DNA from: Vannielia litorea | GTDB taxonomy: Bacteria > Pseudomonadota > Alphaproteobacteria > Rhodobacterales > Rhodobacteraceae | Assembly (NCBI RefSeq): GCF_900142295.1 | Contig: NZ_FSRL01000001.1 | Span: 3,472,001 to 3,536,000, forward strand | Length of the DNA: 64,000 bases | Direction: 5' to 3' | Part shown: positions 1 through 64,000 of the stretch, one piece after another | Layout of the letters: every line of letters begins with the position of its first letter | Numbering within the stretch: position 1 is the stretch's first letter | The notes under the pieces: model-generated | The model's input: the letters and a program-made list of their open reading frames with translations, nothing else | Database searches by the model: none | Told to the model about the DNA's origin: nothing | Translations under genes and position numbers: made by a program

Positions 1-90
1 CGCGTGGAGGGCGACTATTTCAATGTGCTGGGATTGCCGCTATTGGAACTGCTGAACTATCTGGCGATCAAGGGTGTGATCCCGACATGA
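1..90 (+). CDS. maf: Maf-family nucleotide pyrophosphatase, C-terminal end (partial)
   Basis: The window opens inside a plus-strand gene; only its last 29 codons are present. The visible end contains VEGDYFNVLGLPLLELL, the usual C-terminal signature of Maf/YhdE-type proteins. These hydrolyse nucleoside triphosphates, including modified or non-canonical ones, in the cytoplasm. The stop TGA overlaps the aroE start as ATGA, so aroE is probably translated by coupling. The maf-aroE-coaE-dnaQ order is common in Rhodobacteraceae. The family call rests on the short C-terminal motif plus context; which Maf subfamily it is cannot be told from this fragment. Confidence 0.75.
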   Translation, partial: RVEGDYFNVLGLPLLELLNYLAIKGVIPT

Positions 91-920
91 CGGAAAAGAT
101 ACCGCTGGCCGGAGTGATCGGGTCACCGATCGCACATTCCCGGTCTCCGGCGTTGCACCGGCACTGGCTCGAAAGCCTCGGGTTGCAGGGGCACTACATC
201 CCCATGGATGTCAGCCACGAGAACCTCGCGGAGGTCTTGCGTGTGCTGCCGAAGATGGGGTTCGTGGGCTGCAACATCACCATTCCACACAAGGTGGCGG
301 CCCTGAACCTTGCCGATGCGGTGAGTGACCGGGCAGCGCTGATCGGCTCGGCCAATACGCTGATCTTTCGGGATGATGGCAGTATTTACGCTGATAATAC
401 CGATGGTTACGGCTTCATTGCCAACCTCAGGGCCGGGGCGCCGGACTGGAGCCCGCAGGATGGGCCGGTGGTTATCTTCGGGGCCGGCGGCGCGTGCCGT
501 GCCGTGCTGGCCTCGCTGATCGAGGCGGGATGCACCGACATCCGCCTGGCCAATCGCTCGCGGCCAAGAGCCGAGGCGCTGCGCACCGAGTTCGGCCCCA
601 AGATCACCGTTTATGACTGGGTGCTGGCGGGCAGCATGATCGAAGGGGCGGCGCTGATCGTGAACACCACCTCTCTCGGGATGGTGGGCAAGGCCGAGTT
701 CAAGGTGCCGCTCGATGCGCTCGCCCCCGACATGGTGGTGACCGATATCGTCTACACGCCGCTGGACACGGAGCTGCTGAAGACCGCTGCCGCCAAGGGC
801 TGCACCACGGTGGACGGGTTGGGCATGCTGATTCACCAGGGTGCGCCAGGTTTTGAACGGTGGTTCGGGCAGCGCCCGCCGGTGACGGACCAGACCCGCG
901 CGGCGGTGATGGGCTGGTGA
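87..920 (+). CDS. aroE: Shikimate dehydrogenase (NADP+)
   Basis: AroE reduces 3-dehydroshikimate to shikimate with NADPH, the fourth step of aromatic amino-acid synthesis, in the cytoplasm. The 277-residue product has the full family pattern: [10 protein letters not shown] near residue 12 (shikimate-binding Ser pair), NITIPHK with catalytic Lys69, NTDGYGF with Asp106, the nucleotide-binding loop GAGGACRAV near 131, and [12 protein letters not shown] at the C terminus. Length is normal. The ATG overlaps the maf stop, and its own stop overlaps the coaE GTG, so maf, aroE, coaE and dnaQ form a tight operon. Confidence 0.97.
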
Positions 921-1513
921 CACGGCCCACCCGGATAGGGCTGACCGGCGGGATAGGCATGGGCAAGTCGACGACAGCGGCCATGTTTGCCGACGAGGGC
1001 GTGGCGGTGTGGGACGCGGATGCGGCGGTGCACCGGCTCTATGCCGAGGGAGGCGCGGCGGTGCCGGCGATTGCCGGGTTGCGTCCCGAGGCCGTGGTGG
1101 CTGGGGCGGTATCCCGCCCGGCCTTGCGGGACTGGATCGCCGAGGATGCAACGGCACTGAAGCAGATCGAGGCAGTGGTGCATCCGCTGGTCCAGCAGGA
1201 CAGGGCCAGGTTTGCGATGGAGGCGGCGGGGGATATCCTGCTCTTCGACATTCCGCTCCTCTTCGAGACCGGCGGCGATGCCGAGATGGATCTGACCGTG
1301 ACTGTCTCTTGCAGCGCGGAGGAGCAGAGGCGCCGGGTGCTGGAAAGGGGCAGCATGGACGAGGCGAGCTTTCGGCGGATCCTGGCGGCGCAGATGCCGG
1401 ATGCCGAAAAGCGCAAGCGCGCCGACAGGGTGATCGAAACCGAAACGCTCGAGGGCGCGCGGGCGCAGGTGCGGGCCATCGTGGCGGAGATCAGGGAAAA
1501 GACCGATGCGTGA
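917..1513 (+). CDS. coaE: Dephospho-CoA kinase
   Basis: CoaE phosphorylates dephospho-CoA on the ribose 3'-OH, the last step of coenzyme A synthesis. The product is 198 residues, the usual family size. The P-loop GGIGMGKST lies about ten residues from the start, and DIPLLFETG, the conserved lid/substrate segment, lies mid-protein. I chose the GTG at 917 because it overlaps the aroE stop (GTGA) and puts the P-loop at the normal distance; an open frame runs further upstream but would add residues not seen in the family. The 3' end overlaps the start of dnaQ by 8 bases. Confidence 0.95.
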
Positions 1514-2198
1514 AATCGTTCTGGATACCGAGACCACGGGGTTCGACCCCTTTGACGGCGACCGGATCGTGGAGATCGGGGCGGTGGAGCTGGTGGGCCA
1601 CATGCCGACCGGCAATCACTATCACCAGTATATCAATCCGCAGCGCGATATGCCGACAGAGGCCTTCCAGGTGCACGGGATCAGCGCGGAGTTCCTGGCC
1701 GACAAGCCGGTGTTTGCTGCCGTGGCACAGGATTTTCTGGACTTCATCGGCGACGCCAAGCTGGTGATCCACAATGCCGCCTTCGACATGAAGTTCCTGA
1801 ACTACGAGCTGAAGCAGGTCGGCAAGCCGCTCATCGCCGATGCGCGGGCGATCGACACGGTGGCGATGGCACGCAAGAAATTTCCGGGCTCGCCGGCCTC
1901 GCTCGATGCTTTGTGCCGCAGGTTCGGGATCACCGCGGAGCGCGAGCTGCACGGGGCCTTGCTCGACAGCCAGATCCTTGCGGATGTCTACCTGGAGCTG
2001 ATCGGCGGGCGGCAGCCCGGGCTGGTGCTTTCGGAAACCGCGAACCGGACCGAGACCGGCGCGACGGACTCCAATTGGCGGCCGAAGCCGCGGCCCGAGG
2101 CGCTGGCGGCGCGGATCACCGAAAAGGAAGAGGCCGCGCACCGGGCCTTCGTGGAAAAGCTCGGTGACGCGGCGCTCTGGAGGCGGTTCGGCGCCTAG
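1506..2198 (+). CDS. dnaQ: DNA polymerase III epsilon subunit (3'-5' proofreading exonuclease)
   Basis: DnaQ is the proofreading exonuclease of the replicative polymerase core. The 230-residue product carries the DEDDh exonuclease motifs in order: Exo[12 protein letters not shown] (Asp7, Glu9), Exo[15 protein letters not shown], and Exo[20 protein letters not shown] with the catalytic His-Asp pair. The C-terminal tail past about residue 175 is low-conservation sequence, where the polymerase-binding segment normally sits. The start overlaps coaE by 8 bases. The stop overlaps the convergent secB stop by 4 bases, so the two transcripts must read into each other. Confidence 0.96.
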
Positions 2199-2701
2199 GC
2201 GTCGGCCTTGGGAGCGGTCTCGGCGCGTTTGGCCAGCTCCTGGCGATACAGCGCGACGAAGTCGATGTTCTGCAGGTTGACCGGCGGGAAGTTTCCGTCG
2301 CGGGTGATGTCGGACACGATGCGGCGGACGAAGGGGAAGATCTGGCGCGGGCACTCGATCAGCAGGAACGGGTGCAGCTGGTCGTCCGGAACGCCGTCGA
2401 TATGGAAGACGGCGCCATAGTCGAGCTCGAGCAGGAAGAGCGTGGACCCGTCCGGCTTGTTCTTGCTCTCGACCTTGCACTTGATCGAGACCTCATACTG
2501 GTTGGGCGTGGTGCGCTTGCGGGCGTCGACGGCCACCGCCACCTGCATCTCGGGCTGAACCTCGCCCTGCACGCCCTTTTGCACGACGATGTTCTCGAAA
2601 GACATGTCGCGGATGAACTGGGCGAGGATCTGCAGCTGCACCTGGGGTGCCTGCTGCGGCTGCTCCGGCGCGGCTGCGCCGTTCTCAGGGGTGTCGGCCA
2701 T
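2195..2701 (-). CDS. secB: Protein-export chaperone SecB
   Basis: SecB is a cytosolic tetrameric chaperone that holds preproteins unfolded and hands them to SecA. The 168-residue product has the SecB core: QVQILAQFIRDMSFENI near residues 20-37, YEVSIKCKVE, LLELDYGAVFHIDG, LHPFLLIECPRQIFPFVRRI and the DGNFPPVNLQNIDFVALY end. N- and C-terminal tails are rich in Ala, Gln and Glu, as in other alphaproteobacterial SecB proteins. It lies downstream of fxsA on the same strand (58 bases between) and converges on dnaQ. Confidence 0.97.
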   Translation of the reverse strand: MADTPENGAAAPEQPQQAPQVQLQILAQFIRDMSFENIVVQKGVQGEVQPEMQVAVAVDARKRTTPNQYEVSIKCKVESKNKPDGSTLFLLELDYGAVFHIDGVPDDQLHPFLLIECPRQIFPFVRRIVSDITRDGNFPPVNLQNIDFVALYRQELAKRAETAPKADA

Positions 2702-2759
2702 GGGGCTCTGTCTCCGGTTTTTCAGGTCGGGCCTGCTTTATCAGGACCGGAGGCCAGCC

Positions 2760-3233
2760 TCAATGGCGCGTCCAGCCCGAGTTGCCGGGGATACCGGGCT
2801 TGTCGGGGGTGACCTCGTGGTACGTGCCCTCGACCACGTCATCGCGGGGCGGGCGCTGGGCGGTGGTGCCCATGGTGAAGCTCTGCACCTTCACCCGCTT
2901 GCGCAGCCAGGCGAAGGCCTTGGTGCGGAAGGCGGGGACCAGCAGCAAAAAGCCCACCGCGTCGGTGAAGAAGCCGGGGGTGAGCAGGAGCGCGCCGGAA
3001 AACAGGATCATCGCGCCGTGGGCCAGGGGCTCGGTCGGGTCGCGCAACTCGTTGAACCGGCCCTGAAGCTCGGCCAGCACCTGCCGACCCTGGCTCTTGA
3101 CCAGCCAGGTGCCGAGGATCGCGGTGAGAACGACGATCCCGAGGGTGGGCCAGAGCCCGATCAGGCCGCCGACCTGGATGAACAGGGCGATCTCGATGAT
3201 CGGAACAGCGATGAAAAGCGCGAGTAGGGGCAT
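2760..3233 (-). CDS. fxsA: FxsA family membrane protein
   Basis: FxsA is a small inner-membrane protein known in E. coli for influencing F-exclusion of phage T7; its normal role is unclear. The 157-residue product begins with the typical hydrophobic stretch MPLLALFIAVPIIEIALFIQ, followed by a second hydrophobic segment (PTLGIVVLTAILGTWLV) and a third (GAMILFSGALLLTPGFFTDAVGF). The TPGFFTD motif is the family hallmark. I chose the ATG at 3233 because translation from there starts directly at the conserved N terminus. The soluble tail ends in a charged, poorly conserved stretch. It probably shares a transcript with secB and is divergent from the Tim44-like gene. Confidence 0.92.
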   Translation of the reverse strand: MPLLALFIAVPIIEIALFIQVGGLIGLWPTLGIVVLTAILGTWLVKSQGRQVLAELQGRFNELRDPTEPLAHGAMILFSGALLLTPGFFTDAVGFLLLVPAFRTKAFAWLRKRVKVQSFTMGTTAQRPPRDDVVEGTYHEVTPDKPGIPGNSGWTRH

Positions 3234-3336
3234 CAAACCTCCGTAAGTGTCGCAGGGCGGCTGGTGGACTCGTCCCCTGCGACGCCCTACATATGATCGG
3301 AACGCTCCAATTGCCACTTTTGTGCCCGAGGACCTT

Positions 3337-3999
3337 ATGAATCTTGCTGTGATCCAGCTTCTTGTGCTTGCCGGCGTCGCGATCTTCCTGATCCTGCGTC
3401 TGCGCTCCGTGCTGGGCACCCGGGAAGGGTTTGAAAAGCCGCAGGCGCCGCTGCCCGGCCCGAGCCGGAGCCAGGACAAGGGGCGCTCCTTCGAGGTCAT
3501 CGAGGGCGGGGTCGATCGTGATATCGCCGACCACGTGCCCGAGGGCGATGCCGCCGATGCGCTGGCGCGGATGAAGGGTGTTGAGCCCGGCTTCTCGGTG
3601 GGCGAGTTTCTTCAGGGCGCGCGTGGTGCCTACGAGATGATCCTGATGGCTTTCGAGCGCGGCGACCTAGACAGTGTCGCGCCGTTTCTCGACGACGAGG
3701 TGCTGGAGAGCTTCTCCGAAGTGGTGAAGATGCGCGCCGAGAATGGCGTGACGGTCGACGCCAGCTTCATCGGTGTGCGCGAGACGACTCTGAAACAGGC
3801 CACCTTCGACCAGGAAAGCGGCGAGGCCGAGATTACCGTGCGGTTTGTCGGCGAGCTGACGAGCGTGGTGCGCGATGCCGGCGGCGATATTGTGGAGGGC
3901 GACCCGAACGCGATCAAGCGGCAGCGCGATGTCTGGACCTTTGCCCGCCGGATGGGCACGGGCGACCCGAACTGGATACTGGTCGCCACCGGCGAGTGA
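3337..3999 (+). CDS. Tim44/TimA-like membrane-associated protein
   Basis: The 220-residue product starts with one membrane anchor (about residues 4-22, VIQLLVLAGVAIFLILRL). After a short linker comes a C-terminal Tim44-like domain (FLQGARGAYEMILMAFERGD, then LDDEVLESFSEV, then ITVRFVGELTSVVRD). Mitochondrial Tim44 links the inner-membrane translocon to Hsp70; alphaproteobacterial homologues (TimA) are inner-membrane proteins of undefined role. I chose the ATG at 3337, which places the anchor at the N terminus. It is divergent from fxsA and ends 6 bases before the mltA start, so the two are probably co-transcribed. Confidence 0.88.
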   Translation: MNLAVIQLLVLAGVAIFLILRLRSVLGTREGFEKPQAPLPGPSRSQDKGRSFEVIEGGVDRDIADHVPEGDAADALARMKGVEPGFSVGEFLQGARGAYEMILMAFERGDLDSVAPFLDDEVLESFSEVVKMRAENGVTVDASFIGVRETTLKQATFDQESGEAEITVRFVGELTSVVRDAGGDIVEGDPNAIKRQRDVWTFARRMGTGDPNWILVATGE

Positions 4000-4005
4000 G
4001 GTTTC

Positions 4006-4908
4006 GTGGAGCGGATCGCCCTGACCGCCCTGCCCGGCTGGGCGGAGGACGATCCCGATGCGGCCTTTGCGGCCTATCTCCTGACAGCTGACCCTGACGA
4101 TCCGGCGCATGGTGTTGCGCAGGGCGGGGCGCGGGCCTTTCTGGAAAAGCATTTCGAGGCCGAACTGGTGAGCGCCGAGGCGGAGCTGACCGGGTATTTC
4201 GAGCCGGTCTATGAGGGCGCGCGCGCGCGCGGCGGACGGTATGGCGTGCCGGTCCACGGGTTGCCCGAGGGTTGGGAACCCGGGGAGGGGTTTGCGGCGC
4301 GGGCGGAGATTGAAGCCGGCGACCTGCTGGCCGGGCAGGAACTGGCCTGGCTGACATCGCCGCTCGATGCCTTTCTGTTGCAGGTTCAGGGCTCCGGCCG
4401 GGTCCGGTTGCCGGATGGCACCGAGATGCGGCTGGGCTATGCGGGCAAGAACGGCCACCGATACGTGTCGCTCGGCAAGCTGCTGCTGGAGCGGGGCGTG
4501 TTGCAGGCGAGCGATGTTTCGATGCAGGCGATCCAGGCATGGTTTGCCGACAATCCCGAGGCCGGTCGCGCGGCCCTGCTGGAGAACCCGAGTTACGTGT
4601 TCTTCCGCCTGCTCGATGAAGTACCGCCCGAACTCGGACCGATCGGCACCTCGGGCGTGCCGCTCACGGCGCAGCGCAGCGTTGCGGTGGACCCGGAGAA
4701 CATACCGCTCGGGAGCCTCGTGTATCTCGACACGTCGCCGACCGAGACGCCGCCGCGGCTTTGCGTGGCGCAGGATACCGGCGGGGCGATCAAGGGGCCG
4801 GGGCGGACCGATCTCTACTGCGGAACCGGCGAAGAGGCCGGGGCACAGGCGGGCCGCTTGCATGCGACATTTCGGGCCTATCGGCTTGTGCGGAAGGCCG
4901 CGCCGTGA
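4006..4908 (+). CDS. mltA: Membrane-bound lytic murein transglycosylase A-like protein (no visible export signal)
   Basis: MltA cleaves peptidoglycan glycan strands to 1,6-anhydromuramyl products in the periplasm. The 300-residue product has the family blocks: LTGYFEPVYEG, LQVQGSGRVRLPDG, YAGKNGHRYVSLGK, NPSYVFFR, TSGVPLTAQRSVAVDP, and the 3D-domain block AQDTGGAIKGPGRTDLYCG with its Asp residues. An in-frame TGA at 3997-3999, 6 bases before the GTG start, rules out a longer N terminus, and the first residues (about MERIALTALPGWAEDDPDAA) are not a signal peptide or lipobox. This is unusual for an enzyme that acts in the periplasm. Confidence 0.9.
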   Translation: MERIALTALPGWAEDDPDAAFAAYLLTADPDDPAHGVAQGGARAFLEKHFEAELVSAEAELTGYFEPVYEGARARGGRYGVPVHGLPEGWEPGEGFAARAEIEAGDLLAGQELAWLTSPLDAFLLQVQGSGRVRLPDGTEMRLGYAGKNGHRYVSLGKLLLERGVLQASDVSMQAIQAWFADNPEAGRAALLENPSYVFFRLLDEVPPELGPIGTSGVPLTAQRSVAVDPENIPLGSLVYLDTSPTETPPRLCVAQDTGGAIKGPGRTDLYCGTGEEAGAQAGRLHATFRAYRLVRKAAP

Positions 4909-5489
4909 GCCGCAAGACGCCAAGACGGCTATCGGCCGAGGACGAGGAGCTTTGGCGGAAGGTCGTGGCGAAGGCGACGCCGATGGCGCGAAGCAGGCCC
5001 AAGCCGAAGGTGAAGGAAGAGGCGACACAGAAGAGCGTGCATGAGCCGGAGCCGCGCCCGGTGTTCGTGCCCCAGCCTTTCACGCTGGGGGCCACCGCGC
5101 AGCCGCGACCCGCGGCGGAACCGGCGGCCAAACCCGCCCCCGCGATGGATCGCAAGGCATTCAACCGGATGAGGCGGGGCAAGCTCAAGCCCGAGGCGCG
5201 GATCGACCTGCACGGGATGACCCTGGCGGAGGCGCACCCGCGGTTGATGAAGTTCATCCATGGCGTGCATGCCGACGGCAAGCGGCTGGTGTTGGTCATC
5301 ACCGGCAAGGGCCGGACGCGCCCGGAGGACGAGGGGCCCATTCCTTCACGACCCGGCGTGCTGCGGCGACAGGTGCCCGACTGGCTCTCGCGGCCGCCGC
5401 TCTCGGCCCTGGTGCTCGAGGTTACGCCCGCCAGCCTGAAGCATGGCGGCGACGGGGCCTATTACGTGTATCTACGCCGGACGCGGTAG
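4905..5489 (+). CDS. smr: Smr domain protein
   Basis: The 194-residue product has a charged, low-complexity N-terminal half (Lys/Pro/Ala-rich to about residue 95) followed by a C-terminal Smr domain: ARIDLHGMTLAEAHPRLMKF, RLVLVITGKGR, then GVLRRQVPDWLSRPP. Smr domains have nicking endonuclease activity on DNA or RNA in characterised cases (MutS2, SmrA, YdaL). The DLHGM and TGKG motifs are intact. The GTG start overlaps the mltA stop as GTGA, which supports translational coupling. The 3' end overlaps the convergent MFS gene by 18 bases. The substrate is not predictable from sequence. Confidence 0.9.
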   Translation: MSRKTPRRLSAEDEELWRKVVAKATPMARSRPKPKVKEEATQKSVHEPEPRPVFVPQPFTLGATAQPRPAAEPAAKPAPAMDRKAFNRMRRGKLKPEARIDLHGMTLAEAHPRLMKFIHGVHADGKRLVLVITGKGRTRPEDEGPIPSRPGVLRRQVPDWLSRPPLSALVLEVTPASLKHGGDGAYYVYLRRTR

Positions 5490-6695
5490 GCGGGCGCGGG
5501 CCGAGAGAACGCCGAGCGTGATGCAGCCCGCTGCGGCGATGAAATAGGCGGAAATCCAGGGAAGCTGATCTTCGAAGGTCAGTCCGGCGTCGATCAGCCA
5601 GCCCGAGATGCCGGGGCCGATGGCGGAGCCGAACACCATGATCGCCCCGGCCATCGCCTTGATCGAGCCGATGTGGCGCGTTCCGAAGAACTCCGCCCAA
5701 TAGGAACCGGGCAAGGTGGCCTGTGCGCCGGTGCCGATGCCGAAGATGGCGAGGCCGAGTGCGGCCATCACGAGGCTTTCGGCCTGCCAGAGCACGAGGA
5801 AGGCCAGGGCGAAGGGCAGCATGTAGAGCATCATCAGCCGCGCGGTGCCGAAGCGGTCGATCAGTGCGCCGGTGACGAAGGTGGCTGCGATGGAGACGGC
5901 GGTGAACACCGGCATGAGGGCGAGATAATCGACCAGCGTCCAGCCTTTCTCGCCAGCGAAGTGAACCTGCTGGAAGAAGAGCGAAGTGCCCCAGGCGGCC
6001 GGGCCCAGCAGGAGCGGGATGGAGAACCAGAAGAGCGGGTGCCGGATCACCTGGGCGCGGGTCCAGTGCACGCCGTCCATCCCGGCGGAAGGCGTGGCAT
6101 CGGCCACCGATTGCGGCGTTCGTTCGGCCCGGAGCAGGACGGCAAGTATCGGGAGCGCGGCGAGGCAGAGGGCCGCGGCCAGGACCCAGAGCCAGCGCCA
6201 GTGCACCAATGTCATCGCGGCGGCGAAGGCGACGGGGAGCATTGCCTGTCCGAGGGCAAAGCCCATCGAGGAAATCGAAAGCGCCGTGCCGCGCCGACCC
6301 ACGAACCAGCGGGCCATTGCGACGATCGCGAGATGGGAAAAGAGACCCTGGCCGAAGAGACGGAGGGCGAAGATGACGAAGACGAGCAGCACGGGGCCGG
6401 GGACGGCGGCCATGGCGAGGCAGGCCAGGGCGAGGCCGGGACCGACGAGGTTGGCCAAGGCACGCACGCGGTAGCGGTCGGTCAGGGTGCCGGCCCAGAC
6501 CATCGTGATCGCCGAAAGCGTGGTGCCGAGGGTGTAGATCAGGCCCCATTGCCCATCGGACAGGGCGAAGCCCTCCATGATCTCGCCGGCGAAGATCGAG
6601 ATGAAGAAGGTCTGACCATAGGAGGAGGTGAAGGAGAGCAGGGCCCCGGCCAACAGGAACGGGGCGTTGCCGCGCAGGAAGCCGATGAAACCCAT
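5472..6695 (-). CDS. Major facilitator superfamily transporter
   Basis: The 407-residue product has about twelve hydrophobic segments typical of MFS carriers, with the cytoplasmic loop motif between segments 2 and 3 present as GTLTDRYRVR and a related loop GALIDRFGTARL between segments 8 and 9. A monocarboxylate/oxalate-type carrier is a reasonable guess from general appearance, but the substrate is not determined. It is the last gene of a minus-strand run (hslV, membrane gene, hslU, lipoprotein, MFS), 39 bases after the lipoprotein gene. Its end overlaps smr by 18 bases. Confidence 0.85.
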   Translation of the reverse strand: MGFIGFLRGNAPFLLAGALLSFTSSYGQTFFISIFAGEIMEGFALSDGQWGLIYTLGTTLSAITMVWAGTLTDRYRVRALANLVGPGLALACLAMAAVPGPVLLVFVIFALRLFGQGLFSHLAIVAMARWFVGRRGTALSISSMGFALGQAMLPVAFAAAMTLVHWRWLWVLAAALCLAALPILAVLLRAERTPQSVADATPSAGMDGVHWTRAQVIRHPLFWFSIPLLLGPAAWGTSLFFQQVHFAGEKGWTLVDYLALMPVFTAVSIAATFVTGALIDRFGTARLMMLYMLPFALAFLVLWQAESLVMAALGLAIFGIGTGAQATLPGSYWAEFFGTRHIGSIKAMAGAIMVFGSAIGPGISGWLIDAGLTFEDQLPWISAYFIAAAGCITLGVLSARARLPRPA

Positions 6696-6734
6696 GCCGC
6701 CCTTATCGCGCCCTGCCGCAGGGATGGAAAGTGA

Positions 6735-7850
6735 TCAGTTTCTGCCGGAGAGGACGGTGACCGGCGAGAGGATGATGGAGGTTGCGCTCTGCACCGTAAG
6801 GATTGTGCCGGGCACGAGGCCGGTGCGGCCGGAATTGTCTCTGCCGAAGGCGGCATCGACCTCGGAGACCTGACCCAGGATCTTCAGCAGCGCCGGGTTT
6901 TCGGCGGCGGTGAAGTGATCGAGGCCGCCACCCTGGAAATTCGATACGTCGATCAGGGTCACGTCGAGATCGGCGACTTCCTTGACGTCCGCGAGGTTTC
7001 CGAGCCGGGCGGGCAGCCCGGTGAGTCGGGCGGAGAGGCGCAGTGCCTTGTCGCGGCTGGAGACGAAGATGAGGAACGGTTGCGGCAGCGTGCCAATGCG
7101 CTTGGCCTGGGAGCGGAACAGGTCGACGTCGAGATCGGGCGACATGAGCACGACGCCGCCGAGCTTGGGCAGCACCTCCCGGTCATTGCGGATCGCCATC
7201 TGGCGGAGGGTTTCCATGACCACGAGCGAGCCCATCGAGTGACCGACGATGGTGATCGAATCCGCGCCGGACCGGGATACCTCTGTCAGGAAGCTCTCGA
7301 AGCCGTCTCGGGCGAAGAGCGCGGAGTCGCGGTCGTAGGCGTAGGCCAGCGGGTTCTCGGCGGAGGGCCAGGTGTAGCTGACCGGCAGATCGTCGATCTT
7401 GAGATCATGGGTCAGCTGGGCGAGGCGAAAGACCGAATCCGCGATGGTGTTGTTGTAGCCGTGGACGTAGACGACCACGTTGCCGCCGGCCTTGGGCCGT
7501 TCGCGGAGGCCGCGCTGGATGGCGGAGCGGAAGCTGGCGGGCGAGGCATAGCGGTTGGCGGCGGTGGCGACGAAGTCGCGGCTGACGTCAGCCCCTCTGC
7601 GACGGGCCGTGCGCACCTCGCCGGGCTTGCGGTTGGGCGGCACCGACACGTCGTAGGAGAGAAAGCCGAGTGGCGCCCGCTCGGTGTAGCGCAGGCCCTT
7701 CAGGGTTGGGTCGCGCTCCCGCGTACTGCCCACAAAAACGGTATAGGGCGTGCCGATCCCAACCCCGCCCGGCACGATCACCAGAGTGGAGCGCGGCGCG
7801 CAGGCGGCGAGCAGGAGAATCAGAACCGAAAGACGCAAAAAACCCTTCAT
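6735..7850 (-). CDS. Alpha/beta-hydrolase lipoprotein (DUF900-like)
   Basis: The 371-residue product starts with a lipoprotein signal peptide (MKGFLRLSVLILLLAAC, lipobox LAAC with Cys17), so the mature protein is probably lipid-anchored. The rest is an alpha/beta-hydrolase of the DUF900 type: the oxyanion segment VVVYVHGYNNT, the nucleophile elbow IVGHSMGS, and a late LDHFTA that can supply the catalytic His. It is probably an esterase or lipase-like enzyme at the cell envelope; the substrate is unknown. It sits 39 bases downstream of hslU on the same strand. Confidence 0.85.
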   Translation of the reverse strand: MKGFLRLSVLILLLAACAPRSTLVIVPGGVGIGTPYTVFVGSTRERDPTLKGLRYTERAPLGFLSYDVSVPPNRKPGEVRTARRRGADVSRDFVATAANRYASPASFRSAIQRGLRERPKAGGNVVVYVHGYNNTIADSVFRLAQLTHDLKIDDLPVSYTWPSAENPLAYAYDRDSALFARDGFESFLTEVSRSGADSITIVGHSMGSLVVMETLRQMAIRNDREVLPKLGGVVLMSPDLDVDLFRSQAKRIGTLPQPFLIFVSSRDKALRLSARLTGLPARLGNLADVKEVADLDVTLIDVSNFQGGGLDHFTAAENPALLKILGQVSEVDAAFGRDNSGRTGLVPGTILTVQSATSIILSPVTVLSGRN

Positions 7851-7889
7851 GGTCCGGAAACTAGCTCGCGGCGCGAGCGGTGACCATTC

Positions 7890-9200
7890 CTATAGGACGT
7901 AGCGCGACAAATCGGTCGAACGGGCGAGTTCGCCGAGGTTCTTCTCGACGTAATCGGCGTTAATTTCGACCGCTTCGCCGGACTTGTCGGGGGCGAGGAA
8001 GGAGAGCTCCTCGAAGACCCGCTCGATCACGGTGTAGAGCCGGCGTGCGCCGATGTTCTCGACCGACTGGTTGACCTCGGCGGCGATGCGGGCGAGCGCG
8101 GCGATGCCGTTGTCGGTGAAGCTTACATCCACGCCCTCGGTCTTCATCAGGGCGGTGTACTGCCGGGTAAGCGCATTGTCGGTTTCGGTGAGGATGCGCA
8201 CGAAATCCTCCTCGGTGAGCGCCCGGAGTTCCACCCGGATCGGCAGACGCCCCTGAAGTTCGGGCAGCAGGTCGGAGGGTTTGGCGATGTGGAAGGCGCC
8301 GGAGGCGATGAAGAGGATATGATCGGTCTTCACCGGGCCGTGCTTGGTGGAGACGGTTGTGCCCTCGATCAGCGGCAACAGGTCGCGCTGCACGCCCTCG
8401 CGGCTCACGTCGCCGCCGCGGGTTTCGGCGCGGGCACAGACCTTGTCGATCTCGTCGATGAAGACGATGCCGTTTTCCTGCACCGAGTCCAACGCGGCCG
8501 CCTTCACCTGCTCGTCGTCGAGCAGCTTGTCGGCCTCTTCGCCGATCAGGATCTCGTAGCTTTCGGCCACGGTCATCTTGCGGCGCTGGGTGCGGCCGCC
8601 GAAGGCCTTGCCGAAGAGATCCTGGAGATGGCCCATGCCCTGCATCCCGCCGCCGGGTTGGCCGGGGATCTCGAGCATCGGAAAGCTGGGCGCGGGCTCG
8701 GCGATATCGAGCTCGATCACGGTGTCATCGAGCTCGCCACGGCGGAGCTTTTCGCGGAACATCTCCAGCGTCCTGCCGCGCGCGTCCTCGCCGGCGATGG
8801 CGCGCAGCACGCGCTCCTCGGCGCTCTCACGGGCCTTGGCAGTGACTTCCTCGCGCATCAGCTCGCGGGTCTGGGCGATGGCGGCATCGACCAGGTCACG
8901 CACGATCTGCTCCACGTCGCGGCCAACGTAGCCGACCTCGGTGAACTTGGTGGCCTCGACCTTGATGAAGGGCGCTTTCGCCAGCTTGGCGAGGCGACGG
9001 CTGATCTCGGTCTTGCCGACGCCGGTGGGGCCGATCATCAGGATGTTCTTGGGGTAGACCTCGTCGCGGATGTCGTCGCTGAGCTGCTTGCGCCGCCAGC
9101 GGTTGCGCAGGGCCACGGCCACGGCGCGCTTGGCGTCCTTCTGGCCGATGATGAAACGGTCGAGCTCGGAGACGATCTCGCGGGGGGTCAGGTCGGTCAT
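7890..9200 (-). CDS. hslU: ATP-dependent protease ATPase subunit HslU (ClpY)
   Basis: HslU is the AAA+ unfoldase that feeds substrates to the HslV peptidase. The 436-residue product has the HslU start [20 protein letters not shown], Walker [10 protein letters not shown] (about residues 57-65), the I-domain insertion, Walker [13 protein letters not shown], sensor and arginine-finger region [14 protein letters not shown], and the conserved C-terminal LSRYVL that docks into HslV. The ATG at 9200 overlaps the stop of the upstream membrane-protein gene (9197-9200), so its translation is probably coupled to that gene rather than directly to hslV. Confidence 0.98.
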
Positions 9201-10267
9201 GCGGAAAACTCTCTGGGCCGCGTCCAGGGCGGCAGGTTGTCTTTTCCGGGGAAGCGGGGGAGGGCTGCCATGATCGCGCCGCGGATGCTCTCCCAGAAGG
9301 CGCCAAGGGCGACGAGGAAGACACCGAGCAGCAGGATGAAGGCCCAGGTGTTGCCTTCGGCCACGATGGCGACGAGGGCGACGACGTAGCCGATGCCGGA
9401 AATGAGGAAGGAGCGGCGGTCGATCACGATGGCGAAGAGGGCCATGAGGAGAAGGAAGCCGCTGAGGATGATATAGGCCGCGGCACCACCTTGCTGGAAC
9501 AGGGTGAAGGCCACGGTGTTCACGATGGCGGGCGCCGAGATGACGTGCAGCCAGAAGGCCTGCGCTGTGCGGCGGGTCACGCGGTGCGGATCGGACATGT
9601 CGAAGCGCAGGGCGAGGACAAGACCGAGGAGACCCATGGCCAGCGTGACCCATGCAAAGGCCGCGTTGTCGGAGAGCAGGAAGGCATCCTGCCAGCGCCG
9701 AAACTCGACCCCGGCCAGCGAGGTTGCGGAGAAGGCTGTGACATAGGCGCCGAGTGCGACCAGCAGCAGTGCGAAGGGGATGCGAAACAGCCCCCACCAA
9801 CCGAGCAGGCAGAGCGTCGTCACGGCAGCGGCCAGGATGATGATGCCTTCTTCCTGGGCGAACCACGAGCCAAGCACCCAGCCGGCCTGCAAGGCGGAAA
9901 TGGCGAACATGATCGAAAGGGCGATGGAGGGGGCGACCATTCTGCGCCGCTTGGTGAAGTAGCCGGCAAGCGCCGCGAGCACCGCCATGCCGATGACGGC
10001 GAACACCAGAAGCGGCATTTCCGGTGCGCCCGAGAGCCAGGCGGACACACCGGTGAGACCACACCAGCCGACGAACAGGATGGTCAGCCCGACCACGATG
10101 AAGATCTCGTTGAAGCCCTTGAAGAGCTCAAAGGGCTCATCGAGCCCATCGAGATTTTCGCGGGCGCCGCGGCGGGCATCTGCCAGGGCCACGATGGCGG
10201 TGGCCTGGGCCTCGCTGATCTTTCCGGCGCCTACGGCGGCACGGATATCGTCGCCGGTGATGCTCAT
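9197..10267 (-). CDS. Multi-pass membrane protein (DUF2157-like) coupled between hslV and hslU
   Basis: The 356-residue product has a soluble N-terminal segment of about 50 residues ([20 protein letters not shown]) followed by about ten hydrophobic segments to residue 330. I see no catalytic motif. The N-terminal part plus many short helices resembles the DUF2157 family; this is a weak resemblance judged by eye. The gene overlaps both neighbours by 4 bases (hslV stop/ATG at 10264-10267, and stop/hslU ATG at 9197-9200). It is therefore embedded in the hslVU transcript and is expected to be translated along with the protease. The function is unknown. Confidence 0.75.
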
Positions 10268-10821
10268 GCGGTGATCTTTTCAACGGTCAGGTTGCCGTTG
10301 GTGTAGACGCAGATGTCGGCGGCGATTTCCATGGCCCGGCGGGCGATGGCCTCGGCGTCGAGATCCTGGTCGATCAGGCCGCGTGCGGCGGCGAGTGCGT
10401 AGTTGCCGCCGGAGCCGATGGCGGCAATGCCGTGCTCGGGCTCCAGTACGTCGCCCGCGCCGGTGATGACGAGGAGCTCCTTGCCGTCGGTCACGATGAG
10501 CATGGCTTCGAGCTTCTGCAGGTACTTGTCGGTGCGCCAGTCCTTGGCCAGCTCCACGCTGGCGCGGGCCAGCTGGCCGGGTGTGGCCTCGAGCTTCTTT
10601 TCCAGGCGCTCCAGCAGGGTGAAGGCATCGGCGGTGGAGCCCGCGAAGCCGCAGACCACCTCGTGCCCGCCGGGCGCAATGCGGCGCACCTTGCGGGCGG
10701 TCCCCTTGATCACTGTCTGGCCGAGGCTCACCTGCCCGTCGCCGGCCACCACGACCTCGCCGCCCTTGCGGACCCCGATGATCGTGGTGCCGTGCCAGCC
10801 TGGAAATTTGTCGTCCGCCAT
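10264..10821 (-). CDS. hslV: ATP-dependent protease peptidase subunit HslV (ClpQ)
   Basis: HslV is the proteasome-like threonine peptidase of the HslUV complex. The 185-residue product has the HslV core: a short propeptide before [12 protein letters not shown] (Thr12 becomes the N-terminal nucleophile after processing), [39 protein letters not shown] and [16 protein letters not shown] chose the ATG at 10821, which leaves the usual short propeptide. It is the first gene of the minus-strand run hslV-membrane gene-hslU and is divergent from the gene at 10908. Confidence 0.98.
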
Positions 10822-10843
10822 GGCGTCCTCCGTTTTGAGGGAG

Positions 10844-10869
10844 ATATTGGCGGGCAGCCGTGGGTGCAA
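10844..10869 (-). promoter_or_regulatory. Candidate heat-shock-type promoter upstream of hslV
   Basis: On the minus strand, TTGCAC and CAATAT are separated by 14 bases, about 22 bases upstream of the hslV ATG. RpoH-type promoters have a CTTG-like -35 and a CNATNT-like -10 with shorter spacing than sigma-70 promoters, and hslVU is a known heat-shock operon in other bacteria. The match is partial and made by eye, so this is only a candidate. Confidence 0.28.
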
Positions 10870-10907
10870 CCCTTGCGGGGAGGATAGACGCGGCCTAGCC
10901 TCTGCCC

Positions 10908-11813
10908 ATGGGACGGGAAACGCTGCGGATCTTGCTGGATGACCCCAGCCTTCAACGGGTGCGCGCGGGCAGTTTCAACTTTTTCAACCGATTGATCGGG
11001 ATCGTCGAAAAGCGCGGCTGGGCGGTGGAGGTGATGGGCAATTCGCTGGCCGACCGCGACGCGGCCGTGCGGCAGGGTGGCCCCACGCTGGTGCACATGG
11101 ATGCGCCGCCCCATGACGGCGCCTTGTGCTGCCGCCGCGCCTATCTGGGCGCCTTCTGGCGGATCGAGCGGAGCCATGAGCGCTGGGCCTGGCCAGTGGC
11201 AAAGGCGGAGTTCGACCCGATGGCGGTGGATGGCGAGGCGGCGGAGCGCTTTTTCGGCAACTGGCGCAACTGGAATTTCGACAGGGGCCGGGACGTGGGG
11301 GACGACGGCTTTGTGCTGGTGCCCTTGCAGGGGCGGTTGCAGGAGCATCGCTCGTTTCAGGCGATGAGCCCGCTGGAGATGCTGGACTGCCTGCTGGAGC
11401 GCACCGACCGGCCGGTGGTGGCAACGCTGCACCCGCGCGAGAGTTACAGCGAGGCGGAACTGGCCGCATTGGCTGCGCTGGCAGAGCGGCACGCCCGGCT
11501 GGAGGTGGCGCAGGGCGTTTCGGACATGCTGCTGCGGCGGTGCAGTTACGTTGCGACCCAGAACAGCTCGCTGGCATTTCAGGGCTATTTCCTGGAGAAG
11601 GCGGCTATTCTCTTCGGGGAGATCGACTTTCACCACATTGCCGGGTCGCTGCCGCGCGACGGCGTGGAGGCGGCCTTTGCCCGGTTGGAGCAGAGGCCCG
11701 AGTTTGCCCGGTACCTGCATTGGTTCCTGACCGGCGACACGGTGAACGCCGGGCAGGACGAGTTTGACGAGCAATTGCCGGCCAGGCTGCGGACGTTCGG
11801 CTGGAACCTGTGA
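10908..11813 (+). CDS. Conserved hypothetical protein, capsule/polysaccharide-biosynthesis-like
   Basis: The 301-residue product is not clearly recognised. It has no signal peptide or membrane segment. The sequence runs as an alternating alpha/beta protein with features seen in capsular-polysaccharide (KpsS-like) proteins: [45 protein letters not shown], and a late DFHHIA. These resemble the nucleotide-sugar binding half of GT-B folds, where a conserved Ser/Asn segment precedes an acidic helix. No polysaccharide genes lie nearby. It is divergent from hslV and converges on trxA across a perfect hairpin. Glycosyltransferase function is only an inference. Confidence 0.7.
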
Positions 11814-11815
11814 AA

Positions 11816-11835
11816 ATGGCGCCCGGGGGCGCCAT
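11816..11835. terminator. Bidirectional hairpin between the gene ending at 11813 and trxA
   Basis: The arms ATGGCGCC and GGCGCCAT flank a 4-base loop, a perfect 8-bp stem just 2 bases after the plus-strand stop codon and 25 bases beyond the trxA stop. The left side is preceded by AAA and the right followed by CTT, so either strand gives a GC stem with a weak U tract. It fits a shared terminator for two convergent genes. Confidence 0.55.
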
Positions 11836-11860
11836 CTTGCAGGTCAGCTCTTTCGCGGGA

Positions 11861-12181
11861 TCAGATCGACTCTTCGATCCAGCCCTTCAGCGAGGCCTTG
11901 GGAGCGGCGCCGGTCTTGTTGGACACCACCTGACCGTCCTTGAAGAGAAACAGCGCCGGGATGCCGCGCACGCCCATCTGGGCCGGGGAGTTCGGGTTCT
12001 CGTCGACGTTGACCTTGACGATCTTCACCTTGCCGTCGAACTCTTCGCTGAGCTCTTCGAGCGCCGGGCCGATCTGCTTGCAGGGGCCGCACCACTCGGC
12101 CCAGAAATCCACCACGACGGGGATATCGGATTCCTTCACCTCGGTGGTGAAGGTGTCATCGGTCACGGCAACGGTCGCCAT
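11861..12181 (-). CDS. trxA: Thioredoxin 1
   Basis: Thioredoxin reduces disulfides in cytoplasmic proteins, using electrons from thioredoxin reductase. The 106-residue product has the active site [20 protein letters not shown] (Cys31 and Cys34), the buried Asp in VVVDFW, the cis-proline loop [12 protein letters not shown], and a normal length. I chose the ATG at 12181; open sequence upstream does not resemble thioredoxin. It lies 61 bases downstream of addA, last in the tsaE-amgK-murU-addB-addA-trxA string, and ends at a hairpin terminator. Confidence 0.97.
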
Positions 12182-12242
12182 TTCGGCACTCCTGATGATT
12201 TTGCGGTTCGGGTGGGGAAGGTAGGAGCGGTGTGGGGGTAGG

Positions 12243-15200
12243 TCAAGCAGATGCGGTGGCCTTGAGTGCATTCGTCACAAGGTCGTGTGGCAGCAGGTCG
12301 AGCCTGGGCAGGCTTGTCCAGAGCAGGGCAGTTTGCACGCCATGCTGCGGATAGACCTGCGAGAGCGCGGAGGCATAGGCGCCCATCTGGGCCAGAAGGC
12401 CGGTTGGCGTGTCTTCGATCCGGACGGGCACGATGACGTTGGATTTGTAGTCGATCGCCAGCACGGTGGTTTCGGTCACGATGAGGCGGTCGATGATGCC
12501 CTGCATCGGCTGGCCGTTCAGCTCGGGCAGCTGCGCTGAGATCGAGACTTCGACCAGCGCCTCGCCGGAGAACCAGGGCGCAAGATCGGGCGCGTCGAGC
12601 ACGGCAAGCGCCTCGTCGATGACCTCGGGATCGGAAGCAGGGGCATGGGAGGCGAGCAGTTGCGCGGCGCGGCTGGCGCGATGCTCGGGCGCGACGGCGG
12701 GAAGATGCTCGAGCAAGAGGTGCAGGGCCGAGCCGCGGGCCATGGCATCGGGGTTGCCCGCCCCCTCGGCCGGCAGGGTCTTGGGGCCGGGAAGCGCGGA
12801 AGGTGACAGGATCTGCGCGGGGCGGGCCGGGCTGGGCACCGGTGCGAGGGCGAAGGCGGGCAGGGTGATGCCGGTGTCGGACATTGCCCGGGTCTCAAGC
12901 TTGTCCGCACCCTCGGGCCGCGCATTCTGGTAGCGCTTGCCGGCGCCGAAGGGAAACAGGTGGGTGACGGCGCCCACACGCTCAAGCGCCGACTCGGTCC
13001 GGCGATACCAGTTTTCCTTGTCTTCCTTGGCCTCGCCCGCGCCGCAGACGATGAGCCATTGCTCGGCGCGGGTCATGGCAACGTATTGCAAGCGCAGGCG
13101 CTCCTCCTCCTGCCGGGCCTTCAGCGCCTCGAGGTGGGGGAGGATATCGGCCGGGGTGTCGGGCTTGGAGGGCTTCCAGAGCGGTGACATGCCCTCCAGC
13201 AGTACCGCGCCATCCTCGCGTGGCGGAACCCGGTCACCGCTCTCGGCGAGGATCACGATGGGAGCCTCGAGCCCCTTGGCACCGTGCACGGTCATCACCC
13301 GGATCGCGCGGCCTCCGCTCTCCTGCCCGCGCTTGATGTCGATCTCGCTCGCCTCCATCCAGGCGAGAAAGCCGGTGAGGCTGGGCGTTTCGGCCTGTTC
13401 GTAGCCGAGCGCGGTGGACAGGAGCAGGTCGATGGACTCCTCGGCTTCGACCCCGAGCCTGGCCAGAAGGCGCGGTCGGCCCTCGTGGTGGGTCAGGATC
13501 CGCTCGAGCAACTCGTAGGGGCGCAGAAAGCCCGCGTGGTTGCGCAGGTCGGTCAGGATGGAAAGCGCGGGCTCACCCGCCGCGCCGGAGTGGCGCAGGG
13601 CCTCCCATAGCTTGCCGTCGCGCGGTTGGGCGAGGCGGTAGAGCGCATCTTCGCTCCAGTCGAAGAGCGGCGAGCGCAGGGCGGCGGCGAGGGAAAGATC
13701 GTCATCGGGCGTGTCGAGAAACGAAAGGAGCGCGAGCAGGTCCTTGACGGCCATGGCCTCGGCCAGCTTGACCCGGTCGGCGCCCGCAACCTCCAGCCCC
13801 GCCGCCTTGCAGGCGCGGATCACCTCGTGAAAGATCAAGGCCCTGCGCTGGACCAGGATCAGGATGTCGCCATCGGTGATGCGCCGCGGCGTGTAGGCGC
13901 CATCGACATGGTCGAACAGTCTCTCTTCCGCCTGCATGCGCACGATCTCGGAGGCGATCCGCTGGGCGAGTTGCACCTGCGGATCGTCGGCTGCGACCAT
14001 GTCCACCGGGTTGAACCACGGCGTGTCATCCTCCGTCTTGGGCGGCTTGGGGATGAAGGGCCAGAGATCGACCCGCCCCGGCATGGCCTCGTGAAAGGCA
14101 ATATGGGTGAGGGCGCCGCCCATGGCGCGGGGGTCGTGGGGAAAGGCCTCGTCGACCACGCGCAGGATGGGCGCGGCGGAGCGAAAGGAATACAGCAGCT
14201 CCCGCCGTTGCGGCGGGGCCCCGAACTGGGCGAGGCGCTCGGTGAAGATGTTTGCCATGCGCTCGAACCCGTCAGGGTCGGCGCCCTGGAAGCCGTAGAT
14301 GGATTGCTTCTTGTCACCGACCACGAAGATGGTGCGCTCGCCCGCCTCGCGGCGGCCGCTGCCGGAGGAGATCTCGCGGGAAATCAGCTCGATCACCTGC
14401 CATTGGGCGGGGCCGGTATCCTGGGCCTCGTCCACGAGTATGTGGTCGATCCCTCCGTCGAGCCGGAAGAGCACCCAGTCGGCCACGCCCTCGTTGGTCA
14501 GCAGGTCGCGGGTCTTGAAGATGAGGTCGTCGAAGTCGAGGTCGCCGCGGGCGGCCTTGGCGGCCTCGTAGGCGGGCAGGAAGGCCTGAGCAAAGCGATT
14601 GAGCGTGTGGGAGCGCTGGGCAAGGCGCAGCTGCTTGGCGCGATCGTGCACGTCGGCGACGCGGAGCATGAGGGATTCGAGCCGTGCGAGCAGATCGGGC
14701 GGCAGCTTCTCGCGGGTGGCCTTGGTGGGAAAACTGCCGATCCGGGCGGCGCCGGCGGACTGGCCGGACTGGCCGACCAGTCGCTTGTCGAGCACCGCAA
14801 GGGCGGCGAGACGGTCGGGCGGAAGATCGGCCAGTTCGGCACCGGCCTTGGCATCGTTGGAGCTGCCGGCGAGGAGAAAGGGCACGACGGCAGAGAGCAG
14901 CTCGTCTTCGCCACCCAGGAAGACTTCGGCGATCAACTGTGCATCGCCATAGCCCTGCGGGAGGCCAAGTTGGGCTGATATGGTCTCGAAATCCACCGCA
15001 TCCGCGAAGGCCTCGCGCTGACCTGCAAGCCGGGCACAGAAGCTCTCGACCTCGAGCCCGGAGAAGAGCGCGGCGAAGGCATCAAAGGTTTGGGGGTCAG
15101 ACTCGGCCACATGGTCGAGCGCCTCGCGCAGCCGGGCCTTGGCGGAGAGGTCGTCGAGTTCGGTGAAGCCCGGCGGCACGCCGGCCTCGAGCGGAAACCG

Positions 15201-15596
15201 GCGGAGGGTGGCGGAGCAGAAGGAGTGGATCGTCTGGATCTTCAGCCCGCCCGGCGTTTCGATGGCCCGGGCAAAGAGACGGCGGGCCTTGGCGAGCCGA
15301 TCCGGGGTGGCGCCGGGTTCGCCGACCGAGGCGAGCGCCTCGCCCAGCTTGTCATCATCGAGCATGGACCAGCTGCCCAGGCGGGCGAAGAGCCGGTTCT
15401 GCATCTCGGCCGCGGCAGCCTTGGTGAAGGTGAGGCAGAGGATGTTCTGTGGTGCCACGTCGCGCAGCAGCAGACGCGCGACGCGGTCGGTCAGCACGCG
15501 GGTCTTGCCGGAGCCGGCATTGGCGGAAAGCCAGGTGGACAGGTCGGGTTCGGCGGCCTGGATCTGGGCGGCGCTGGCGGGGTTGGGGGCGTTCAT
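12243..15596 (-). CDS. addA: Double-strand break repair helicase AddA (helicase-nuclease)
   Basis: AddA is the UvrD-like helicase-nuclease subunit of AddAB, which processes DNA double-strand ends for RecA-dependent recombination. The 1117-residue product has Walker [13 protein letters not shown] near residue 25, [11 protein letters not shown], the [11 protein letters not shown]alker B region, [35 protein letters not shown], and a C-terminal RecB-type nuclease core with [18 protein letters not shown]. The AddA start overlaps the addB stop by 4 bases (15593-15596), which supports coupled production of the two subunits. Confidence 0.96.
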
Positions 15597-18580
15597 CGGC
15601 CTACCGGAATGGTTTCTGGGCGGGCGGTGTCATCCCACTCGCCGTAGCGCGAGAGGTGATCGTAGTCGCCCGCGTAGGAGAGGTGTTGCGGCGCGCGGCG
15701 GGCGGTGTAGCCCTTGCTCTCGTTCTGATAGCTGCGGATCAGGTTGGCCAGGTCGAGAAGCATGGCGTGGGGGCGCCAGAGGCCATCGATCTCGAGCGGC
15801 TCGTCGCGGGAGTTGGCGGGATTGCCGAGCGAGATGTAGCCGACTCGCGCCGCACGCTCGGCCCCGAGGCCCGAAAAGCCACCCGCCTCGGCAATGGCGG
15901 CCTCGAGCAGGAGCTGCTTGTCGAAGGCCTCGACCTCCTTTTCGCTGGGTGGCTTCGTGTTGGTCTTGTAGTCCAGCACGGCGCAGCCGCCGGTGGCGAG
16001 GCGGTCGATCCTGTCGGGTTTTGCGGCGACGATAAAATCAACGTGTTGCAGTGGAACAGAGCCTGTTTTCTCGATGATGACGGGCGTGCCCTCGGCCTGA
16101 AGCCGGGCTTCGTGGCGCAGGAGATCGGGGGTTGCCGATGCGAGGCGGCCGAGCCAGAGGCGGCGGGTGGCGGGCCAGGGCACGTGGCTGGCGATGACAT
16201 CGGCAGCGAGGGACAGGAAGGCCTGCGCCACCTCGTCCGGCGGGCCGGTAAAATCGAAGCGCTCGAGCAGGCATCGCTCCATCACCGCATGCAGCACCGT
16301 GCCGCGCATGGCTGCATCGGGCTCGGGCGCGCGCGGGCCGAGGCGGCGCAACTTGAGCACATGGCGGGCGTAGATGGCATAGGGGTCGCGGATCAGGGTG
16401 GAGATGGCTGTGACAAAGAGCTTGCGGGGGCGCACGCCTTCGGGCGGCGCGGGGGAGGGGCGCGGCGCGGGGAGAGATGGCAGGGGCCGCGCGGAATGGC
16501 GGGCGAGGGCATCGGCCAACCTTTGCAGGCGCGCGCCGCGGGCTTTCATGGCGTCGAGGGCAGAGGCGCCCTGCGGGCCGAGGCCGGTGAGGAGGTTGGT
16601 CAGCCGGTTGAGCCAGCGGGAGGGGACGGTTTCGGCATCGGCGCTGCGTACGCTGCGGCTCAGCACCACCTCGGCCGCGCCCAGCGCCTGCTGGAAGTCA
16701 TGCGCGGCCAGCCCGACCCGCCGCTCGGGGAGCAGCATGCCGGCCTCATGTCGCATGGCGCGGTTCATCCAGGGATCCTGTGCGGGCGTCGCGGGCCAAG
16801 TGCCCTCGTTCAGTCCGGCGAGGATGCAAATATCGACGATCCGGGTGCGGGCCTCGATGGTACCCCAGATCGCAACGAGCGGGTGCGATACGGGTGCCGT
16901 TCGCACCTCTTTCTCAGCCAGAAAACTCCGGATCAGGGTTAAATAGTGACTATTGTTGACCTCCCCGCCCAAAGGGGCGGCCTCGCGCAGCTCGGCCATG
17001 GCCTGGGTGGCGGCCTGTCCAGGCTCTTCGAGCCAGAGGGCGCCGGAGCCGATCTGCCCGGGCCCGGCGGCGAGCGCTTCGGCCAGGGTGACATGGGCGG
17101 CGATGCGCGCCGCAAGCGTTTCGGTGACGGCTCCCGCAGCGCGCTCCAGCAGGGTCGCGAGCCACTCGGCCCAGGCCTGCCGCGCCGCGCTCGTCGTTCT
17201 GGACGCGAGCCAGGCTTCCAGCGTTGCACGATCGAGCCTTGGGGCGCCCCTGTGGCGGGCCCAGGTTTCGAACTCGCTGGTATTGAGCAAGTGGGGCCCG
17301 CGCTGGCCGGGGCCGGATGCTGTGAGCGGGTGCTTCAGAAGCGACAGCGCCGGGGCGAGGTCTAACGGCCGGCCAAGCAGGGCGGCTGTTTCGATCAGAA
17401 AACGGCCGGGCGCGCTTTGATGCAGCGGCAGACCGGCGGAATCGTCAGGGACGATCGACCAGCGGGCGAGCGCGGCAGTGACCTGGCGGGCGAGCGTGCG
17501 GTCGGGGGTAACCAGCGCGGTCGATTTGCCGGCCTCGACGGCCTCCCGAATGGCGAGCGCGATCGCGCCGGCCTCGTGGCGCGGCGATTGCGCCTCGATC
17601 AGGGTCAGACTGCCGGTGGCCGCGGGAAGCGTCTCGGTCAGCGGCGGGCCATCGCGGCGCCATTGGTCGGTGACGGGGGCGGGCCGGAGGGCGAGGGAGA
17701 CGAGGCGATTGCGGCTGGGGGTGGCAGGCAGAAGCTCGGCCCAGTGGTGAATGTCTCTCGGCTCGAGACCGAGCCGGGAGAGCAGGGCGGCAAAGCGATA
17801 CTGCGGGTGGTCCTCTTCTGGCGGACGTTTGGGGTTGGTCGCGGAGGCGAGCAGGTTCTGCCACACGGCCTCGGGCATCTCATGGTCGACTCCCGGGAGC
17901 ACGACGGCCCCCTGCGGAAGGCGCGAAACCGCCTCCATCAAGAGCCGCGTGGTACCGCGGGAGCCGGTGGAGCCTGCAACGATCACCGGGTCGCGGGGCG
18001 AGGTCTCATGCCAGAGGGCAAGCAGGGCCGCGAGGGCATCGCGGTTGAGGGCCGCATTACCGCGAAAAGCGTCACTATCCTGCCCCGAGAGGATGGAAAT
18101 CATCGACAGGCTGCGGGCCCAGTGGGCGGAGTGTTCGGCCACGTCGAGCGTGGCCAGGGAGGCGGGATTCACACCCTCGTCATCCATCTCCTCGAGAAGG
18201 GCCGAGAGGCTGGTGGCGAGGTCGAAGGCGGCGGCGGGGGGCGCGAGGTCGGGTTGCAGCTCGATCAGCCGCAACACGGCCTGGCGCAGTTGCAGCCGTT
18301 GCCCGAGCGAAGAGGCGGCCGGCTTCAACCCGGCGAGGCGCGGGTCCGAGGCAAGATCGGTCACCAGCAGGATGCGGGGCAGCAAGCGGGCGGGGCCCTG
18401 CGCGAGGCGGTCGAGCAGGTGGCGGCGCATGCGGGTGGTGTTGACGTAGATCGTGACCCGGCCCCAGGCCTCTGGCGGCGCTCCGTCGAGCCGCGCCTCG
18501 AGGCCGCGCAGGAGCGCCTCGGAGAAGTCGGCTCCGATGGGCGTGGAAAAGAGCCGCGGCCGGTCTGAGGGGTCAAACAC
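15593..18580 (-). CDS. addB: Double-strand break repair protein AddB
   Basis: AddB is the second subunit of the AddAB end-resection complex; it has a helicase-like scaffold without a full set of ATPase motifs and a C-terminal nuclease. The 995-residue product begins FDPSDRPRLFSTPIGADFSE, typical of the alphaproteobacterial AddB subfamily, and near the end has DRIDRLATGGCAVLDYKTNT, the PD-(D/E)XK nuclease core. I chose the GTG at 18580, which overlaps the upstream nucleotidyltransferase stop by 8 bases and lands at the conserved N terminus; extending upstream gives atypical sequence. It is coupled to addA by a 4-base overlap. Confidence 0.95.
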   Translation of the reverse strand: MFDPSDRPRLFSTPIGADFSEALLRGLEARLDGAPPEAWGRVTIYVNTTRMRRHLLDRLAQGPARLLPRILLVTDLASDPRLAGLKPAASSLGQRLQLRQAVLRLIELQPDLAPPAAAFDLATSLSALLEEMDDEGVNPASLATLDVAEHSAHWARSLSMISILSGQDSDAFRGNAALNRDALAALLALWHETSPRDPVIVAGSTGSRGTTRLLMEAVSRLPQGAVVLPGVDHEMPEAVWQNLLASATNPKRPPEEDHPQYRFAALLSRLGLEPRDIHHWAELLPATPSRNRLVSLALRPAPVTDQWRRDGPPLTETLPAATGSLTLIEAQSPRHEAGAIALAIREAVEAGKSTALVTPDRTLARQVTAALARWSIVPDDSAGLPLHQSAPGRFLIETAALLGRPLDLAPALSLLKHPLTASGPGQRGPHLLNTSEFETWARHRGAPRLDRATLEAWLASRTTSAARQAWAEWLATLLERAAGAVTETLAARIAAHVTLAEALAAGPGQIGSGALWLEEPGQAATQAMAELREAAPLGGEVNNSHYLTLIRSFLAEKEVRTAPVSHPLVAIWGTIEARTRIVDICILAGLNEGTWPATPAQDPWMNRAMRHEAGMLLPERRVGLAAHDFQQALGAAEVVLSRSVRSADAETVPSRWLNRLTNLLTGLGPQGASALDAMKARGARLQRLADALARHSARPLPSLPAPRPSPAPPEGVRPRKLFVTAISTLIRDPYAIYARHVLKLRRLGPRAPEPDAAMRGTVLHAVMERCLLERFDFTGPPDEVAQAFLSLAADVIASHVPWPATRRLWLGRLASATPDLLRHEARLQAEGTPVIIEKTGSVPLQHVDFIVAAKPDRIDRLATGGCAVLDYKTNTKPPSEKEVEAFDKQLLLEAAIAEAGGFSGLGAERAARVGYISLGNPANSRDEPLEIDGLWRPHAMLLDLANLIRSYQNESKGYTARRAPQHLSYAGDYDHLSRYGEWDDTARPETIPVGR

Positions 18581-19256
18581 CGGGGGCCTCGGCAAGAAGG
18601 GACTCGGCCTCGGCGATGCCGTCCGGGTGGCCCACGTCGCACCAGCCGCCGCCATGGATCACCCCGAAGAGCCGCCCCTGGGGCTGCATCCGGTTCCACA
18701 GCAGGTTGAGCGAGAAGGCGGCCTCGGGAATCGCAGCGAGACCGTCCGGCTTGATGATCTGGGCGCCGGAATAGACGTAGCCGGGGCCACGGGAGAGGCG
18801 GCCTGCGGTATCGCGCGAAAAGTCGCCCGTGCCGGCGTAACCACGCGCATTGGCGACCGGGATGAGAAGGAGGAGCGCGTCCATCGACGCGGGGTCCCAG
18901 GCGGCGCGAAGCGTGTCGAGCGGGTTGGAGCCTGTCCAGACGGCATCGGAGTTCAGGGTGATGACGGGGCCGGGGCCGAGCTGGGGCAGGGCGTTGCGAA
19001 GGCCGCCGCCGGTGTCGAGGATCCGGGGCTCATGGATCACATGCACTGGGCGGCCTGCGAGATGGGCGGCGATCTGCTCGCCGAGGTAGTGGCTGTTGAC
19101 CACTACGCGGGAGAGGCCGCCGGTCAGCGCGAGCGCGTGATCGAGCAGCGGCTTGCCCGCCACCTCGACCAGCGGCTTGGGCCGATCGTTGGTGAGCGGG
19201 CGCATGCGGGTGCCAAAGCCCGCCGCAAAGACCATCGCCGCATCGGGGCCGCTCAT
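18573..19256 (-). CDS. murU: MurU-like sugar-1-phosphate nucleotidyltransferase
   Basis: MurU-type enzymes convert MurNAc-alpha-1-phosphate and UTP to UDP-MurNAc in the peptidoglycan recycling route that bypasses de novo (fosfomycin-sensitive) synthesis. The 227-residue product has the Rossmann nucleotidyltransferase start VFAAGFGTRMRPLT, then NDRPKPLVEVAGKPLLDHAL, the metal-binding VITLNSDAVW, and late GGGWCDVGHPDG. Its pairing with an AmgK-like kinase (4-base overlap at 19253-19256) is what identifies the substrate class. Without that context it could only be called an NDP-sugar pyrophosphorylase-type protein. Confidence 0.9.
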   Translation of the reverse strand: MSGPDAAMVFAAGFGTRMRPLTNDRPKPLVEVAGKPLLDHALALTGGLSRVVVNSHYLGEQIAAHLAGRPVHVIHEPRILDTGGGLRNALPQLGPGPVITLNSDAVWTGSNPLDTLRAAWDPASMDALLLLIPVANARGYAGTGDFSRDTAGRLSRGPGYVYSGAQIIKPDGLAAIPEAAFSLNLLWNRMQPQGRLFGVIHGGGWCDVGHPDGIAEAESLLAEAPGV

Positions 19257-20239
19257 GCCGCCACCCGTCGGATCCGGTCGAGCCGCTCCGGCGTGGGTTC
19301 CGGTATCGCGTCGAGCACGACGTCTCGCAGGTTCTCGAGCGTGGGATGCGCGAGATCGGCGAGCAGCAGGGACCAGACGCGCGGCATGAGCTCGAGGTAA
19401 TGCGGCTTGCCGAGCCGGGTGCAGAGCCGAGCGAAGATGCCGAGGATGCGCAGGTTCCGCTGGGCGCCCTGGGCAGCGAGGGCGGCGCGGAAACCGGCCC
19501 CATCATGGCCGGTTGCGGCGAGATAGTGACGGATCGCGGCCTCACGCACCGGACCGGCCACGTCGCGCCGGACATCGCCGAGCAGAGAGGCGAGGTCGTA
19601 GGCCGGATGGCCGGCGAGGGCATCCTGAAAGTCGAGCAGGCCGACACGGGCGGCGCCGGCACGGTCAGGCAGCCAGAGCAGGTTTTCGGCGTGGTAGTCG
19701 CGGTGGATCATCACCGGGGGCGGCATGTCGGAGGCGAGCAGGGCCTCCTCCAGCGCGGCGGTCAGGTGGTGCCATTGGTCGTGCGTCAGGGGCACACCGG
19801 CGGCGGTGGCGTAGAACTCGGCGGCCGGGGCGATCATCACGGCCATCTCGGCGGGGCCGTAGGGCTGCAGGCCAGCGGGCAGGGGGGCGGCGTGGAGGGC
19901 GACAAGCACATCGGTCGCGGCGAGATAGAGCGCCTCCTCCCGGCTCGGGTCGGTGGAGGAAATGCGGGCGATCAGATCGTCGCCAAGGTCTTCCATCAGC
20001 ACCAATCCATGCGCGGGGTCGGCGGCGAGGATGCGGGGAGCTGAGAGACCCTGGGCCGCGAGATGGGCAGCGATGGACAGGAAGGGCGCAACGTTGCCCT
20101 CGGGGTCGAGCATGAGAACCGCGCGCTCGTTGCCCCTGGTGAGGCGCTGGTAGCTGCGGGCGGAGGCATCGCCGGCGAGGGCCGTGCGCTGGGCATCGCC
20201 CCATCCGGCGGCGGACAGGAAGGTTTCGACACTCGTCAT
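19253..20239 (-). CDS. amgK: AmgK-like anomeric N-acetylmuramate/N-acetylglucosamine kinase
   Basis: AmgK phosphorylates MurNAc (and GlcNAc) at the anomeric carbon, feeding MurU in cell-wall recycling. The 328-residue product belongs to the aminoglycoside phosphotransferase/choline kinase fold: ALAGDASARSYQRL early, catalytic loop VMIHRDYHAENLLWLP (Brenner motif with Asp), and metal-binding LLDFQDALAGHPAYDLASLL. I chose the ATG at 20239, which overlaps the tsaE stop by 4 bases; the extra open frame upstream lies inside tsaE. The downstream overlap is with murU. Confidence 0.92.
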   Translation of the reverse strand: MTSVETFLSAAGWGDAQRTALAGDASARSYQRLTRGNERAVLMLDPEGNVAPFLSIAAHLAAQGLSAPRILAADPAHGLVLMEDLGDDLIARISSTDPSREEALYLAATDVLVALHAAPLPAGLQPYGPAEMAVMIAPAAEFYATAAGVPLTHDQWHHLTAALEEALLASDMPPPVMIHRDYHAENLLWLPDRAGAARVGLLDFQDALAGHPAYDLASLLGDVRRDVAGPVREAAIRHYLAATGHDGAGFRAALAAQGAQRNLRILGIFARLCTRLGKPHYLELMPRVWSLLLADLAHPTLENLRDVVLDAIPEPTPERLDRIRRVAA

Positions 20240-20730
20240 GCAGAGGCCTCCAGGATGCCAGACAGGCGCTCGGCCCAGGCCGCGGAGCCCGAAAGCACCA
20301 GCCTGCGCGCATCGGCGGTGTCGTCGGGCTCGAAGGCGATGGTCAGCGCCGTGTCGGGCGGGGCGGGCAGGCGGTCGGGCCATTCGACAACGCAGATCGC
20401 GTCTTCGAAGGCGGCCGAGAGGCCGAGTTCTTCCACCTCGTCGGGGTCGCTCAGGCGGTAGAGATCGGCATGCCAGATCTCCCCGTCAGAGAGGGTGTAA
20501 GTTTGCACGAGCGTGAAGGTGGGCGAGGGCACATCCTCGACTTCGCCTGTGCGGCGCATCCGCCAGCGGATCAGGGCGCGCGCGAAATGGCTCTTGCCGA
20601 CGCCAATCGGGCCGGACAACAGGAGAACGTCGCCCGCATCGAGCAGAGGCGCGACGGCCTCTGCAAGGCGGGTGGTATGCTCGGGCGAGGCGAGCGAAAT
20701 CTGGAGCGGAAACGAAGCGGCACGGGTCAT
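20236..20730 (-). CDS. tsaE: tRNA threonylcarbamoyladenosine biosynthesis ATPase TsaE
   Basis: TsaE is the ATPase that supports t6A37 formation by TsaC, TsaD and TsaB on tRNAs reading ANN codons. The 164-residue product has Walker A LLLSGPIGVGKSHFARAL, SPTFTLVQTYT, IWHADLYRLSDPDEVEELGL and VVEWPDRLP, the standard TsaE set, at normal length. I chose the ATG at 20730; its stop overlaps amgK. It is first in the string tsaE-amgK-murU-addB-addA-trxA, 47 bases downstream of a PAS-domain gene on the same strand. tsaC (28395) and tsaD (43883) are also in this window. Confidence 0.95.
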   Translation of the reverse strand: MTRAASFPLQISLASPEHTTRLAEAVAPLLDAGDVLLLSGPIGVGKSHFARALIRWRMRRTGEVEDVPSPTFTLVQTYTLSDGEIWHADLYRLSDPDEVEELGLSAAFEDAICVVEWPDRLPAPPDTALTIAFEPDDTADARRLVLSGSAAWAERLSGILEASA

Positions 20731-20777
20731 CGCGGCCAGAGTATCCGCCCGGCGGCGCAGGGCAAGGCGGAAGCGGA

Positions 20778-22346
20778 TCAGACGGCCTGGTGCTGGCCCT
20801 TCCTTGGGGCCGCCGCAGGGGTTGGTGCCGCGTGCAGGGTGAAACCTGCGAGCGTGTTGCCTCCGGCGACGGGGGAGAACCTGCACTTGACCGTGCCGTA
20901 GGCGGCGCTCTCGATATCGACGTGCCATGCCCGCCGGTCGGACTGGCCGGACAGGAACTTTGAGACCCGCGTCCAGAGCGCATTATTTTCGGTGAGGGCG
21001 GACCAGTCGCGCACGGCGTCCTGAACGCTCACGTCGGAGAGCGAGCCGACGAGATCGCAACTCCAGAGCTCCTGATAGGCGCGGTTGCAAAGCACCATCG
21101 AGCCGGTGTGCGAGAAAACCGCGATGGCTTCGTCGAGACTGTCGACCACGGCCTGCCCCATTTCGAGCTCGGAGCGAAAGCGGCGGGTGAGCGACATCTC
21201 GGCCGAGATATCCTCGAACAGGAAGGCCACCGCGCCGTCCGGATGCGGTTGCCCGGTCACCCGGTAGGTCTGGCCGTTTGGCAGCGACCAGATTTCCTGG
21301 TGGATTCCCTCGGAGGCGGCCGATTCGAGCTGGGCGATGCTCGCCCGCCATGTCTTGTAGTCCTTGGGTTCCGGCATGCGCTGGGCCTCGCGCAGGCGGT
21401 CGAGAAAGGCCACCAGCGTGGGACGGGACGACAGGAATTGCGGCTCGAGCGCGGACAGGTCGGTGAGGGCCGGGTTGAACAGGGCCAGCTGGCGGCCCCG
21501 GTCAAAGACGGCGAGACCCGTGGGCAGGTCGGCAAAAGTCTTAGTGAGGGTTTGAAGGAACTCCAGGCGGGACCGCTCGGCCTGCACGAGCCGGTCGGCG
21601 GAGGTGGCGAAGACCAGCGCCTCGGCCCCCATCGGCCGGGTGATGCAATCGTACCAGACCACCTGTTCGATGAAGGGGATCGAAACGGAAACCCGGTGCA
21701 CGACGTCGACCTCGCCATCGTGGAAGGTGTGCGCGAAGGCGCGCGGCAGGGGCCATGCCAGAGTGGTCCTGTCCGGGTGCATCCGGTAGAGCAGGTCGAT
21801 GTAGGCGCCGTTCGCCCATGTGACGTTGCCCTCCTCGTCCTCGCGCCAGGCGAGCACGGGCGCATCGTCGACCACGGCGCGCAGCACGTCGAGCTCCTCA
21901 GCCATCGCGGCCACGGAGAAGCTGTCGTATTCGGCGGGCTCGATATCGTCGCCCTTGTGCAGCGAGAACCGGGCCAAACCCTCCTTCCACTCGCCTTCGA
22001 GCCGCGCAGACCCGTCGCGGGCATGCAGCTCCATTGCGCCCACCTCGGCCAGCCGGGCGACGCGGCTGCCGATATCGGGGAAGGAGCTGGCCAGAAGGGC
22101 GAGAAAGCGGGGCCAGTGCGGGAGGGTCTCGGGCCCGGTGGAGAGAAAGCTGCGGGCCTCGTCGGTGGCATCGACCAGCTCTTCGTCTTCGAAGAGAAAG
22201 GTCATCTCTTCGGACTCACGGGCCAGCCTGTCCCAGGTTACGCGCCGCCGGGGCTGAAAATGGCCAATGGCCATCAGTGCAAGCAGCGCCGTTCCGAATG
22301 ACGTGGCCACGAGAACCAGCGCAAAAGTCCATGACAGATCGCTCAA
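20778..22346 (-). CDS. Membrane-anchored PAS-domain sensor protein without a kinase domain
   Basis: The 522-residue product has one N-terminal membrane segment (about residues 5-26) followed by three PAS-like regions: one containing LAWREDEEGNVTWANGAYIDLL, one with LPTGLAVFDRGRQLALFNPAL, and one with SLDEAIAVFSHTGSMVLCNRAYQEL. The region between holds FLFEDISAEMSLTRRFRSEL, the PAS-to-kinase linker seen in hybrid sensors. It stops with no HisKA/HATPase, GGDEF or other output domain. Similar PAS-only proteins are common in this group. It may signal by protein contact. It is placed between regB and tsaE on the same strand and could head the tsaE operon. The ligand is unknown. Confidence 0.82.
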   Translation of the reverse strand: MSDLSWTFALVLVATSFGTALLALMAIGHFQPRRRVTWDRLARESEEMTFLFEDEELVDATDEARSFLSTGPETLPHWPRFLALLASSFPDIGSRVARLAEVGAMELHARDGSARLEGEWKEGLARFSLHKGDDIEPAEYDSFSVAAMAEELDVLRAVVDDAPVLAWREDEEGNVTWANGAYIDLLYRMHPDRTTLAWPLPRAFAHTFHDGEVDVVHRVSVSIPFIEQVVWYDCITRPMGAEALVFATSADRLVQAERSRLEFLQTLTKTFADLPTGLAVFDRGRQLALFNPALTDLSALEPQFLSSRPTLVAFLDRLREAQRMPEPKDYKTWRASIAQLESAASEGIHQEIWSLPNGQTYRVTGQPHPDGAVAFLFEDISAEMSLTRRFRSELEMGQAVVDSLDEAIAVFSHTGSMVLCNRAYQELWSCDLVGSLSDVSVQDAVRDWSALTENNALWTRVSKFLSGQSDRRAWHVDIESAAYGTVKCRFSPVAGGNTLAGFTLHAAPTPAAAPRKGQHQAV

Positions 22347-22462
22347 TCCACCAGCCTCCCCCGAAGGCTCCGCAATGCTTGCGACCAGAAGAGGGGAATT
22401 TGGTTAACCAGCCGTTAATGCCGCGTGCATGGCGGCAACAAACTTGCTGGCAGGCGCGCGTG

Positions 22463-23875
22463 TCAGGCCTCGATCGGGCGGTTGCTGCCCAGCGCCGCGC
22501 GGGACTCGCCCTCGTGCGGCACCAGCCGGTCGCGGGGCCAGGTGACCTCGACGATCGCCCCGCCCTTCTCGGGGCGTTCCTCGGGGGCAAGAAACGGATC
22601 GGACCCGTTGGCGAAGGTCAGCTCCGCGCCGATCCGTTCGAGCAGGGTCTTGGCGATGAAGAGGCCCAGGCCCATGCCCTCGTATTCCGGGCGTCTGCGC
22701 GGCTCGTCGGGCGACCGCCGCCGCCGGACGAAGGGGTCTCCGATGCGGCCGATCAGATGGGTCGGGTAGCCTTCGCCATCGTCGATGACCCGAATGGTGA
22801 TGCTCTGGTTCGTCCATCGTGCCTCGACCCAGACATTGGCGGCGGCAAAATCCACCGCATTCTGGATCAGGTTTCGCATGCCGTGGATCACCTCGGAGCT
22901 GCGGCGGATCTCGGGCTGGCGCTCATCGCCCGACGGGCCGGGGTGGAGATCGAAGTGCACGCGTTTGCCGCGACCGAGGTGAGGTTCGGCGGCTTCCTCC
23001 AGCACGGTTTGCAGCGGCGCGGTGCGCATGTGCAGGTCGTCCTTTCCGGCCCGGCCCATCGAGCGAAGGATCTCGCGGCAGCGGTCGGCCTGCTGGCCGA
23101 TGAGGCGCGAATCCTCCAGGAGGCTCTCCAGATCGGCATCGCCCTGGATCTCGTCGACCATTTCGGAACTGACGAGCTTGATGGTGGCGAGCGGCGTTCC
23201 CAGCTCGTGCGCCGCCGCGGCGATCACACCGCCCAGGTCGGTGAGCTTTTGCTCGCGGGCGAGAGCGAGCTGGGTGGCCAGCAGCGCATCGCCCATCGCC
23301 GCGATCTCGGTGGTGACCTTGCGGGCATAGAGCGCGAGGAAGGACACACCGATGACGATGGCGATCCATGACCCGAAGAGAAAGATCGACGGCACCCGCA
23401 ACACGAAGCCCTGCACCGTGCGCAGCGGGAGATAGTGGAACGCGACGAATGTGACGATCCCGATGGCCACGGCGCCGACGATGAGCACCGCGTTCAGCCC
23501 CAGCGCCGTGGCGGCGATGGTCACCGGGGTCAGAAGCAGGAGGGCGAAGGGATTGTGCAACCCGCCGGTCAGGTAGATCAGCAGGCCGAGCTGGGCGAGG
23601 TCGAAGACCAGCATCAGCATCGCCTCGCCCTCGTTGAGCCGCCGGTTGGCCGGGTAGATGAACATTGCAACGAGGTTGGCGATGACCGACAGGCCGATGG
23701 CCAGCACGCACAGGCCGATCTCGAGCTGGAGCCCGTACCAGAAGTGCGCGGCGGCGATGGCGATGCTCTGCCCGGCCACGGCCACCCAGCGCAACACGAT
23801 CAGGGTGCGCAGCCGGATCCAGTTGGCGCGGCGCGGGTGCTGGAAAACGATGTCGGACGGACCAGTTTCGGACAT
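22463..23875 (-). CDS. regB: Redox-sensing histidine kinase RegB/PrrB
   Basis: RegB senses the redox state of the ubiquinone pool and phosphorylates RegA to control photosynthesis, respiration, CO2 and N2 fixation genes. The 470-residue product has about six membrane segments (residues 25-185). The quinone-site motif GGLHNPF is at 104-110, the phosphoacceptor H-box AAHELGTPLATI at His223, and a Cys in DRCREIL at 266, the position of the redox-active Cys265 of R. capsulatus RegB. ATP-binding boxes follow (GMRNLIQNAVDFA, DDGEGYP, GMGLGLFIAKTLLERIG). I chose the ATG at 23875. It is divergent from senC-regA. Confidence 0.97.
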   Translation of the reverse strand: MSETGPSDIVFQHPRRANWIRLRTLIVLRWVAVAGQSIAIAAAHFWYGLQLEIGLCVLAIGLSVIANLVAMFIYPANRRLNEGEAMLMLVFDLAQLGLLIYLTGGLHNPFALLLLTPVTIAATALGLNAVLIVGAVAIGIVTFVAFHYLPLRTVQGFVLRVPSIFLFGSWIAIVIGVSFLALYARKVTTEIAAMGDALLATQLALAREQKLTDLGGVIAAAAHELGTPLATIKLVSSEMVDEIQGDADLESLLEDSRLIGQQADRCREILRSMGRAGKDDLHMRTAPLQTVLEEAAEPHLGRGKRVHFDLHPGPSGDERQPEIRRSSEVIHGMRNLIQNAVDFAAANVWVEARWTNQSITIRVIDDGEGYPTHLIGRIGDPFVRRRRSPDEPRRRPEYEGMGLGLFIAKTLLERIGAELTFANGSDPFLAPEERPEKGGAIVEVTWPRDRLVPHEGESRAALGSNRPIEA

Positions 23876-23968
23876 GTGACTTGCGGTTCGGGCCTCCGGT
23901 GTGACAGTCGGCCCCATTGTTAGCCCGGCGTCGCGCGGTCAGCAAAGGGCAACGAGAAGGAGCGGCAG

Positions 23969-24586
23969 ATGCGGACGAAAGCATGGGCGGGCGTGGCGGC
24001 GGTGGCGATTGCTGCGCTGATTGGCGGAACGGCCTGGTTTGTTTATCCCGGAGCGCCGGAGGACCCCTTTGCCGCCTGCGACGGCGGCGCCAGCGCGGCG
24101 GCCATCGGCGGACCGTTCGAACTGGTGAATGCCGCGGGTGAAACGGTGACCGATGCCGAGGTCATCACCGAGCCGTCGCTGATTTACTTCGGATATACCT
24201 TCTGCCCCGATGTCTGCCCGCTCGATACCGTGCGCAACGTGGAAGCGACTGACATCCTCATGGAGCGGGGCTACTCGGTCACGCCGGTGTTCATCAGCAT
24301 CGACCCGGCCCGGGACACCCCCGAGGCGGTGGGCGATTATGCCGCCAACATCAGTGACAGGATGGTGGGGCTGACAGGCTCGCCCCAGCAGGTGGACGCG
24401 GCCTCGAAGGCCTATCGGACCTACTACAAGGCGCATACCGACGACGACCCCGATTACTACCTGGTCGATCATTCGACCTTCACCTATCTCACCTTCCCCG
24501 AAACCGGCTTTGCCGGGTTCTTCCGGCGCGAACTGAGCGGCGAGCAGCTTGCGGATGCGGTGCAGTGCTTCCTCGACGCGAGGTAA
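23969..24586 (+). CDS. senC: SCO1/SenC/PrrC copper-binding protein
   Basis: SenC/PrrC is a thioredoxin-fold, copper-binding membrane protein that helps assemble cytochrome oxidases and, in Rhodobacter, links electron flow to RegBA. The 205-residue product has an N-terminal membrane anchor (about residues 5-26), then FGYTFCPDVCPLD with the copper ligands Cys79 and Cys83, ISIDPARDTPE, and VDHSTFTYL with the third ligand His168. All three ligands are present. It starts 93 bases from the divergent regB start and lies upstream of regA, the usual regB / senC-regA arrangement. Confidence 0.97.
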   Translation: MRTKAWAGVAAVAIAALIGGTAWFVYPGAPEDPFAACDGGASAAAIGGPFELVNAAGETVTDAEVITEPSLIYFGYTFCPDVCPLDTVRNVEATDILMERGYSVTPVFISIDPARDTPEAVGDYAANISDRMVGLTGSPQQVDAASKAYRTYYKAHTDDDPDYYLVDHSTFTYLTFPETGFAGFFRRELSGEQLADAVQCFLDAR

Positions 24587-24667
24587 GCGCCTGTGCGGAA
24601 AGGCTTGTCGCGGATTCCCCCCGCGTATAGCTTTGTCTGACAGGGGAGCGACCAGCGGAGGACGCGC

Positions 24668-25222
24668 GTGGCCGAGCGGGATCTCAACGAGATCGGGAAG
24701 GACAAATCCCTTCTTATCGTGGATGACGACGAGCCGTTCCTGCGGCGGTTGGCACGAGCGATGGAGAAACGCGGATTCGAGCCGGAGATGGCCGAATCCG
24801 TCGCCGCCGGGAGGGCGATTGCGACCGCCAGGCCCCCTGCCTATGCCGTGATCGACCTGCGCCTCGAAGATGGCAACGGCCTCGATGTGGTGGAAACGAT
24901 CCGGGAAAAGCGGCCCGACGCCAAGATCGTGGTGCTCACCGGCTATGGCGCGATTGCCACGGCGGTTGCGGCGGTGAAGATCGGGGCGACCGACTATCTC
25001 AGCAAACCGGCCGATGCCAACGAGGTGACCGCCGCCTTGCTGGCCACGGGCGACGAGCTGCCGCCGCCGCCGGAGAACCCGATGAGCGCCGACCGGGTGC
25101 GTTGGGAGCATATCCAGCGCGTCTACGAACTCTGCGACCGGAATGTGAGCGAGACCGCGCGACGGCTGAACATGCACCGTCGGACCTTGCAGCGCATTCT
25201 CGCCAAGCGCTCGCCCAAATAG
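24668..25222 (+). CDS. regA: Redox response regulator RegA/PrrA
   Basis: RegA is the DNA-binding response regulator paired with RegB. The 184-residue product has the receiver domain with LLIVDDDEPF (Asp19-Asp21), phosphoacceptor Asp63 in VIDLRLEDGNG, Thr in VVLTGYGA, and Lys in YLSKPA. A proline-rich linker (PPPPENP) and a Fis-type helix-turn-helix (VSETARRLNMHRRTLQRILA) follow. It starts with GTG at 24668 after GGAGG-like sequence, 81 bases after senC. The stop overlaps the start of a small lipoprotein gene by one base. Confidence 0.97.
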   Translation: MAERDLNEIGKDKSLLIVDDDEPFLRRLARAMEKRGFEPEMAESVAAGRAIATARPPAYAVIDLRLEDGNGLDVVETIREKRPDAKIVVLTGYGAIATAVAAVKIGATDYLSKPADANEVTAALLATGDELPPPPENPMSADRVRWEHIQRVYELCDRNVSETARRLNMHRRTLQRILAKRSPK

Positions 25223-25551
25223 TGCGCGGACTGCTGCTTCCCCTGCTTCTTGCCGGCTGCGTCGCCGCGGGAGACGGTGCCGCACCGCCTGCGGGCAAAC
25301 CCCTGGGTTACGAATTGCGCTCCACCGGAGTGGGCGTGCCCGGCTCGCCGCAGGAGGTGAGCTTCGACCGGGTCAATCCCGGCGCGACGATCGCGCTGCA
25401 AAAGCTCGCCGGGCCTGTTGTGACCGAGGAGCCTTGCGGCAACGGCATGGCGCTTGTGGGCTTTCGTGATGGCCTGACGGCTGTGTTCAGGGCACGCGAG
25501 TTCGTTGGCTGGACCGCGCAGGACCGGTCGGCGGGCATGACCTGCACCTGA
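25222..25551 (+). CDS. Small lipoprotein of unknown function downstream of regA
   Basis: Translation from the GTG at 25222 gives 109 residues starting RGLLLPLLLAGCVAAGDG, a clear lipoprotein signal with lipobox LAGC (Cys13). The mature part is small and has two further cysteines (in EEPCGNGM and at the penultimate residue), which could form a disulfide. The start shares one base with the regA stop, so it is translationally coupled to the redox response regulator. I do not recognise the family. The overlap and lipobox support it as a real gene. Confidence 0.6.
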   Translation: MRGLLLPLLLAGCVAAGDGAAPPAGKPLGYELRSTGVGVPGSPQEVSFDRVNPGATIALQKLAGPVVTEEPCGNGMALVGFRDGLTAVFRAREFVGWTAQDRSAGMTCT

Positions 25552-25572
25552 TCGGCCTGCGATGCGCTGACA

Positions 25573-26544
25573 TCAGAGCTTTGACAGGGCCGCGTCGAGC
25601 GGGGCCCAGTCTGCGAGGTCGAGGCGGACGGGCACTGTGAGCACCTTCTGGCGGAACTCGGCGGGCAGGCGCACGGCGTCCTTTTCCGTCGTGACCAGTT
25701 GCGCACCGAGCGTGGCCGCCTCCAGCTCCAACCGGGCCATGAGCGCGGGCGTCAGCGGCTGGTGATCGTCGAGCGCCTCGCCACGGATGAGGTTGGCGCC
25801 CAAGGCGCGCAGGGTGCTGAAGAACTTCTCGGGGTGGCCGATGCCGGCGAAGGCGAGGGTGGGCAGGCCCTGCCAGTCCATCCCGGTCTGCAGCGGCGCG
25901 AGGTGACCGGTGAGGTGAGGCATGGGGATCGCCGCGCCCCAGTCGGCGGCAAACCTCTGTTGAGCAGCCTCGGGACCGATGGAGAGCAGCAGGTCGGCGC
26001 GGGCCAAGCCGGCCGCGACGGGCTCGCGGAGCGGACCGGCGGGCAGGCAGCGGCCATTGCCGAAACCGCGATGGGCATCGACCACGACGATGGACAGGTC
26101 CTTGGTGACGGAGGGGTTCTGGAAGCCGTCGTCGAGAATTACCACCCGTGCCCCGGCGGCCTCGGCGGCGCGCACGCCGGCGGCACGGTCCTTGGCGACC
26201 CAGGTGGGGGCGAAGGCGGCGGTGAGCAGGGGTTCGTCGCCCACCTGCGCCGCATCGTGACCGCGCTCATCGACCTGCACCGGCCCCTCGAGGCTGCCGC
26301 CGTGACCACGGGAAACGACGTGGACGCCGGGGATGCGCTGGGCAAGTGCGATGACCGTGGGCGTTTTGCCGGTGCCACCCGCGTTGATGTTGCCGATGCA
26401 GATCACCGGAATGGAGGCGCGGTAGCCCGCGCGGGTGAGGCGGCGCGCCGTGGCGCGGGCATAGAGCGCGCCGAGAGGTGCGAGCGCACGGGCCTGCCAT
26501 GCGGGTGCGTCGGGCGGCGTGTACCAGAAGAGCGGAGCGCGCAT
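25573..26544 (-). CDS. lpxK: Tetraacyldisaccharide 4'-kinase
   Basis: LpxK phosphorylates the 4' position of the lipid A disaccharide precursor at the inner membrane. The 323-residue product has the start [20 protein letters not shown], Walker [17 protein letters not shown], the substrate segment [46 protein letters not shown] and [11 protein letters not shown]. Length is normal. It starts one base into the end of waaA (position 26544), so the two are coupled. Its end is convergent with the lipoprotein gene at 25222-25551. Confidence 0.95.
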
Positions 26545-27752
26545 CAGATCGCATCCCGGGTGTCGAGCAGGGTCGCGAGATGGGCGGCAAGCCGTGCGAT
26601 CACGGCGGCGCCCTCGGAGATTTCGGTCCAGGCGGCGGCGGCCAGTTCGGCGGCACGGTCGGGAGCCAGAAGCTCGGCCACCGCAGAGGGCAGCGCCTCG
26701 CCATTTGCCAGGGCGCGGGCCGCCCCGGCCCCGGCGAGGCGTGCCATGATCGCGGCCTCCTCGCCACCGCCGTGCGGCCCGAAGGTGATGGCGGAGCCCA
26801 GCGCGGCGGCGGGGGCGGAGGCCTGGACCGGCCCGCCGGGCGTGAGGGTGCCCCCCAGAAAGCAGAGCGGCGCCAGTCGAAACCAGAGCCCGTCTTCCTC
26901 GGGGGAGAGCCTGTCGGTGACATAGACCTCCGTTGTGTCGAGCGGCTCCTCGCCCCGGGCCCGGAAGGCGGAGGTCAGGCCCTGCTCGGCGAGCTCCACG
27001 GCGAGGGCATCGTCATCGGGGCAGTCCGCGCCGGGCACGAGCAGGAGAATGGCACGATGGGCGATTGCCAGCGCGGCGCGATGGGCCGCCAGCACATGGC
27101 CCAGCTCTTGCGCCAGCGGTCGTGCGGCGAGCCAGACGGGCCGCGCCGAGAGCCGCTCGGCTAGGTCGGCCCGGTCGCTCTCGATGCAGGGTGGCGGCGC
27201 GGGTGGGGCGACGAGCGGGCCGGTCAGGCGGATGCGGGTGGGCCCGACACCGGCAGCGCGGGCCGCCCCGGCGGCGGCGGCACTGCCGACCCAGAGCTCG
27301 GAAACCAGCCGCAGGGCGGCGCGGGTGGCACGATTGGCGCCCGCCAGCCCCTCCTCTCCGGGAGCGACAAGGGTTGTCGGGCAGGCGGTGCCCATGGCGG
27401 TCAGCAGGGCGATATCGCGGGGCGTGCCGACCCAGAGCGCGATATCGGGGCGCCATTCGAACAGGAAATCACGCAGCCCGGCCCGGCCGGGCTCGGGCGC
27501 ACGGCGATAGAGCAGCTTGGCATCGCCGGAGAAGTCGGGCTGTTCGGGGAGACCGGTGACAAGCAGGGAGACCGGATGAACCTCGGCAAGGGTGCGCCCG
27601 AGATCCTCCAGCGTGGCGGGGCTGCAGCCCTCGGCCACGTGGACCCAGACCAGCCGACCGGGAGGGCGCGTCTTGCCCGCTGCCGCGCCGGCCGCAGGCT
27701 GGCTGCGACCGGTCAGACCCGCGAAGGCCCGGGAGAGCGGAAAGCGGCTCAT
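26544..27752 (-). CDS. waaA: WaaA/KdtA-like Kdo transferase (divergent N terminus)
   Basis: WaaA adds Kdo from CMP-Kdo to lipid A precursors. The 402-residue product is GT-B-like, with [50 protein letters not shown], and late [20 protein letters not shown] plus [14 protein letters not shown], which resemble the KdtA C-terminal donor-site region (FVGGSL/GHNPLEPA/GPH). The usual N-terminal membrane anchor and the HxxSVGE motif are replaced (here HVAEG). Placement between DUF4170 and lpxK matches the Rhodobacteraceae lipid A locus. A divergent Kdo transferase is the best call, but catalytic equivalence is not shown. Confidence 0.8.
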
Positions 27753-27776
27753 GCGGGGCCGGGGGCGGGTCGGGGA

Positions 27777-28019
27777 TCAGCCCAGCTCTTCGGTCGGAGA
27801 GGCCTCGGCCTCCTCGTCGCGGAGCCGGTGGATATGGGCGATGTAGTAGCGCATGTGGGCGTTGTCGACGGTGCGCTGGGCCGCGGCCTTCCATGCGTCG
27901 AAGGCGGAGGCGTAGTCGGGAAACATGCCGACGATGTCGATGGCGTCGACATCCTTGAAGGCGCTCCTCGACGGGTCGATCAGCTCGCCGCCGAAAACGA
28001 GGTGCAGGCGTTGGGTCAT
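27777..28019 (-). CDS. DUF4170 family small protein
   Basis: The 80-residue product begins MTQRLHLVFGGELIDP and has PDYASAFDAWKAAAQRTVDN and AHMRYYIAHIHRL in the middle and C-terminal parts, the DUF4170 pattern. The function is not known. It sits directly upstream of waaA-lpxK, as in many Rhodobacteraceae. A Shine-Dalgarno-like GGAGAA lies 5 bases before the ATG. Codons 1-17 and the upstream region are part of a perfect 291-bp tandem duplication; this copy keeps the complete gene, while the second copy gives a chimera. Confidence 0.85.
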   Translation of the reverse strand: MTQRLHLVFGGELIDPSRSAFKDVDAIDIVGMFPDYASAFDAWKAAAQRTVDNAHMRYYIAHIHRLRDEEAEASPTEELG

Positions 28020-28258
28020 GGGCTTCTCCGAGGTTCCGGGCCGGTTGCGGCCGAGGGTAGAGGATTATGCCGGAGGGTTGAAGAAGGGTTGCGCCCTGCG
28101 CCCTCAGCGTGGCGCAGCGGCACGGGTGAGCCGGTCGTTGATGGCGAGGCCAAGGCCGTGCTGCGGAATGGGTGCCACGGCGATGGCGGTGCCCGGTTGC
28201 GCGTCGAGCGCGTGGAGCATCGAGAAGAGATTGGCGGCGGCTTCGCGCAGATCGCCCG
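27968..28258. repeat. Perfect 291-bp tandem duplication, copy A
   Basis: Position for position, 27968-28258 equals 28259-28549 (offset 291). Read on the minus strand, the unit holds about the last 155 bases of tsaC, the intergenic spacer with its Shine-Dalgarno, and the first 52 bases of the DUF4170 gene. No mismatch was seen by eye. The copy directly upstream of waaA keeps the intact DUF4170 start. Confidence 0.95.
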
Positions 28259-28310
28259 TCGACGGGTCGATCAGCTCGCCGCCGAAAACGAGGTGCAGGC
28301 GTTGGGTCAT
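28104..28310 (-). pseudogene. Chimeric mini-gene: DUF4170 start fused to TsaC end
   Basis: The tandem duplication joins the first 17 codons of the DUF4170 gene (MTQRLHLVFGGELIDPS) in frame to the last about 51 codons of tsaC (TGDLREAAANLFSMLHAL and on), giving 68 residues. It keeps the DUF4170 Shine-Dalgarno, so it may be translated. Neither part is a complete domain: it lacks the DUF4170 core and holds only the last part of the Sua5 C-terminal domain. It is best treated as a by-product of the duplication, probably without function, though a product could exist. Confidence 0.8.
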
Positions 28311-28549
28311 GGGCTTCTCCGAGGTTCCGGGCCGGTTGCGGCCGAGGGTAGAGGATTATGCCGGAGGGTTGAAGAAGGGTTGCGCCCTGCGCCCTCAGCG
28401 TGGCGCAGCGGCACGGGTGAGCCGGTCGTTGATGGCGAGGCCAAGGCCGTGCTGCGGAATGGGTGCCACGGCGATGGCGGTGCCCGGTTGCGCGTCGAGC
28501 GCGTGGAGCATCGAGAAGAGATTGGCGGCGGCTTCGCGCAGATCGCCCG
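28259..28549. repeat. Perfect 291-bp tandem duplication, copy B
   Basis: Second unit of the tandem repeat, abutting copy A with no spacer. Identity ends after 28549 (28259 is T where 28550 is C). Copy B keeps the real 3' end of tsaC, while its DUF4170 start runs into copy A. The unit length is divisible by three, so the fusion frame stays open. Confidence 0.95.
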
Positions 28550-29342
28550 CAGCGGAGAGGTTGGCGGCGGCCTCCGGGTGACCGGGGCCGAAGGCCAGAA
28601 AGAGCGCACCTTCGGGCGGCGTGGTCACGTTGAGCAGGACCGGCTTGGCCGGCGCGTAGTGCGAGGAGAGCTGGCCGGGCGCGCTTGGAGCGGTGTCGTT
28701 GGTCGGCGCGTCATGGTTCAGTGGTGCGCCGAGGGCGTCCTCCAGCGCCTCGACGGGCAGGCCACCCGGGCGGAGCAGGCGCGGCGTGGGGCCGGAGCAA
28801 TCGACGATGGTGCTTTCGACCCCGACCTCGGCCGGGCCGCCATCGAGCACGGCGGCGATGCGGCCCGAGAGAGCCTCGGCCACATGGGCGGCCGTGCTGG
28901 GAGAAATCCTGCCGGAGGGGTTGGCCGAGGGCGCGGCAAGCGGGCCGTCGAAGGCGGCGAGCAGCGCCTGGGCGAGCGGCAGCGCGGGAACGCGCAGCGC
29001 CACGGTCTGCAGCCCGGCGGTGACCAGCGGCGAAAGGCCGGCCTCCGGGCGGAGCGGGACCACCAGCGTGAGCGGGCCAGGCCAGAACGCCCGGGCGAGG
29101 CGGAGGGCTTCTCCTTCGATCGCCCCGATTGCGGCAGCGGCTTGAAGCGAGGGCAAGTGGCAGATCAGCGGGTTGAAGCGGGGGCGGCCCTTGGCCTCGA
29201 AGATCCCGGCCACGGCGGTGCCGTTGCGGGCATCGGCGGCAAGGCCATAGACCGTCTCCGTGGGTATCGCCACCAGAGCGCCTGCCCGCAGCAGCTCCAC
29301 CGCGCGGGTCACGCCTGCCTCGCCCTCCAGCCGTTCGGTCAT
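28395..29342 (-). CDS. tsaC: L-threonylcarbamoyladenylate synthase, Sua5 type
   Basis: Sua5/TsaC makes threonylcarbamoyl-AMP from threonine, bicarbonate and ATP for t6A37 in tRNA. The 315-residue product has the YrdC domain (VAIPTETVYGLAADA, IFEAKGRPRFNPLICHL, FWPGPLTLVVPL, APSANPSGRISPSTAAHV, STIVDCSGPTPRLLRPG) and, after a linker near LSSHYAPAKPVLL, the Sua5 C-terminal domain. The last 155 bases of the gene lie in the duplicated 291-bp unit. The gene ends intact here, and the upstream end is divergent from the acyl-CoA dehydrogenase gene. Confidence 0.95.
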   Translation of the reverse strand: MTERLEGEAGVTRAVELLRAGALVAIPTETVYGLAADARNGTAVAGIFEAKGRPRFNPLICHLPSLQAAAAIGAIEGEALRLARAFWPGPLTLVVPLRPEAGLSPLVTAGLQTVALRVPALPLAQALLAAFDGPLAAPSANPSGRISPSTAAHVAEALSGRIAAVLDGGPAEVGVESTIVDCSGPTPRLLRPGGLPVEALEDALGAPLNHDAPTNDTAPSAPGQLSSHYAPAKPVLLNVTTPPEGALFLAFGPGHPEAAANLSAAGDLREAAANLFSMLHALDAQPGTAIAVAPIPQHGLGLAINDRLTRAAAPR

Positions 29343-29451
29343 GCCGTTTCCCCGTGACGCCGCGTTTTGCGCCCTCCCTCTTGGGCGCGGGTGCCAACTC
29401 TCTTATGCTGCACGGCGCGGTGCCTCAAGGCCGCCCGAGGAGGAATTGCCC

Positions 29452-31158
29452 ATGCCCTACAAGGCCCCAGTCGAAGAGTTTCGCTTTCTGCTCAACCACG
29501 TGGTCGGCTACGGCCAGGTCACCGAAACCGAGCGTTTTGCCGAAGCGGGTGGCGAAATGATGGATGCGATCCTGACCGAGGCGGGGCGCCTCGCGAGCGA
29601 GGTTCTGGGCCCGTTGCAGCGCAATGGCGACCTGCATCCGGCGGTGCTGGAAAACGGCGTTGTGCGCACCTCCCCCGGCTTTGCCGAGGGATACAAGGCA
29701 ATTGCCGAGGGTGGCTGGATCGGCATCAGCGCCGACCCGGAGCACGGTGGCATGGGCCTGCCGATCACCTTGATGGAATCGGTGAACGAGATGATCAACG
29801 GCGCCTGCCTGTCGCTGGCGCTGAACCCGCTGCTGACCCAGGGCCAGATCGAGGCGCTGGAGCATCATGCCTCCGATGAGCTGAAGGCGCTCTACCTGCC
29901 CAAGCTCATCAGCGGCGAGTGGCAGGGCACCATGAACCTGACCGAGCCGCAGGCGGGCACCGATGTGGGCGCGCTGCGCACCAAGGCGGAGCCCGACGGC
30001 GACGGCACCTACCGGATCAGCGGTCAGAAGATCTACATCAGTTGGGGCGATGCGGATTTTGCCGAGAATGTCTGCCACCTGGTCCTCGCCCGCCTGCCCG
30101 ATGGCGTGCCGGGCACCAAGGGCATCAGCCTGTTCATGGTGCCTCGGAACATTCCGGACGAGAACGGCAAACCGGGCGAGCGCAACAGCCTGCGCGTGGT
30201 GAGCCTCGAGCACAAGATGGGCCTGCACGGCTCGCCCACGGCGGTGATGGAATACACCGAGGCCAAGGGCTGGCTGGTGGGCCGCGAGCATGGCGGCATG
30301 GCGGCGATGTTCACCATGATGAACAATGCCCGCCTGGGCGTGGGCATCCAGGGCATCGGCGTGGCCGAGGCCGCCACTCAGGCCGCGGTGGCCTATGCGG
30401 CCGAGCGCAAGCAGGGCAAGGTGGGCGGCGCGGGCACGATCATCGAGTTCCCCGACGTGCGGCGGATGCTGATGACCATGCGGGCCGAGACCCAGGCGGC
30501 TCGCGCGATCGCGCTGGCCAACGCCGTGGCGCTCGACATGGCCAATGCCACCGGCGACGCCGGATGGGCCGCCCGCGCGGCGCTTCTTACCCCGATCTCC
30601 AAGGCCTATGGCACCGACGTGGGCTGCGAGGTGGCGGCGACGGGCATCCAGGTGCACGGCGGCATGGGATTCATCGAGGAAACCGGCGCGGCGCAGTTCT
30701 ACCGGGATGTGCGCGTGACCACGATCTACGAAGGCACCAACGGCATCCAGGCGCTCGACCTCGTGGGCCGCAAGCTGATGGATGGCGGCGAGGCGGCCTT
30801 TACCCTGATCTCCGAGGTCGAAGAGGCCGCGGAGGCCGCACGGGCGCAGTTTCCCCGGCTGGCGGATGCCGTCTGGAACGCCGCGGAGGTGCAGCGCGAC
30901 CTGACCGAGGCAGTGCTGGAGATGGACATGGACGCCCGCGGCGCGGTGGCGGTAGCCTACCTGCGCGCCTTCGCGCGCGTGCTCGGCGCGCATTATCACC
31001 TTGCCAGCGCCGTGGCGGAAGGCGGCAACGGCCCACGAACCGGCCTTGCGCGGTTCTACGTCATGCGTCTGCTCCCCCAGCACACGGGACTGGCGGCGGA
31101 AGTGAGGATGGGATCGGAAGGCATGGACGCCCTTTCCAACGAGGAGCTGGCGGGCTAG
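29452..31158 (+). CDS. Acyl-CoA dehydrogenase (DmdC/FadE5-like)
   Basis: The 568-residue product is a long-form FAD acyl-CoA dehydrogenase: an N-terminal extension (MPYKAPVEEFRFLLNHVVGY), the MNLTEPQAGTDVGALRTKAE flavin/substrate loop, KIYISWGDADFAENVCHLV, the late TIYEGTNGIQALDLVGRK with the probable catalytic Glu, and a C-terminal all-helical domain. This architecture matches DmdC-like enzymes that oxidise methylmercaptopropionyl-CoA in roseobacters and also other long acyl-CoA dehydrogenases. The substrate is not decided here; no dmdB or dmdD gene is nearby. The ATG at 29452 has GAGGAGG 8 bases upstream. It is divergent from tsaC and runs on to an MBL gene. Confidence 0.9.
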   Translation: MPYKAPVEEFRFLLNHVVGYGQVTETERFAEAGGEMMDAILTEAGRLASEVLGPLQRNGDLHPAVLENGVVRTSPGFAEGYKAIAEGGWIGISADPEHGGMGLPITLMESVNEMINGACLSLALNPLLTQGQIEALEHHASDELKALYLPKLISGEWQGTMNLTEPQAGTDVGALRTKAEPDGDGTYRISGQKIYISWGDADFAENVCHLVLARLPDGVPGTKGISLFMVPRNIPDENGKPGERNSLRVVSLEHKMGLHGSPTAVMEYTEAKGWLVGREHGGMAAMFTMMNNARLGVGIQGIGVAEAATQAAVAYAAERKQGKVGGAGTIIEFPDVRRMLMTMRAETQAARAIALANAVALDMANATGDAGWAARAALLTPISKAYGTDVGCEVAATGIQVHGGMGFIEETGAAQFYRDVRVTTIYEGTNGIQALDLVGRKLMDGGEAAFTLISEVEEAAEAARAQFPRLADAVWNAAEVQRDLTEAVLEMDMDARGAVAVAYLRAFARVLGAHYHLASAVAEGGNGPRTGLARFYVMRLLPQHTGLAAEVRMGSEGMDALSNEELAG

Positions 31159-31167
31159 GTCCGCGGC

Positions 31168-32211
31168 ATGGACGCACAGCCCATCTCCTTTCCTTGGGAT
31201 AGCCCGCCTGCCCCAGGCGCGGCGATCGAAGTGGCCTTGGGCATCCTCTGGCTGCGGCTGCCGCTGCCGATGGCGCTGGATCACGTGAATATTTTCGCGC
31301 TCGACGAGGGCGAGAGCTGGGCGGTGATCGACACCGGCATCGGCTCGAAGAAGAGCCGGGAGATCTGGCAGGCGCTGCTCGACGGGCCACTTGGCGGCAA
31401 GCCGGTGGGGCGGGTTTTTCTGACGCACCACCACCCGGATCACGTCGGCAACGCCGGATGGTTGATGCAGGAGCATGGGGCCGAGCTGTGGTCGACCCGG
31501 TTGTGCTGGACGCTGACCCGCATGCTCCAGCTCGACGAGCAGGCGCGGCCCAACGAGGAGACCAAACTGTTCTGGCGCCGCGCGGGGATGGACCCGGCTG
31601 TCTATGCGAGGCGGTGCGAGGAGCGGCCCTTCAACTTTGCCGATATCACCTGGCCGCTGCCTGTGGGGTTTCAGGCGTTGCACGAGGGCCAGCGGCTCAC
31701 CATCGGTGGGCGGCGCTGGACCGTGCATATCGGCAATGGCCACGCGCCGCAGCACGCAACGTTCTGGTGCGATGACGAACCGCTGGTGCTGGGCGGCGAC
31801 CAGCTCTTGCCGTCGATCTCGCCCAACCTCGGGGTCTATGCCTCCGAGCCCGATGCCGACCCGGTGGGCGAGTGGCTGGAGAGCTGCGCGCGCCTCGGGG
31901 CCTATGCCCGAGACGACCAGCTCGTGCTGCCGGGCCACAAGCTGCCCTTCACCGGCCTGCCCGCGCGGCTGGTGCAGATGGCCGACAACCACCATACGGC
32001 GCTGGCCCGGCTGCTGGAGCACCTCTCCGATAGGCCCGGCACCGTGCACGACTGTTTCGAGCCGATCTTCGGGCGGCGGATCGAGGGCGATACCTACGGG
32101 CTGGCGCTGGCAGAGGCGGTGGGGCACCTCAACCATCTCTATGCCACCGGAAGAGTGAGCCGTGAGCCCGGGGCGGATGATGCGTGGATCTACAGGGTGG
32201 TCGAGCCATGA
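31168..32211 (+). CDS. MBL-fold metallohydrolase
   Basis: The 347-residue product has the metallo-beta-lactamase core: a turn with VIDTGIG, metal ligands THHHPDHVGNAGW (residues 87-92 HHHPDH), HIGNGHAPQHATFWC with a third His, LVLGGDQLLPSISPNLG with the bridging Asp, and LPGHKLPF. A C-terminal helical domain, of the type seen in LACTB2/BLACT-winged-helix hydrolases, follows. It is probably a zinc hydrolase of a thioester or nucleic-acid type substrate. It lies 9 bases after the acyl-CoA dehydrogenase and overlaps the next gene (ATGA), so the three are probably one operon. Confidence 0.88.
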   Translation: MDAQPISFPWDSPPAPGAAIEVALGILWLRLPLPMALDHVNIFALDEGESWAVIDTGIGSKKSREIWQALLDGPLGGKPVGRVFLTHHHPDHVGNAGWLMQEHGAELWSTRLCWTLTRMLQLDEQARPNEETKLFWRRAGMDPAVYARRCEERPFNFADITWPLPVGFQALHEGQRLTIGGRRWTVHIGNGHAPQHATFWCDDEPLVLGGDQLLPSISPNLGVYASEPDADPVGEWLESCARLGAYARDDQLVLPGHKLPFTGLPARLVQMADNHHTALARLLEHLSDRPGTVHDCFEPIFGRRIEGDTYGLALAEAVGHLNHLYATGRVSREPGADDAWIYRVVEP

Positions 32212-32687
32212 GTGACGAAGAGATCCGCACGCTCGCGGAGGCGCATGAAGAGAGCGCCCTTTTGCGGTCGCGCGCGGTTCATGCTGATCCGGATGCCCCG
32301 GCAACGGCGGAGCAGAAGCCTTTGCCGGAGGCGCTTTGTGCGCGTCCGACAGAAGAGAAGTCGCCCGCAGAATGGGCCTATGAGCGGCTCATTCTCTACA
32401 TCCAGAATTTCGAGGAGCAGCTCGACAAGGATGAGGAGATCGCCATGGGGATGACCGATGGTGGCGCCGGGCTGCTGCGGATCGAGGGGATCGGGTTTTT
32501 TGCGCCCGATATCGTCAGCTTCTACGGGCGCGACATGGAGGGGGGCCGGATGCAGCTTGTTCAGCATGTGACCCAGCTGAACGTGACGCTCCGGGCGCTG
32601 CCCAAGCCCAAGGGCGAGGTCGAGGCGCAGCGCATCGGCTTTCGGCTGGCCAAGGGGTTGGGCCGGGGGGAAACGACGGGCGAATAG
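32208..32687 (+). CDS. DUF6173-like small protein
   Basis: The 159-residue product has a charged N-terminal 60 residues and then PAEWAYERLILYIQNFEEQL, RIEGIGFFAPDIVSFYGRD and MQLVQHVTQLNVTLRALP, conserved in Rhodobacteraceae small proteins assigned to DUF6173. No enzyme motif is visible. It has no signal peptide or membrane segment, so it is cytosolic. The start overlaps the MBL gene stop as ATGA. The family assignment is from memory of the sequence pattern. Function is unknown. Confidence 0.75.
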   Translation: MSDEEIRTLAEAHEESALLRSRAVHADPDAPATAEQKPLPEALCARPTEEKSPAEWAYERLILYIQNFEEQLDKDEEIAMGMTDGGAGLLRIEGIGFFAPDIVSFYGRDMEGGRMQLVQHVTQLNVTLRALPKPKGEVEAQRIGFRLAKGLGRGETTGE

Positions 32688-32692
32688 CGGGC

Positions 32693-33583
32693 TCATCGCC
32701 GGGCGATGCGCGTGGCCTCCCACTCCGGACCGGCCTCGTCGGAACCCTCCGCGAAAACGGCAAGGCTGACCGGCCTGCGCAGATCGTGAAACCGATAGAC
32801 CGCGCAGCAGCTGAACGGACCGGAGCCGGAATGGCCCTCGACCCGGCCTGCCGCCTCCACCTCTCCCGACATCACGCCAAGACCGTAGCCCGTTGTTGTC
32901 CAGGGCCGGCCCGCGATGGGGCCGCCGAGGCGGTGGATTGCATCTTGCGGGGTGTGGCAGAGCGCGTGCACGAGCAGGGCGGCATCTGACGCGGAGCCGA
33001 TGAAGCAGCCGTGGTAGACCCAGCCGGGGTGGTAGCCGTCAGCGCCGGGCATCTCCGCGAAATCCTCTGGAAGCTCGGCCAGCCGCATGGTGGTGAGACC
33101 GAGGGGTTGGGCGAAATACCGCGCGGCGAGGGTGCTGAGCGGTTCGCCGGCTGCCGTTTCCACCGCTTCACGGGCGAGCATGTAGCCGACGTTCGAATAG
33201 GCCCAGCCTTTGCTCGGGGCGAACCCCGGCTGATCGCGCAGCTCCCGCATGAGCCGCTCCCGGTGCCAGGGAGGTTCGCGCCGCGCGACGGCCGCGTGAT
33301 AGGCCTTCAGGCGGCTGTAGCAGGGCACGCCGGCCCGGTGCTGGAGAAGCTGGCGGAGGGTCCAGGGGGCGTCGCCCTGGGCGTCGAGATCGAGCCTTCC
33401 GTCCGCGCTGAGACGCAGGGCGATGGCAGCGATGATCGTCTTGGAAAAGCTCCACCACGGGTGAATGCGCGACGGGTCGCCCTGCGCACCGATCGTGCCG
33501 TCATCGAAGATCCAGGCTGCGTCCATCACGGGCCCCGAAACAGAATGGAGGGCCTCGACCCCCGAGACCCTCCATCTTCCCAC
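32693..33583 (-). CDS. Beta-lactamase-family serine hydrolase
   Basis: The 296-residue product has the class C/DD-peptidase pattern: SxxK motif SFSK (Ser45, Lys48) in HPWWSFSKTIIAAIAL, YxN motif in GWAYSNVGYML, and a KTG-like region present as EGHSGSGPFSCC. It has no signal peptide, so it appears cytosolic, as for esterase-like members (EstB type). It could be an esterase or amidase rather than an antibiotic-hydrolysing enzyme. It converges with the DUF6173 gene and is preceded on its own strand by a 332-base stretch without genes. The start could be the Met at residue 20. Confidence 0.85.
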   Translation of the reverse strand: MGRWRVSGVEALHSVSGPVMDAAWIFDDGTIGAQGDPSRIHPWWSFSKTIIAAIALRLSADGRLDLDAQGDAPWTLRQLLQHRAGVPCYSRLKAYHAAVARREPPWHRERLMRELRDQPGFAPSKGWAYSNVGYMLAREAVETAAGEPLSTLAARYFAQPLGLTTMRLAELPEDFAEMPGADGYHPGWVYHGCFIGSASDAALLVHALCHTPQDAIHRLGGPIAGRPWTTTGYGLGVMSGEVEAAGRVEGHSGSGPFSCCAVYRFHDLRRPVSLAVFAEGSDEAGPEWEATRIARR

Positions 33584-33915
33584 GAGCTCCCAATCGCACC
33601 GCTCGTATCTGGTATGTCCCGGGTCGTCCTGACCGTTCGCTTGAGGGGGGTCTAACCCGGATGTCGCGCCCGATCAATCTTCTTGTCCAGAAAAGTCGAT
33701 GTTTTACAGTTGGTTATGGTGTGTGGCGCGTTAACCATGCGACGGGCCGTTCGGCTGCCGACATGTGCGTGCCGGCGATCGGGCGAGATCGGGCCAACTG
33801 CCCGGAACCAAAGAGGGAACTGCCGATCAGGCACCTCCCCCCTGAATGACCGTCCACCGCAGTGGCCGCCACGGATCTTTCGATAGGGTTACCGATCAGG
33901 CGGGTTCTGGCCGCC
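33584..33915. other. Intergenic stretch of 332 bases between two minus-strand genes
   Basis: Holds the upstream region of the serine hydrolase gene and the downstream region of the DUF2853 gene. A less GC-rich patch lies near 33680-33760. On the minus strand TTGATC and TAGACC lie 17 bases apart near 33651-33679, a weak promoter-like pair. Short open frames here (for example 33661-33849, plus strand) have no Shine-Dalgarno or recognisable domain. I see no RNA gene or clear repeat. Confidence 0.4.
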
Positions 33916-34257
33916 TTACTTGTAAACCGAGTCTTTCTTGAAGTGCTTCACCAGCAGGTAATAGAAGACCGCGCGATACTTGTTGCGCTCGGATTTGCCG
34001 TAGGTCTCGATCGCCTTCTCGATGCCGGCCATCAGGTCGGGGCCGGCCTTGAGGCCGAGTTTCTTGACCAGGAAGTTCTTCTCGATCGTTTCGAGCTCGC
34101 TCTTCTGGCTGGCGGCGACGGTGGAAGCATCGTCGTTGTAGATCGAGGGACCGCAACCGATGGTCACCTTCGTCAGCAGGTCCATGTCGGGCGTCATCCC
34201 GCATTTGTTTTTCAGATCGTCGGCGTACTTCGCGATCAACTCGTCTCTCTTGCCCAT
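33916..34257 (-). CDS. DUF2853 family protein
   Basis: The 113-residue product matches DUF2853: DELIAKYADDLKNKCGMTPD, LLTKVTIGCGPSIYNDDAST, ETIEKNFLVKKLGLKAGPDL and the Tyr/Lys-rich end RAVFYYLLVKHFKKDSVY. It is a small, probably helical cytosolic protein; its function is unknown. The ATG at 34257 follows a GAGGGAG-like Shine-Dalgarno. It is divergent from uspA, with 292 bases between the two starts that must hold both promoters. Confidence 0.88.
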   Translation of the reverse strand: MGKRDELIAKYADDLKNKCGMTPDMDLLTKVTIGCGPSIYNDDASTVAASQKSELETIEKNFLVKKLGLKAGPDLMAGIEKAIETYGKSERNKYRAVFYYLLVKHFKKDSVYK

Positions 34258-34549
34258 GATGCTTCACTCCCTCGCATGGTGGCACTCCGGCGAGTTCTCC
34301 CGCCGTTGCCCGGGACCATACGCAACACCCCCCCACCGGCAAAGAAAAAATCCTGAAAACGCCCGGTCAACCCCAAGTCTGGCGACATCCTGCCCCCGTT
34401 CCGGTGGCTCGCCGGACATCCGGGCCCCGGCAAGAAAATCCGTGACAGGGATGCAGTTTATCGAACAGGTTGAGGGGGCGAACCGCCGGTTGGCTTCAAT
34501 TTCCTGGCGAGTCCGGCGGGACTTGGACAAAGGAAACGGGGGACAGTAC

Positions 34550-34987
34550 ATGAGTTCTGAGACATTCATCGTCGCGTATGAGGGCGAGAAGGGCGATACG
34601 CCCACGCTCGACTACGCGATCGAACGTGCGAAGAAGGACGGCGCGAACCTGCTCGTCGTCCATATCCTCGAATGGTCGCCATACAGCTTTCTCACGCCCG
34701 AGGAGATCGAAGAGCGTCACGGACGCCGCAAGCAGGAGATGGCCCGCGCCAAGGAGGTCGTGCTCGATCCGGCGCTGGCCAAGGTCGAGGCCGCGGGGCT
34801 TCAGGGCGCCGCCGAGCTGCGTTACGGCAATGTCGTCGACAAGATCGTGGAGATCGCCAACGAGAAGAAGGCGTCAATGATCTTCGTCGGGCGGGCCGGG
34901 TCACAATCCATAGCGGCCCGGGTCTTCGGTTCGGTGCCGATCGGGCTGGCCCAGGTTGCCCCCGTACCCACCGTGATCGTGCCCTGA
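34550..34987 (+). CDS. Universal stress protein (UspA family)
   Basis: The 145-residue product has the Usp fold: FIVAYEGEKGDTPTLDYAIERA, LLVVHILEWSP, and the ATP-binding loop FVGRAGSQSIAARVFGS (G-2x-G-9x-GS pattern), ending APVPTVIVP. The loop is intact, so ATP binding is likely. The gene ends 16 bases before the symporter, so the stress protein is probably co-expressed with it and may regulate the carrier. I chose the ATG at 34550; the frame is open upstream but has no family similarity. Confidence 0.93.
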   Translation: MSSETFIVAYEGEKGDTPTLDYAIERAKKDGANLLVVHILEWSPYSFLTPEEIEERHGRRKQEMARAKEVVLDPALAKVEAAGLQGAAELRYGNVVDKIVEIANEKKASMIFVGRAGSQSIAARVFGSVPIGLAQVAPVPTVIVP

Positions 34988-35003
34988 GCGCCGGAGAAAA
35001 CCC

Positions 35004-36545
<1,542 letters not shown>

Positions 36546-36551
36546 TCCACA

Positions 36552-36581
36552 GGGCGCTCCGCGAGGTCTTGCGGGGCGCCC
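36552..36581. terminator. Hairpin after the AGCS symporter gene
   Basis: GGGCGCTCCGC pairs with GCGGGGCGCCC across an 8-base loop: an 11-bp stem with one T:G pair, starting 7 bases after the symporter stop and ending 5 bases from the convergent reductase stop. There is no T run on the plus side, so it may act as a two-way, partly Rho-assisted terminator or as an mRNA-stabilising 3' end. Confidence 0.5.
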
Positions 36582-36585
36582 ATGC

Positions 36586-37548
36586 TCAGCCGAAGAGCGC
36601 CGTTTCGAGCTCCTTGTCGCTCAGGCTCCCGGCCTCACCGCCCTCTGACATCAGGCGAAGCGAGAGCGCCTGCGCCCGCGCGTTCAACGGGGCGTCCACG
36701 CCGTGAAGCCGGGCCAGCCGGACGATCTCGCCGTTCAGCCAGTCTGTCTCCACGCTGCCGGTCCCGCGCGCGAGGCTCTGGGTGGTGGAGTTGCCGACCC
36801 GGCCTTCACCACTGTCCCGGGTGCGCATGAGGACCTCGCGGCGCGGATCCGTGCCCAGGTCGGCCCAGTCGATCCCGGCGGCCTCGAGGACGGCCTTGCC
36901 CTCCTCGCGCAACGGCCCGTCGAAGGGGGCGCAATCGGCACCGGCGGGCAGCAGGGCGCCGGTGATGTTGCCGAGATTGAGGATCAGCTTGCCCCACTTG
37001 GGGGCCATCGCATCGTCGCGCACGAAACAGGCGATGTTGGCGGCGTTCAGCGCCTCGGACAGGGCCTCATCGGCCTCATCCCGGCCGAACGGATAGCGGC
37101 CCATCTCGAAGATGCCGAAGCGCGGCTCGCAGCCGATGGTCACCTCGCCGGGCGTGGCGTAGCCCGCGGGCATCATCACCGTGACGGCATGGACGTTGGG
37201 AAAGTAGCGCAGCGCCATGTCCTCGTTCGCCACGCCGTTCTGAAGGCAGAACAGCGGCTGGTCGGTCATGCCTGCTGCCCGCAGGTCGGCCAGTGCGGCC
37301 TCGGTGTGCTGGGTCTTCACGCAGAGCAGCACCACGTCATCGGGGCGGAAGGTGATTTCGCGCGGGTGGGCGACGCAGGCAAACCGGGCACGCTCCCGGC
37401 CGCGGGCGGAGTCGAGCGTGAGCCCGCCTGCCGTGATGGCTTGCAGCATGGGGTCACGGGCGATGCCCAGCACCTCCTGCCCCGACAGGGCCAGCGCGGC
37501 TGCGACCACACCGCCGATCGCTCCAACTCCGTGCACGATAACCCGCAT
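36586..37548 (-). CDS. 2-dehydropantoate 2-reductase-like protein (ApbA/PanE family)
   Basis: PanE reduces ketopantoate to pantoate with NADPH for CoA synthesis; many paralogues have other 2-keto acid substrates. The 320-residue product has the N-terminal nucleotide-binding loop HGVGAIGGVVAAALALSGQ, VLLCVKTQHTE, FCLQNGVANEDMA, then KWGKLILNLGNITGAL (with the catalytic Lys) and NGEIVRLARLHGVDAPLN near the C terminus, all typical of PanE. I chose the ATG at 37548. It lies downstream of ahcY on the same strand behind a strong terminator, so it is probably transcribed separately. Confidence 0.85.
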   Translation of the reverse strand: MRVIVHGVGAIGGVVAAALALSGQEVLGIARDPMLQAITAGGLTLDSARGRERARFACVAHPREITFRPDDVVLLCVKTQHTEAALADLRAAGMTDQPLFCLQNGVANEDMALRYFPNVHAVTVMMPAGYATPGEVTIGCEPRFGIFEMGRYPFGRDEADEALSEALNAANIACFVRDDAMAPKWGKLILNLGNITGALLPAGADCAPFDGPLREEGKAVLEAAGIDWADLGTDPRREVLMRTRDSGEGRVGNSTTQSLARGTGSVETDWLNGEIVRLARLHGVDAPLNARAQALSLRLMSEGGEAGSLSDKELETALFG

Positions 37549-37565
37549 GGGCGCTCCTCCAATTG

Positions 37566-37592
37566 AAAAGGCCCCGAGGTCTCCCCGGGGCC
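37566..37592 (-). terminator. Rho-independent terminator after ahcY
   Basis: On the minus strand, GGCCCCG and CGGGGCC pair (7 bp) across a 9-base loop and are followed directly by TTTT. It lies about 40 bases beyond the ahcY stop and in front of the reductase gene, so it separates the two transcripts. Confidence 0.75.
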
Positions 37593-37604
37593 CGTTTGCC
37601 GCAG

Positions 37605-37621
37605 GGTGGGTCAAACCCACC
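37605..37621. repeat. GGTGGGT-NNN-ACCCACC hairpin element, copy 1 (after ahcY)
   Basis: A perfect 7-bp stem with a 3-base loop, starting 6 bases beyond the ahcY stop. The same stem occurs at 59464-59480 just after another stop codon. It looks like a small intergenic palindromic element or 3' stabiliser and sits next to the ahcY terminator. Confidence 0.6.
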
Positions 37622-37627
37622 GCAGGT

Positions 37628-39016
37628 TCAATAGCGGTAGTGCTCGGGCTTGAACGGCCCCTCGGGCGTGACGCCGATGTACGCGGCCTGATCCTTGGAG
37701 AGCTTGGAGAGCTTCACCCCGATGCGCTCGAGGTGGAGCATGGCCACCTTCTCGTCGAGGTGCTTGGGCAGGATGTAGACGCCGGGCTGATACTCTTCAC
37801 CCTTGGTCCAGAGCTCGATCTGCGCCAGCACCTGGTTGGTGAAGCTCGCGCTCATCACGAACGACGGATGCCCGGTGGCGTTGCCGAGGTTCAGCAGGCG
37901 GCCTTCCGAAAGCAGGATGATTCGGTTGCCGCCCGGCATTTCGATCATGTCCACCTGGTCCTTGATGTTGGTCCATTTGTGGTTGCGCAGGTTGGCGACC
38001 TGGATCTCGTTGTCGAAGTGGCCAATGTTGCCGACGATGGCCATGTCCTTCATCTCGCGCATGTGCTCGATGCGGATCACGTCCTTGTTGCCTGTGGTGG
38101 TGATGAAGATGTCGGCCGAAGAGGCCACGTCTTCGAGCGTCACCACCTCGTAGCCGTCCATCGCCGCCTGAAGCGCGCAGATCGGGTCGACCTCGGTGAC
38201 CTTCACGCGGGCGCCGGCGCCACGCAGCGAGGCGGCAGAGCCCTTGCCGACGTCGCCGTAGCCGCAGACCACGGCCACCTTGCCGGCCATCATGGTATCG
38301 GTCGCGCGGCGGATGCCGTCGACCAGCGATTCCTTGCAGCCATACTTGTTGTCGAACTTCGACTTGGTCACCGAGTCGTTGACGTTGATCGCCGGGAAGG
38401 GCAGGAGGCCCTTCTTGTGCAGGTCGTAGAGGCGGTGCACGCCGGTCGTGGTCTCTTCCGACACGCCCTTGATGGCGTCGCGGGTCCTGGTGAACCAGCC
38501 GGGGCTCTCGGACATGCGCTTGGCGATCTGCTTCTTGATGACCTCTTCTTCCTCCGATTGCGGCACGGGGATGATTTCTTCGCCCGCCTCGGCCCGCGCG
38601 CCGAGCAGCACGTAGAGGGTGGCGTCGCCGCCGTCATCGAGGATCATGTTGGCGCCCTCGGGGAACTGGAAGGACTTGTCGAGATAGTCCCAGTGCTCCT
38701 CGAGGCTCTGGCCCTTTACGGCGAACACCGGGATGCCGGCCTTGGCGATGGCGGCCGCGGCGTGATCCTGGGTGGAAAAGATGTTGCAGGAGGCCCAGCG
38801 CACATCGGCCCCCAGCGCCACGAGGGTCTCGATCAGCACGGCGGTCTGGATGGTCATGTGGAGCGAGCCCACGATGCGCGCGCCCTTCAGCGGCTTGCTC
38901 TCGCCAAACTCGGCGCGACAGGCCATCAGGCCGGGCATCTCGGTTTCGGCGATGTCCAGCTCCTTGCGGCCGAACTCGGCGAGGGAGATGTCTTTTACTG
39001 TGTAATCGGCAGCCAT
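37628..39016 (-). CDS. ahcY: S-adenosylhomocysteinase
   Basis: AhcY hydrolyses S-adenosylhomocysteine to homocysteine and adenosine, closing the methyl cycle. The 462-residue product has the family blocks: [70 protein letters not shown], the NAD-binding loop [45 protein letters not shown] and the C-terminal KPEHYRY (NAD-contacting Lys/Tyr). I chose the ATG at 39016, which gives the usual [14 protein letters not shown] start. A terminator and a hairpin element follow. I saw no clear riboswitch in the 84 bases upstream. Confidence 0.98.
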
Positions 39017-39100
39017 CGGGCGCTCCCACTGCAGGTTCCGTTTGCAGCGCACATAGCACCCGACCCATGGGGCGGCAACACGACCTGCCAGGCAGGGTTA

Positions 39101-39415
39101 TCAGGAGTCCTCTCCGGTGGTCGTGACAGGCAGGGCGCTGTGCCAGTCGGTGCCGGTGGCGAGAACGCAACTGATGCCGTCTGGCCGCGTGCCGAGAAGG
39201 GTGAAGCTGCCGGTTTCCTTGGAGGCCCAGAGCTCGAGAAGCCGAGAGGGGCCCTGAAGCCCGCCGCCGTGCAGGGTTTCGCCGAACCGCAGCTGGAGTT
39301 GGGCGACCATCTGGTCACGGTCGAGGCAGAAGGCCTGCGTTTGCGCCGAGGCGTGAGGGGGTGCGAGGGCTGCCGCGCCGAACACCAGCGCCGCCGATAC
39401 GATCCGTTTGTACAT
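39101..39415 (-). CDS. Small secreted protein, paralogue 1
   Basis: The 104-residue product starts MYKRIVSAALVFGAAALAPPHASAQ, a Sec signal peptide cleaved near ASAQ. The mature part (about 80 residues) contains FCLDRDQMVAQLQLRFGET, ELWASKETGSFTLLGTRPDG and ISCVLATG, with two Cys that could form a disulfide. The gene at 39577 encodes a paralogue with the same layout. I do not recognise the family. A GAAAGGACC ribosome site precedes the adjacent GTG/ATG starts; I use the ATG. Expected location is periplasm or outside. It lies upstream of ahcY on the same strand. Confidence 0.7.
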   Translation of the reverse strand: MYKRIVSAALVFGAAALAPPHASAQTQAFCLDRDQMVAQLQLRFGETLHGGGLQGPSRLLELWASKETGSFTLLGTRPDGISCVLATGTDWHSALPVTTTGEDS

Positions 39416-39576
39416 CACGAGGTCCTTTCCCGCATGGAGAGCGGACCAGCAGCCAGATCGTTGTCGGGCAGCAAGCCCGCTTGGTTACAGATACATCATA
39501 TATAGGGGTTTTGGCGCTGGATTTCCCGGTTGCGGGGTCATCTCGCGAGAAGGTGTCTGGCCGCGATCCCGGAGGT

Positions 39577-39882
39577 TCAGCTTGCGGTGCCGCGCACACC
39601 GACGAAGGCGGGCGCCTCGTGAAAATCCTCGCCGGTGAGGGCCACGCAGGTGACGCCGTCAGCCCCGGTGACGAGAATGGTGAAGCTGCCGGTTTCCTTG
39701 GAGGCCCAGATCTCCACCAGGCTGTTCTCGCTTTGCAGGCCGCCGGCGACGGGCTGCTCCTGGTAGGTGTCCACCAGCTGGTCGACGAAGTATTCGCGCT
39801 TACCGCAGGGGCCATCGGCGCTTTGCGCGACCAGGGGCGCGGCGGCGAACATCAGGGTGGCGGTGGCGATTGCGGTTTTCAT
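39577..39882 (-). CDS. Small secreted protein, paralogue 2
   Basis: The 101-residue product has a Sec signal (MKTAIATATLMFAAAPLVAQ) and a mature part of about 80 residues with CGKREYFVDQLVDTYQEQ, VEIWASKETGSFTILVTGAD and VTCVALTGEDFHEAP. It matches the protein at 39101-39415 in order of motifs, in the two Cys positions and in the central WASKETGSFT block, where the DNA is identical over 32 bases (39679-39710 and 39200-39231). Both face the same way and lie 161 bases apart. Function is unknown; likely a periplasmic protein. Confidence 0.7.
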   Translation of the reverse strand: MKTAIATATLMFAAAPLVAQSADGPCGKREYFVDQLVDTYQEQPVAGGLQSENSLVEIWASKETGSFTILVTGADGVTCVALTGEDFHEAPAFVGVRGTAS

Positions 39883-40048
39883 GGCACTGTTCCTCCGGGC
39901 GTCGCCCGCTCTGCGCGGGGCGGCATGCCTGCGGTGTGAATCTCCTTGCTTGTCAGGTGGATAACCTCGTGATCCCCATGCCGGTTCCACGCCGCGTTTA
40001 CACCCTGACGTGATCGCGCTACCCAAACCGGGCGAGAGGGAGACGAAC

Positions 40049-40645
40049 ATGGCCAAGGCACCGCCCCGCGCATGGCAGCGCATGCTCTCGGGTCGCAGGC
40101 TCGACCTGCTGGACCCGACGCCGGTGGATATCGAGATCGAGGACATCGCCCACGGGCTCGCCTTCGTTGCGCGCTGGAATGGCCAGACCAAGGGAGATTT
40201 TGCCTATTCGGTCGCCGAACATTCGCTGCTCGTCGAGGCGCTGTTCAGCCGGATGAATCCCGGTGCCCCGGCCAAGTGGCAGCTCGCCGCCCTCCTGCAT
40301 GACGCGCCCGAATACGTGATCGGCGACATGATCTCACCGGTGAAGGCCGCGGTCGGGCCTGATTATGGCGCGCTGGACGACAGGCTGGCGGCGGCGGTGC
40401 ACATCCGGTTCGGCCTGCCTGCGGCAATTCCGGCGGCGGTGAAGAAGCAGATCAAGAAGGCCGACAAGGTTTCGGCCTGGCTCGAGGCCACGCGCATTGC
40501 GGGGTTCACGGTGGTAGAGGCCAACAGGTTCTTCGGAGTTCCCGCGCCCGAGTTGATCGACGGCATGCAGATCACGCTGCGGCCGCCGGTGGAGGTGCGC
40601 AACGACTTCACCGCGCGCCACGCCGAGCTGTTGGCCGCCCTCTGA
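40049..40645 (+). CDS. HD-domain phosphohydrolase (YfbR-like)
   Basis: YfbR-type enzymes are metal-dependent 5'-deoxynucleotidases. The 198-residue product has HD residues in the order typical of the family: FAYSVAEHSLLVEALF, LAALLHDAPEYVIGDMISPVK with the His-Asp metal pair, and ADKVSAWLEATRIAG. I chose the ATG at 40049, with GAGAGGGAGA 6 bases upstream; the frame is open for 13 more codons. It is divergent from the secreted-protein genes and overlaps the next gene by one base, which suggests a plus-strand operon of three genes to 42041. Confidence 0.88.
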   Translation: MAKAPPRAWQRMLSGRRLDLLDPTPVDIEIEDIAHGLAFVARWNGQTKGDFAYSVAEHSLLVEALFSRMNPGAPAKWQLAALLHDAPEYVIGDMISPVKAAVGPDYGALDDRLAAAVHIRFGLPAAIPAAVKKQIKKADKVSAWLEATRIAGFTVVEANRFFGVPAPELIDGMQITLRPPVEVRNDFTARHAELLAAL

Positions 40646-41562
40646 TGGCGCCGCTGGCCCTGCGCGCCCTGATCTTCGGGCTCTACGCGGCGCTGGCCTA
40701 CGCGATGTTCTTCCTGGTGCCGAGCGATACCAATGTGCTCTGGCTGGCGCTCTGGTTTGCGCTGGGCCTCGGATTTGCCGGGCAGCTGGTGTTCGACTGG
40801 CGCCGCAGCCTCGGTTTCTGGGTTGTCGTCGGCCGCACCAGCCTGGCGCTTCTGGTGATTGCCGCGGCCCTCGTGCTGCTCTGGGTGGAAACGGTGATCT
40901 GCGTCGCGATGATCCTGCCCATCGCGATCCTCGTCGCCGTGGCGGGAATCGCGCTCACCCGGCTGCTCCTCGAACGGTTCGAGAGCCGCAACCGGCTATG
41001 CGCGGCCCTGCTGGCGCTGCCGCTGGTCCTCCCCGTGATCGACATGCCCGCGCCGGGCATCGAAGAGGTGATCTCGGTCACGACGGTCGTGACCATTGCC
41101 GCCCCTGTGGCGGAGGTGCGGGCCCTGGCCGAAAACGTCTCTGACATTGCCGCAGACGAGCGCCCCTGGACTCTCACCCACAATGTGCTCCGCGCGCCGC
41201 GCCCGCTCTCGGCCACCACCCGGAACGGTATTCGCCATGCCCGTTGGACGAAGGGCGTGCGGTTCGAGGAGCACCTGCTGCCGGGGCCGGACCTCGCCTG
41301 GCGCTTCGCCTTTCCCGAGCCCGGATTGATGCGCGCGCTCGACCCGCGCATTTCTCCGACCGGGCCCGAGGTGGTGATGCTGGAGGGTCGCTACGTGTTC
41401 GAGCCGTCAGGTCCGGCAGGCACCCGCGTGAGCCTCACCACCACGTATCGGCTCGACACCCCGATCAACCCCTATCTCAAGCCTTGGGGCCACCTGCTGC
41501 TGAACGACATGCACAACGCTGTTCTTCACGTGATCGCCAAGAGAGCCGAGGCCGCCTCATGA
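40645..41562 (+). CDS. Membrane protein with C-terminal SRPBCC-like domain
   Basis: The 305-residue product has five hydrophobic segments in the first about 135 residues (for example ALRALIFGLYAALAYAMFFL and LALLVIAAALVLLWVETVI), followed by a soluble domain of about 165 residues containing ISVTTVVTIAAPVAEVRALA, MLEGRYVFEPSGPAGTRVSL and TTTYRLDTPINPYL, a START/SRPBCC-like pattern of ligand-cup proteins. No known specific function. It shares one base with the upstream HD gene and overlaps the GNAT gene by 4 bases, so it is operonic with both. Confidence 0.75.
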   Translation: MAPLALRALIFGLYAALAYAMFFLVPSDTNVLWLALWFALGLGFAGQLVFDWRRSLGFWVVVGRTSLALLVIAAALVLLWVETVICVAMILPIAILVAVAGIALTRLLLERFESRNRLCAALLALPLVLPVIDMPAPGIEEVISVTTVVTIAAPVAEVRALAENVSDIAADERPWTLTHNVLRAPRPLSATTRNGIRHARWTKGVRFEEHLLPGPDLAWRFAFPEPGLMRALDPRISPTGPEVVMLEGRYVFEPSGPAGTRVSLTTTYRLDTPINPYLKPWGHLLLNDMHNAVLHVIAKRAEAAS

Positions 41563-42041
41563 TCCATATTCGCCCCGCCGCCACCGCAGATGCCCGCGCG
41601 ATTGCAGAGATGCTGCAGGAGATCGTCGATGCCGGAGGCACAACGGCGCTGACGGGTCGGGTGACCCGCAACGATATCGTTGAATGGATGGCCGTATCCC
41701 CCCGCGCCGCCTGGCACGTGGCAGAGGACGATGCGGGCGAGTTGCTGGGCTTCCAGTGGATCGACCCGATGGGGGAGGAACCCGAGACCTGCGCCGAGAT
41801 CGCCACTTTCGCCCGGCGTGGGCGGACCGGGCTGGGCATCGGGTCGGCCCTGTTCGAGGCCACCCGGAAGGCGGCAAGACGCCTTGGTTACCGGTGGATC
41901 AGGGCCAATATCCGCGCCGACAACACCGGCGGACTGGCCTATTACCAATCGCGCGGGTTCGAGGATTACGGGCGGATCGAGGGATACGTGATGGGCGATG
42001 GCACCGTGGTGGACAAGGTGCTCAAGCGATACGACCTGTGA
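41559..42041 (+). CDS. GNAT-family N-acetyltransferase
   Basis: The 160-residue product has the GNAT layout: HIRPAATADARAIAEMLQEI at the start, a beta-strand hairpin around LLGFQWIDPMG, and the acetyl-CoA-binding region GRTGLGIGSALFEATRKAARRLGYR, then IRADNTGGLAYYQSRGFEDY. The R/Q-x-x-G-x-G/A loop is present as RTGLGIG. The acceptor is not predictable; the general layout resembles phosphinothricin-type acetyltransferases. Start overlaps the membrane-protein gene stop (ATGA). Convergent with the DUF1761 gene. Confidence 0.85.
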   Translation: MIHIRPAATADARAIAEMLQEIVDAGGTTALTGRVTRNDIVEWMAVSPRAAWHVAEDDAGELLGFQWIDPMGEEPETCAEIATFARRGRTGLGIGSALFEATRKAARRLGYRWIRANIRADNTGGLAYYQSRGFEDYGRIEGYVMGDGTVVDKVLKRYDL

Positions 42042-42050
42042 GCGGGTGGC

Positions 42051-42446
42051 TCAGAAGAACCCAAGCACCAGCCCGATCACCGTAGGGCCGAGCACCGAAT
42101 AGCCGCCGTCGAGGATGGTCAGTTCCTTCTTGCGGTCGGCGTAGGCGTAGTTCATCGCCACCCAGGGCGTGATCATGAACAGCCCGATGCCGAGACCCAC
42201 GAGCGCCGATTTGCCCGCGCCCTCGATGCCCGCCATGACGAGGATATGGCGCATCATGCCGGCGACCATCAGCATGGCGATGCCGGAGATGATGAAGGGG
42301 GTGACCGAGCCGCCGTTGGCGGGCCTGCCCTTGGCGTCGGTGGCGATGCCGACGGCGGCGATCCACTGTTTCGAGAGCGTCATGTACCAGGCCGCGCCCA
42401 TGGCAAAGCCCGCGAACGCGGCGACGACGACTGCGATGATGCCCAT
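42051..42446 (-). CDS. DUF1761 family membrane protein
   Basis: The 131-residue product has four hydrophobic segments: IIAVVVAAFAGFAMGAAWYM, PFIISGIAMLMVAGMMRHIL, ALVGLGIGLFMITPWVAMNY and PTVIGLVLGFF. The pattern, with the AWYMTLSKQWIAAVG loop, matches DUF1761 proteins. I chose the ATG at 42446, which follows AGGGAGGGAC. Function is unknown. It sits between the EVE gene and a convergent acetyltransferase, 42 bases after the EVE gene. Confidence 0.8.
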   Translation of the reverse strand: MGIIAVVVAAFAGFAMGAAWYMTLSKQWIAAVGIATDAKGRPANGGSVTPFIISGIAMLMVAGMMRHILVMAGIEGAGKSALVGLGIGLFMITPWVAMNYAYADRKKELTILDGGYSVLGPTVIGLVLGFF

Positions 42447-42488
42447 GGGTGTCCCTCCCTGCATGATGTGCAGGCAGTATGGCGCATA

Positions 42489-42914
42489 TCAACCTTTCGG
42501 GGAATAGCCACCGAGCTTGCAGATCAGGGCCCATTCCTCGGGTGTGACCGGCTGAACCGAGAGCCGGGTGTTGTTGACCAGCACCATGTTGGCCAGCGCG
42601 GGTTCGGCCTTGCAATCGGCCAGCGTCACCGGCCTTGGCATGGGCGCAACGGCCTTGATGTCGACGCACTCCCAGCGGTCATCGTCGGTGGTGCTGTCGG
42701 GATGGATCTCGGCGCAGACTTCGACCACGCCCACAACCGCCTTCTCGGACTGGGAATGGTAGAAGAAGCCGAGGTCACCCAGCCTCATCTCGCGCATCAT
42801 GTTGCGGGCCTGGTAGTTGCGCACCCCGTCCCACTCTTCGCCGGCCTCGCCCCGGGCCACCTGGTCCTCCCAGCTCCATGTCGAGGGTTCGGATTTGAAG
42901 AGCCAGTAGGCCAT
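42489..42914 (-). CDS. EVE domain-containing protein
   Basis: The 141-residue product is a full EVE domain (a PUA-like fold that binds modified bases in nucleic acids, as in human THYN1): YWLFKSEPSTWSWEDQVARG, WDGVRNYQARNMMREMRLGD, LGFFYHSQSEKAVVGVVEV and NTRLSVQPVTPEEWALIC. The KSEP start and the RNYQARN block are conserved in the family. It is cytosolic and probably a single-domain reader. The stop is followed by DUF1761; the start is 3 bases after the gpsA stop, so gpsA, EVE and DUF1761 are probably one operon. Confidence 0.93.
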   Translation of the reverse strand: MAYWLFKSEPSTWSWEDQVARGEAGEEWDGVRNYQARNMMREMRLGDLGFFYHSQSEKAVVGVVEVCAEIHPDSTTDDDRWECVDIKAVAPMPRPVTLADCKAEPALANMVLVNNTRLSVQPVTPEEWALICKLGGYSPKG

Positions 42915-42917
42915 CGG

Positions 42918-43886
42918 TCATTCCTTCTTCAGCGGACGGGCGAGCAGAACGGCCATCGCCTCGGCGGCCGACAGCGTTCCGGAGGTCAGGGCGGCCACCA
43001 CCTCGGTGATCGGCATTTCGAGCTTGTACCTTTGGGCCAATCGCAACGTGGCCCCGGCGGTGGCGATGCCCTCTGTGGTCACGCCCTCCGGGGGCTGCTC
43101 ACCCCGCCCCAGGGCAAGGCCGTGGCGGAAGTTGCGGCTCTTGTCGGAGGTGCAGGTGAGCGCGAGGTCGCCGAAGCCGGAGAGCCCGGCCAGGGTTTCG
43201 CGCTTGCCGCCGAGTGCGGCTGCGAGCCGGGCCATCTCGGCATAGCCACGAGTCATCAGGGCCGCACGGGCGCTCTCGCCGAAACCCGCGCCGATGCAGG
43301 CCCCGCAGGCGATGGCGATCACGTTCTTCAGCGCGCCCCCCAGCTCTGCCCCGATCGGATCGGTTGAAAGGTAGAGCCGTAGCGTGGTGGTCGAGAGGGC
43401 CGATTGCAACATTTCGCCGGTGCGCTTGTCGGCACAGGCGAGGGTCAGGGCCGTGGGCAGGCCCTGCGCGATGTCCACGGCAAAGGAGGGGCCGGTGAGA
43501 ATGGCCGGAATCGCCTTTTTCGCGGCACTCTCGATGATCCCGGTCGGCCCCTTGCCGCGCTCGAGGTCGACGCCCTTGCAGGCGGCCACCACGCAGGCCT
43601 CGCCGATATGCTCGCGGTGCTCTTCGAGCAGCCCGGCGAGGGTCTGCATCGGCGTGGCCATGATGAGGATCGGGGCCGCGAAGGCCGCGTTGCCATGCTC
43701 GACCGATAGTGCGCGCGGCAGGCTGACGCCCGGCAGGTGACGCGCGTTCTCCCGCGCCGTGCCGATGGCGGCGGCCTGCTCTGGGTCGCGGGTCCACAGG
43801 GTGACGGTGGGCCCGTCCTCGCCGGCGAGCTGGCTTGCCAGCGCTGTGCCGAATGCCCCGGCCCCGATCACGGAAATATCGCTCAT
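42918..43886 (-). CDS. gpsA: NAD(P)H-dependent glycerol-3-phosphate dehydrogenase
   Basis: GpsA reduces dihydroxyacetone phosphate to sn-glycerol-3-phosphate for phospholipid synthesis. The 322-residue product has the NAD-binding loop [33 protein letters not shown] (with the catalytic Lys), [37 protein letters not shown] and [19 protein letters not shown]. Length is normal. The ATG overlaps the tsaD stop by 4 bases. The tsaD-gpsA pairing is common in proteobacteria and suggests co-expression with the EVE and DUF1761 genes. Confidence 0.97.
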
Positions 43887-44974
43887 GCCTTTGCGCCTTT
43901 CTTGCCGGAGCCGAGCATCGGCGCGGCGGAACTGTCAAGCGGCCAGCGCGGGCGGGCCGTGAGGGTGAGGTCATCTGCCGGCGCGCCGGAGCGGAGACGC
44001 TCGATGCCGGCCCAGGCGATCATCGCCGCATTGTCGGTGCAGAGCGCGAGCGGGGGTGCAGTGAAACGCGCGCCGGCTCTTTCGGCTTCGGCCGCCAGCG
44101 CTGTCCGGAGCGAGAGGTTGGCGGCCACCCCCCCGGCCACGGCCAGGGCAGGCTCGGCGGGCGAGAGCGCCATGTAGGCCTCGAGCGCCCGTGCGGTCTT
44201 GGCCGCCAGCACATCGCGCACGGCGGCCTGGAAGCCGGCGGCGAGGTCGTTCACATCCTGACGACGCAGCCGATTGCCCTCCATCATCACCGCATCGCGG
44301 GCGCGCAGCAGTGCGGTTTTCAGGCCGGAAAAAGACATGTCGCAATGCGGCTCGCGCAGGAGCGGGCGGGGCAGGTCGAAGCGGGTTTCGTCGCCCTGCT
44401 CGGCCGCTTGCTCGATGGACGGGCCGCCAGGCTGGGGCAGGCCGAGCAGACGTGCCGACTTGTCGAAAGCCTCGCCCGGCGCATCGTCGATGGTGCCGCC
44501 GAGGCGCTCGAAGCTGTCGGGGCCGTGGGCGACGAGAAACTGGCAATGGCCGCCCGAGACGAGCAACATCAGGTAGGGAAAGGCCAGGCCGTCGGTGAGC
44601 CGAGGTGTCAGCGCATGGCCGGCGAGGTGGTTGACCCCGAGGATCGGCAGGCCGGTGGCCGCGGCGAGCCCCTTGGCACACATCACGCCAGAGACCACGC
44701 CGCCGATCAGGCCCGGCCCGGAGGTGACGGCGATGGCATCGAGCGCGTCGAGCCCGATGCACGCCGTCTCCAAAGCCAGTTCGACCATCAGATCAAGTTT
44801 CTCGGCATGGGCGCGGGCGGCGATCTCGGGAACGACACCCCCAAAGGCTGCGTGCAGATCGGTCTGGCCGGAGACCTGGGACGACAGCACCCGAGCGGCA
44901 CCATCCCAGCGCAGAACGGCGGCGGCGGTATCGTCGCAGCTCGATTCGATGCCGAGGACGGTGAGGGTGCTCAT
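43883..44974 (-). CDS. tsaD: tRNA N6-adenosine threonylcarbamoyltransferase TsaD
   Basis: TsaD transfers the threonylcarbamoyl group to A37 of ANN-decoding tRNAs. The 363-residue product has [16 protein letters not shown] at the start, [16 protein letters not shown], metal-ligand motif [14 protein letters not shown] (two His), [47 protein letters not shown], and late [14 protein letters not shown] with the third ligand. It is the first gene of the tsaD-gpsA-EVE-DUF1761 run and divergent from hemD across 75 bases. Its partners tsaC and tsaE are also in this window; tsaB is not. Confidence 0.97.
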
Positions 44975-45049
44975 GACTTGCCTTTTCAGGGGGCGCGCGG
45001 CATCACCCGCGCTGATGGCTGAACGTTGTTATCCCGAGGGGCTCGACTT

Positions 45050-45736
45050 GTGAACCGCCTGCCCGTTCTGCTCACCCGCCCGCAGCGAGGGAACGCCGAG
45101 TTTGGCAAGGCCCTGCGCGAGACGCTGGGCGAGGTGGAGATCATCGAGAATCCGCTGATGGAGATCGTGCCGCTCAGGCCGGAGGCGCTGCCCGGGCCGG
45201 AAGATGCGGTGATCTTCACTTCGGTCAACGGGGTCGAGGTGTGTTCGGCTTGGCAGGCCGGGGCGGGTCGCCGGGCCTGGTGCGTGGGCGCCCGAACGGC
45301 AGAGGCGGCGCAGGCAGCGGGTTTCGATGCCGTGGCAGGGGGCGGCACGGTGCAGGAGCTGCCCGGCCTCATCCACCGCGCCCCGCCCACCGGGCTCCTG
45401 TGGCACCTGCACGGCGTTCACCGGCGCGGCAACCTCGCAGCGGCGCTCGCCGAACTGGGTCATGGCTGCCGCAGCGAGGCGATCTATGACCAGCGTGCGC
45501 TGCCGCTCAGCACTGCCGTTGCCGCGCGGATCGGCAGCGGTGCACCCATCGTCGTGCCGCTGTTTTCACCCCGCACGGCAGGGCTATTGGCCGCAGAAGT
45601 CAAAAACCTGGGTGCGAATCTGCGGGTTGTGGCGTTGAGTGGTGCGGTGGCCGCCGAATGGCCCGGCGCCGCAGTGGTTGCCGACAGCCCGGATGCCGCG
45701 GCAATGCTCGAGGCGGTTTGCCGGGAGGTTGGTTGA
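45050..45736 (+). CDS. hemD: Uroporphyrinogen-III synthase
   Basis: HemD closes hydroxymethylbilane to uroporphyrinogen III in tetrapyrrole synthesis. The family is poorly conserved; the 228-residue product shows the recognised elements VLLTRPQRGNAEFG at the start, IFTSVNGVEV, and the C-terminal IVVPLFSPRTAGLLAAEV plus VVALSGAVAAEW. I chose the GTG at 45050, placed after an AGGGGCT sequence. Its identity is strongly supported by the neighbours mic60 and hemY, as in other Rhodobacteraceae. It is divergent from tsaD. Confidence 0.88.
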   Translation: MNRLPVLLTRPQRGNAEFGKALRETLGEVEIIENPLMEIVPLRPEALPGPEDAVIFTSVNGVEVCSAWQAGAGRRAWCVGARTAEAAQAAGFDAVAGGGTVQELPGLIHRAPPTGLLWHLHGVHRRGNLAAALAELGHGCRSEAIYDQRALPLSTAVAARIGSGAPIVVPLFSPRTAGLLAAEVKNLGANLRVVALSGAVAAEWPGAAVVADSPDAAAMLEAVCREVG

Positions 45737-45800
45737 GCGGCTGCGGCCGGCAGGCTAGGGTGGCATGCGGCGGCGCGGCGTAGTGACGAGAGGAATGCAA

Positions 45801-47189
45801 GTGGCGGGTTCTGACGACAAGCCGGAAGAGAACGTGGAAAAGGCGGGCAAGGAAGCGCCCAAGACCGCCGGCAAGGCGAGCGGACGCAAGACGCCGCCGA
45901 AGCAGGCCACGACTCCGGAGGAGGACGCTCCCGATTCCACCAGCGAAGAGCGCGCGCCCGAAGCCGTCGAGGCCAAGGACGCGCCAAGCGGTGATCCGGC
46001 TGCGCCGGGCGCTCCTCTCGAGCTTTCAGACCCCATGAAGCTGGGACCGAGCGGCAAGGGCGAGGACGCAGGAGAGCCTGCGCCGGAAATCGGGAGCGAC
46101 GAGAGCACCGCCCAGAAACCTGCCGATGTGCCCGATCTCACAACCAGCCCCGAGCCCGAAGCGACGCCCGACGCACCGGCGGCGGCCGCACCTGCGCCTC
46201 AGAAGAGCGGCGTCGTGCCGATGGTGTTTGGCGGGGTCCTCGCCGGTCTGATCGGCTTTGCTGCCGCCTGGTACATCTGGGGTCAGGGCGACAGCTCCGC
46301 CGCGCTGGAGGGCCGCCTGACCGAGCAGGAAGAGGCCACCGCCGCGCTTCGGGGCGAACTCGGCGGCAAGGCCTCTGCCGAGACCCTGGCCGCGCTGGAG
46401 GCCCGTGTGGCTTCCATCGAGGCGGCGCCGGCCGCCGACACGAGCGAGTCCGAGGCCAGGGTTGCCGCCCAGGCCGAGGCGCTGGCGGCGCTTTCCGCCC
46501 GTATCGAGGCGCTGGAGAAGGCGCCTGTCGAGGGCTCTCAGGATCCAGCCGCGCAGGCCGCGCTCGCAGCCTATGGCCGCGAGGTCGAAGCGCTCCGCAA
46601 GGAGATGTCCGAGCAGATGACCCGGATGAACGCCGTGCTCGAGGCCGCCAAGGAGACCGAGGCGCAAGCCGCGGCACGGCAGGAGGAGGCCGCCGCCGCC
46701 GCAGCCCGTGCCGCCGAGCAACAGGCCATGCTCGAAGTGAGCCAGGCGCTCGACAACGGCACGGCCTATGATGCGCCGCTTGGGCGGATCTCTTCGGCGG
46801 AAGTTCCCGAGGGTCTCGCCGCACATGCCGCCGAAGGCGTGCTCACCCTCGACGCCCTGAAGGCGAGCTTTCCGGCGGCCGCGCGCAACGCACTCAAGAT
46901 CGCCCGCGAGGAAACCGCTGGCGAGGATGGCGGCGGCTTTGGCTCCTGGATCACCCGTCAGGTCGGTGCCCGCTCGCTGGAGCCCAAGGAGGGGGACGAC
47001 CCCGATGCCGTTCTCTCTCGTGCCGAGGCCGCCTTGAACGCGGGCGACCTTGGCGCCACGCTCCAAGAGCTTGCTGCCCTGCCACCTGGCGGACAGCAGG
47101 CGATGGACCAGTGGATCGCCCAGGCAACTCGCCGCAATGATGCCGTGACCGGGGCTTCCGCCCTGTCTGACACCCTCGCAAGCAACTAG
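45801..47189 (+). CDS. Mic60/mitofilin-like inner-membrane protein
   Basis: The product is 462 residues from a GTG at 45801, which lies 6 bases after a GAGAGGA ribosome site; an ATG at 45765 is an alternative 12 codons upstream. It has a long acidic, proline/alanine-rich N terminus (to about residue 135), one membrane segment (about 137-160, ending WYIWGQG), a long coiled coil (about 168-320, Ala/Glu/Gln rich) and a C-terminal mitofilin-like domain (VLTLDALKASFPAAARNAL, QELAALPPGGQQAMDQWI). Alphaproteobacterial Mic60 shapes intracytoplasmic membranes and is typically encoded next to heme genes, as here (hemD, hemY). Confidence 0.85.
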   Translation: MAGSDDKPEENVEKAGKEAPKTAGKASGRKTPPKQATTPEEDAPDSTSEERAPEAVEAKDAPSGDPAAPGAPLELSDPMKLGPSGKGEDAGEPAPEIGSDESTAQKPADVPDLTTSPEPEATPDAPAAAAPAPQKSGVVPMVFGGVLAGLIGFAAAWYIWGQGDSSAALEGRLTEQEEATAALRGELGGKASAETLAALEARVASIEAAPAADTSESEARVAAQAEALAALSARIEALEKAPVEGSQDPAAQAALAAYGREVEALRKEMSEQMTRMNAVLEAAKETEAQAAARQEEAAAAAARAAEQQAMLEVSQALDNGTAYDAPLGRISSAEVPEGLAAHAAEGVLTLDALKASFPAAARNALKIAREETAGEDGGGFGSWITRQVGARSLEPKEGDDPDAVLSRAEAALNAGDLGATLQELAALPPGGQQAMDQWIAQATRRNDAVTGASALSDTLASN

Positions 47190-47202
47190 GAGAAGCAGAC
47201 GA

Positions 47203-48693
47203 ATGCTCTGGTCGGTCCTCAAGATCCTGTTCTTCGTCGTGATCGTCGCGGCGTTGGCGCTGGGCGCGGGCTTCGTGATGGAGAACGGCCCCGCCGTGCT
47301 CCTCCGTGTCGGCTCCATCGAGTTTGCGCCCTCGCCCCTGGTCGCGATCATCTGCGCGTTGCTCCTGCTGCTCGCGGTCTGGCTGATCCTCAAGCTGGCC
47401 GGCCTGCTGGTTGCCGTGGTCCGCTTTCTGAACGGCGACGAAACCGCGATGAGCCGCTACTTCGACCGCCACCGCGAGAAGCGCGGATACGAGGCGCTGT
47501 CGGAGGGGATGATGGCGCTGGCCTCGGGCGAGGGGCAGCTTGCCCTGACCAAGGCCAACCGCGCCGAGCGCTACCTCGGCAAGCCCGAGCTGACCCGCCT
47601 GCTCACCGCCCAGGCCGCCGAACAGGTCGGCGACCGCAAGACCGCCGAAGAGGCCTACAAGGCCATGCTCACCGACGACCGCACCCGCTTTGTCGGCGTG
47701 CGCGGGCTGATGAAGCAGAAACTGGCTGCCGGCGACACCGACACGGCGCTCAAGCTTGCCGAGAAGGCCTTTTCCATGAAGCCCGGCCATGAGGAGGTGC
47801 AGGACACGCTGCTCCAGCTCCAGGCCGGCCATGCCGACTGGACCGGCGCACGCAAGACCCTGAGCGCCAAGCTGAAACACGGCACCCTCCCGCGCGATGT
47901 TCATCGGCGCCGCGATGCGGTTCTGGCGTTGTCCGAGGCCAAGGGCGTGATCGACGAAGGCCACAGCATCGAGGCCCGCGAGGCCGCGATCGAGGCCAAC
48001 CGCCTCTCGCCCGACCTGATCCCGGCCGCGGTGATGGCGGCGCAGGGCTACATCGACCAGGGGAAGCCCAAGTATGCCACACGCGTGCTGAAGAAGGCCT
48101 GGGATGCACAGCCGCACCCCGACCTCGCCGCGGCCTTCGCCGCGATCCAGCCCGACGAGAGCCCCGAGGCGCGGCTGAAGCGCTTTCAGCCCCTGTTGCG
48201 CTCGCACCCCGAGCATGAGGAGACCAAGCTGCTCACCGCCGAGCTGAACCTCGCGGCAGAGGATTTTCCGGCGGCGCGCAAGGCGGTGACGCCACTGGCG
48301 AGCGCCGAGGGCGCCAATGCCCGTGCGCTCACCATCATGGCCGCCGTCGAGCGCGGTGAGGGCGGCGACGACCACGTGGTGCGCGCCTGGCTCGCCCGCG
48401 CCGTGACCGCCCCGCGCGGCCCGGCGTGGGTTTGCGACAACTGTCAGAACATCCACGGACAATGGGCGCCCACCTGCGACAACTGCGGCGCCTTCGACAC
48501 GCTCACCTGGCGCGAGCCGCCGCGTGCAGAAGTCACGATGCCGGGGGGTGTCGAGATGCTCCCGCTGCTGGTCGGCCCCGCACCCAAGCCGGATGTCGAA
48601 GATGCGCCGGTGGTGCTGCACGAGGGCGAGGTGCAAGATGCCGAAACGGTGGAGCCGGAGAGTGAAGACCCGGCGGAAGAGAAGCCAAAATAG
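47203..48693 (+). CDS. hemY: HemY-like TPR membrane protein with C-terminal zinc ribbon
   Basis: The 496-residue product has two N-terminal membrane segments (about 5-25 and 43-68), then a HemY-N domain (AMSRYFDRHREKRGYEALSE) and TPR-like helical repeats. Near residues 407-430 there is a C-x2-C ... C-x2-C zinc ribbon (WVCDNCQNIHGQWAPTCDNC), followed by an acidic tail. HemY (not the protoporphyrinogen oxidase of the same name) is linked to heme synthesis by location; its exact role is unknown. The zinc ribbon is typical of Rhodobacteraceae versions. It starts 13 bases after mic60. Confidence 0.9.
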   Translation: MLWSVLKILFFVVIVAALALGAGFVMENGPAVLLRVGSIEFAPSPLVAIICALLLLLAVWLILKLAGLLVAVVRFLNGDETAMSRYFDRHREKRGYEALSEGMMALASGEGQLALTKANRAERYLGKPELTRLLTAQAAEQVGDRKTAEEAYKAMLTDDRTRFVGVRGLMKQKLAAGDTDTALKLAEKAFSMKPGHEEVQDTLLQLQAGHADWTGARKTLSAKLKHGTLPRDVHRRRDAVLALSEAKGVIDEGHSIEAREAAIEANRLSPDLIPAAVMAAQGYIDQGKPKYATRVLKKAWDAQPHPDLAAAFAAIQPDESPEARLKRFQPLLRSHPEHEETKLLTAELNLAAEDFPAARKAVTPLASAEGANARALTIMAAVERGEGGDDHVVRAWLARAVTAPRGPAWVCDNCQNIHGQWAPTCDNCGAFDTLTWREPPRAEVTMPGGVEMLPLLVGPAPKPDVEDAPVVLHEGEVQDAETVEPESEDPAEEKPK

Positions 48694-48736
48694 GGCTGGC
48701 CCACCGGGTGCGTCCGCGCTATAGACCGCGCCGGTT

Positions 48737-48812
48737 GCCGCTGTAGCTCAGCTGGTAGAGCACGTCATTCGTAATGATGGGGTCGGGGGTTCGAGTCCCT
48801 TCAGCGGCACCA
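48737..48812 (+). tRNA. tRNA-Thr (anticodon CGT)
   Basis: A 76-base cloverleaf with encoded CCA. Acceptor stem GCCGCTG pairs with CAGCGGC; D stem GCTC/GAGC; anticodon stem CGTCA/TGATG with loop TTCGTAA (anticodon CGT, codon ACG, Thr); T arm GGGGG-TTCGAGT-CCCTT. Discriminator base A. A TTTT run follows the CCA and may end transcription. This tRNA reads an ANN codon, so it is a potential substrate for the TsaCDE pathway in the window. Confidence 0.95.
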
Positions 48813-48825
48813 GTTTTCTCTCAGA

Positions 48826-50712
48826 TCAGGCGCTTGGCATGCCCTTGGCCCGGGTGAGGCGCTTTTGTGCGGCGATGCGGAAGGGTGCGTTGGGGGCGCC
48901 GTAGCCCTTGTAGCCGTTCTTGCGCTGGAGGATCTCGAAGAACAGCCCGCCGGCGAAGGCGCGGCTGTAGATCTGGAAGAGCTCGCCATCAGCGTCGGCG
49001 TCGTAGAGGATGTTCGAGGCCTTGAGCCGCTCGAGCACGGCCGGATCGAGCGAGAAGCGGGCGGCGAGATCGGCATAGTAGTTTGCGGACATCGGAAGGG
49101 ACTCGAAGCCGCGTTCGGCAAGCGCATCGGCCGTGGCGAAGATGTCGGCGGTTTCGAGCGCCATGTGCTGAAGCGGTGCGCCGAAGGTCTCGGAGAGGAA
49201 CCGCCCGGCGAGGGTGCGATGGCTGTCGGCCCCGTTGAGGGTGATCCGCAAGGCGCCATCGGGCGTCGCCACGGCCTGGCTTCGCACCAGGCCGTCGGGG
49301 TCGATCACGTCGACCATCGGAGATTTGGCGATGTCGAAGAGCGTGCCGTAGAACAGGGTCCAGCTGAGCATGTTGTCGTAGCTCATGGTCTGGGCGAGAT
49401 GGTCGATCCGGGTAAGGCCGGTGCCCGTGCCGGCCGGTTCGACGGCCTCGAACTCCACCTCCCAGACCCGCTCCAGGCCACTGCCCTCGTCGAGGAAATG
49501 CAGCAGGCTGCCGGAGAGGCCCCGAATGGCTGGGATCTGGAGCTCACCGGGGCCGATGGGTTGCGAGAAAAGCTCTGCCCCGAGCGCCGAGGCCCGGGTG
49601 ATGGTGTCGGCGGCGGAAGCAACCTGGAGCCCGATGTCGCAAACGGTGGTGCCGCGCGCAGCCCAGGCGGAGGCGGCATACCCCTCTGTCTCCTCGTTCA
49701 GCACGATGCGGATATCACCCTGCTGCCACAACGAGACGGCCTTGTTGCGGTGCCGGGCGGCATGGGTAAAGCCCAGGGTGGTGAGCAGCGCGCTCAGCTC
49801 GGTGGCCTCGTCGCCCCGCGTGGCGAACTCGATGAAGGCCACGCCTTCGGCCCGGATCGGTGGCGGAAAGGCGGGCAGGTCGATGCCGAGCGAGGGTTCG
49901 GCGCGGCGCGTCGCATCCATCACAGCCATGAGCGAGCGGTACCCGTCGCGGGCGATCGCCTTTGTGTTGCCGCCGCGGAACTGGTCGTTGAAGATTTCGA
50001 GGCTGATCGGGCCGGCGTAGCCAGTGGCCATGATCGCCCGCACGAAGTCGGTCACCGCAAGGTCGCCTTCTCCGGGCATGTTGCGAAAGTGCCGGGACCA
50101 ATAGAGCAGGTCCATCTCGATGGCGGGTGCATCGGCGAGCTGGACGAAGAAGATCCGGTCGCCGGGAATGGCGCGGATGCTCTCGGGAGAGAGCTTGCGG
50201 CCAAGGGTATGGAAGCTGTCGAGAATCAGGCCGATGTTGGGATGGTCTGCGCGGCGCACGATCTCCCAGGCATCGCGGTGATCGTTGACATGTCGGCCCC
50301 AGGCGAGAGCCTCGTAGCCCACCCGGAGCCCGCGCGCCGCGGCCCGCTCGCCCAGGGTGTGAAAGTCGGCGGCAGCGCGGTCGACCCCGCCCAGCGCCTC
50401 GGGGTGACAGGAGGAGCAGAACAGCGCGAGGTCGGTGCCCAGCTCCTGCATCACGTCGAACTTGCGCTCGGCGCGGTCGAAGGCCTTGGCGCGCAGCGGC
50501 TCCGGAAGCCCCTCGAAATCGCGGAACGGCTGGAACAGGACGATCTCGAGCCCGTGGTCGCGCACCATCCGACCCACGTCGCGCGGGCTGCCCTCATCGG
50601 CGATGAAATCCTGCTCGAAGATCTCGATTCCGTCGAAGCCCGCCGCGGCGATGGCCTCCAGTTTCTCGCGGAGGTTGCCGGAGATCGAGACGGTGGCGAT
50701 CGAAGTCTTCAC
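48826..50712 (-). CDS. quiC: 3-dehydroshikimate dehydratase-like fusion (TIM barrel plus HPPD-like domain)
   Basis: The 628-residue product has an N-terminal sugar phosphate isomerase-type TIM barrel (KTSIATVSISGNLREKLEAI, GFDGIEIFEQDFI, LALFCSSCHP, LILDSFHTLGR, ISLEIFNDQFR) and a C-terminal 4-hydroxyphenylpyruvate dioxygenase-like domain with two VOC modules (RIDHLAQTMSYDNMLSW, LQHMALETADIFATADAL, and FAGGLFFEILQRKNGY with metal Glu). This is the QuiC1/AsbF-related architecture that dehydrates 3-dehydroshikimate to protocatechuate. Start is GTG at 50712. It ends 14 bases from the tRNA and follows the transglutaminase gene by 60 bases. Confidence 0.88.
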   Translation of the reverse strand: MKTSIATVSISGNLREKLEAIAAAGFDGIEIFEQDFIADEGSPRDVGRMVRDHGLEIVLFQPFRDFEGLPEPLRAKAFDRAERKFDVMQELGTDLALFCSSCHPEALGGVDRAAADFHTLGERAAARGLRVGYEALAWGRHVNDHRDAWEIVRRADHPNIGLILDSFHTLGRKLSPESIRAIPGDRIFFVQLADAPAIEMDLLYWSRHFRNMPGEGDLAVTDFVRAIMATGYAGPISLEIFNDQFRGGNTKAIARDGYRSLMAVMDATRRAEPSLGIDLPAFPPPIRAEGVAFIEFATRGDEATELSALLTTLGFTHAARHRNKAVSLWQQGDIRIVLNEETEGYAASAWAARGTTVCDIGLQVASAADTITRASALGAELFSQPIGPGELQIPAIRGLSGSLLHFLDEGSGLERVWEVEFEAVEPAGTGTGLTRIDHLAQTMSYDNMLSWTLFYGTLFDIAKSPMVDVIDPDGLVRSQAVATPDGALRITLNGADSHRTLAGRFLSETFGAPLQHMALETADIFATADALAERGFESLPMSANYYADLAARFSLDPAVLERLKASNILYDADADGELFQIYSRAFAGGLFFEILQRKNGYKGYGAPNAPFRIAAQKRLTRAKGMPSA

Positions 50713-50772
50713 GGGAGGTGCCTTTCGGGTGGGCTTGCAGTCAGGATGAGCGCCGCGCGGAGCGCGTGTCAA

Positions 50773-51654
50773 TCAGGCCGGGAGCGGGATGACATCGACG
50801 CAGTGGCTTGTTTCTTGCTCGCCGGCGGTGCGGATCACGCCCTTCACGGGAGCGACATCGCCATAGTCGCGGCCGACGGCAACGGTGATGTGGTCCATGC
50901 CGGCGGAGATGTTGTTGGTCGGGTCGAACTCGAGCCAGCCGGCCTCTGCGCCGCACCACGCACGCACCCAGGCGTGCATCGCATCCGCTCCTTCCAGCCG
51001 TTCCTCGCCCTCCGGCGGGATGGTGCGCAGAAAACCCGAGACATACCCTGCCGGAATACCGAGGCTGCGCAGGCAGGCGATCATGATGTGGGAGAAATCC
51101 TGGCAAACTCCGTGACGGGCGGCGAAAGCCTCTGTTGCCGGAGTATCCACCTCGGTTGCCTCGGGATCGAAGGTCATCTCGCGGTGCAAGGCCTCCCCGA
51201 TGCCCCGAACCGCCTCCAGCACCGGCATGTCGGGCGTCACAAGACCCCGCGCGAAGGCGGTCATGTCGGCGTTGGGCGACACCCGAGGGCTCGGCCCGAG
51301 AAAATGATGCGGCGCGGTGCCGTCGATCCGGCGGACCTCGGCGATCTCGCGCGGCAGGGCGGAAAGTGCGGGAGAGAACTCCAGCCCCGGCGGCTGCAAC
51401 AGCCGCTCCGCCCGCGCCACGAGCGACAGGGAGATACGGTCGACCGGTTCGTGGAAGGCTATGAAGGTGACGAGGTTGCCGTAGAAGTCGAAAAGGTCGC
51501 GCCGCTCCTGCGGCACGGGGTCGACCGTGAGAAGGCTCGCCGAGATCCGCTGCCGGTCGGGGATTTCGGCGGGCAGGAGGTGGAGCAGGTTGCGGGCGTG
51601 GTCTGAGGTGCCCTGGTATTCGTACTCGATCTGGAGCTTCACGTCGTAGCGCAA
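50773..51654 (-). CDS. Transglutaminase-like domain protein
   Basis: The 293-residue product has an N-terminal beta domain (VKLQIEYEYQGTSDHARNLL, a Bact_transglu_N-type region) and a transglutaminase-like catalytic core with Cys184 in RHGVCQDFSHIMIACLRSLG, His227 in DAMHAWVRAW and Asp244 in LEFDPTN. The Cys-His-Asp triad is complete, so it should act as a thiol hydrolase or transferase. It has no signal peptide. It starts 4 bases after the ATP-grasp/Alpha-E gene and belongs to the amidoligase-type cluster. Confidence 0.93.
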   Translation of the reverse strand: MRYDVKLQIEYEYQGTSDHARNLLHLLPAEIPDRQRISASLLTVDPVPQERRDLFDFYGNLVTFIAFHEPVDRISLSLVARAERLLQPPGLEFSPALSALPREIAEVRRIDGTAPHHFLGPSPRVSPNADMTAFARGLVTPDMPVLEAVRGIGEALHREMTFDPEATEVDTPATEAFAARHGVCQDFSHIMIACLRSLGIPAGYVSGFLRTIPPEGEERLEGADAMHAWVRAWCGAEAGWLEFDPTNNISAGMDHITVAVGRDYGDVAPVKGVIRTAGEQETSHCVDVIPLPA

Positions 51655-51658
51655 CGGG

Positions 51659-54055
51659 TCACCTCAGGTAGAGCGTGGAGAGAAGATTGGACACGTTCGC
51701 GAGATCGTCGCGCAACTTCAACAGGGCCTTGGAGCTCAGCGCGCCCGGTTCGGCGGTTTGCAACTGGGTTTCGATCGGCATCACCGCGCGGGTCAGGGCG
51801 GTGGGCCGGCCGGGCGCGGAACTGCCGGGCAGCATCCGCGACAGCTCGATCATCTCCGAAAGCTGGAAGACGATGGCACGCGGGTTGTTGGGGTCGAGCG
51901 CGAGCAGGTCCACGACCGAGCCGCGACTTGCCTCGATCGGGTAGCGCTGGCGGTGGGTCATGACCGCATCGCCCAGCTCCAGCGCGATATCGAGGCTGCC
52001 CTGCGGATGATCGGCATCACAGAAGGCGGCAAGGATCGACGAAAGGGCATCTGCCCGCTCCAGCGCCCGCCCGAAAGCCAGAAAGCTCCAGCCGATGGAG
52101 CGATACATGTTCTCCTGAACGAGGCCCGAAAAGCCGGTGACCTTGCGCAGCAGAACGCCCATTTCATGCACGGCACTGTCGCCGGGGCGGGTGGTGCCGC
52201 TCATGTTGGCGAGCGTCTGCGCGAGATCGGAGAGGGCATTCCAGCCGTCGATCGAAAAGCGGTCGCGGACCTTTCCGGCGCAACTGCGGCCCGACGCAAG
52301 CAGGCCAGAAAGCGCGGACGGGATTGGCTCGGCCACGTCGAGCGCGAAGATCTCCATGTACTTGGCGAGCTTCACCAGTCGCGGATCCTTGCGGTCGCCG
52401 GTTTCGGCAAGCCGCAGGTGATAGGCGCGCAGCAGGCGAATTGCGCCTTCGAACCGCTCCACGTAGCGCCCGAGCCAGAAGAGGTTTTCGGCTGCACGGG
52501 CCGGGAGTGCCCCGGCGCGGGGTGTGAGGGACGAGCTGGCGCCGAGCATCGACTCGGCGGAAACCGGGACATCGCCCATGATCCAGACGTCGGCCACCGT
52601 GCCGCCGCGCTGCATGGCCAGCGCCGACAGATCGTCGGACGAGCCGATGCGGGCGTATCCGCCGGGCATGAAGGTCCAGCCATTCGGGGTGCGCGCCGCC
52701 GTTACCCGCACCGTCATCGGGCGCGGCACGAGGCGGCCGTTCTCCCAGGCGGGGGTGGTCGAGAGCGTGACGAGCTCCTGAGCCACGAGGTTGCCGCCTT
52801 CGGCCTCGATCCAGGCGTCGATCGACTCCTGCGCCCGCGCGCGGAAGCCGTCGCCCTGAGCCGTGGTCGCGCCAAGCTCGAAGGGCAGGTCGGCGGCCAG
52901 CGCGTGCCCGATCATCAATTCCGAGGTATGGGCGCGGACATGGGCGCGCTCGCTCTCGGTGCCGCACCACCAGGTGGCGATGTTGGGCAGCTTCAGGGGC
53001 TGGCCGGTGAGAACCTCGGAGATTCGCGGCAGAAAGGCCTCGAGCGCGCGCATCTCGAGCACGCCGGCGCCGAGGGAATTGACCATCGACAGCGTGCCGA
53101 GCCGCAATGCCTGCACAAGCCCCGGGGTGCCGAGATAGGAGGATTCGTCGAGTTCCAGAGGGTCGGCGAACTCGCTGTCGAGCCTCCGCCACAGCGCGCC
53201 CAGTGGCTCCAGCCCTTCGACGGTGCGCACCTTGAGCTGCCCGTCGTGCACGATCATGTCCTCGCCCTCGAGCAGCATCATCCCGAGGTAGCGGGCGATG
53301 TAGGTGTGCTCGAAGTAGGTGTCGTTGCCTGGCCCCGGAGTCAGGATCGCCGCCCGGCGACCGGCCTCCCCGGACAGCCCGTCAAGCGCTGCCCGGAAGG
53401 CGCGGAAGAAGCCGGCGAGACGGTGAATGTTGGCGCGGGGGAAAGGATCCTGGAAGATCCGCGCCGTCGCCATCCGGTTCTCGAGCGCGAAGCCGGCGCC
53501 GGAGGGGGCCTGCGTGCGGTCGCCCAGCACGAACCATGTGCCATCGGGGTTGCGCGAGATCTCGAAGGCGATGATGTGCAGGAAATGCCCCGAGGCAGGC
53601 GCGATGCCCACCATCGGGCGCAGCCAGCGCGGATTGCGGGCCACCAGTTCGGCCGGCAGGTGTCCGCCCCGGACCAGCTCGGCCGGGCCGTAGAGATCGG
53701 CCACGACCCGCTCGAGAAGGTCCGCGCGCTGGGCAAGGCCATCGCAGATCGAGAACCATTCCTGCTCGTGCAGGATCACCGGAACATGGCTGAACGGCCA
53801 GTCGCGCTCTGGCGCGGGGTCGTTGGAATACTGCCGGAAGTACACACCGGCGTCGCGCAGGTAATTGGTGCCGCGGGCAAAGAGATCTTCGATCTCGCGC
53901 GGCTTCAGGTCTCCCAGGGCAGAGATGAAGCCTTGCCAGACCGGGCGCATCCGGCCCTGCCCGTCGATCAGCTCGTCCGCGGTTCCGGGCCGGGGCGCGT
54001 AGCCCTCCAGCAGCGGAAAGCGGCCGGTGGCCCGGAGAGCGCCGGATCCGGTCAA
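51659..54055 (-). CDS. Circularly permuted ATP-grasp/Alpha-E fusion protein
   Basis: The 798-residue product has an N-terminal circularly permuted ATP-grasp domain of about 480 residues ([64 protein letters not shown]-like [20 protein letters not shown], and metal-binding WWCGTESER with [20 protein letters not shown]), followed by an Alpha-E domain ([20 protein letters not shown], then helical to [15 protein letters not shown]). The ATP-grasp part is predicted to form peptide-type bonds. Start is a TTG at 54055, overlapping the DUF2126 gene stop (TTGA). Flanked by two transglutaminase-type genes. Confidence 0.92.
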
Positions 54056-57000
54056 GCGTTGAGCCTCGGGTCGCGGCGCAGGTCGAGCGTGCAGGGAAAC
54101 TCCGGGTGCGGCTGCTCGGGCGCCGGCCGGTAGGCGCCGGGCGCGTAGCCATGGGGCTCGAACCGGGCCAGGCGCCGGGCCTCGGCCTCGTTGCCGTTGA
54201 CCGGGAAGGTCTCGTAGTTGCGCCCGCCGGGATGGGCCACGTGATAGGTGCAACCGCCGATCGGACGGCCTGTCCAGTCATCGTAGATGTCGAAGTGCAG
54301 CGGCGTGTTGACCGGCAGTACCGGGTGCAGGGCCTCGGGCGGTTGCCAGGCCTTGTAGCGCACCGCGCCGACCTGCGTGCCCGACTGGTTGCCGGGTGTG
54401 AGAGGCACCGGGCGCTGGTTGACCATGATCCGGTAGCGGCCGTGATGCTGAGTGGTCAGCTTGACCTGCAGCCGCTCCACCGAGCTATCGGTGTAGCGCA
54501 CGGTGCCGCCGATCGCGCCGGTCTCGCCCAGTACGTGCCAAGGCTCCAGGGCCTGCCGCACCTCGAGATGCGCCCCCTCCACCTCGACCTGCCCGCAGAA
54601 GGGAAAGCGGAACTCGGCCTGCGCCTCGTACCAGGCCGGGTCGAAGGCGTAGCCGTGCTGGGCGAGGTCTTCGAGCAGCTTGAGGAAATCGGCCCAGAGG
54701 AACTCGGGCATCATGTAGCGATCGTGCAGCACGGTGCCCCAGCGCACCGGCTTGCCGCTCACCGGCGCCTTCCAGCAGCGCGCGATGATCGCGCGGATCA
54801 GCAGCTGTTGCGCCAGGTTCATGCGCGGGTGCGGTGGCATCTCGAAGCCGCGGAACTCGATCAGCCCGAGCCGCCCGGTGGGGCCATCGGGGGAGTAGAG
54901 CTTGTCGATGCAGATCTCGGCGCGGTGGGTATTGCCGGTGACATCGGTCAGCATGTTGCGGAACAGCCGGTCCACCAGCCAGGGCGGCGGCATGTCGCCT
55001 TCGCCGGGGGCGGGCACTTGGGCCAGCGCCATCTCCAGCTCGTAGAGCGTGTCGTGGCGGGCCTCGTCGATCCGGGGGGCCTGCGAGGTGGGGCCGATGA
55101 AGAGGCCGGAGAAGAGGTAGCTCAGCGACGGGTGCCGCTGCCAGATCAGGATGAGCGACTTCAGCAGGTCGGGACGGCGCAGGAAGGGCGAGTCGTTCGG
55201 CGTTTCACCACCCACGACCACGTGATTGCCGCCGCCGGTGCCGGTGTGGCGCCCGTCGATCATGAACTTGTCGGCCCCAAGCCGGCAGTTGCGGGCCTCC
55301 TCGTAGATCGCCTCGGTCGTGGCCACGCAATCCTGCCAGTCGTAGGCGGGGTGAATGTTGACCTCGATCACGCCGGGGTCGGGTGCGACGCGGATCACGT
55401 TGAGCCGGTGGTCATGGGGCGGAGCATAGCCCTCGATGTGAATGGGCAGGCCCATTTTCTTGGCGGTCGCCTCGGCTGCGGCGAGCAGATCGAGGTACTC
55501 CTCCATGCTTTCGACCGGTGGCATGAACACGCAGAGCCGGCCGTCGCGTGGCTCGACCGAGATCGCGGTGCGTACGGCGCCGCCGATGGTCAGCTCCTGC
55601 TCGACGATGTCCTGCGTGGGGCCCGTGGCCTTGGGCGCGGAAACCGGCTGTTTGCGCTCTTCGGTGGTCTCCGGCAGCGCGTCTCCGGCCTCTTCGTGGT
55701 AGTCGGGCAGGGGACCGCGCTCGATGCTGGGATCGGTGATATAGGTGTAGGGAAACTGGCTCGGCGGGACGTAGGGCAGCGTGCCGAGCGGCAGACGGTA
55801 GCCCACGGCGCTGTCACCGGGCACGAGAAAGACCTTGCCGCGCCGGAGCTTCCATTTTTCCGACCGCCACTTGTGGCCGGAAGCGCGGGATTGCCAGGCT
55901 TGGATCGGCAGCACGTGACCGGCGGGCTCGGTCAGGCCGCGCTCGAAAACCTTGGCGATGCGGGCGCGCTCTTCCGGGTCCTTCAGCTTTGAGTTCTCCG
56001 GGGTCACGTTCTCGGGGAGATTGGCCTCTTTCAGGATCCATTCTCCGGGGTCTTCATAGGCGGGGGCCACGAAATCGGCGCCCACGCCGAGCGCTTCGGC
56101 CATGCCTTCAAGAAACTGCTGCGAATGTTCGGCCGTCGCGCCGGTATCCTGGCCCTCCTTGGCGACAAGCGACTCGTCGGCCCAGACAGGCTTGCCGTCG
56201 CGCCGCCAGTAAAGCGAGAAGGTCCAGCGCGGGAGGGTCTCGCCCGGATACCACTTGCCCTGCCCGTAGTGCAGGAAGCCGCCGGGGGCGAAGCGGTCGC
56301 GGAGGCGGCGGATGAGCTTGTCGGCGAGGTCGCGCTTCATCGGGCCGACGGCGGCGGTGTTCCACTCCGCGCCCTCGAAATCGTCGATTGAGACGAAGGT
56401 GGGCTCGCCGCCCATGGTCAGGCGGGCATCGGCGGCCTTGAGGTCCTCATCGACCTTGTTGCCAAGGTCGTTGAGCCGGGTCCAGGCCTCGTCGGAGAAG
56501 GGCTTGGTGATGCGCGGGTGTTCGGCGACACGATCCACCTTCATGTCGAAGGCGAATTCTACCTCCGGCGTGCCGGCAGCAGTAAAGCCGCCCGTGATGG
56601 GGGCGGCGTTGCGGTAGTGCGGCGTGGCGGCCAGAGGGATGTGGCTCTCGCCGGTGAGCAGGCCGGAGGTCGGGTCGAGCCCGATCCAGCCGGCGCCGGG
56701 AATGTAGACCTCGACCCAGGCGTGCAGGTCGGTGAAATCGACCTCGGTGCCGGAGGGGCCGTCGAGCGCCTTCACGTCGGGCTTGAGCTGGATCAGGTAG
56801 CCGGAAACGAAGCGGGCGGCAAAGCCGAGGTTGCGCAGGCACTGGACCAGCAACCAGGAGCTGTCGCGGCAGGAGCCGGACTTGACGGTGAGCGTTTCTT
56901 CCGGCGTCTGCACGCCGGGCTCCATGCGGATGGTATAATCGACCACGCTGGAGATGTGACTGTTGAGCGCGACCAGAAAGTCGACCGTGCCGTCGATGCC

Positions 57001-57408
57001 GAAGTTCAGCCCGCCGATGAACTGGGCGAGCTTGGGCCCTTCGGGCTCGGGGCGGCGGTAGATCGAGAGGTCTTCGCGCAGGTCTTCGGGGTAGTCGAAC
57101 GGCCACTTCTCGGCGCTCTCCTCCACGAAGAAGTCGAAGGGATTGTAGACAGTCATGTCGGCGGTCAGGTCGACCTCGATCTTGAGCTCGCGGACGGGCT
57201 CGGGAAAGACAAAGCGTGACAGCCAGTTGCCATACGGGTCCTGCTGGTGGTTCACGAAGTGTCCGCCGGGTGAAACCTTCAGACTGTGGGAGAGCACGCG
57301 GGTGCGGGAGTGGGGCGCCGGTCGCAGCCGGATGATCTGCGGGGCCAGGGTAACGGGCCGGTCGTACTTGTAATGCGTGAGGTGATAGATGCTTGCGAGA
57401 ATGGCCAT
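54052..57408 (-). CDS. Transglutaminase-DUF2126 fusion protein
   Basis: The 1118-residue product starts with an N-terminal transglutaminase-type domain (about residues 1-260): beta part, Cys180 in [20 protein letters not shown], His229 in [11 protein letters not shown] and Asp245 in GLDPTSG. A DUF2126 region fills the rest, including [57 protein letters not shown], the glutamine-synthetase-like [20 protein letters not shown] and C-terminal [20 protein letters not shown]. The fusion pairs a thiol-protease-like domain with a region proposed to act in amide-bond chemistry. The ATG at 57408 begins at the conserved IYHLTHYKY. Confidence 0.92.
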
Positions 57409-57552
57409 GCCGATTGGTGCGCCCTGTCTGTGCTGAACACAGGATTTATGCCGCATCTGCGAAGGGTTGCATAGCAGGCATTCTGGAGGGCGTCCTGGGC
57501 GCGGCGGCGCGGCCAGGACGGCGGGTGGGCCGCCCCGGCCTTGTCGGGCGGG

Positions 57553-58122
57553 TCAGAGCGACTCCACGTCGAGGCCTACCGTGATGGCGCCGATCGCCTC
57601 GCCGGTAGCCGGATCGGAGATGGTCATGGAGACCTGGCCCTGGTAGCTCTGGGCGCTTTCATCGAACTCGATCGCGTCCACGAAGGTCGCGCCGGGGCCT
57701 GCGGCGTAGGTCCTGGCGTGCTTGTCTTCATCGCCCTGCCACATGTCGGAGGTGACGCCGGAGGCGGCGACGTTGAGGCCGTGGCTGTCCATGATGAAGA
57801 CCTCGGAGATGAGCCCGCCGGAGGCGGCGACCTGATGGCGCAGAAAATCGGCGGCGGCGCTTTGCATGACCGGGTCGATGGTGGGCCCGGATCCCGCATC
57901 GGCCTCGCTGCGCCAGGCCTGATCCATCGCGTCGATACCGGCCTGGGTGAGCGCGGCGCGCTCGGCATTGGCGGCCTTGATGGCGGCCACGAGCACCTCG
58001 TCGGAGGCCCAGGTGGCGATGCTGGCCGAGAGATAATCGGTCATCGCGGCGTGATAGTCCTGTGCCGAAACGGGGAGGGAAAGAGCCGCGAAACCGGCGG
58101 CGAGGAGGGTGTGCTTGAACAT
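57553..58122 (-). CDS. Free-standing periplasmic Cache/PDC-type sensor domain protein
   Basis: The 189-residue product has a Sec signal (MFKHTLLAAGFAALSLPVSAQ), an N-terminal helical part and then VFIMDSHGLNVAASGVTSDM, WQGDEDKHARTY and YQGQVSMTISDPATGEAIGA, the pattern of Cache/PDC extracytoplasmic sensor domains seen in chemoreceptors. There is no membrane anchor after the signal and no output domain, so the protein is a soluble periplasmic binding-type module. It is divergent from the ABC importer operon at 58436-61081, and may supply a ligand-bound partner to it or to a sensor elsewhere. Confidence 0.8.
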   Translation of the reverse strand: MFKHTLLAAGFAALSLPVSAQDYHAAMTDYLSASIATWASDEVLVAAIKAANAERAALTQAGIDAMDQAWRSEADAGSGPTIDPVMQSAAADFLRHQVAASGGLISEVFIMDSHGLNVAASGVTSDMWQGDEDKHARTYAAGPGATFVDAIEFDESAQSYQGQVSMTISDPATGEAIGAITVGLDVESL

Positions 58123-58435
58123 GGTGACTCCGTTTGGGGCGCGCTGCGCGGGATGGAACCGGAGGCAGCCGAAGCGCCGCCGTGGCTGCGCAGGCTAAGG
58201 AGATTCCGTTAAGGCGGCGTTGAGGGCTCAGGGCCCGGGAGGCCCGAATTGCTAAAACCTTAACGAACCGCGCTACGCCCGGAAGCTGCATCAAAAATGG
58301 GCACCCGCTTATCCAGGCGCTGAATCGTTGAGCGAAATCTGGCAGCATGGTATTCCTGCACCGGTGGCAATTCCCCCCTGCCTCGCGGCGTGTCTTTGTC
58401 GGGCCGCTCAACACCTGAAACGGAGGTTTTCACCC
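58123..58435. other. Divergent intergenic region of 313 bases (Cache gene / ABC importer)
   Basis: This region must hold the promoters of the Cache-protein gene (minus) and the ABC importer (plus). It includes several GC-rich inverted bits (GGGCCCGGG-like near 58230) and a less GC-rich patch near 58245-58300. I found no tRNA, no clear TPP-box-type riboswitch and no ORF with support. The importer Shine-Dalgarno (CGGAGG, near 58421) lies at its right end. Confidence 0.45.
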
Positions 58436-59461
58436 GTGTTCATTCGCACCATTCTCGGCGTCGGCGCACTGGCCCTTGCCACGGTCACCGCGGCGCAGGA
58501 CGCCCGCGCGGAATCTCACGCCATGGCACTGCCCTTCGCCCTCGACTGGAAGTTCGAAGGCCCCTCGGCACCCTATTTCGCCGCCATCGACAACGGCCAC
58601 TTCGAAGGCGCGGGCCTCAATGTGGAGATCACCGCAGGGTCCGGCTCGCTTGACGCGATCCCGAAGGTGGCCACCGGTGCCTTTCCCGTGGGCTTTGCCG
58701 ACATCAACTCGCTCATCAAGTTCCTCGACCAGAACCCCGGCGCCCCCGTGACCGCCGTGATGATGATCTACGACAAGCCGCCCTTCGCCGTGATCGGCCG
58801 CAAGTCGCTCGGCGTCAGCGAGCCGAAGGACCTTGAGGGCAAGGTGCTCGGTGCGCCGCCGCCCGATGGCGCCTGGGCGCAGTTCCCGATCTTTGCCGCC
58901 GAGAACGGGCTCGACATGAGCACGATCACGGTGGAGCCCGTGGGCTTTCCGACCCGGGAGCCGATGCTGGCCGAGGGCAACGTGGCCTCGATCACCGGCT
59001 TCAACTTCAGCTCCTATCTCAACCTCGTTCGCCTTGGTGTTCCGGAAGACGATATCTCGACAATCCTAATGGCTGATTACGGTGTGGACCTTTACGGGAA
59101 TGCGATCATCGTCAACACCGAGTGGGCCGCCGAAAACAGGGATACGCTGAAGGCCTTCCTTGCCGCCATCGCCGCGGGCTGGAAGGATGCGATCGCCGAC
59201 CCGGCGGCCGCCACCGCGAGCCTGATGGAGCGCAACCCGGCCGCCGATGCGGAACTGGAGCAGCGCCGCCTCCAGATGTCGATCGACGCCAACGTGATGA
59301 CCGACTACGCGATGGAAAGCGGCTTTGGCACCATCGACGAGGAGCGGCTGGCCAGCTCTGTGGAGCAGATCAAGAGCACCTACGAGTTCGTCAACGCGCC
59401 CGATCCTTCGCTCTACTTCACCGAGGAATACCTGCCCGAAGGCGGCTTTGCGCTGAAGTGA
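58436..59461 (+). CDS. NMT1/THI5-type ABC transporter substrate-binding protein
   Basis: The 341-residue product has an N-terminal signal (MFIRTILGVGALALATVTAA..., cleaved near ARAES) and the NMT1/THI5-like fold: FALDWKFEGPSAPYFAAIDN, GAGLNVEITAGSGS, GAFPVGFADINSLIKFL, GRKSLGVSEPKDLEGKVLGA, VGFPTREPMLAEGNVAS and DLYGNAIIVNTEWAAEN. Relatives bind HMP (thiamine precursors), taurine, sulfonates or nitrate-type ligands; I cannot assign this one. I chose the GTG at 58436, 9 bases after a GGAGG site. Two hairpins lie between it and the ATPase gene. Confidence 0.9.
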   Translation: MFIRTILGVGALALATVTAAQDARAESHAMALPFALDWKFEGPSAPYFAAIDNGHFEGAGLNVEITAGSGSLDAIPKVATGAFPVGFADINSLIKFLDQNPGAPVTAVMMIYDKPPFAVIGRKSLGVSEPKDLEGKVLGAPPPDGAWAQFPIFAAENGLDMSTITVEPVGFPTREPMLAEGNVASITGFNFSSYLNLVRLGVPEDDISTILMADYGVDLYGNAIIVNTEWAAENRDTLKAFLAAIAAGWKDAIADPAAATASLMERNPAADAELEQRRLQMSIDANVMTDYAMESGFGTIDEERLASSVEQIKSTYEFVNAPDPSLYFTEEYLPEGGFALK

Positions 59462-59463
59462 TT

Positions 59464-59480
59464 GGTGGGTTTCACCCACC
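59464..59480. repeat. GGTGGGT-NNN-ACCCACC hairpin element, copy 2 (after the binding-protein gene)
   Basis: A 7-bp perfect stem with loop TTC, starting 2 bases after the stop of the substrate-binding protein gene. The same stem is found after ahcY (37605-37621). It is in a position where a 3' stabilising hairpin would raise binding-protein mRNA over the transporter genes. Confidence 0.6.
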
Positions 59481-59484
59481 CTAC

Positions 59485-59506
59485 GGGGGCGGCGCCTGTC
59501 GCCCCC
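59485..59506 (+). terminator. Second hairpin between the binding-protein and ATPase genes
   Basis: GGGGGCG and CGCCCCC pair (7 bp) across an 8-base loop. It follows directly on the hairpin at 59464-59480, with no T run. Together the two stems may act as a partial terminator or as RNase protection for the binding-protein message, as in other ABC importer operons. Confidence 0.45.
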
Positions 59507-59522
59507 AGCGGGGATAGCCGGC

Positions 59523-60317
59523 ATGACGAACCTCATTGAAATCAAGGGCGTGCGCCACGCCTACCAAACCCCCTCGGGCCGGTTGCCGGTGCTGGACGGG
59601 CTCGACGTGGCGGTGCCGGAAGGCGGGTTCGTGGCCGTGGTCGGGCCGTCGGGCTGCGGCAAGTCCACGCTCACGCGGCTCGTGGCCGGCCTGATGAAGC
59701 CCGACGAGGGCGAGGTGTGGCTGCATGGTGAACGGGTGAAGGGACCGCGCTCGACGGTGGGCATGGCGTTTCAGAACCCGGTGCTGCTCGAGTGGCGGAC
59801 GATCCTGAAGAACGTGATGCTGCCGCTCGAGATCGTGCCAACGAAGATGGGCCGGAAGGAGCAGGAAGAGCGGGCGCGCTACCTGCTGCACCTTGTCGGG
59901 CTGGAGGGCTTCGAGGACAAGCGGCCGAGCGAGCTTTCGGGCGGGATGCGGCAGCGGGCGAGCCTGTGCCGGTCGCTTGTTCACAAGCCCGAGGTGCTGA
60001 TCCTGGACGAGCCCTTCGGGGCGCTGGATGCCTTTACCCGCGAGGACTTGTGGCAGACCATGCAGAAGGTGAAGGAGGCCGAGCCCTTCACCGGCGTTCT
60101 CATCACCCACGACCTGCGGGAGAGCATCTACCTGGCCAACCAGGTTGTGGTGCTGTCGGGGCGGCCTGCCCGCACGCAATACGTGCTCGACGTGCCCGAC
60201 AGGGGGCATGACATCGAGCAGCTCTACACGCCGGAAGCCTCGGAGATGCTGGCCATCCTGCGGCACCAGATCGAAGTGGCGCAGGGGCGTGCGTCGGCCG
60301 GGGAGACTGCTGCATGA
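59523..60317 (+). CDS. ABC transporter ATP-binding protein (NitT/TauT type)
   Basis: The 264-residue ATPase has Walker A VVGPSGCGKSTLTRL, Q-loop GMAFQNPVLLEWRTI, signature LSGGMRQRASLCRSLVH, Walker B LILDEPFGALDAFTRE and the H-loop VLITHDLRESIYLANQ. It matches the SsuB/TauB/ThiZ class, whose partners are NMT1-like binding proteins. It follows the binding-protein gene across two hairpins and overlaps the permease gene by 4 bases. Substrate is not assigned. Confidence 0.95.
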   Translation: MTNLIEIKGVRHAYQTPSGRLPVLDGLDVAVPEGGFVAVVGPSGCGKSTLTRLVAGLMKPDEGEVWLHGERVKGPRSTVGMAFQNPVLLEWRTILKNVMLPLEIVPTKMGRKEQEERARYLLHLVGLEGFEDKRPSELSGGMRQRASLCRSLVHKPEVLILDEPFGALDAFTREDLWQTMQKVKEAEPFTGVLITHDLRESIYLANQVVVLSGRPARTQYVLDVPDRGHDIEQLYTPEASEMLAILRHQIEVAQGRASAGETAA

Positions 60318-61081
60318 GCCCGAACCTGCGCAAGATCGCGGTGCCGATTGCAGCCGTTCTCGTCTTTCTCCTGCTCTGGGAATTTCTTGTCTGGGCAATG
60401 GGTTGGCCGAACTACAAGATGGCCTCCCCGTCTGACCTGGTGCCCGCCTACGCCCGGTATTGGGAGCTGTTCATCGTGATGGGGTGGCAGACGCTCTGGC
60501 GCACCCTTGTCGGGTTGATCCTGGCGATCGTCGTGGGCGTTGCCATCGGCATGGTGATGGGCTTTTCGCGCACCATGCGGGAGGCGCTCTACCCGCTGCT
60601 GGTGGGGTTCAACGCGATTCCCAAGGCGACGGTCGTGCCCATCGTGGCGCTGATGTTCGTTGGGGCGCATGACTTCAACACGGTGCTCATGGCCTTCATG
60701 ATCTCGTTCTTTCCGATCGCCGTCAGCATCAGCATCGGCCTGAGCACCCTGGAGCCGGAATATCGTGACATTCTAAGGGCTTTGGGGGCCTCGCAGAGCA
60801 CGATCTTCTGGAAGATCGCGCTGCCGAAAACCCTGCCGGAGTTCTTTGGCGCGCTGAAGGTGGCGGTGACCCTGGCCTTCATCGGGACCAACCTGATGGA
60901 GATCGTCAGCCCCCATGGGCGGGGTCTTGGAGCCCTGTTTGACAGTGGCAAGACCAACTCGGACTATCCGTTGATGTTTGCCGTGCTCATCGCGCTCGCG
61001 GCGCTGGGGATCCTGCTCTACTACATCGTGGTCTGGCTGGAGAGTGTCTTTGCCGGTTGGGCGGAGCGCACGCCGGGGTAA
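60314..61081 (+). CDS. ABC transporter permease (NitT/TauT type)
   Basis: The 255-residue product has about six membrane segments and the cytoplasmic EAA-type loop ILRALGASQSTIFWKIALPK TLPE (about residues 155-178), typical of SsuC/TauC/ThiX-like permeases. N-terminal KIAVPIAAVLVFLLLWEFLV is the first helix. The start overlaps the ATPase stop (ATGA). It is the last gene of the plus-strand operon; a set of 11-base repeats and a palindrome follow before the convergent GntR gene. Confidence 0.93.
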   Translation: MSPNLRKIAVPIAAVLVFLLLWEFLVWAMGWPNYKMASPSDLVPAYARYWELFIVMGWQTLWRTLVGLILAIVVGVAIGMVMGFSRTMREALYPLLVGFNAIPKATVVPIVALMFVGAHDFNTVLMAFMISFFPIAVSISIGLSTLEPEYRDILRALGASQSTIFWKIALPKTLPEFFGALKVAVTLAFIGTNLMEIVSPHGRGLGALFDSGKTNSDYPLMFAVLIALAALGILLYYIVVWLESVFAGWAERTPG

Positions 61082-61110
61082 CGAAGCGCGGTTAACCTCG
61101 AATTCGGGTG

Positions 61111-61143
61111 ATACACAACCCATACACAACCCATGCACAACCC
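61111..61143. repeat. Three tandem 11-bp repeats (ATACACAACCC)
   Basis: The units are ATACACAACCC, ATACACAACCC and ATGCACAACCC, end to end with no spacer, one helical turn each. They lie in the 138-base gap between the convergent permease and GntR gene ends. A tandem array of this spacing may be a protein-binding site or a slippage product; nothing decides between them here. Confidence 0.6.
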
Positions 61144-61149
61144 GTATGC

Positions 61150-61163
61150 ATGTCGAATGACAT
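61150..61163. promoter_or_regulatory. Inverted repeat ATGTC-GAAT-GACAT
   Basis: A 5-bp perfect inverted repeat with a 4-base spacer, 7 bases beyond the tandem repeats and overlapping the end of a 6-base palindrome ATGCAT (61146-61151). It could be an operator half-site pair, possibly for the nearby GntR protein, or a weak terminator for the convergent genes. The evidence is only its symmetry. Confidence 0.3.
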
Positions 61164-61219
61164 AGACGGCGTTAATCAATGGACCGTGCGATGGGCGCGG
61201 CGCAGGGCCGCGCGCCGGG

Positions 61220-61978
61220 TCAACCGGCCATGAACCTTTGCAGCATCACGGCCTCCTGGCCCTCCATGAGCGCGCGGGCGGTGGCCATGTGCTCGGCCAT
61301 GATCTCGCGGGCCTCCTCGGCGCGGCCCTGCCGGAGCGCCCCGAGCAGCCGGAGCTGGAAATCGCGACCCTTCTTCCAGAGCTCGATGTTGGGGGGGGCG
61401 TAGAGCTCGCGGTAGACCGTGAGATCGGAGAGCAGGGCAACCATGAAGTCGATACAGAAGCTCAGCAGAGGGTTGGGCGACTGCTCGGCCAGCATGGCGT
61501 GAAACTGCAGCGAGGCGAGGTGCTGCTCGCGCTCCTCCTCGATGCTCTTCGACGGCTCGGAGTAGCTGTCGATCACCGCCTGCAACCCGGAGAGAACGGC
61601 GGGCGAGAGCTTGCCCGCCAGCGTGGCGACCAGCTCGGGCTCCAGCACCTGGCGGAGCTGGTAGATGTCTCCGATGGTCAGATCCTTGAAGTAGAAGTAG
61701 TTGCCCAGGAGCGCGCGCGCCCGCTCACGGCTGACCTCGTGGACGAACACGCCGCCGCCCGGCCCGGTGCGGGTCTTGACCAGACCTTGCGCCTCGAGGA
61801 TGCGCATCGCCTCGCGGATCGTGCCCTTGGCCATGCCGAAACGTGCGATCAGCTCGGCTTCGGCGGGCAGACGGTCGCCCGCCTTCATCCCGTGTTCCAC
61901 GACCCAGGACTTTATGGCCTCGGCCACCTGGACCGGGCGGCTCAGGCGGGCATCAGAGGGGGTGGAAACAGGCGGCAA
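61220..61978 (-). CDS. GntR family regulator (FCD domain)
   Basis: The 252-residue product has an N-terminal winged helix (VAEAIKSWVVEHGMKAGDRL, PAEAELIARFGMAKGTIREA, then GPGGGVFV) and a C-terminal FCD domain of helices (LEPELVATLAG; ASLQFHAMLAEQSPNP; later GRAEEAREIMAEHM), with acidic and His residues for metal/effector binding. FCD-type GntR proteins respond to small acids or sugars. Start is a TTG at 61978 with GGGAGA 8 bases upstream, inside the preceding ATPase gene (26-base overlap). It is the last gene of the minus-strand dipeptide-type operon. Confidence 0.85.
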   Translation of the reverse strand: MPPVSTPSDARLSRPVQVAEAIKSWVVEHGMKAGDRLPAEAELIARFGMAKGTIREAMRILEAQGLVKTRTGPGGGVFVHEVSRERARALLGNYFYFKDLTIGDIYQLRQVLEPELVATLAGKLSPAVLSGLQAVIDSYSEPSKSIEEEREQHLASLQFHAMLAEQSPNPLLSFCIDFMVALLSDLTVYRELYAPPNIELWKKGRDFQLRLLGALRQGRAEEAREIMAEHMATARALMEGQEAVMLQRFMAG

Positions 61979-62933
61979 GATGTTGGTCTCCCATGGCCTC
62001 TAGAGGGGGTTCCTCGGTGCGGCATCGGTCTGTCACCCTAGGACAGCGACCGGCGAAGGGGCAACCCGGCGGCGGGTCGAGCGGATCGGGCAGCTCGGCG
62101 GCGGCACTCTCGGGCGCGGTGAGCGGGCGGCCGACCACCGGGGCGGAGCTGGCCAGCAGCCGGGTGTAGGGGTGGCGGGGGGCGCGGAACACGTCTTCGG
62201 CGCGGCCGATCTCCACCACCGAACCGAAGTAGAGCACCATGATCCGATCCGACACCGCCTCGACCACGGCGAGATCGTGGCTGATGAAGAGGTAGGTGAG
62301 GCCGAACTCCGCCTTGAGCCGCGCCATCAGGTTGAGCACCTGGGCCTGCACGGAGACGTCGAGCGCCGAGACCGGCTCGTCGAGAATGATGATCTCGGGC
62401 GCGGCGGCCAGGGCGCGGGCGATGCCGATGCGCTGGGCCTGGCCGCCGGAGAACTCGTGCGGGTAGCGGTCGAGAAACTCTTGGCGCAGGTTCACGCTGG
62501 CGAAGATCTCGGCGATCCGGGCCGCGCGCGCGGGCTTGTCCATGCCGTGCAGCAGCTTGAGCGGCGCTTCCATGATCTGGCGGATCGTCTTGCGCGGGTT
62601 CAGAGAAGAAATCGGGTCCTGGAACATGTACTGGATCAGCCGCCCGAAGGCCGCCGGGTCGGCGTTGTCGAGCGCCTTGCCGGCGATCTCGATATGGCCG
62701 GTCGTGGGCTCCAGCAGGCCCACCAGCATGCGGGCGAAGGTGGACTTGCCGCAGCCGCTCTCGCCGACGATGCCCAGCGTCTCGCCCTCGGGCACCTCGA
62801 AGCTCACGGGCCGCACGGCCCGCACGCCGGGGCGGGCGCGAGAGAACAGGCCGCCGCCGACCGGGAAGGTCTTGGAGAGGTTCTCGACCCTGAGGGCGAG
62901 TTTGGGGGCGGGGGCGCTATCGAGAGGGCTCAT
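61953..62933 (-). CDS. Dipeptide/oligopeptide ABC transporter ATPase (DppF/OppF type)
   Basis: The 326-residue product has Walker A IVGESGCGKSTFARML, Q-loop YMFQDPISSLNPRKTI, signature SGGQAQRIGIARALA, Walker B IILDEPVSALDVSVQAQ and H-loop FISHDLAVVEAVSDRI. The C-terminal oligo_HPY tail, with HPYTRLLASSAPV and the Cys-rich CPFAGRCPRVTDRC, identifies the peptide/nickel/opine group. I chose the ATG at 62933, which overlaps the preceding ATPase by 4 bases. The GntR gene starts inside its 3' end. Confidence 0.93.
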   Translation of the reverse strand: MSPLDSAPAPKLALRVENLSKTFPVGGGLFSRARPGVRAVRPVSFEVPEGETLGIVGESGCGKSTFARMLVGLLEPTTGHIEIAGKALDNADPAAFGRLIQYMFQDPISSLNPRKTIRQIMEAPLKLLHGMDKPARAARIAEIFASVNLRQEFLDRYPHEFSGGQAQRIGIARALAAAPEIIILDEPVSALDVSVQAQVLNLMARLKAEFGLTYLFISHDLAVVEAVSDRIMVLYFGSVVEIGRAEDVFRAPRHPYTRLLASSAPVVGRPLTAPESAAAELPDPLDPPPGCPFAGRCPRVTDRCRTEEPPLEAMGDQHLAACFHPL

Positions 62934-64000
62934 GCCAGCTTCTCCTCGGGGTGGATGCAGCGGACGGCGCGGGGGGCGGGGCCCTCCAGCGGGATGTAGC
63001 CGACCTTGCACTCCGGCGCGGCCTTGTGGCAGCGGGGCGCGAAGTGGCAGCCCGGTGGCAGGTCATCGACCATCGGCGGAAGGCCCGGAATGGCGGCCAA
63101 CTCACGCCGCCCGCCGCCCAGCTCGGGCACGCAGGCGATGAGGCGCCGGGTGTAGGGGTGGGCGGGGGCGTCGAGCACGGCACGGGTCGGCCCTTCCTCG
63201 ACGATCCGGCCCGCATACATAACCGCCACCCGGTCGCAGAGCTGGGCCACCACGCCGAAGTCGTGGGTGATGAAGACGATCGCCAGCCCGCGCTCGCGGC
63301 GCAGGTCGCTCAGCAGCGACAGGATCTGGGCCTGCACGGTGACGTCGAGCGCCGTCGTCGGCTCGTCGGCGATGATGATGTCGGGCGCGTTGGCCAGTGC
63401 CATCGCGATGCCGACGCGCTGGCGCATGCCGCCCGACATCTCGTGCGGGTAATTGGAGAGCCGGGACTCGGGGTTGGGGATGCGGACCTGCGTCATCAGC
63501 TCCAGCGCGCGGGCGCGGGCCTGGGTGCGGCTGACCCGGCTGTCATGCACACGGATCGCCTCGGCCAGCTGGTCGCCTACGGTGTAGAGCGGGTGCAGGG
63601 TGCTGAGCGGATCCTGAAAGATGTAGGCGATGCGGTTGCCACGGGTGCGGCGGAGGGTTTCGTAGCCGGCGGAGAGCAGATCCTTGCCCTCCAGCCGCAC
63701 GGCGCCGCCAGTGATGACGCCCGGAGGCGAGGCGACGAGGCCGGTGACGGAGAGCGCCGTGACCGACTTGCCCGAGCCGCTCTCGCCGATGATACCGAGA
63801 CATTCGCCGGGTTTGACCGAAAGTGAGACCTTGCCGACCGCCTGATAGACCCGGTTGCCGACGTGGAACTGGGTTTCAAGCTCCTGGATATCGAGCAGGG
63901 GGGCCTCGGGCCGGGCGGCGGGGATGGCGCGGTTCTTGAACACGGTGGTGACAGGCAGCGGGCGGGAGAGCGCACCTGAGCGCAGGCGCGGATCGAGCGC
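62930..64000 (-). CDS. Dipeptide-type ABC transporter permease-ATPase fusion (DppCD-like), 5' end outside window
   Basis: The part in the window holds a DppD-type ATPase: [12 protein letters not shown], Walker [17 protein letters not shown]-loop [12 protein letters not shown], signature [16 protein letters not shown], Walker [15 protein letters not shown]-loop [12 protein letters not shown] and a Cys-rich oligo_HPY tail ([14 protein letters not shown]). A GTG at 63943 could start a 337-residue protein, but no Shine-Dalgarno precedes it. The frame stays open for the 19 codons to the window edge. Those codons read ALDPRLRSG, the usual C-terminal end of DppC/OppC permeases. So the permease and ATPase seem fused in one gene. 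The stop overlaps the next ATPase. Confidence 0.8.

Follow-up and report, generated by a model that had tools for sequence, protein, structure and literature searches.

A perfect 291-bp tandem duplication across the tsaC-DUF4170 joint of Vannielia litorea and its chimeric reading frame

In the genome of Vannielia litorea, two identical stretches of 291 bp lie head to tail across the joint between tsaC and a gene for a DUF4170 protein. What kind of event leaves a second, unaltered copy of such a stretch between two neighboring genes, and does the fused reading frame that results matter to the cell? We addressed these questions in a window of 64,000 bp (contig NZ_FSRL01000001.1, called C1 below, positions 3,472,001 to 3,536,000), in further stretches of the same genome, and in related genomes. 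The reading that we prefer, with a probability of roughly 0.6, is that a recent and spontaneous head-to-tail duplication of 291 bp, which has no function of its own, took place in Vannielia, a genus of marine Rhodobacterales.

RESULTS

Structure and rarity of the repeat

The locus contained the following features.

27968..28258, no strand: copy 1 of the unit (all 291 positions identical to copy 2, by TRF and by direct comparison)
28259..28549, no strand: copy 2 of the unit (all 291 positions identical to copy 1, by the same two methods)
28395..29342, minus strand: tsaC (Sua5 type), 315 aa, intact (PF01300 and PF03481)
27777..28019, minus strand: DUF4170 gene, 80 aa, intact (PF13773, 83.5 bits)
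28020..28103, and the same again at 28311-28394, minus strand: 84-nt spacer from the copied tsaC stop to the DUF4170 start; GGAG precedes the ATG
26544..27752, minus strand: 402-aa gene between DUF4170 and lpxK, with a similar gene at the same place in other genomes of the genus
25573..26544, minus strand: lpxK, 323 aa (PF02606, 311 bits)

An initial annotation, made from the letters alone, had described a perfect in-frame tandem duplication across the tsaC/DUF4170 joint. This description was borne out, and the coordinates and 100% identity that it gave for the unit proved exact: TRF assigned the array a score of 1164, with 2.0 copies, 100% matches, and 0 indels. On the minus strand, the unit started inside tsaC codon 265, ran through the tsaC stop and the 84-nt spacer, and ended at base 1 of DUF4170 codon 18. 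Both parent genes were full length, as the annotation had stated (315 aa and 80 aa), and the length of TsaC was the same as in the relative G003. In the case of the 402-aa gene, a Pfam search at E 0.001 yielded no match; we call this gene waaA based on its position only.

The lack of divergence between the copies had been read as the sign of a recent event. Our estimate supported this reading, since any divergence between the copies is below about 1.02% at the 95% level, unless recombination keeps them alike. The 291-bp array was the sole perfect tandem duplication with a period of 30 to 5000 bp in the 471 kb of the V. litorea genome that was scanned, and it stood alone in about 1.78 Mb overall (overlaps included). 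The larger scan consisted of these 471 kb, 302 kb from congeneric genomes, and 1.00 Mb from further loci; the groups overlap, the last group includes some loci of the genus, and seven loci that were repeats of the window region or short spurious matches were omitted. The runner-up among exact direct repeats in the window was only 32 bp in length. Its two copies were located at 39200-39231 and 39679-39710, which are 479 bp apart.

A different kind of repeat was seen at 61111-61143, where three head-to-tail 11-mers (CACAACCCATR) were located in an intergenic region. The two-unit pattern, with up to two mismatches, occurred 81 times in the V. litorea genome (46 on the plus strand and 35 on the minus strand, with overlapping matches counted apart), and a reversed control pattern occurred 0 times. 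The pairs were scattered over dozens of sites on C1 and C2, which makes them a genome-wide phased repeat motif.

The chimeric reading frame

The repeat generated one additional reading frame.

28104..28310, minus strand: chimeric ORF, 68 aa, composed of DUF4170 codons 1-17, a hybrid codon ACG, and TsaC codons 266-315

The 68-residue chimera was located where it had been annotated, its frame was confirmed on the minus strand, and the proposal that it carries its own copy of the DUF4170 Shine-Dalgarno sequence was supported. The annotation had attributed the open frame to a unit length that is divisible by 3. The frame is indeed kept, but this explanation also requires tsaC and DUF4170 to be in the same frame already; agreement modulo 3 between both genes and the unit length keeps the chimeric frame open. 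An open frame does exist, but the label "mini-gene" was too strong, as the chimera matched only positions 87-136 of the 136-position Pfam Sua5_C profile. The locus has two of the marks of a chimeric gene formed by tandem duplication, namely, an in-frame fusion over the junction and intact parent genes.

When the chimera was used as a protein query, 152 proteins were matched, and the best 120 of the 152 were examined. The best match was the window's own protein (one member, one contig). All 120 matches listed carried the Sua5_C domain, and the DUF4170 part was absent from the other 119, which resembled the DUF4170 protein and its first 17 residues at chance level only. A few matches showed 96-100% coverage of the chimera; in these cases, their own TsaC sequence was loosely aligned to the DUF4170 part. 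The window TsaC was alone in its 90% cluster, the next best protein was 88% identical (best 120 of 8000 scored), and the TsaC of EBW16 (L034), a strain named V. litorea, showed 84% identity. Because the best 120 of the 8000 scored included no conspecific protein, the uniqueness of the chimera cannot separate a real event from an artifact.

Gene order in related genomes

None of the six other genomes from the genus had tsaC adjacent to DUF4170. The two genes were on different contigs in G001 and G006, and the DUF4170 contig of G006 ended just upstream of the gene, so this genome was informative from the tsaC side only. When up to about 1.5 kb on each side was considered, tsaC was found near DUF4170 only in the V. 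litorea locus among 30 DUF4170 loci, and DUF4170 was absent from about 1.5 kb on each side of tsaC in 29 tsaC loci (L005-L033). Homology to the six genomes occurred in two separate blocks: a tsaC block that extended from about 32.66 kb of the window to 28.39-28.40 kb, and a block with DUF4170, the gene in the waaA position, and lpxK that extended from about 25.59 kb to 28.08-28.10 kb. Upstream of DUF4170, homology to relatives extended 63-76 nt before the start. In this leader, homology began 9-13 nt past the tsaC stop in five genomes and 22 nt past it in G001.

In a comparison with G005, the neighbors of DUF4170 on both sides flanked an interval on V. litorea C1 (3,595,461-3,602,394) that is about 95 kb away, and in this interval, the former site of DUF4170, 6.9 kb of other genes were found. 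In a comparison with G003, only one flank of the interval was matched in the stretch compared. Most of the 6.9-kb block, which was compared with G001 and G003 to G006, directly adjoined the tsaC block on its upstream side in G003, G004, and G006, and it was not in this place in the stretches compared of G005 and G001. Given the position of the block in G003, G004, and G006, the idea that the duplication marks a fresh rearrangement joint was not upheld. Window positions 32.70-42.05 kb were inverted in G003 and G005, and 7.1 kb (25.59-32.66 kb) was missing between 25.5 and 42.05 kb in the same two genomes; G004 agreed as far as it was compared.

A cysQ-like gene adjoined DUF4170 in several outgroups. 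The simplest account of these gene orders is that the common ancestor would have had the order cysQ - tsaC block - DUF4170 - waaA - lpxK, with separate pieces relocated in different lineages. If so, the adjacency of tsaC and DUF4170 may be old and may predate the duplication.

Two further observations were made on gene order. The cysQ-side block and the tsaC/DUF4170/waaA/lpxK blocks (window 25536-32702 and C1:3595461-3602394) were in complementary places between lineages, next to a 9.3-kb inversion (32702-42046). In addition, tsaC was located tail to tail with a gene in G003 (L164:9893-12156) and G002 that is presumably mtaB, a pairing that would make neighbors of two genes whose products target one tRNA base.

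The junction and the ends of the unit

Short-junction (SJ) tandem duplications have two head-to-tail copies and a short direct repeat common to both endpoints. The two copies were present here, and the direct homology was 0 bp: microhomology would have produced more than two units of periodic sequence, and the array was exactly 2.0 units long. The initial annotation had pointed to a GACGGG/GCCCG context at the junction as a possible trace of microhomology. That proposal was rejected, as the repeat ended exactly after two units and the similarity that had been noticed is inverted, not direct. By the direct-repeat criterion, the locus is not a classical short-junction duplication, and the product is of the same kind. 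A 0-bp junction was found for 49% of 20,967 endpoint pairs spaced 291 bp apart in the window; hence, the blunt junction is uninformative alone. The 20 nt around the two endpoints were similar at 8/20 positions, as was the case for 23% of controls.

The inverted similarity was located as follows.

28244..28278: new junction (between 28258 and 28259) in an imperfect palindrome, with two mismatches and a single bulge between arms of 17 and 18 nt; centre 2 bp right of the breakpoint
27972..27987, and the same again at 28263-28278: left arm of an imperfect inverted repeat, at the unit start, which pairs with the unit end in a DNA fold
28535..28549, and the same again at 28244-28258: right arm of this inverted repeat, at the unit end

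Under one scoring scheme, the junction palindrome had a score of 10, which was reached by 9 of 15,600 random junctions: 0/600 with 291-bp spacing in the window, 2/6000 in a larger set with the same spacing, 6/6000 in stretches of the V. litorea genome with 100-1000 bp spacing, and 1/3000 with random endpoints near the locus and one unit omitted. When the unit was folded as single-stranded DNA, 12.4 pairs were expected between the first and last 20 nt. This value was equaled by 0 of 400 and then 5 of 2200 random 291-mers (5/2,600 together). Shifting an endpoint by 20 nt nearly eliminated the end pairing and shifting it by 10 nt left 4-9 pairs, a drop that is partly built in because the measure covers the outer 20 nt only. 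The energy of the arm duplex alone was less rare (matched by 36 of 5000 controls), and the unit as a whole folded no better than shuffles (z 0.15). The chance rates, which are about 1/1,700 for the palindrome, 1/520 for the end pairing, and 1/140 for the arm duplex, are all post hoc, as the palindrome and pairing tests were chosen after the junction had been seen. The inverted repeat at the unit ends is suggestive.

Possible routes to the duplication

In our preferred reading, the tsaC/DUF4170 joint would by chance have held an imperfect inverted repeat 291 bp across, and opposite strands would have been broken near the base of the fold that it forms. Synthesis would then have filled the long overhangs, and Ku and LigD would have joined the ends with no need for homology; fill-in and sealing would leave a single additional copy that corresponds exactly to the overhang. 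Ku (158.6 bits, C1:2073259-2073798) and a LigD polymerase domain (308.4 bits, C1:2075619-2076356, within an 841-aa frame) are encoded about 2 kb apart, and thus blunt end joining is possible. The absence of microhomology also agrees with a Ku/LigD duplication, although chance endpoints give a blunt junction half the time, and the inverted repeat on which this proposal draws was noticed post hoc. A search for SbcC produced one match at 20.6 bits, which is below the cut-off and says little.

Replication slippage is the strongest competitor, and we consider it possible but unlikely. Here, a nascent strand would fold into a hairpin on the inverted-repeat ends and the polymerase would copy the unit a second time, with no involvement of Ku or LigD. 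The pairing of the unit ends and the palindrome at the junction are consistent with such a fold, and slippage of this type does not require a direct repeat at the endpoints. However, the chance rates given above carry the same post hoc qualification here, and the end-joining route predicts an identical product. The inverted repeat may set the sites of the strand breaks or let the nascent strand fold back, and the sequence fits both.

By either route, the duplication is probably young and neutral, and it is probably unstable. Perfect tandem repeats are expected to be lost via slippage or recombination, and therefore the culture may be mixed.

Assembly error and selection as explanations

Another explanation, which we view as rather unlikely, is that the second copy is an assembly artifact, in which ends overlapping by 291 bp were joined unmerged or the stretch was entered twice during consensus building. 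An unmerged overlap would leave just such a perfect identity and blunt junction, and the fused protein is derived from a single contig among the matches listed. In addition, position 3,500,000 of C1 falls inside copy 1, which may be due to chance. On the other hand, no perfect tandem duplication was found in 18 stretches of 20 kb at other 100-kb multiples of C1, so a systematic fault at round contig positions was not seen. Furthermore, the assembly consists of 3 contigs for 4.1 Mb, and C1, which carries the repeat, is 3.64 Mb in length; this suggests long reads, which would span the 582 bp of the array. An untrimmed rotated circle is also unlikely, since the ends of C1 (about 6 kb each) did not overlap and no dnaA-like ORF, as judged by eye, opened C1 in its first 6 kb.

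The 18 round-position stretches did contain imperfect coding arrays, and the largest of these had a 66/132-bp period (L154:15707-16063).

It is very improbable that selection keeps the copy because the cell benefits from the chimeric peptide or from an additional DUF4170 leader: the frame is open behind the native DUF4170 start site and its GGAG, and the copied leader includes the region of homology to relatives, but the fused part is a Sua5_C fragment, no similar fusion was among the 120 matches listed of 152, an in-frame fusion arises by chance about 1 time in 3, and a simple sigma-70 type scan of 27700-29500 revealed no promoter-like or terminator-like site. The same scan led us to reject a duplicated promoter. 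In our preferred reading, the chimeric ORF is a by-product that may be translated from the copied DUF4170 start site, and it is unlikely to act in the cell.

DISCUSSION

In-frame fusion through tandem duplication is a known kind of event. In Staphylococcus aureus, sigH was fused to nusG or rplK by short-junction tandem duplications with units of 1210 and 1888 bp and endpoint direct repeats of 8 and 7 bp; the fusions were found under selection, a fusion protein was shown, and the duplications were reversible (PMC3486894). The V. litorea locus shares their layout, in which the start and first codons of the downstream gene continue in frame into the last part of the upstream gene, with both parents intact. 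It differs from them in its 291-bp unit and its lack of a direct repeat, and its fusion protein is a predicted one (PMC3486894).

A precedent for the end-joining route comes from mouse stem cells, in which the joining of breaks with 46-nt overhangs produced tandem duplications; this study names blunt ligation of filled-in ends as one sealing route and states that end-joining proteins were needed (PMC5730883). The likeness to that system is that one extra copy of the overhang sequence between opposite-strand breaks is gained, and V. litorea encodes bacterial counterparts of end-joining proteins. However, the mouse case is eukaryotic and induced, whereas the V. litorea case is bacterial and natural, its mechanism is inferred, and the 291-nt overhangs that it would need exceed the 46 nt of the mouse system, which argues against our preferred reading (PMC5730883).

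In Salmonella, duplications arise often in growing cultures, and the duplications confirmed there had endpoint direct repeats of at least 11 bp, unlike the 0-bp junction described here (PMC3411829). That work retained a junction only if its microhomology was 7-9 bp or more, and a 0-bp junction was not confirmable there (PMC3411829). The V. litorea locus appeared in no title or abstract among the papers listed for DUF4170 and for Vannielia.

A broader idea is that the ends of some bacterial tandem duplications are determined by inverted repeats instead of direct ones. Pairable coding stretches, once brought to within some 300 bp, would mark out a unit for copying in full and for sealing that requires no homology, and neighboring genes would be fused in frame; the locus would then be a fresh case, and the fused ORF a gene at birth. 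We consider this generalization improbable, with the odds heavily against it.

If the second copy is an artifact, then the locus cautions that a protein in the databases (68 aa, with a match to Sua5_C) stems from a joining error. If the duplication is real, it would be a clear snapshot of how a small duplication fuses neighboring genes, taken before the additional copy changes or disappears, and the locus would offer a natural experiment on whether inverted repeats direct such duplications without a direct repeat.
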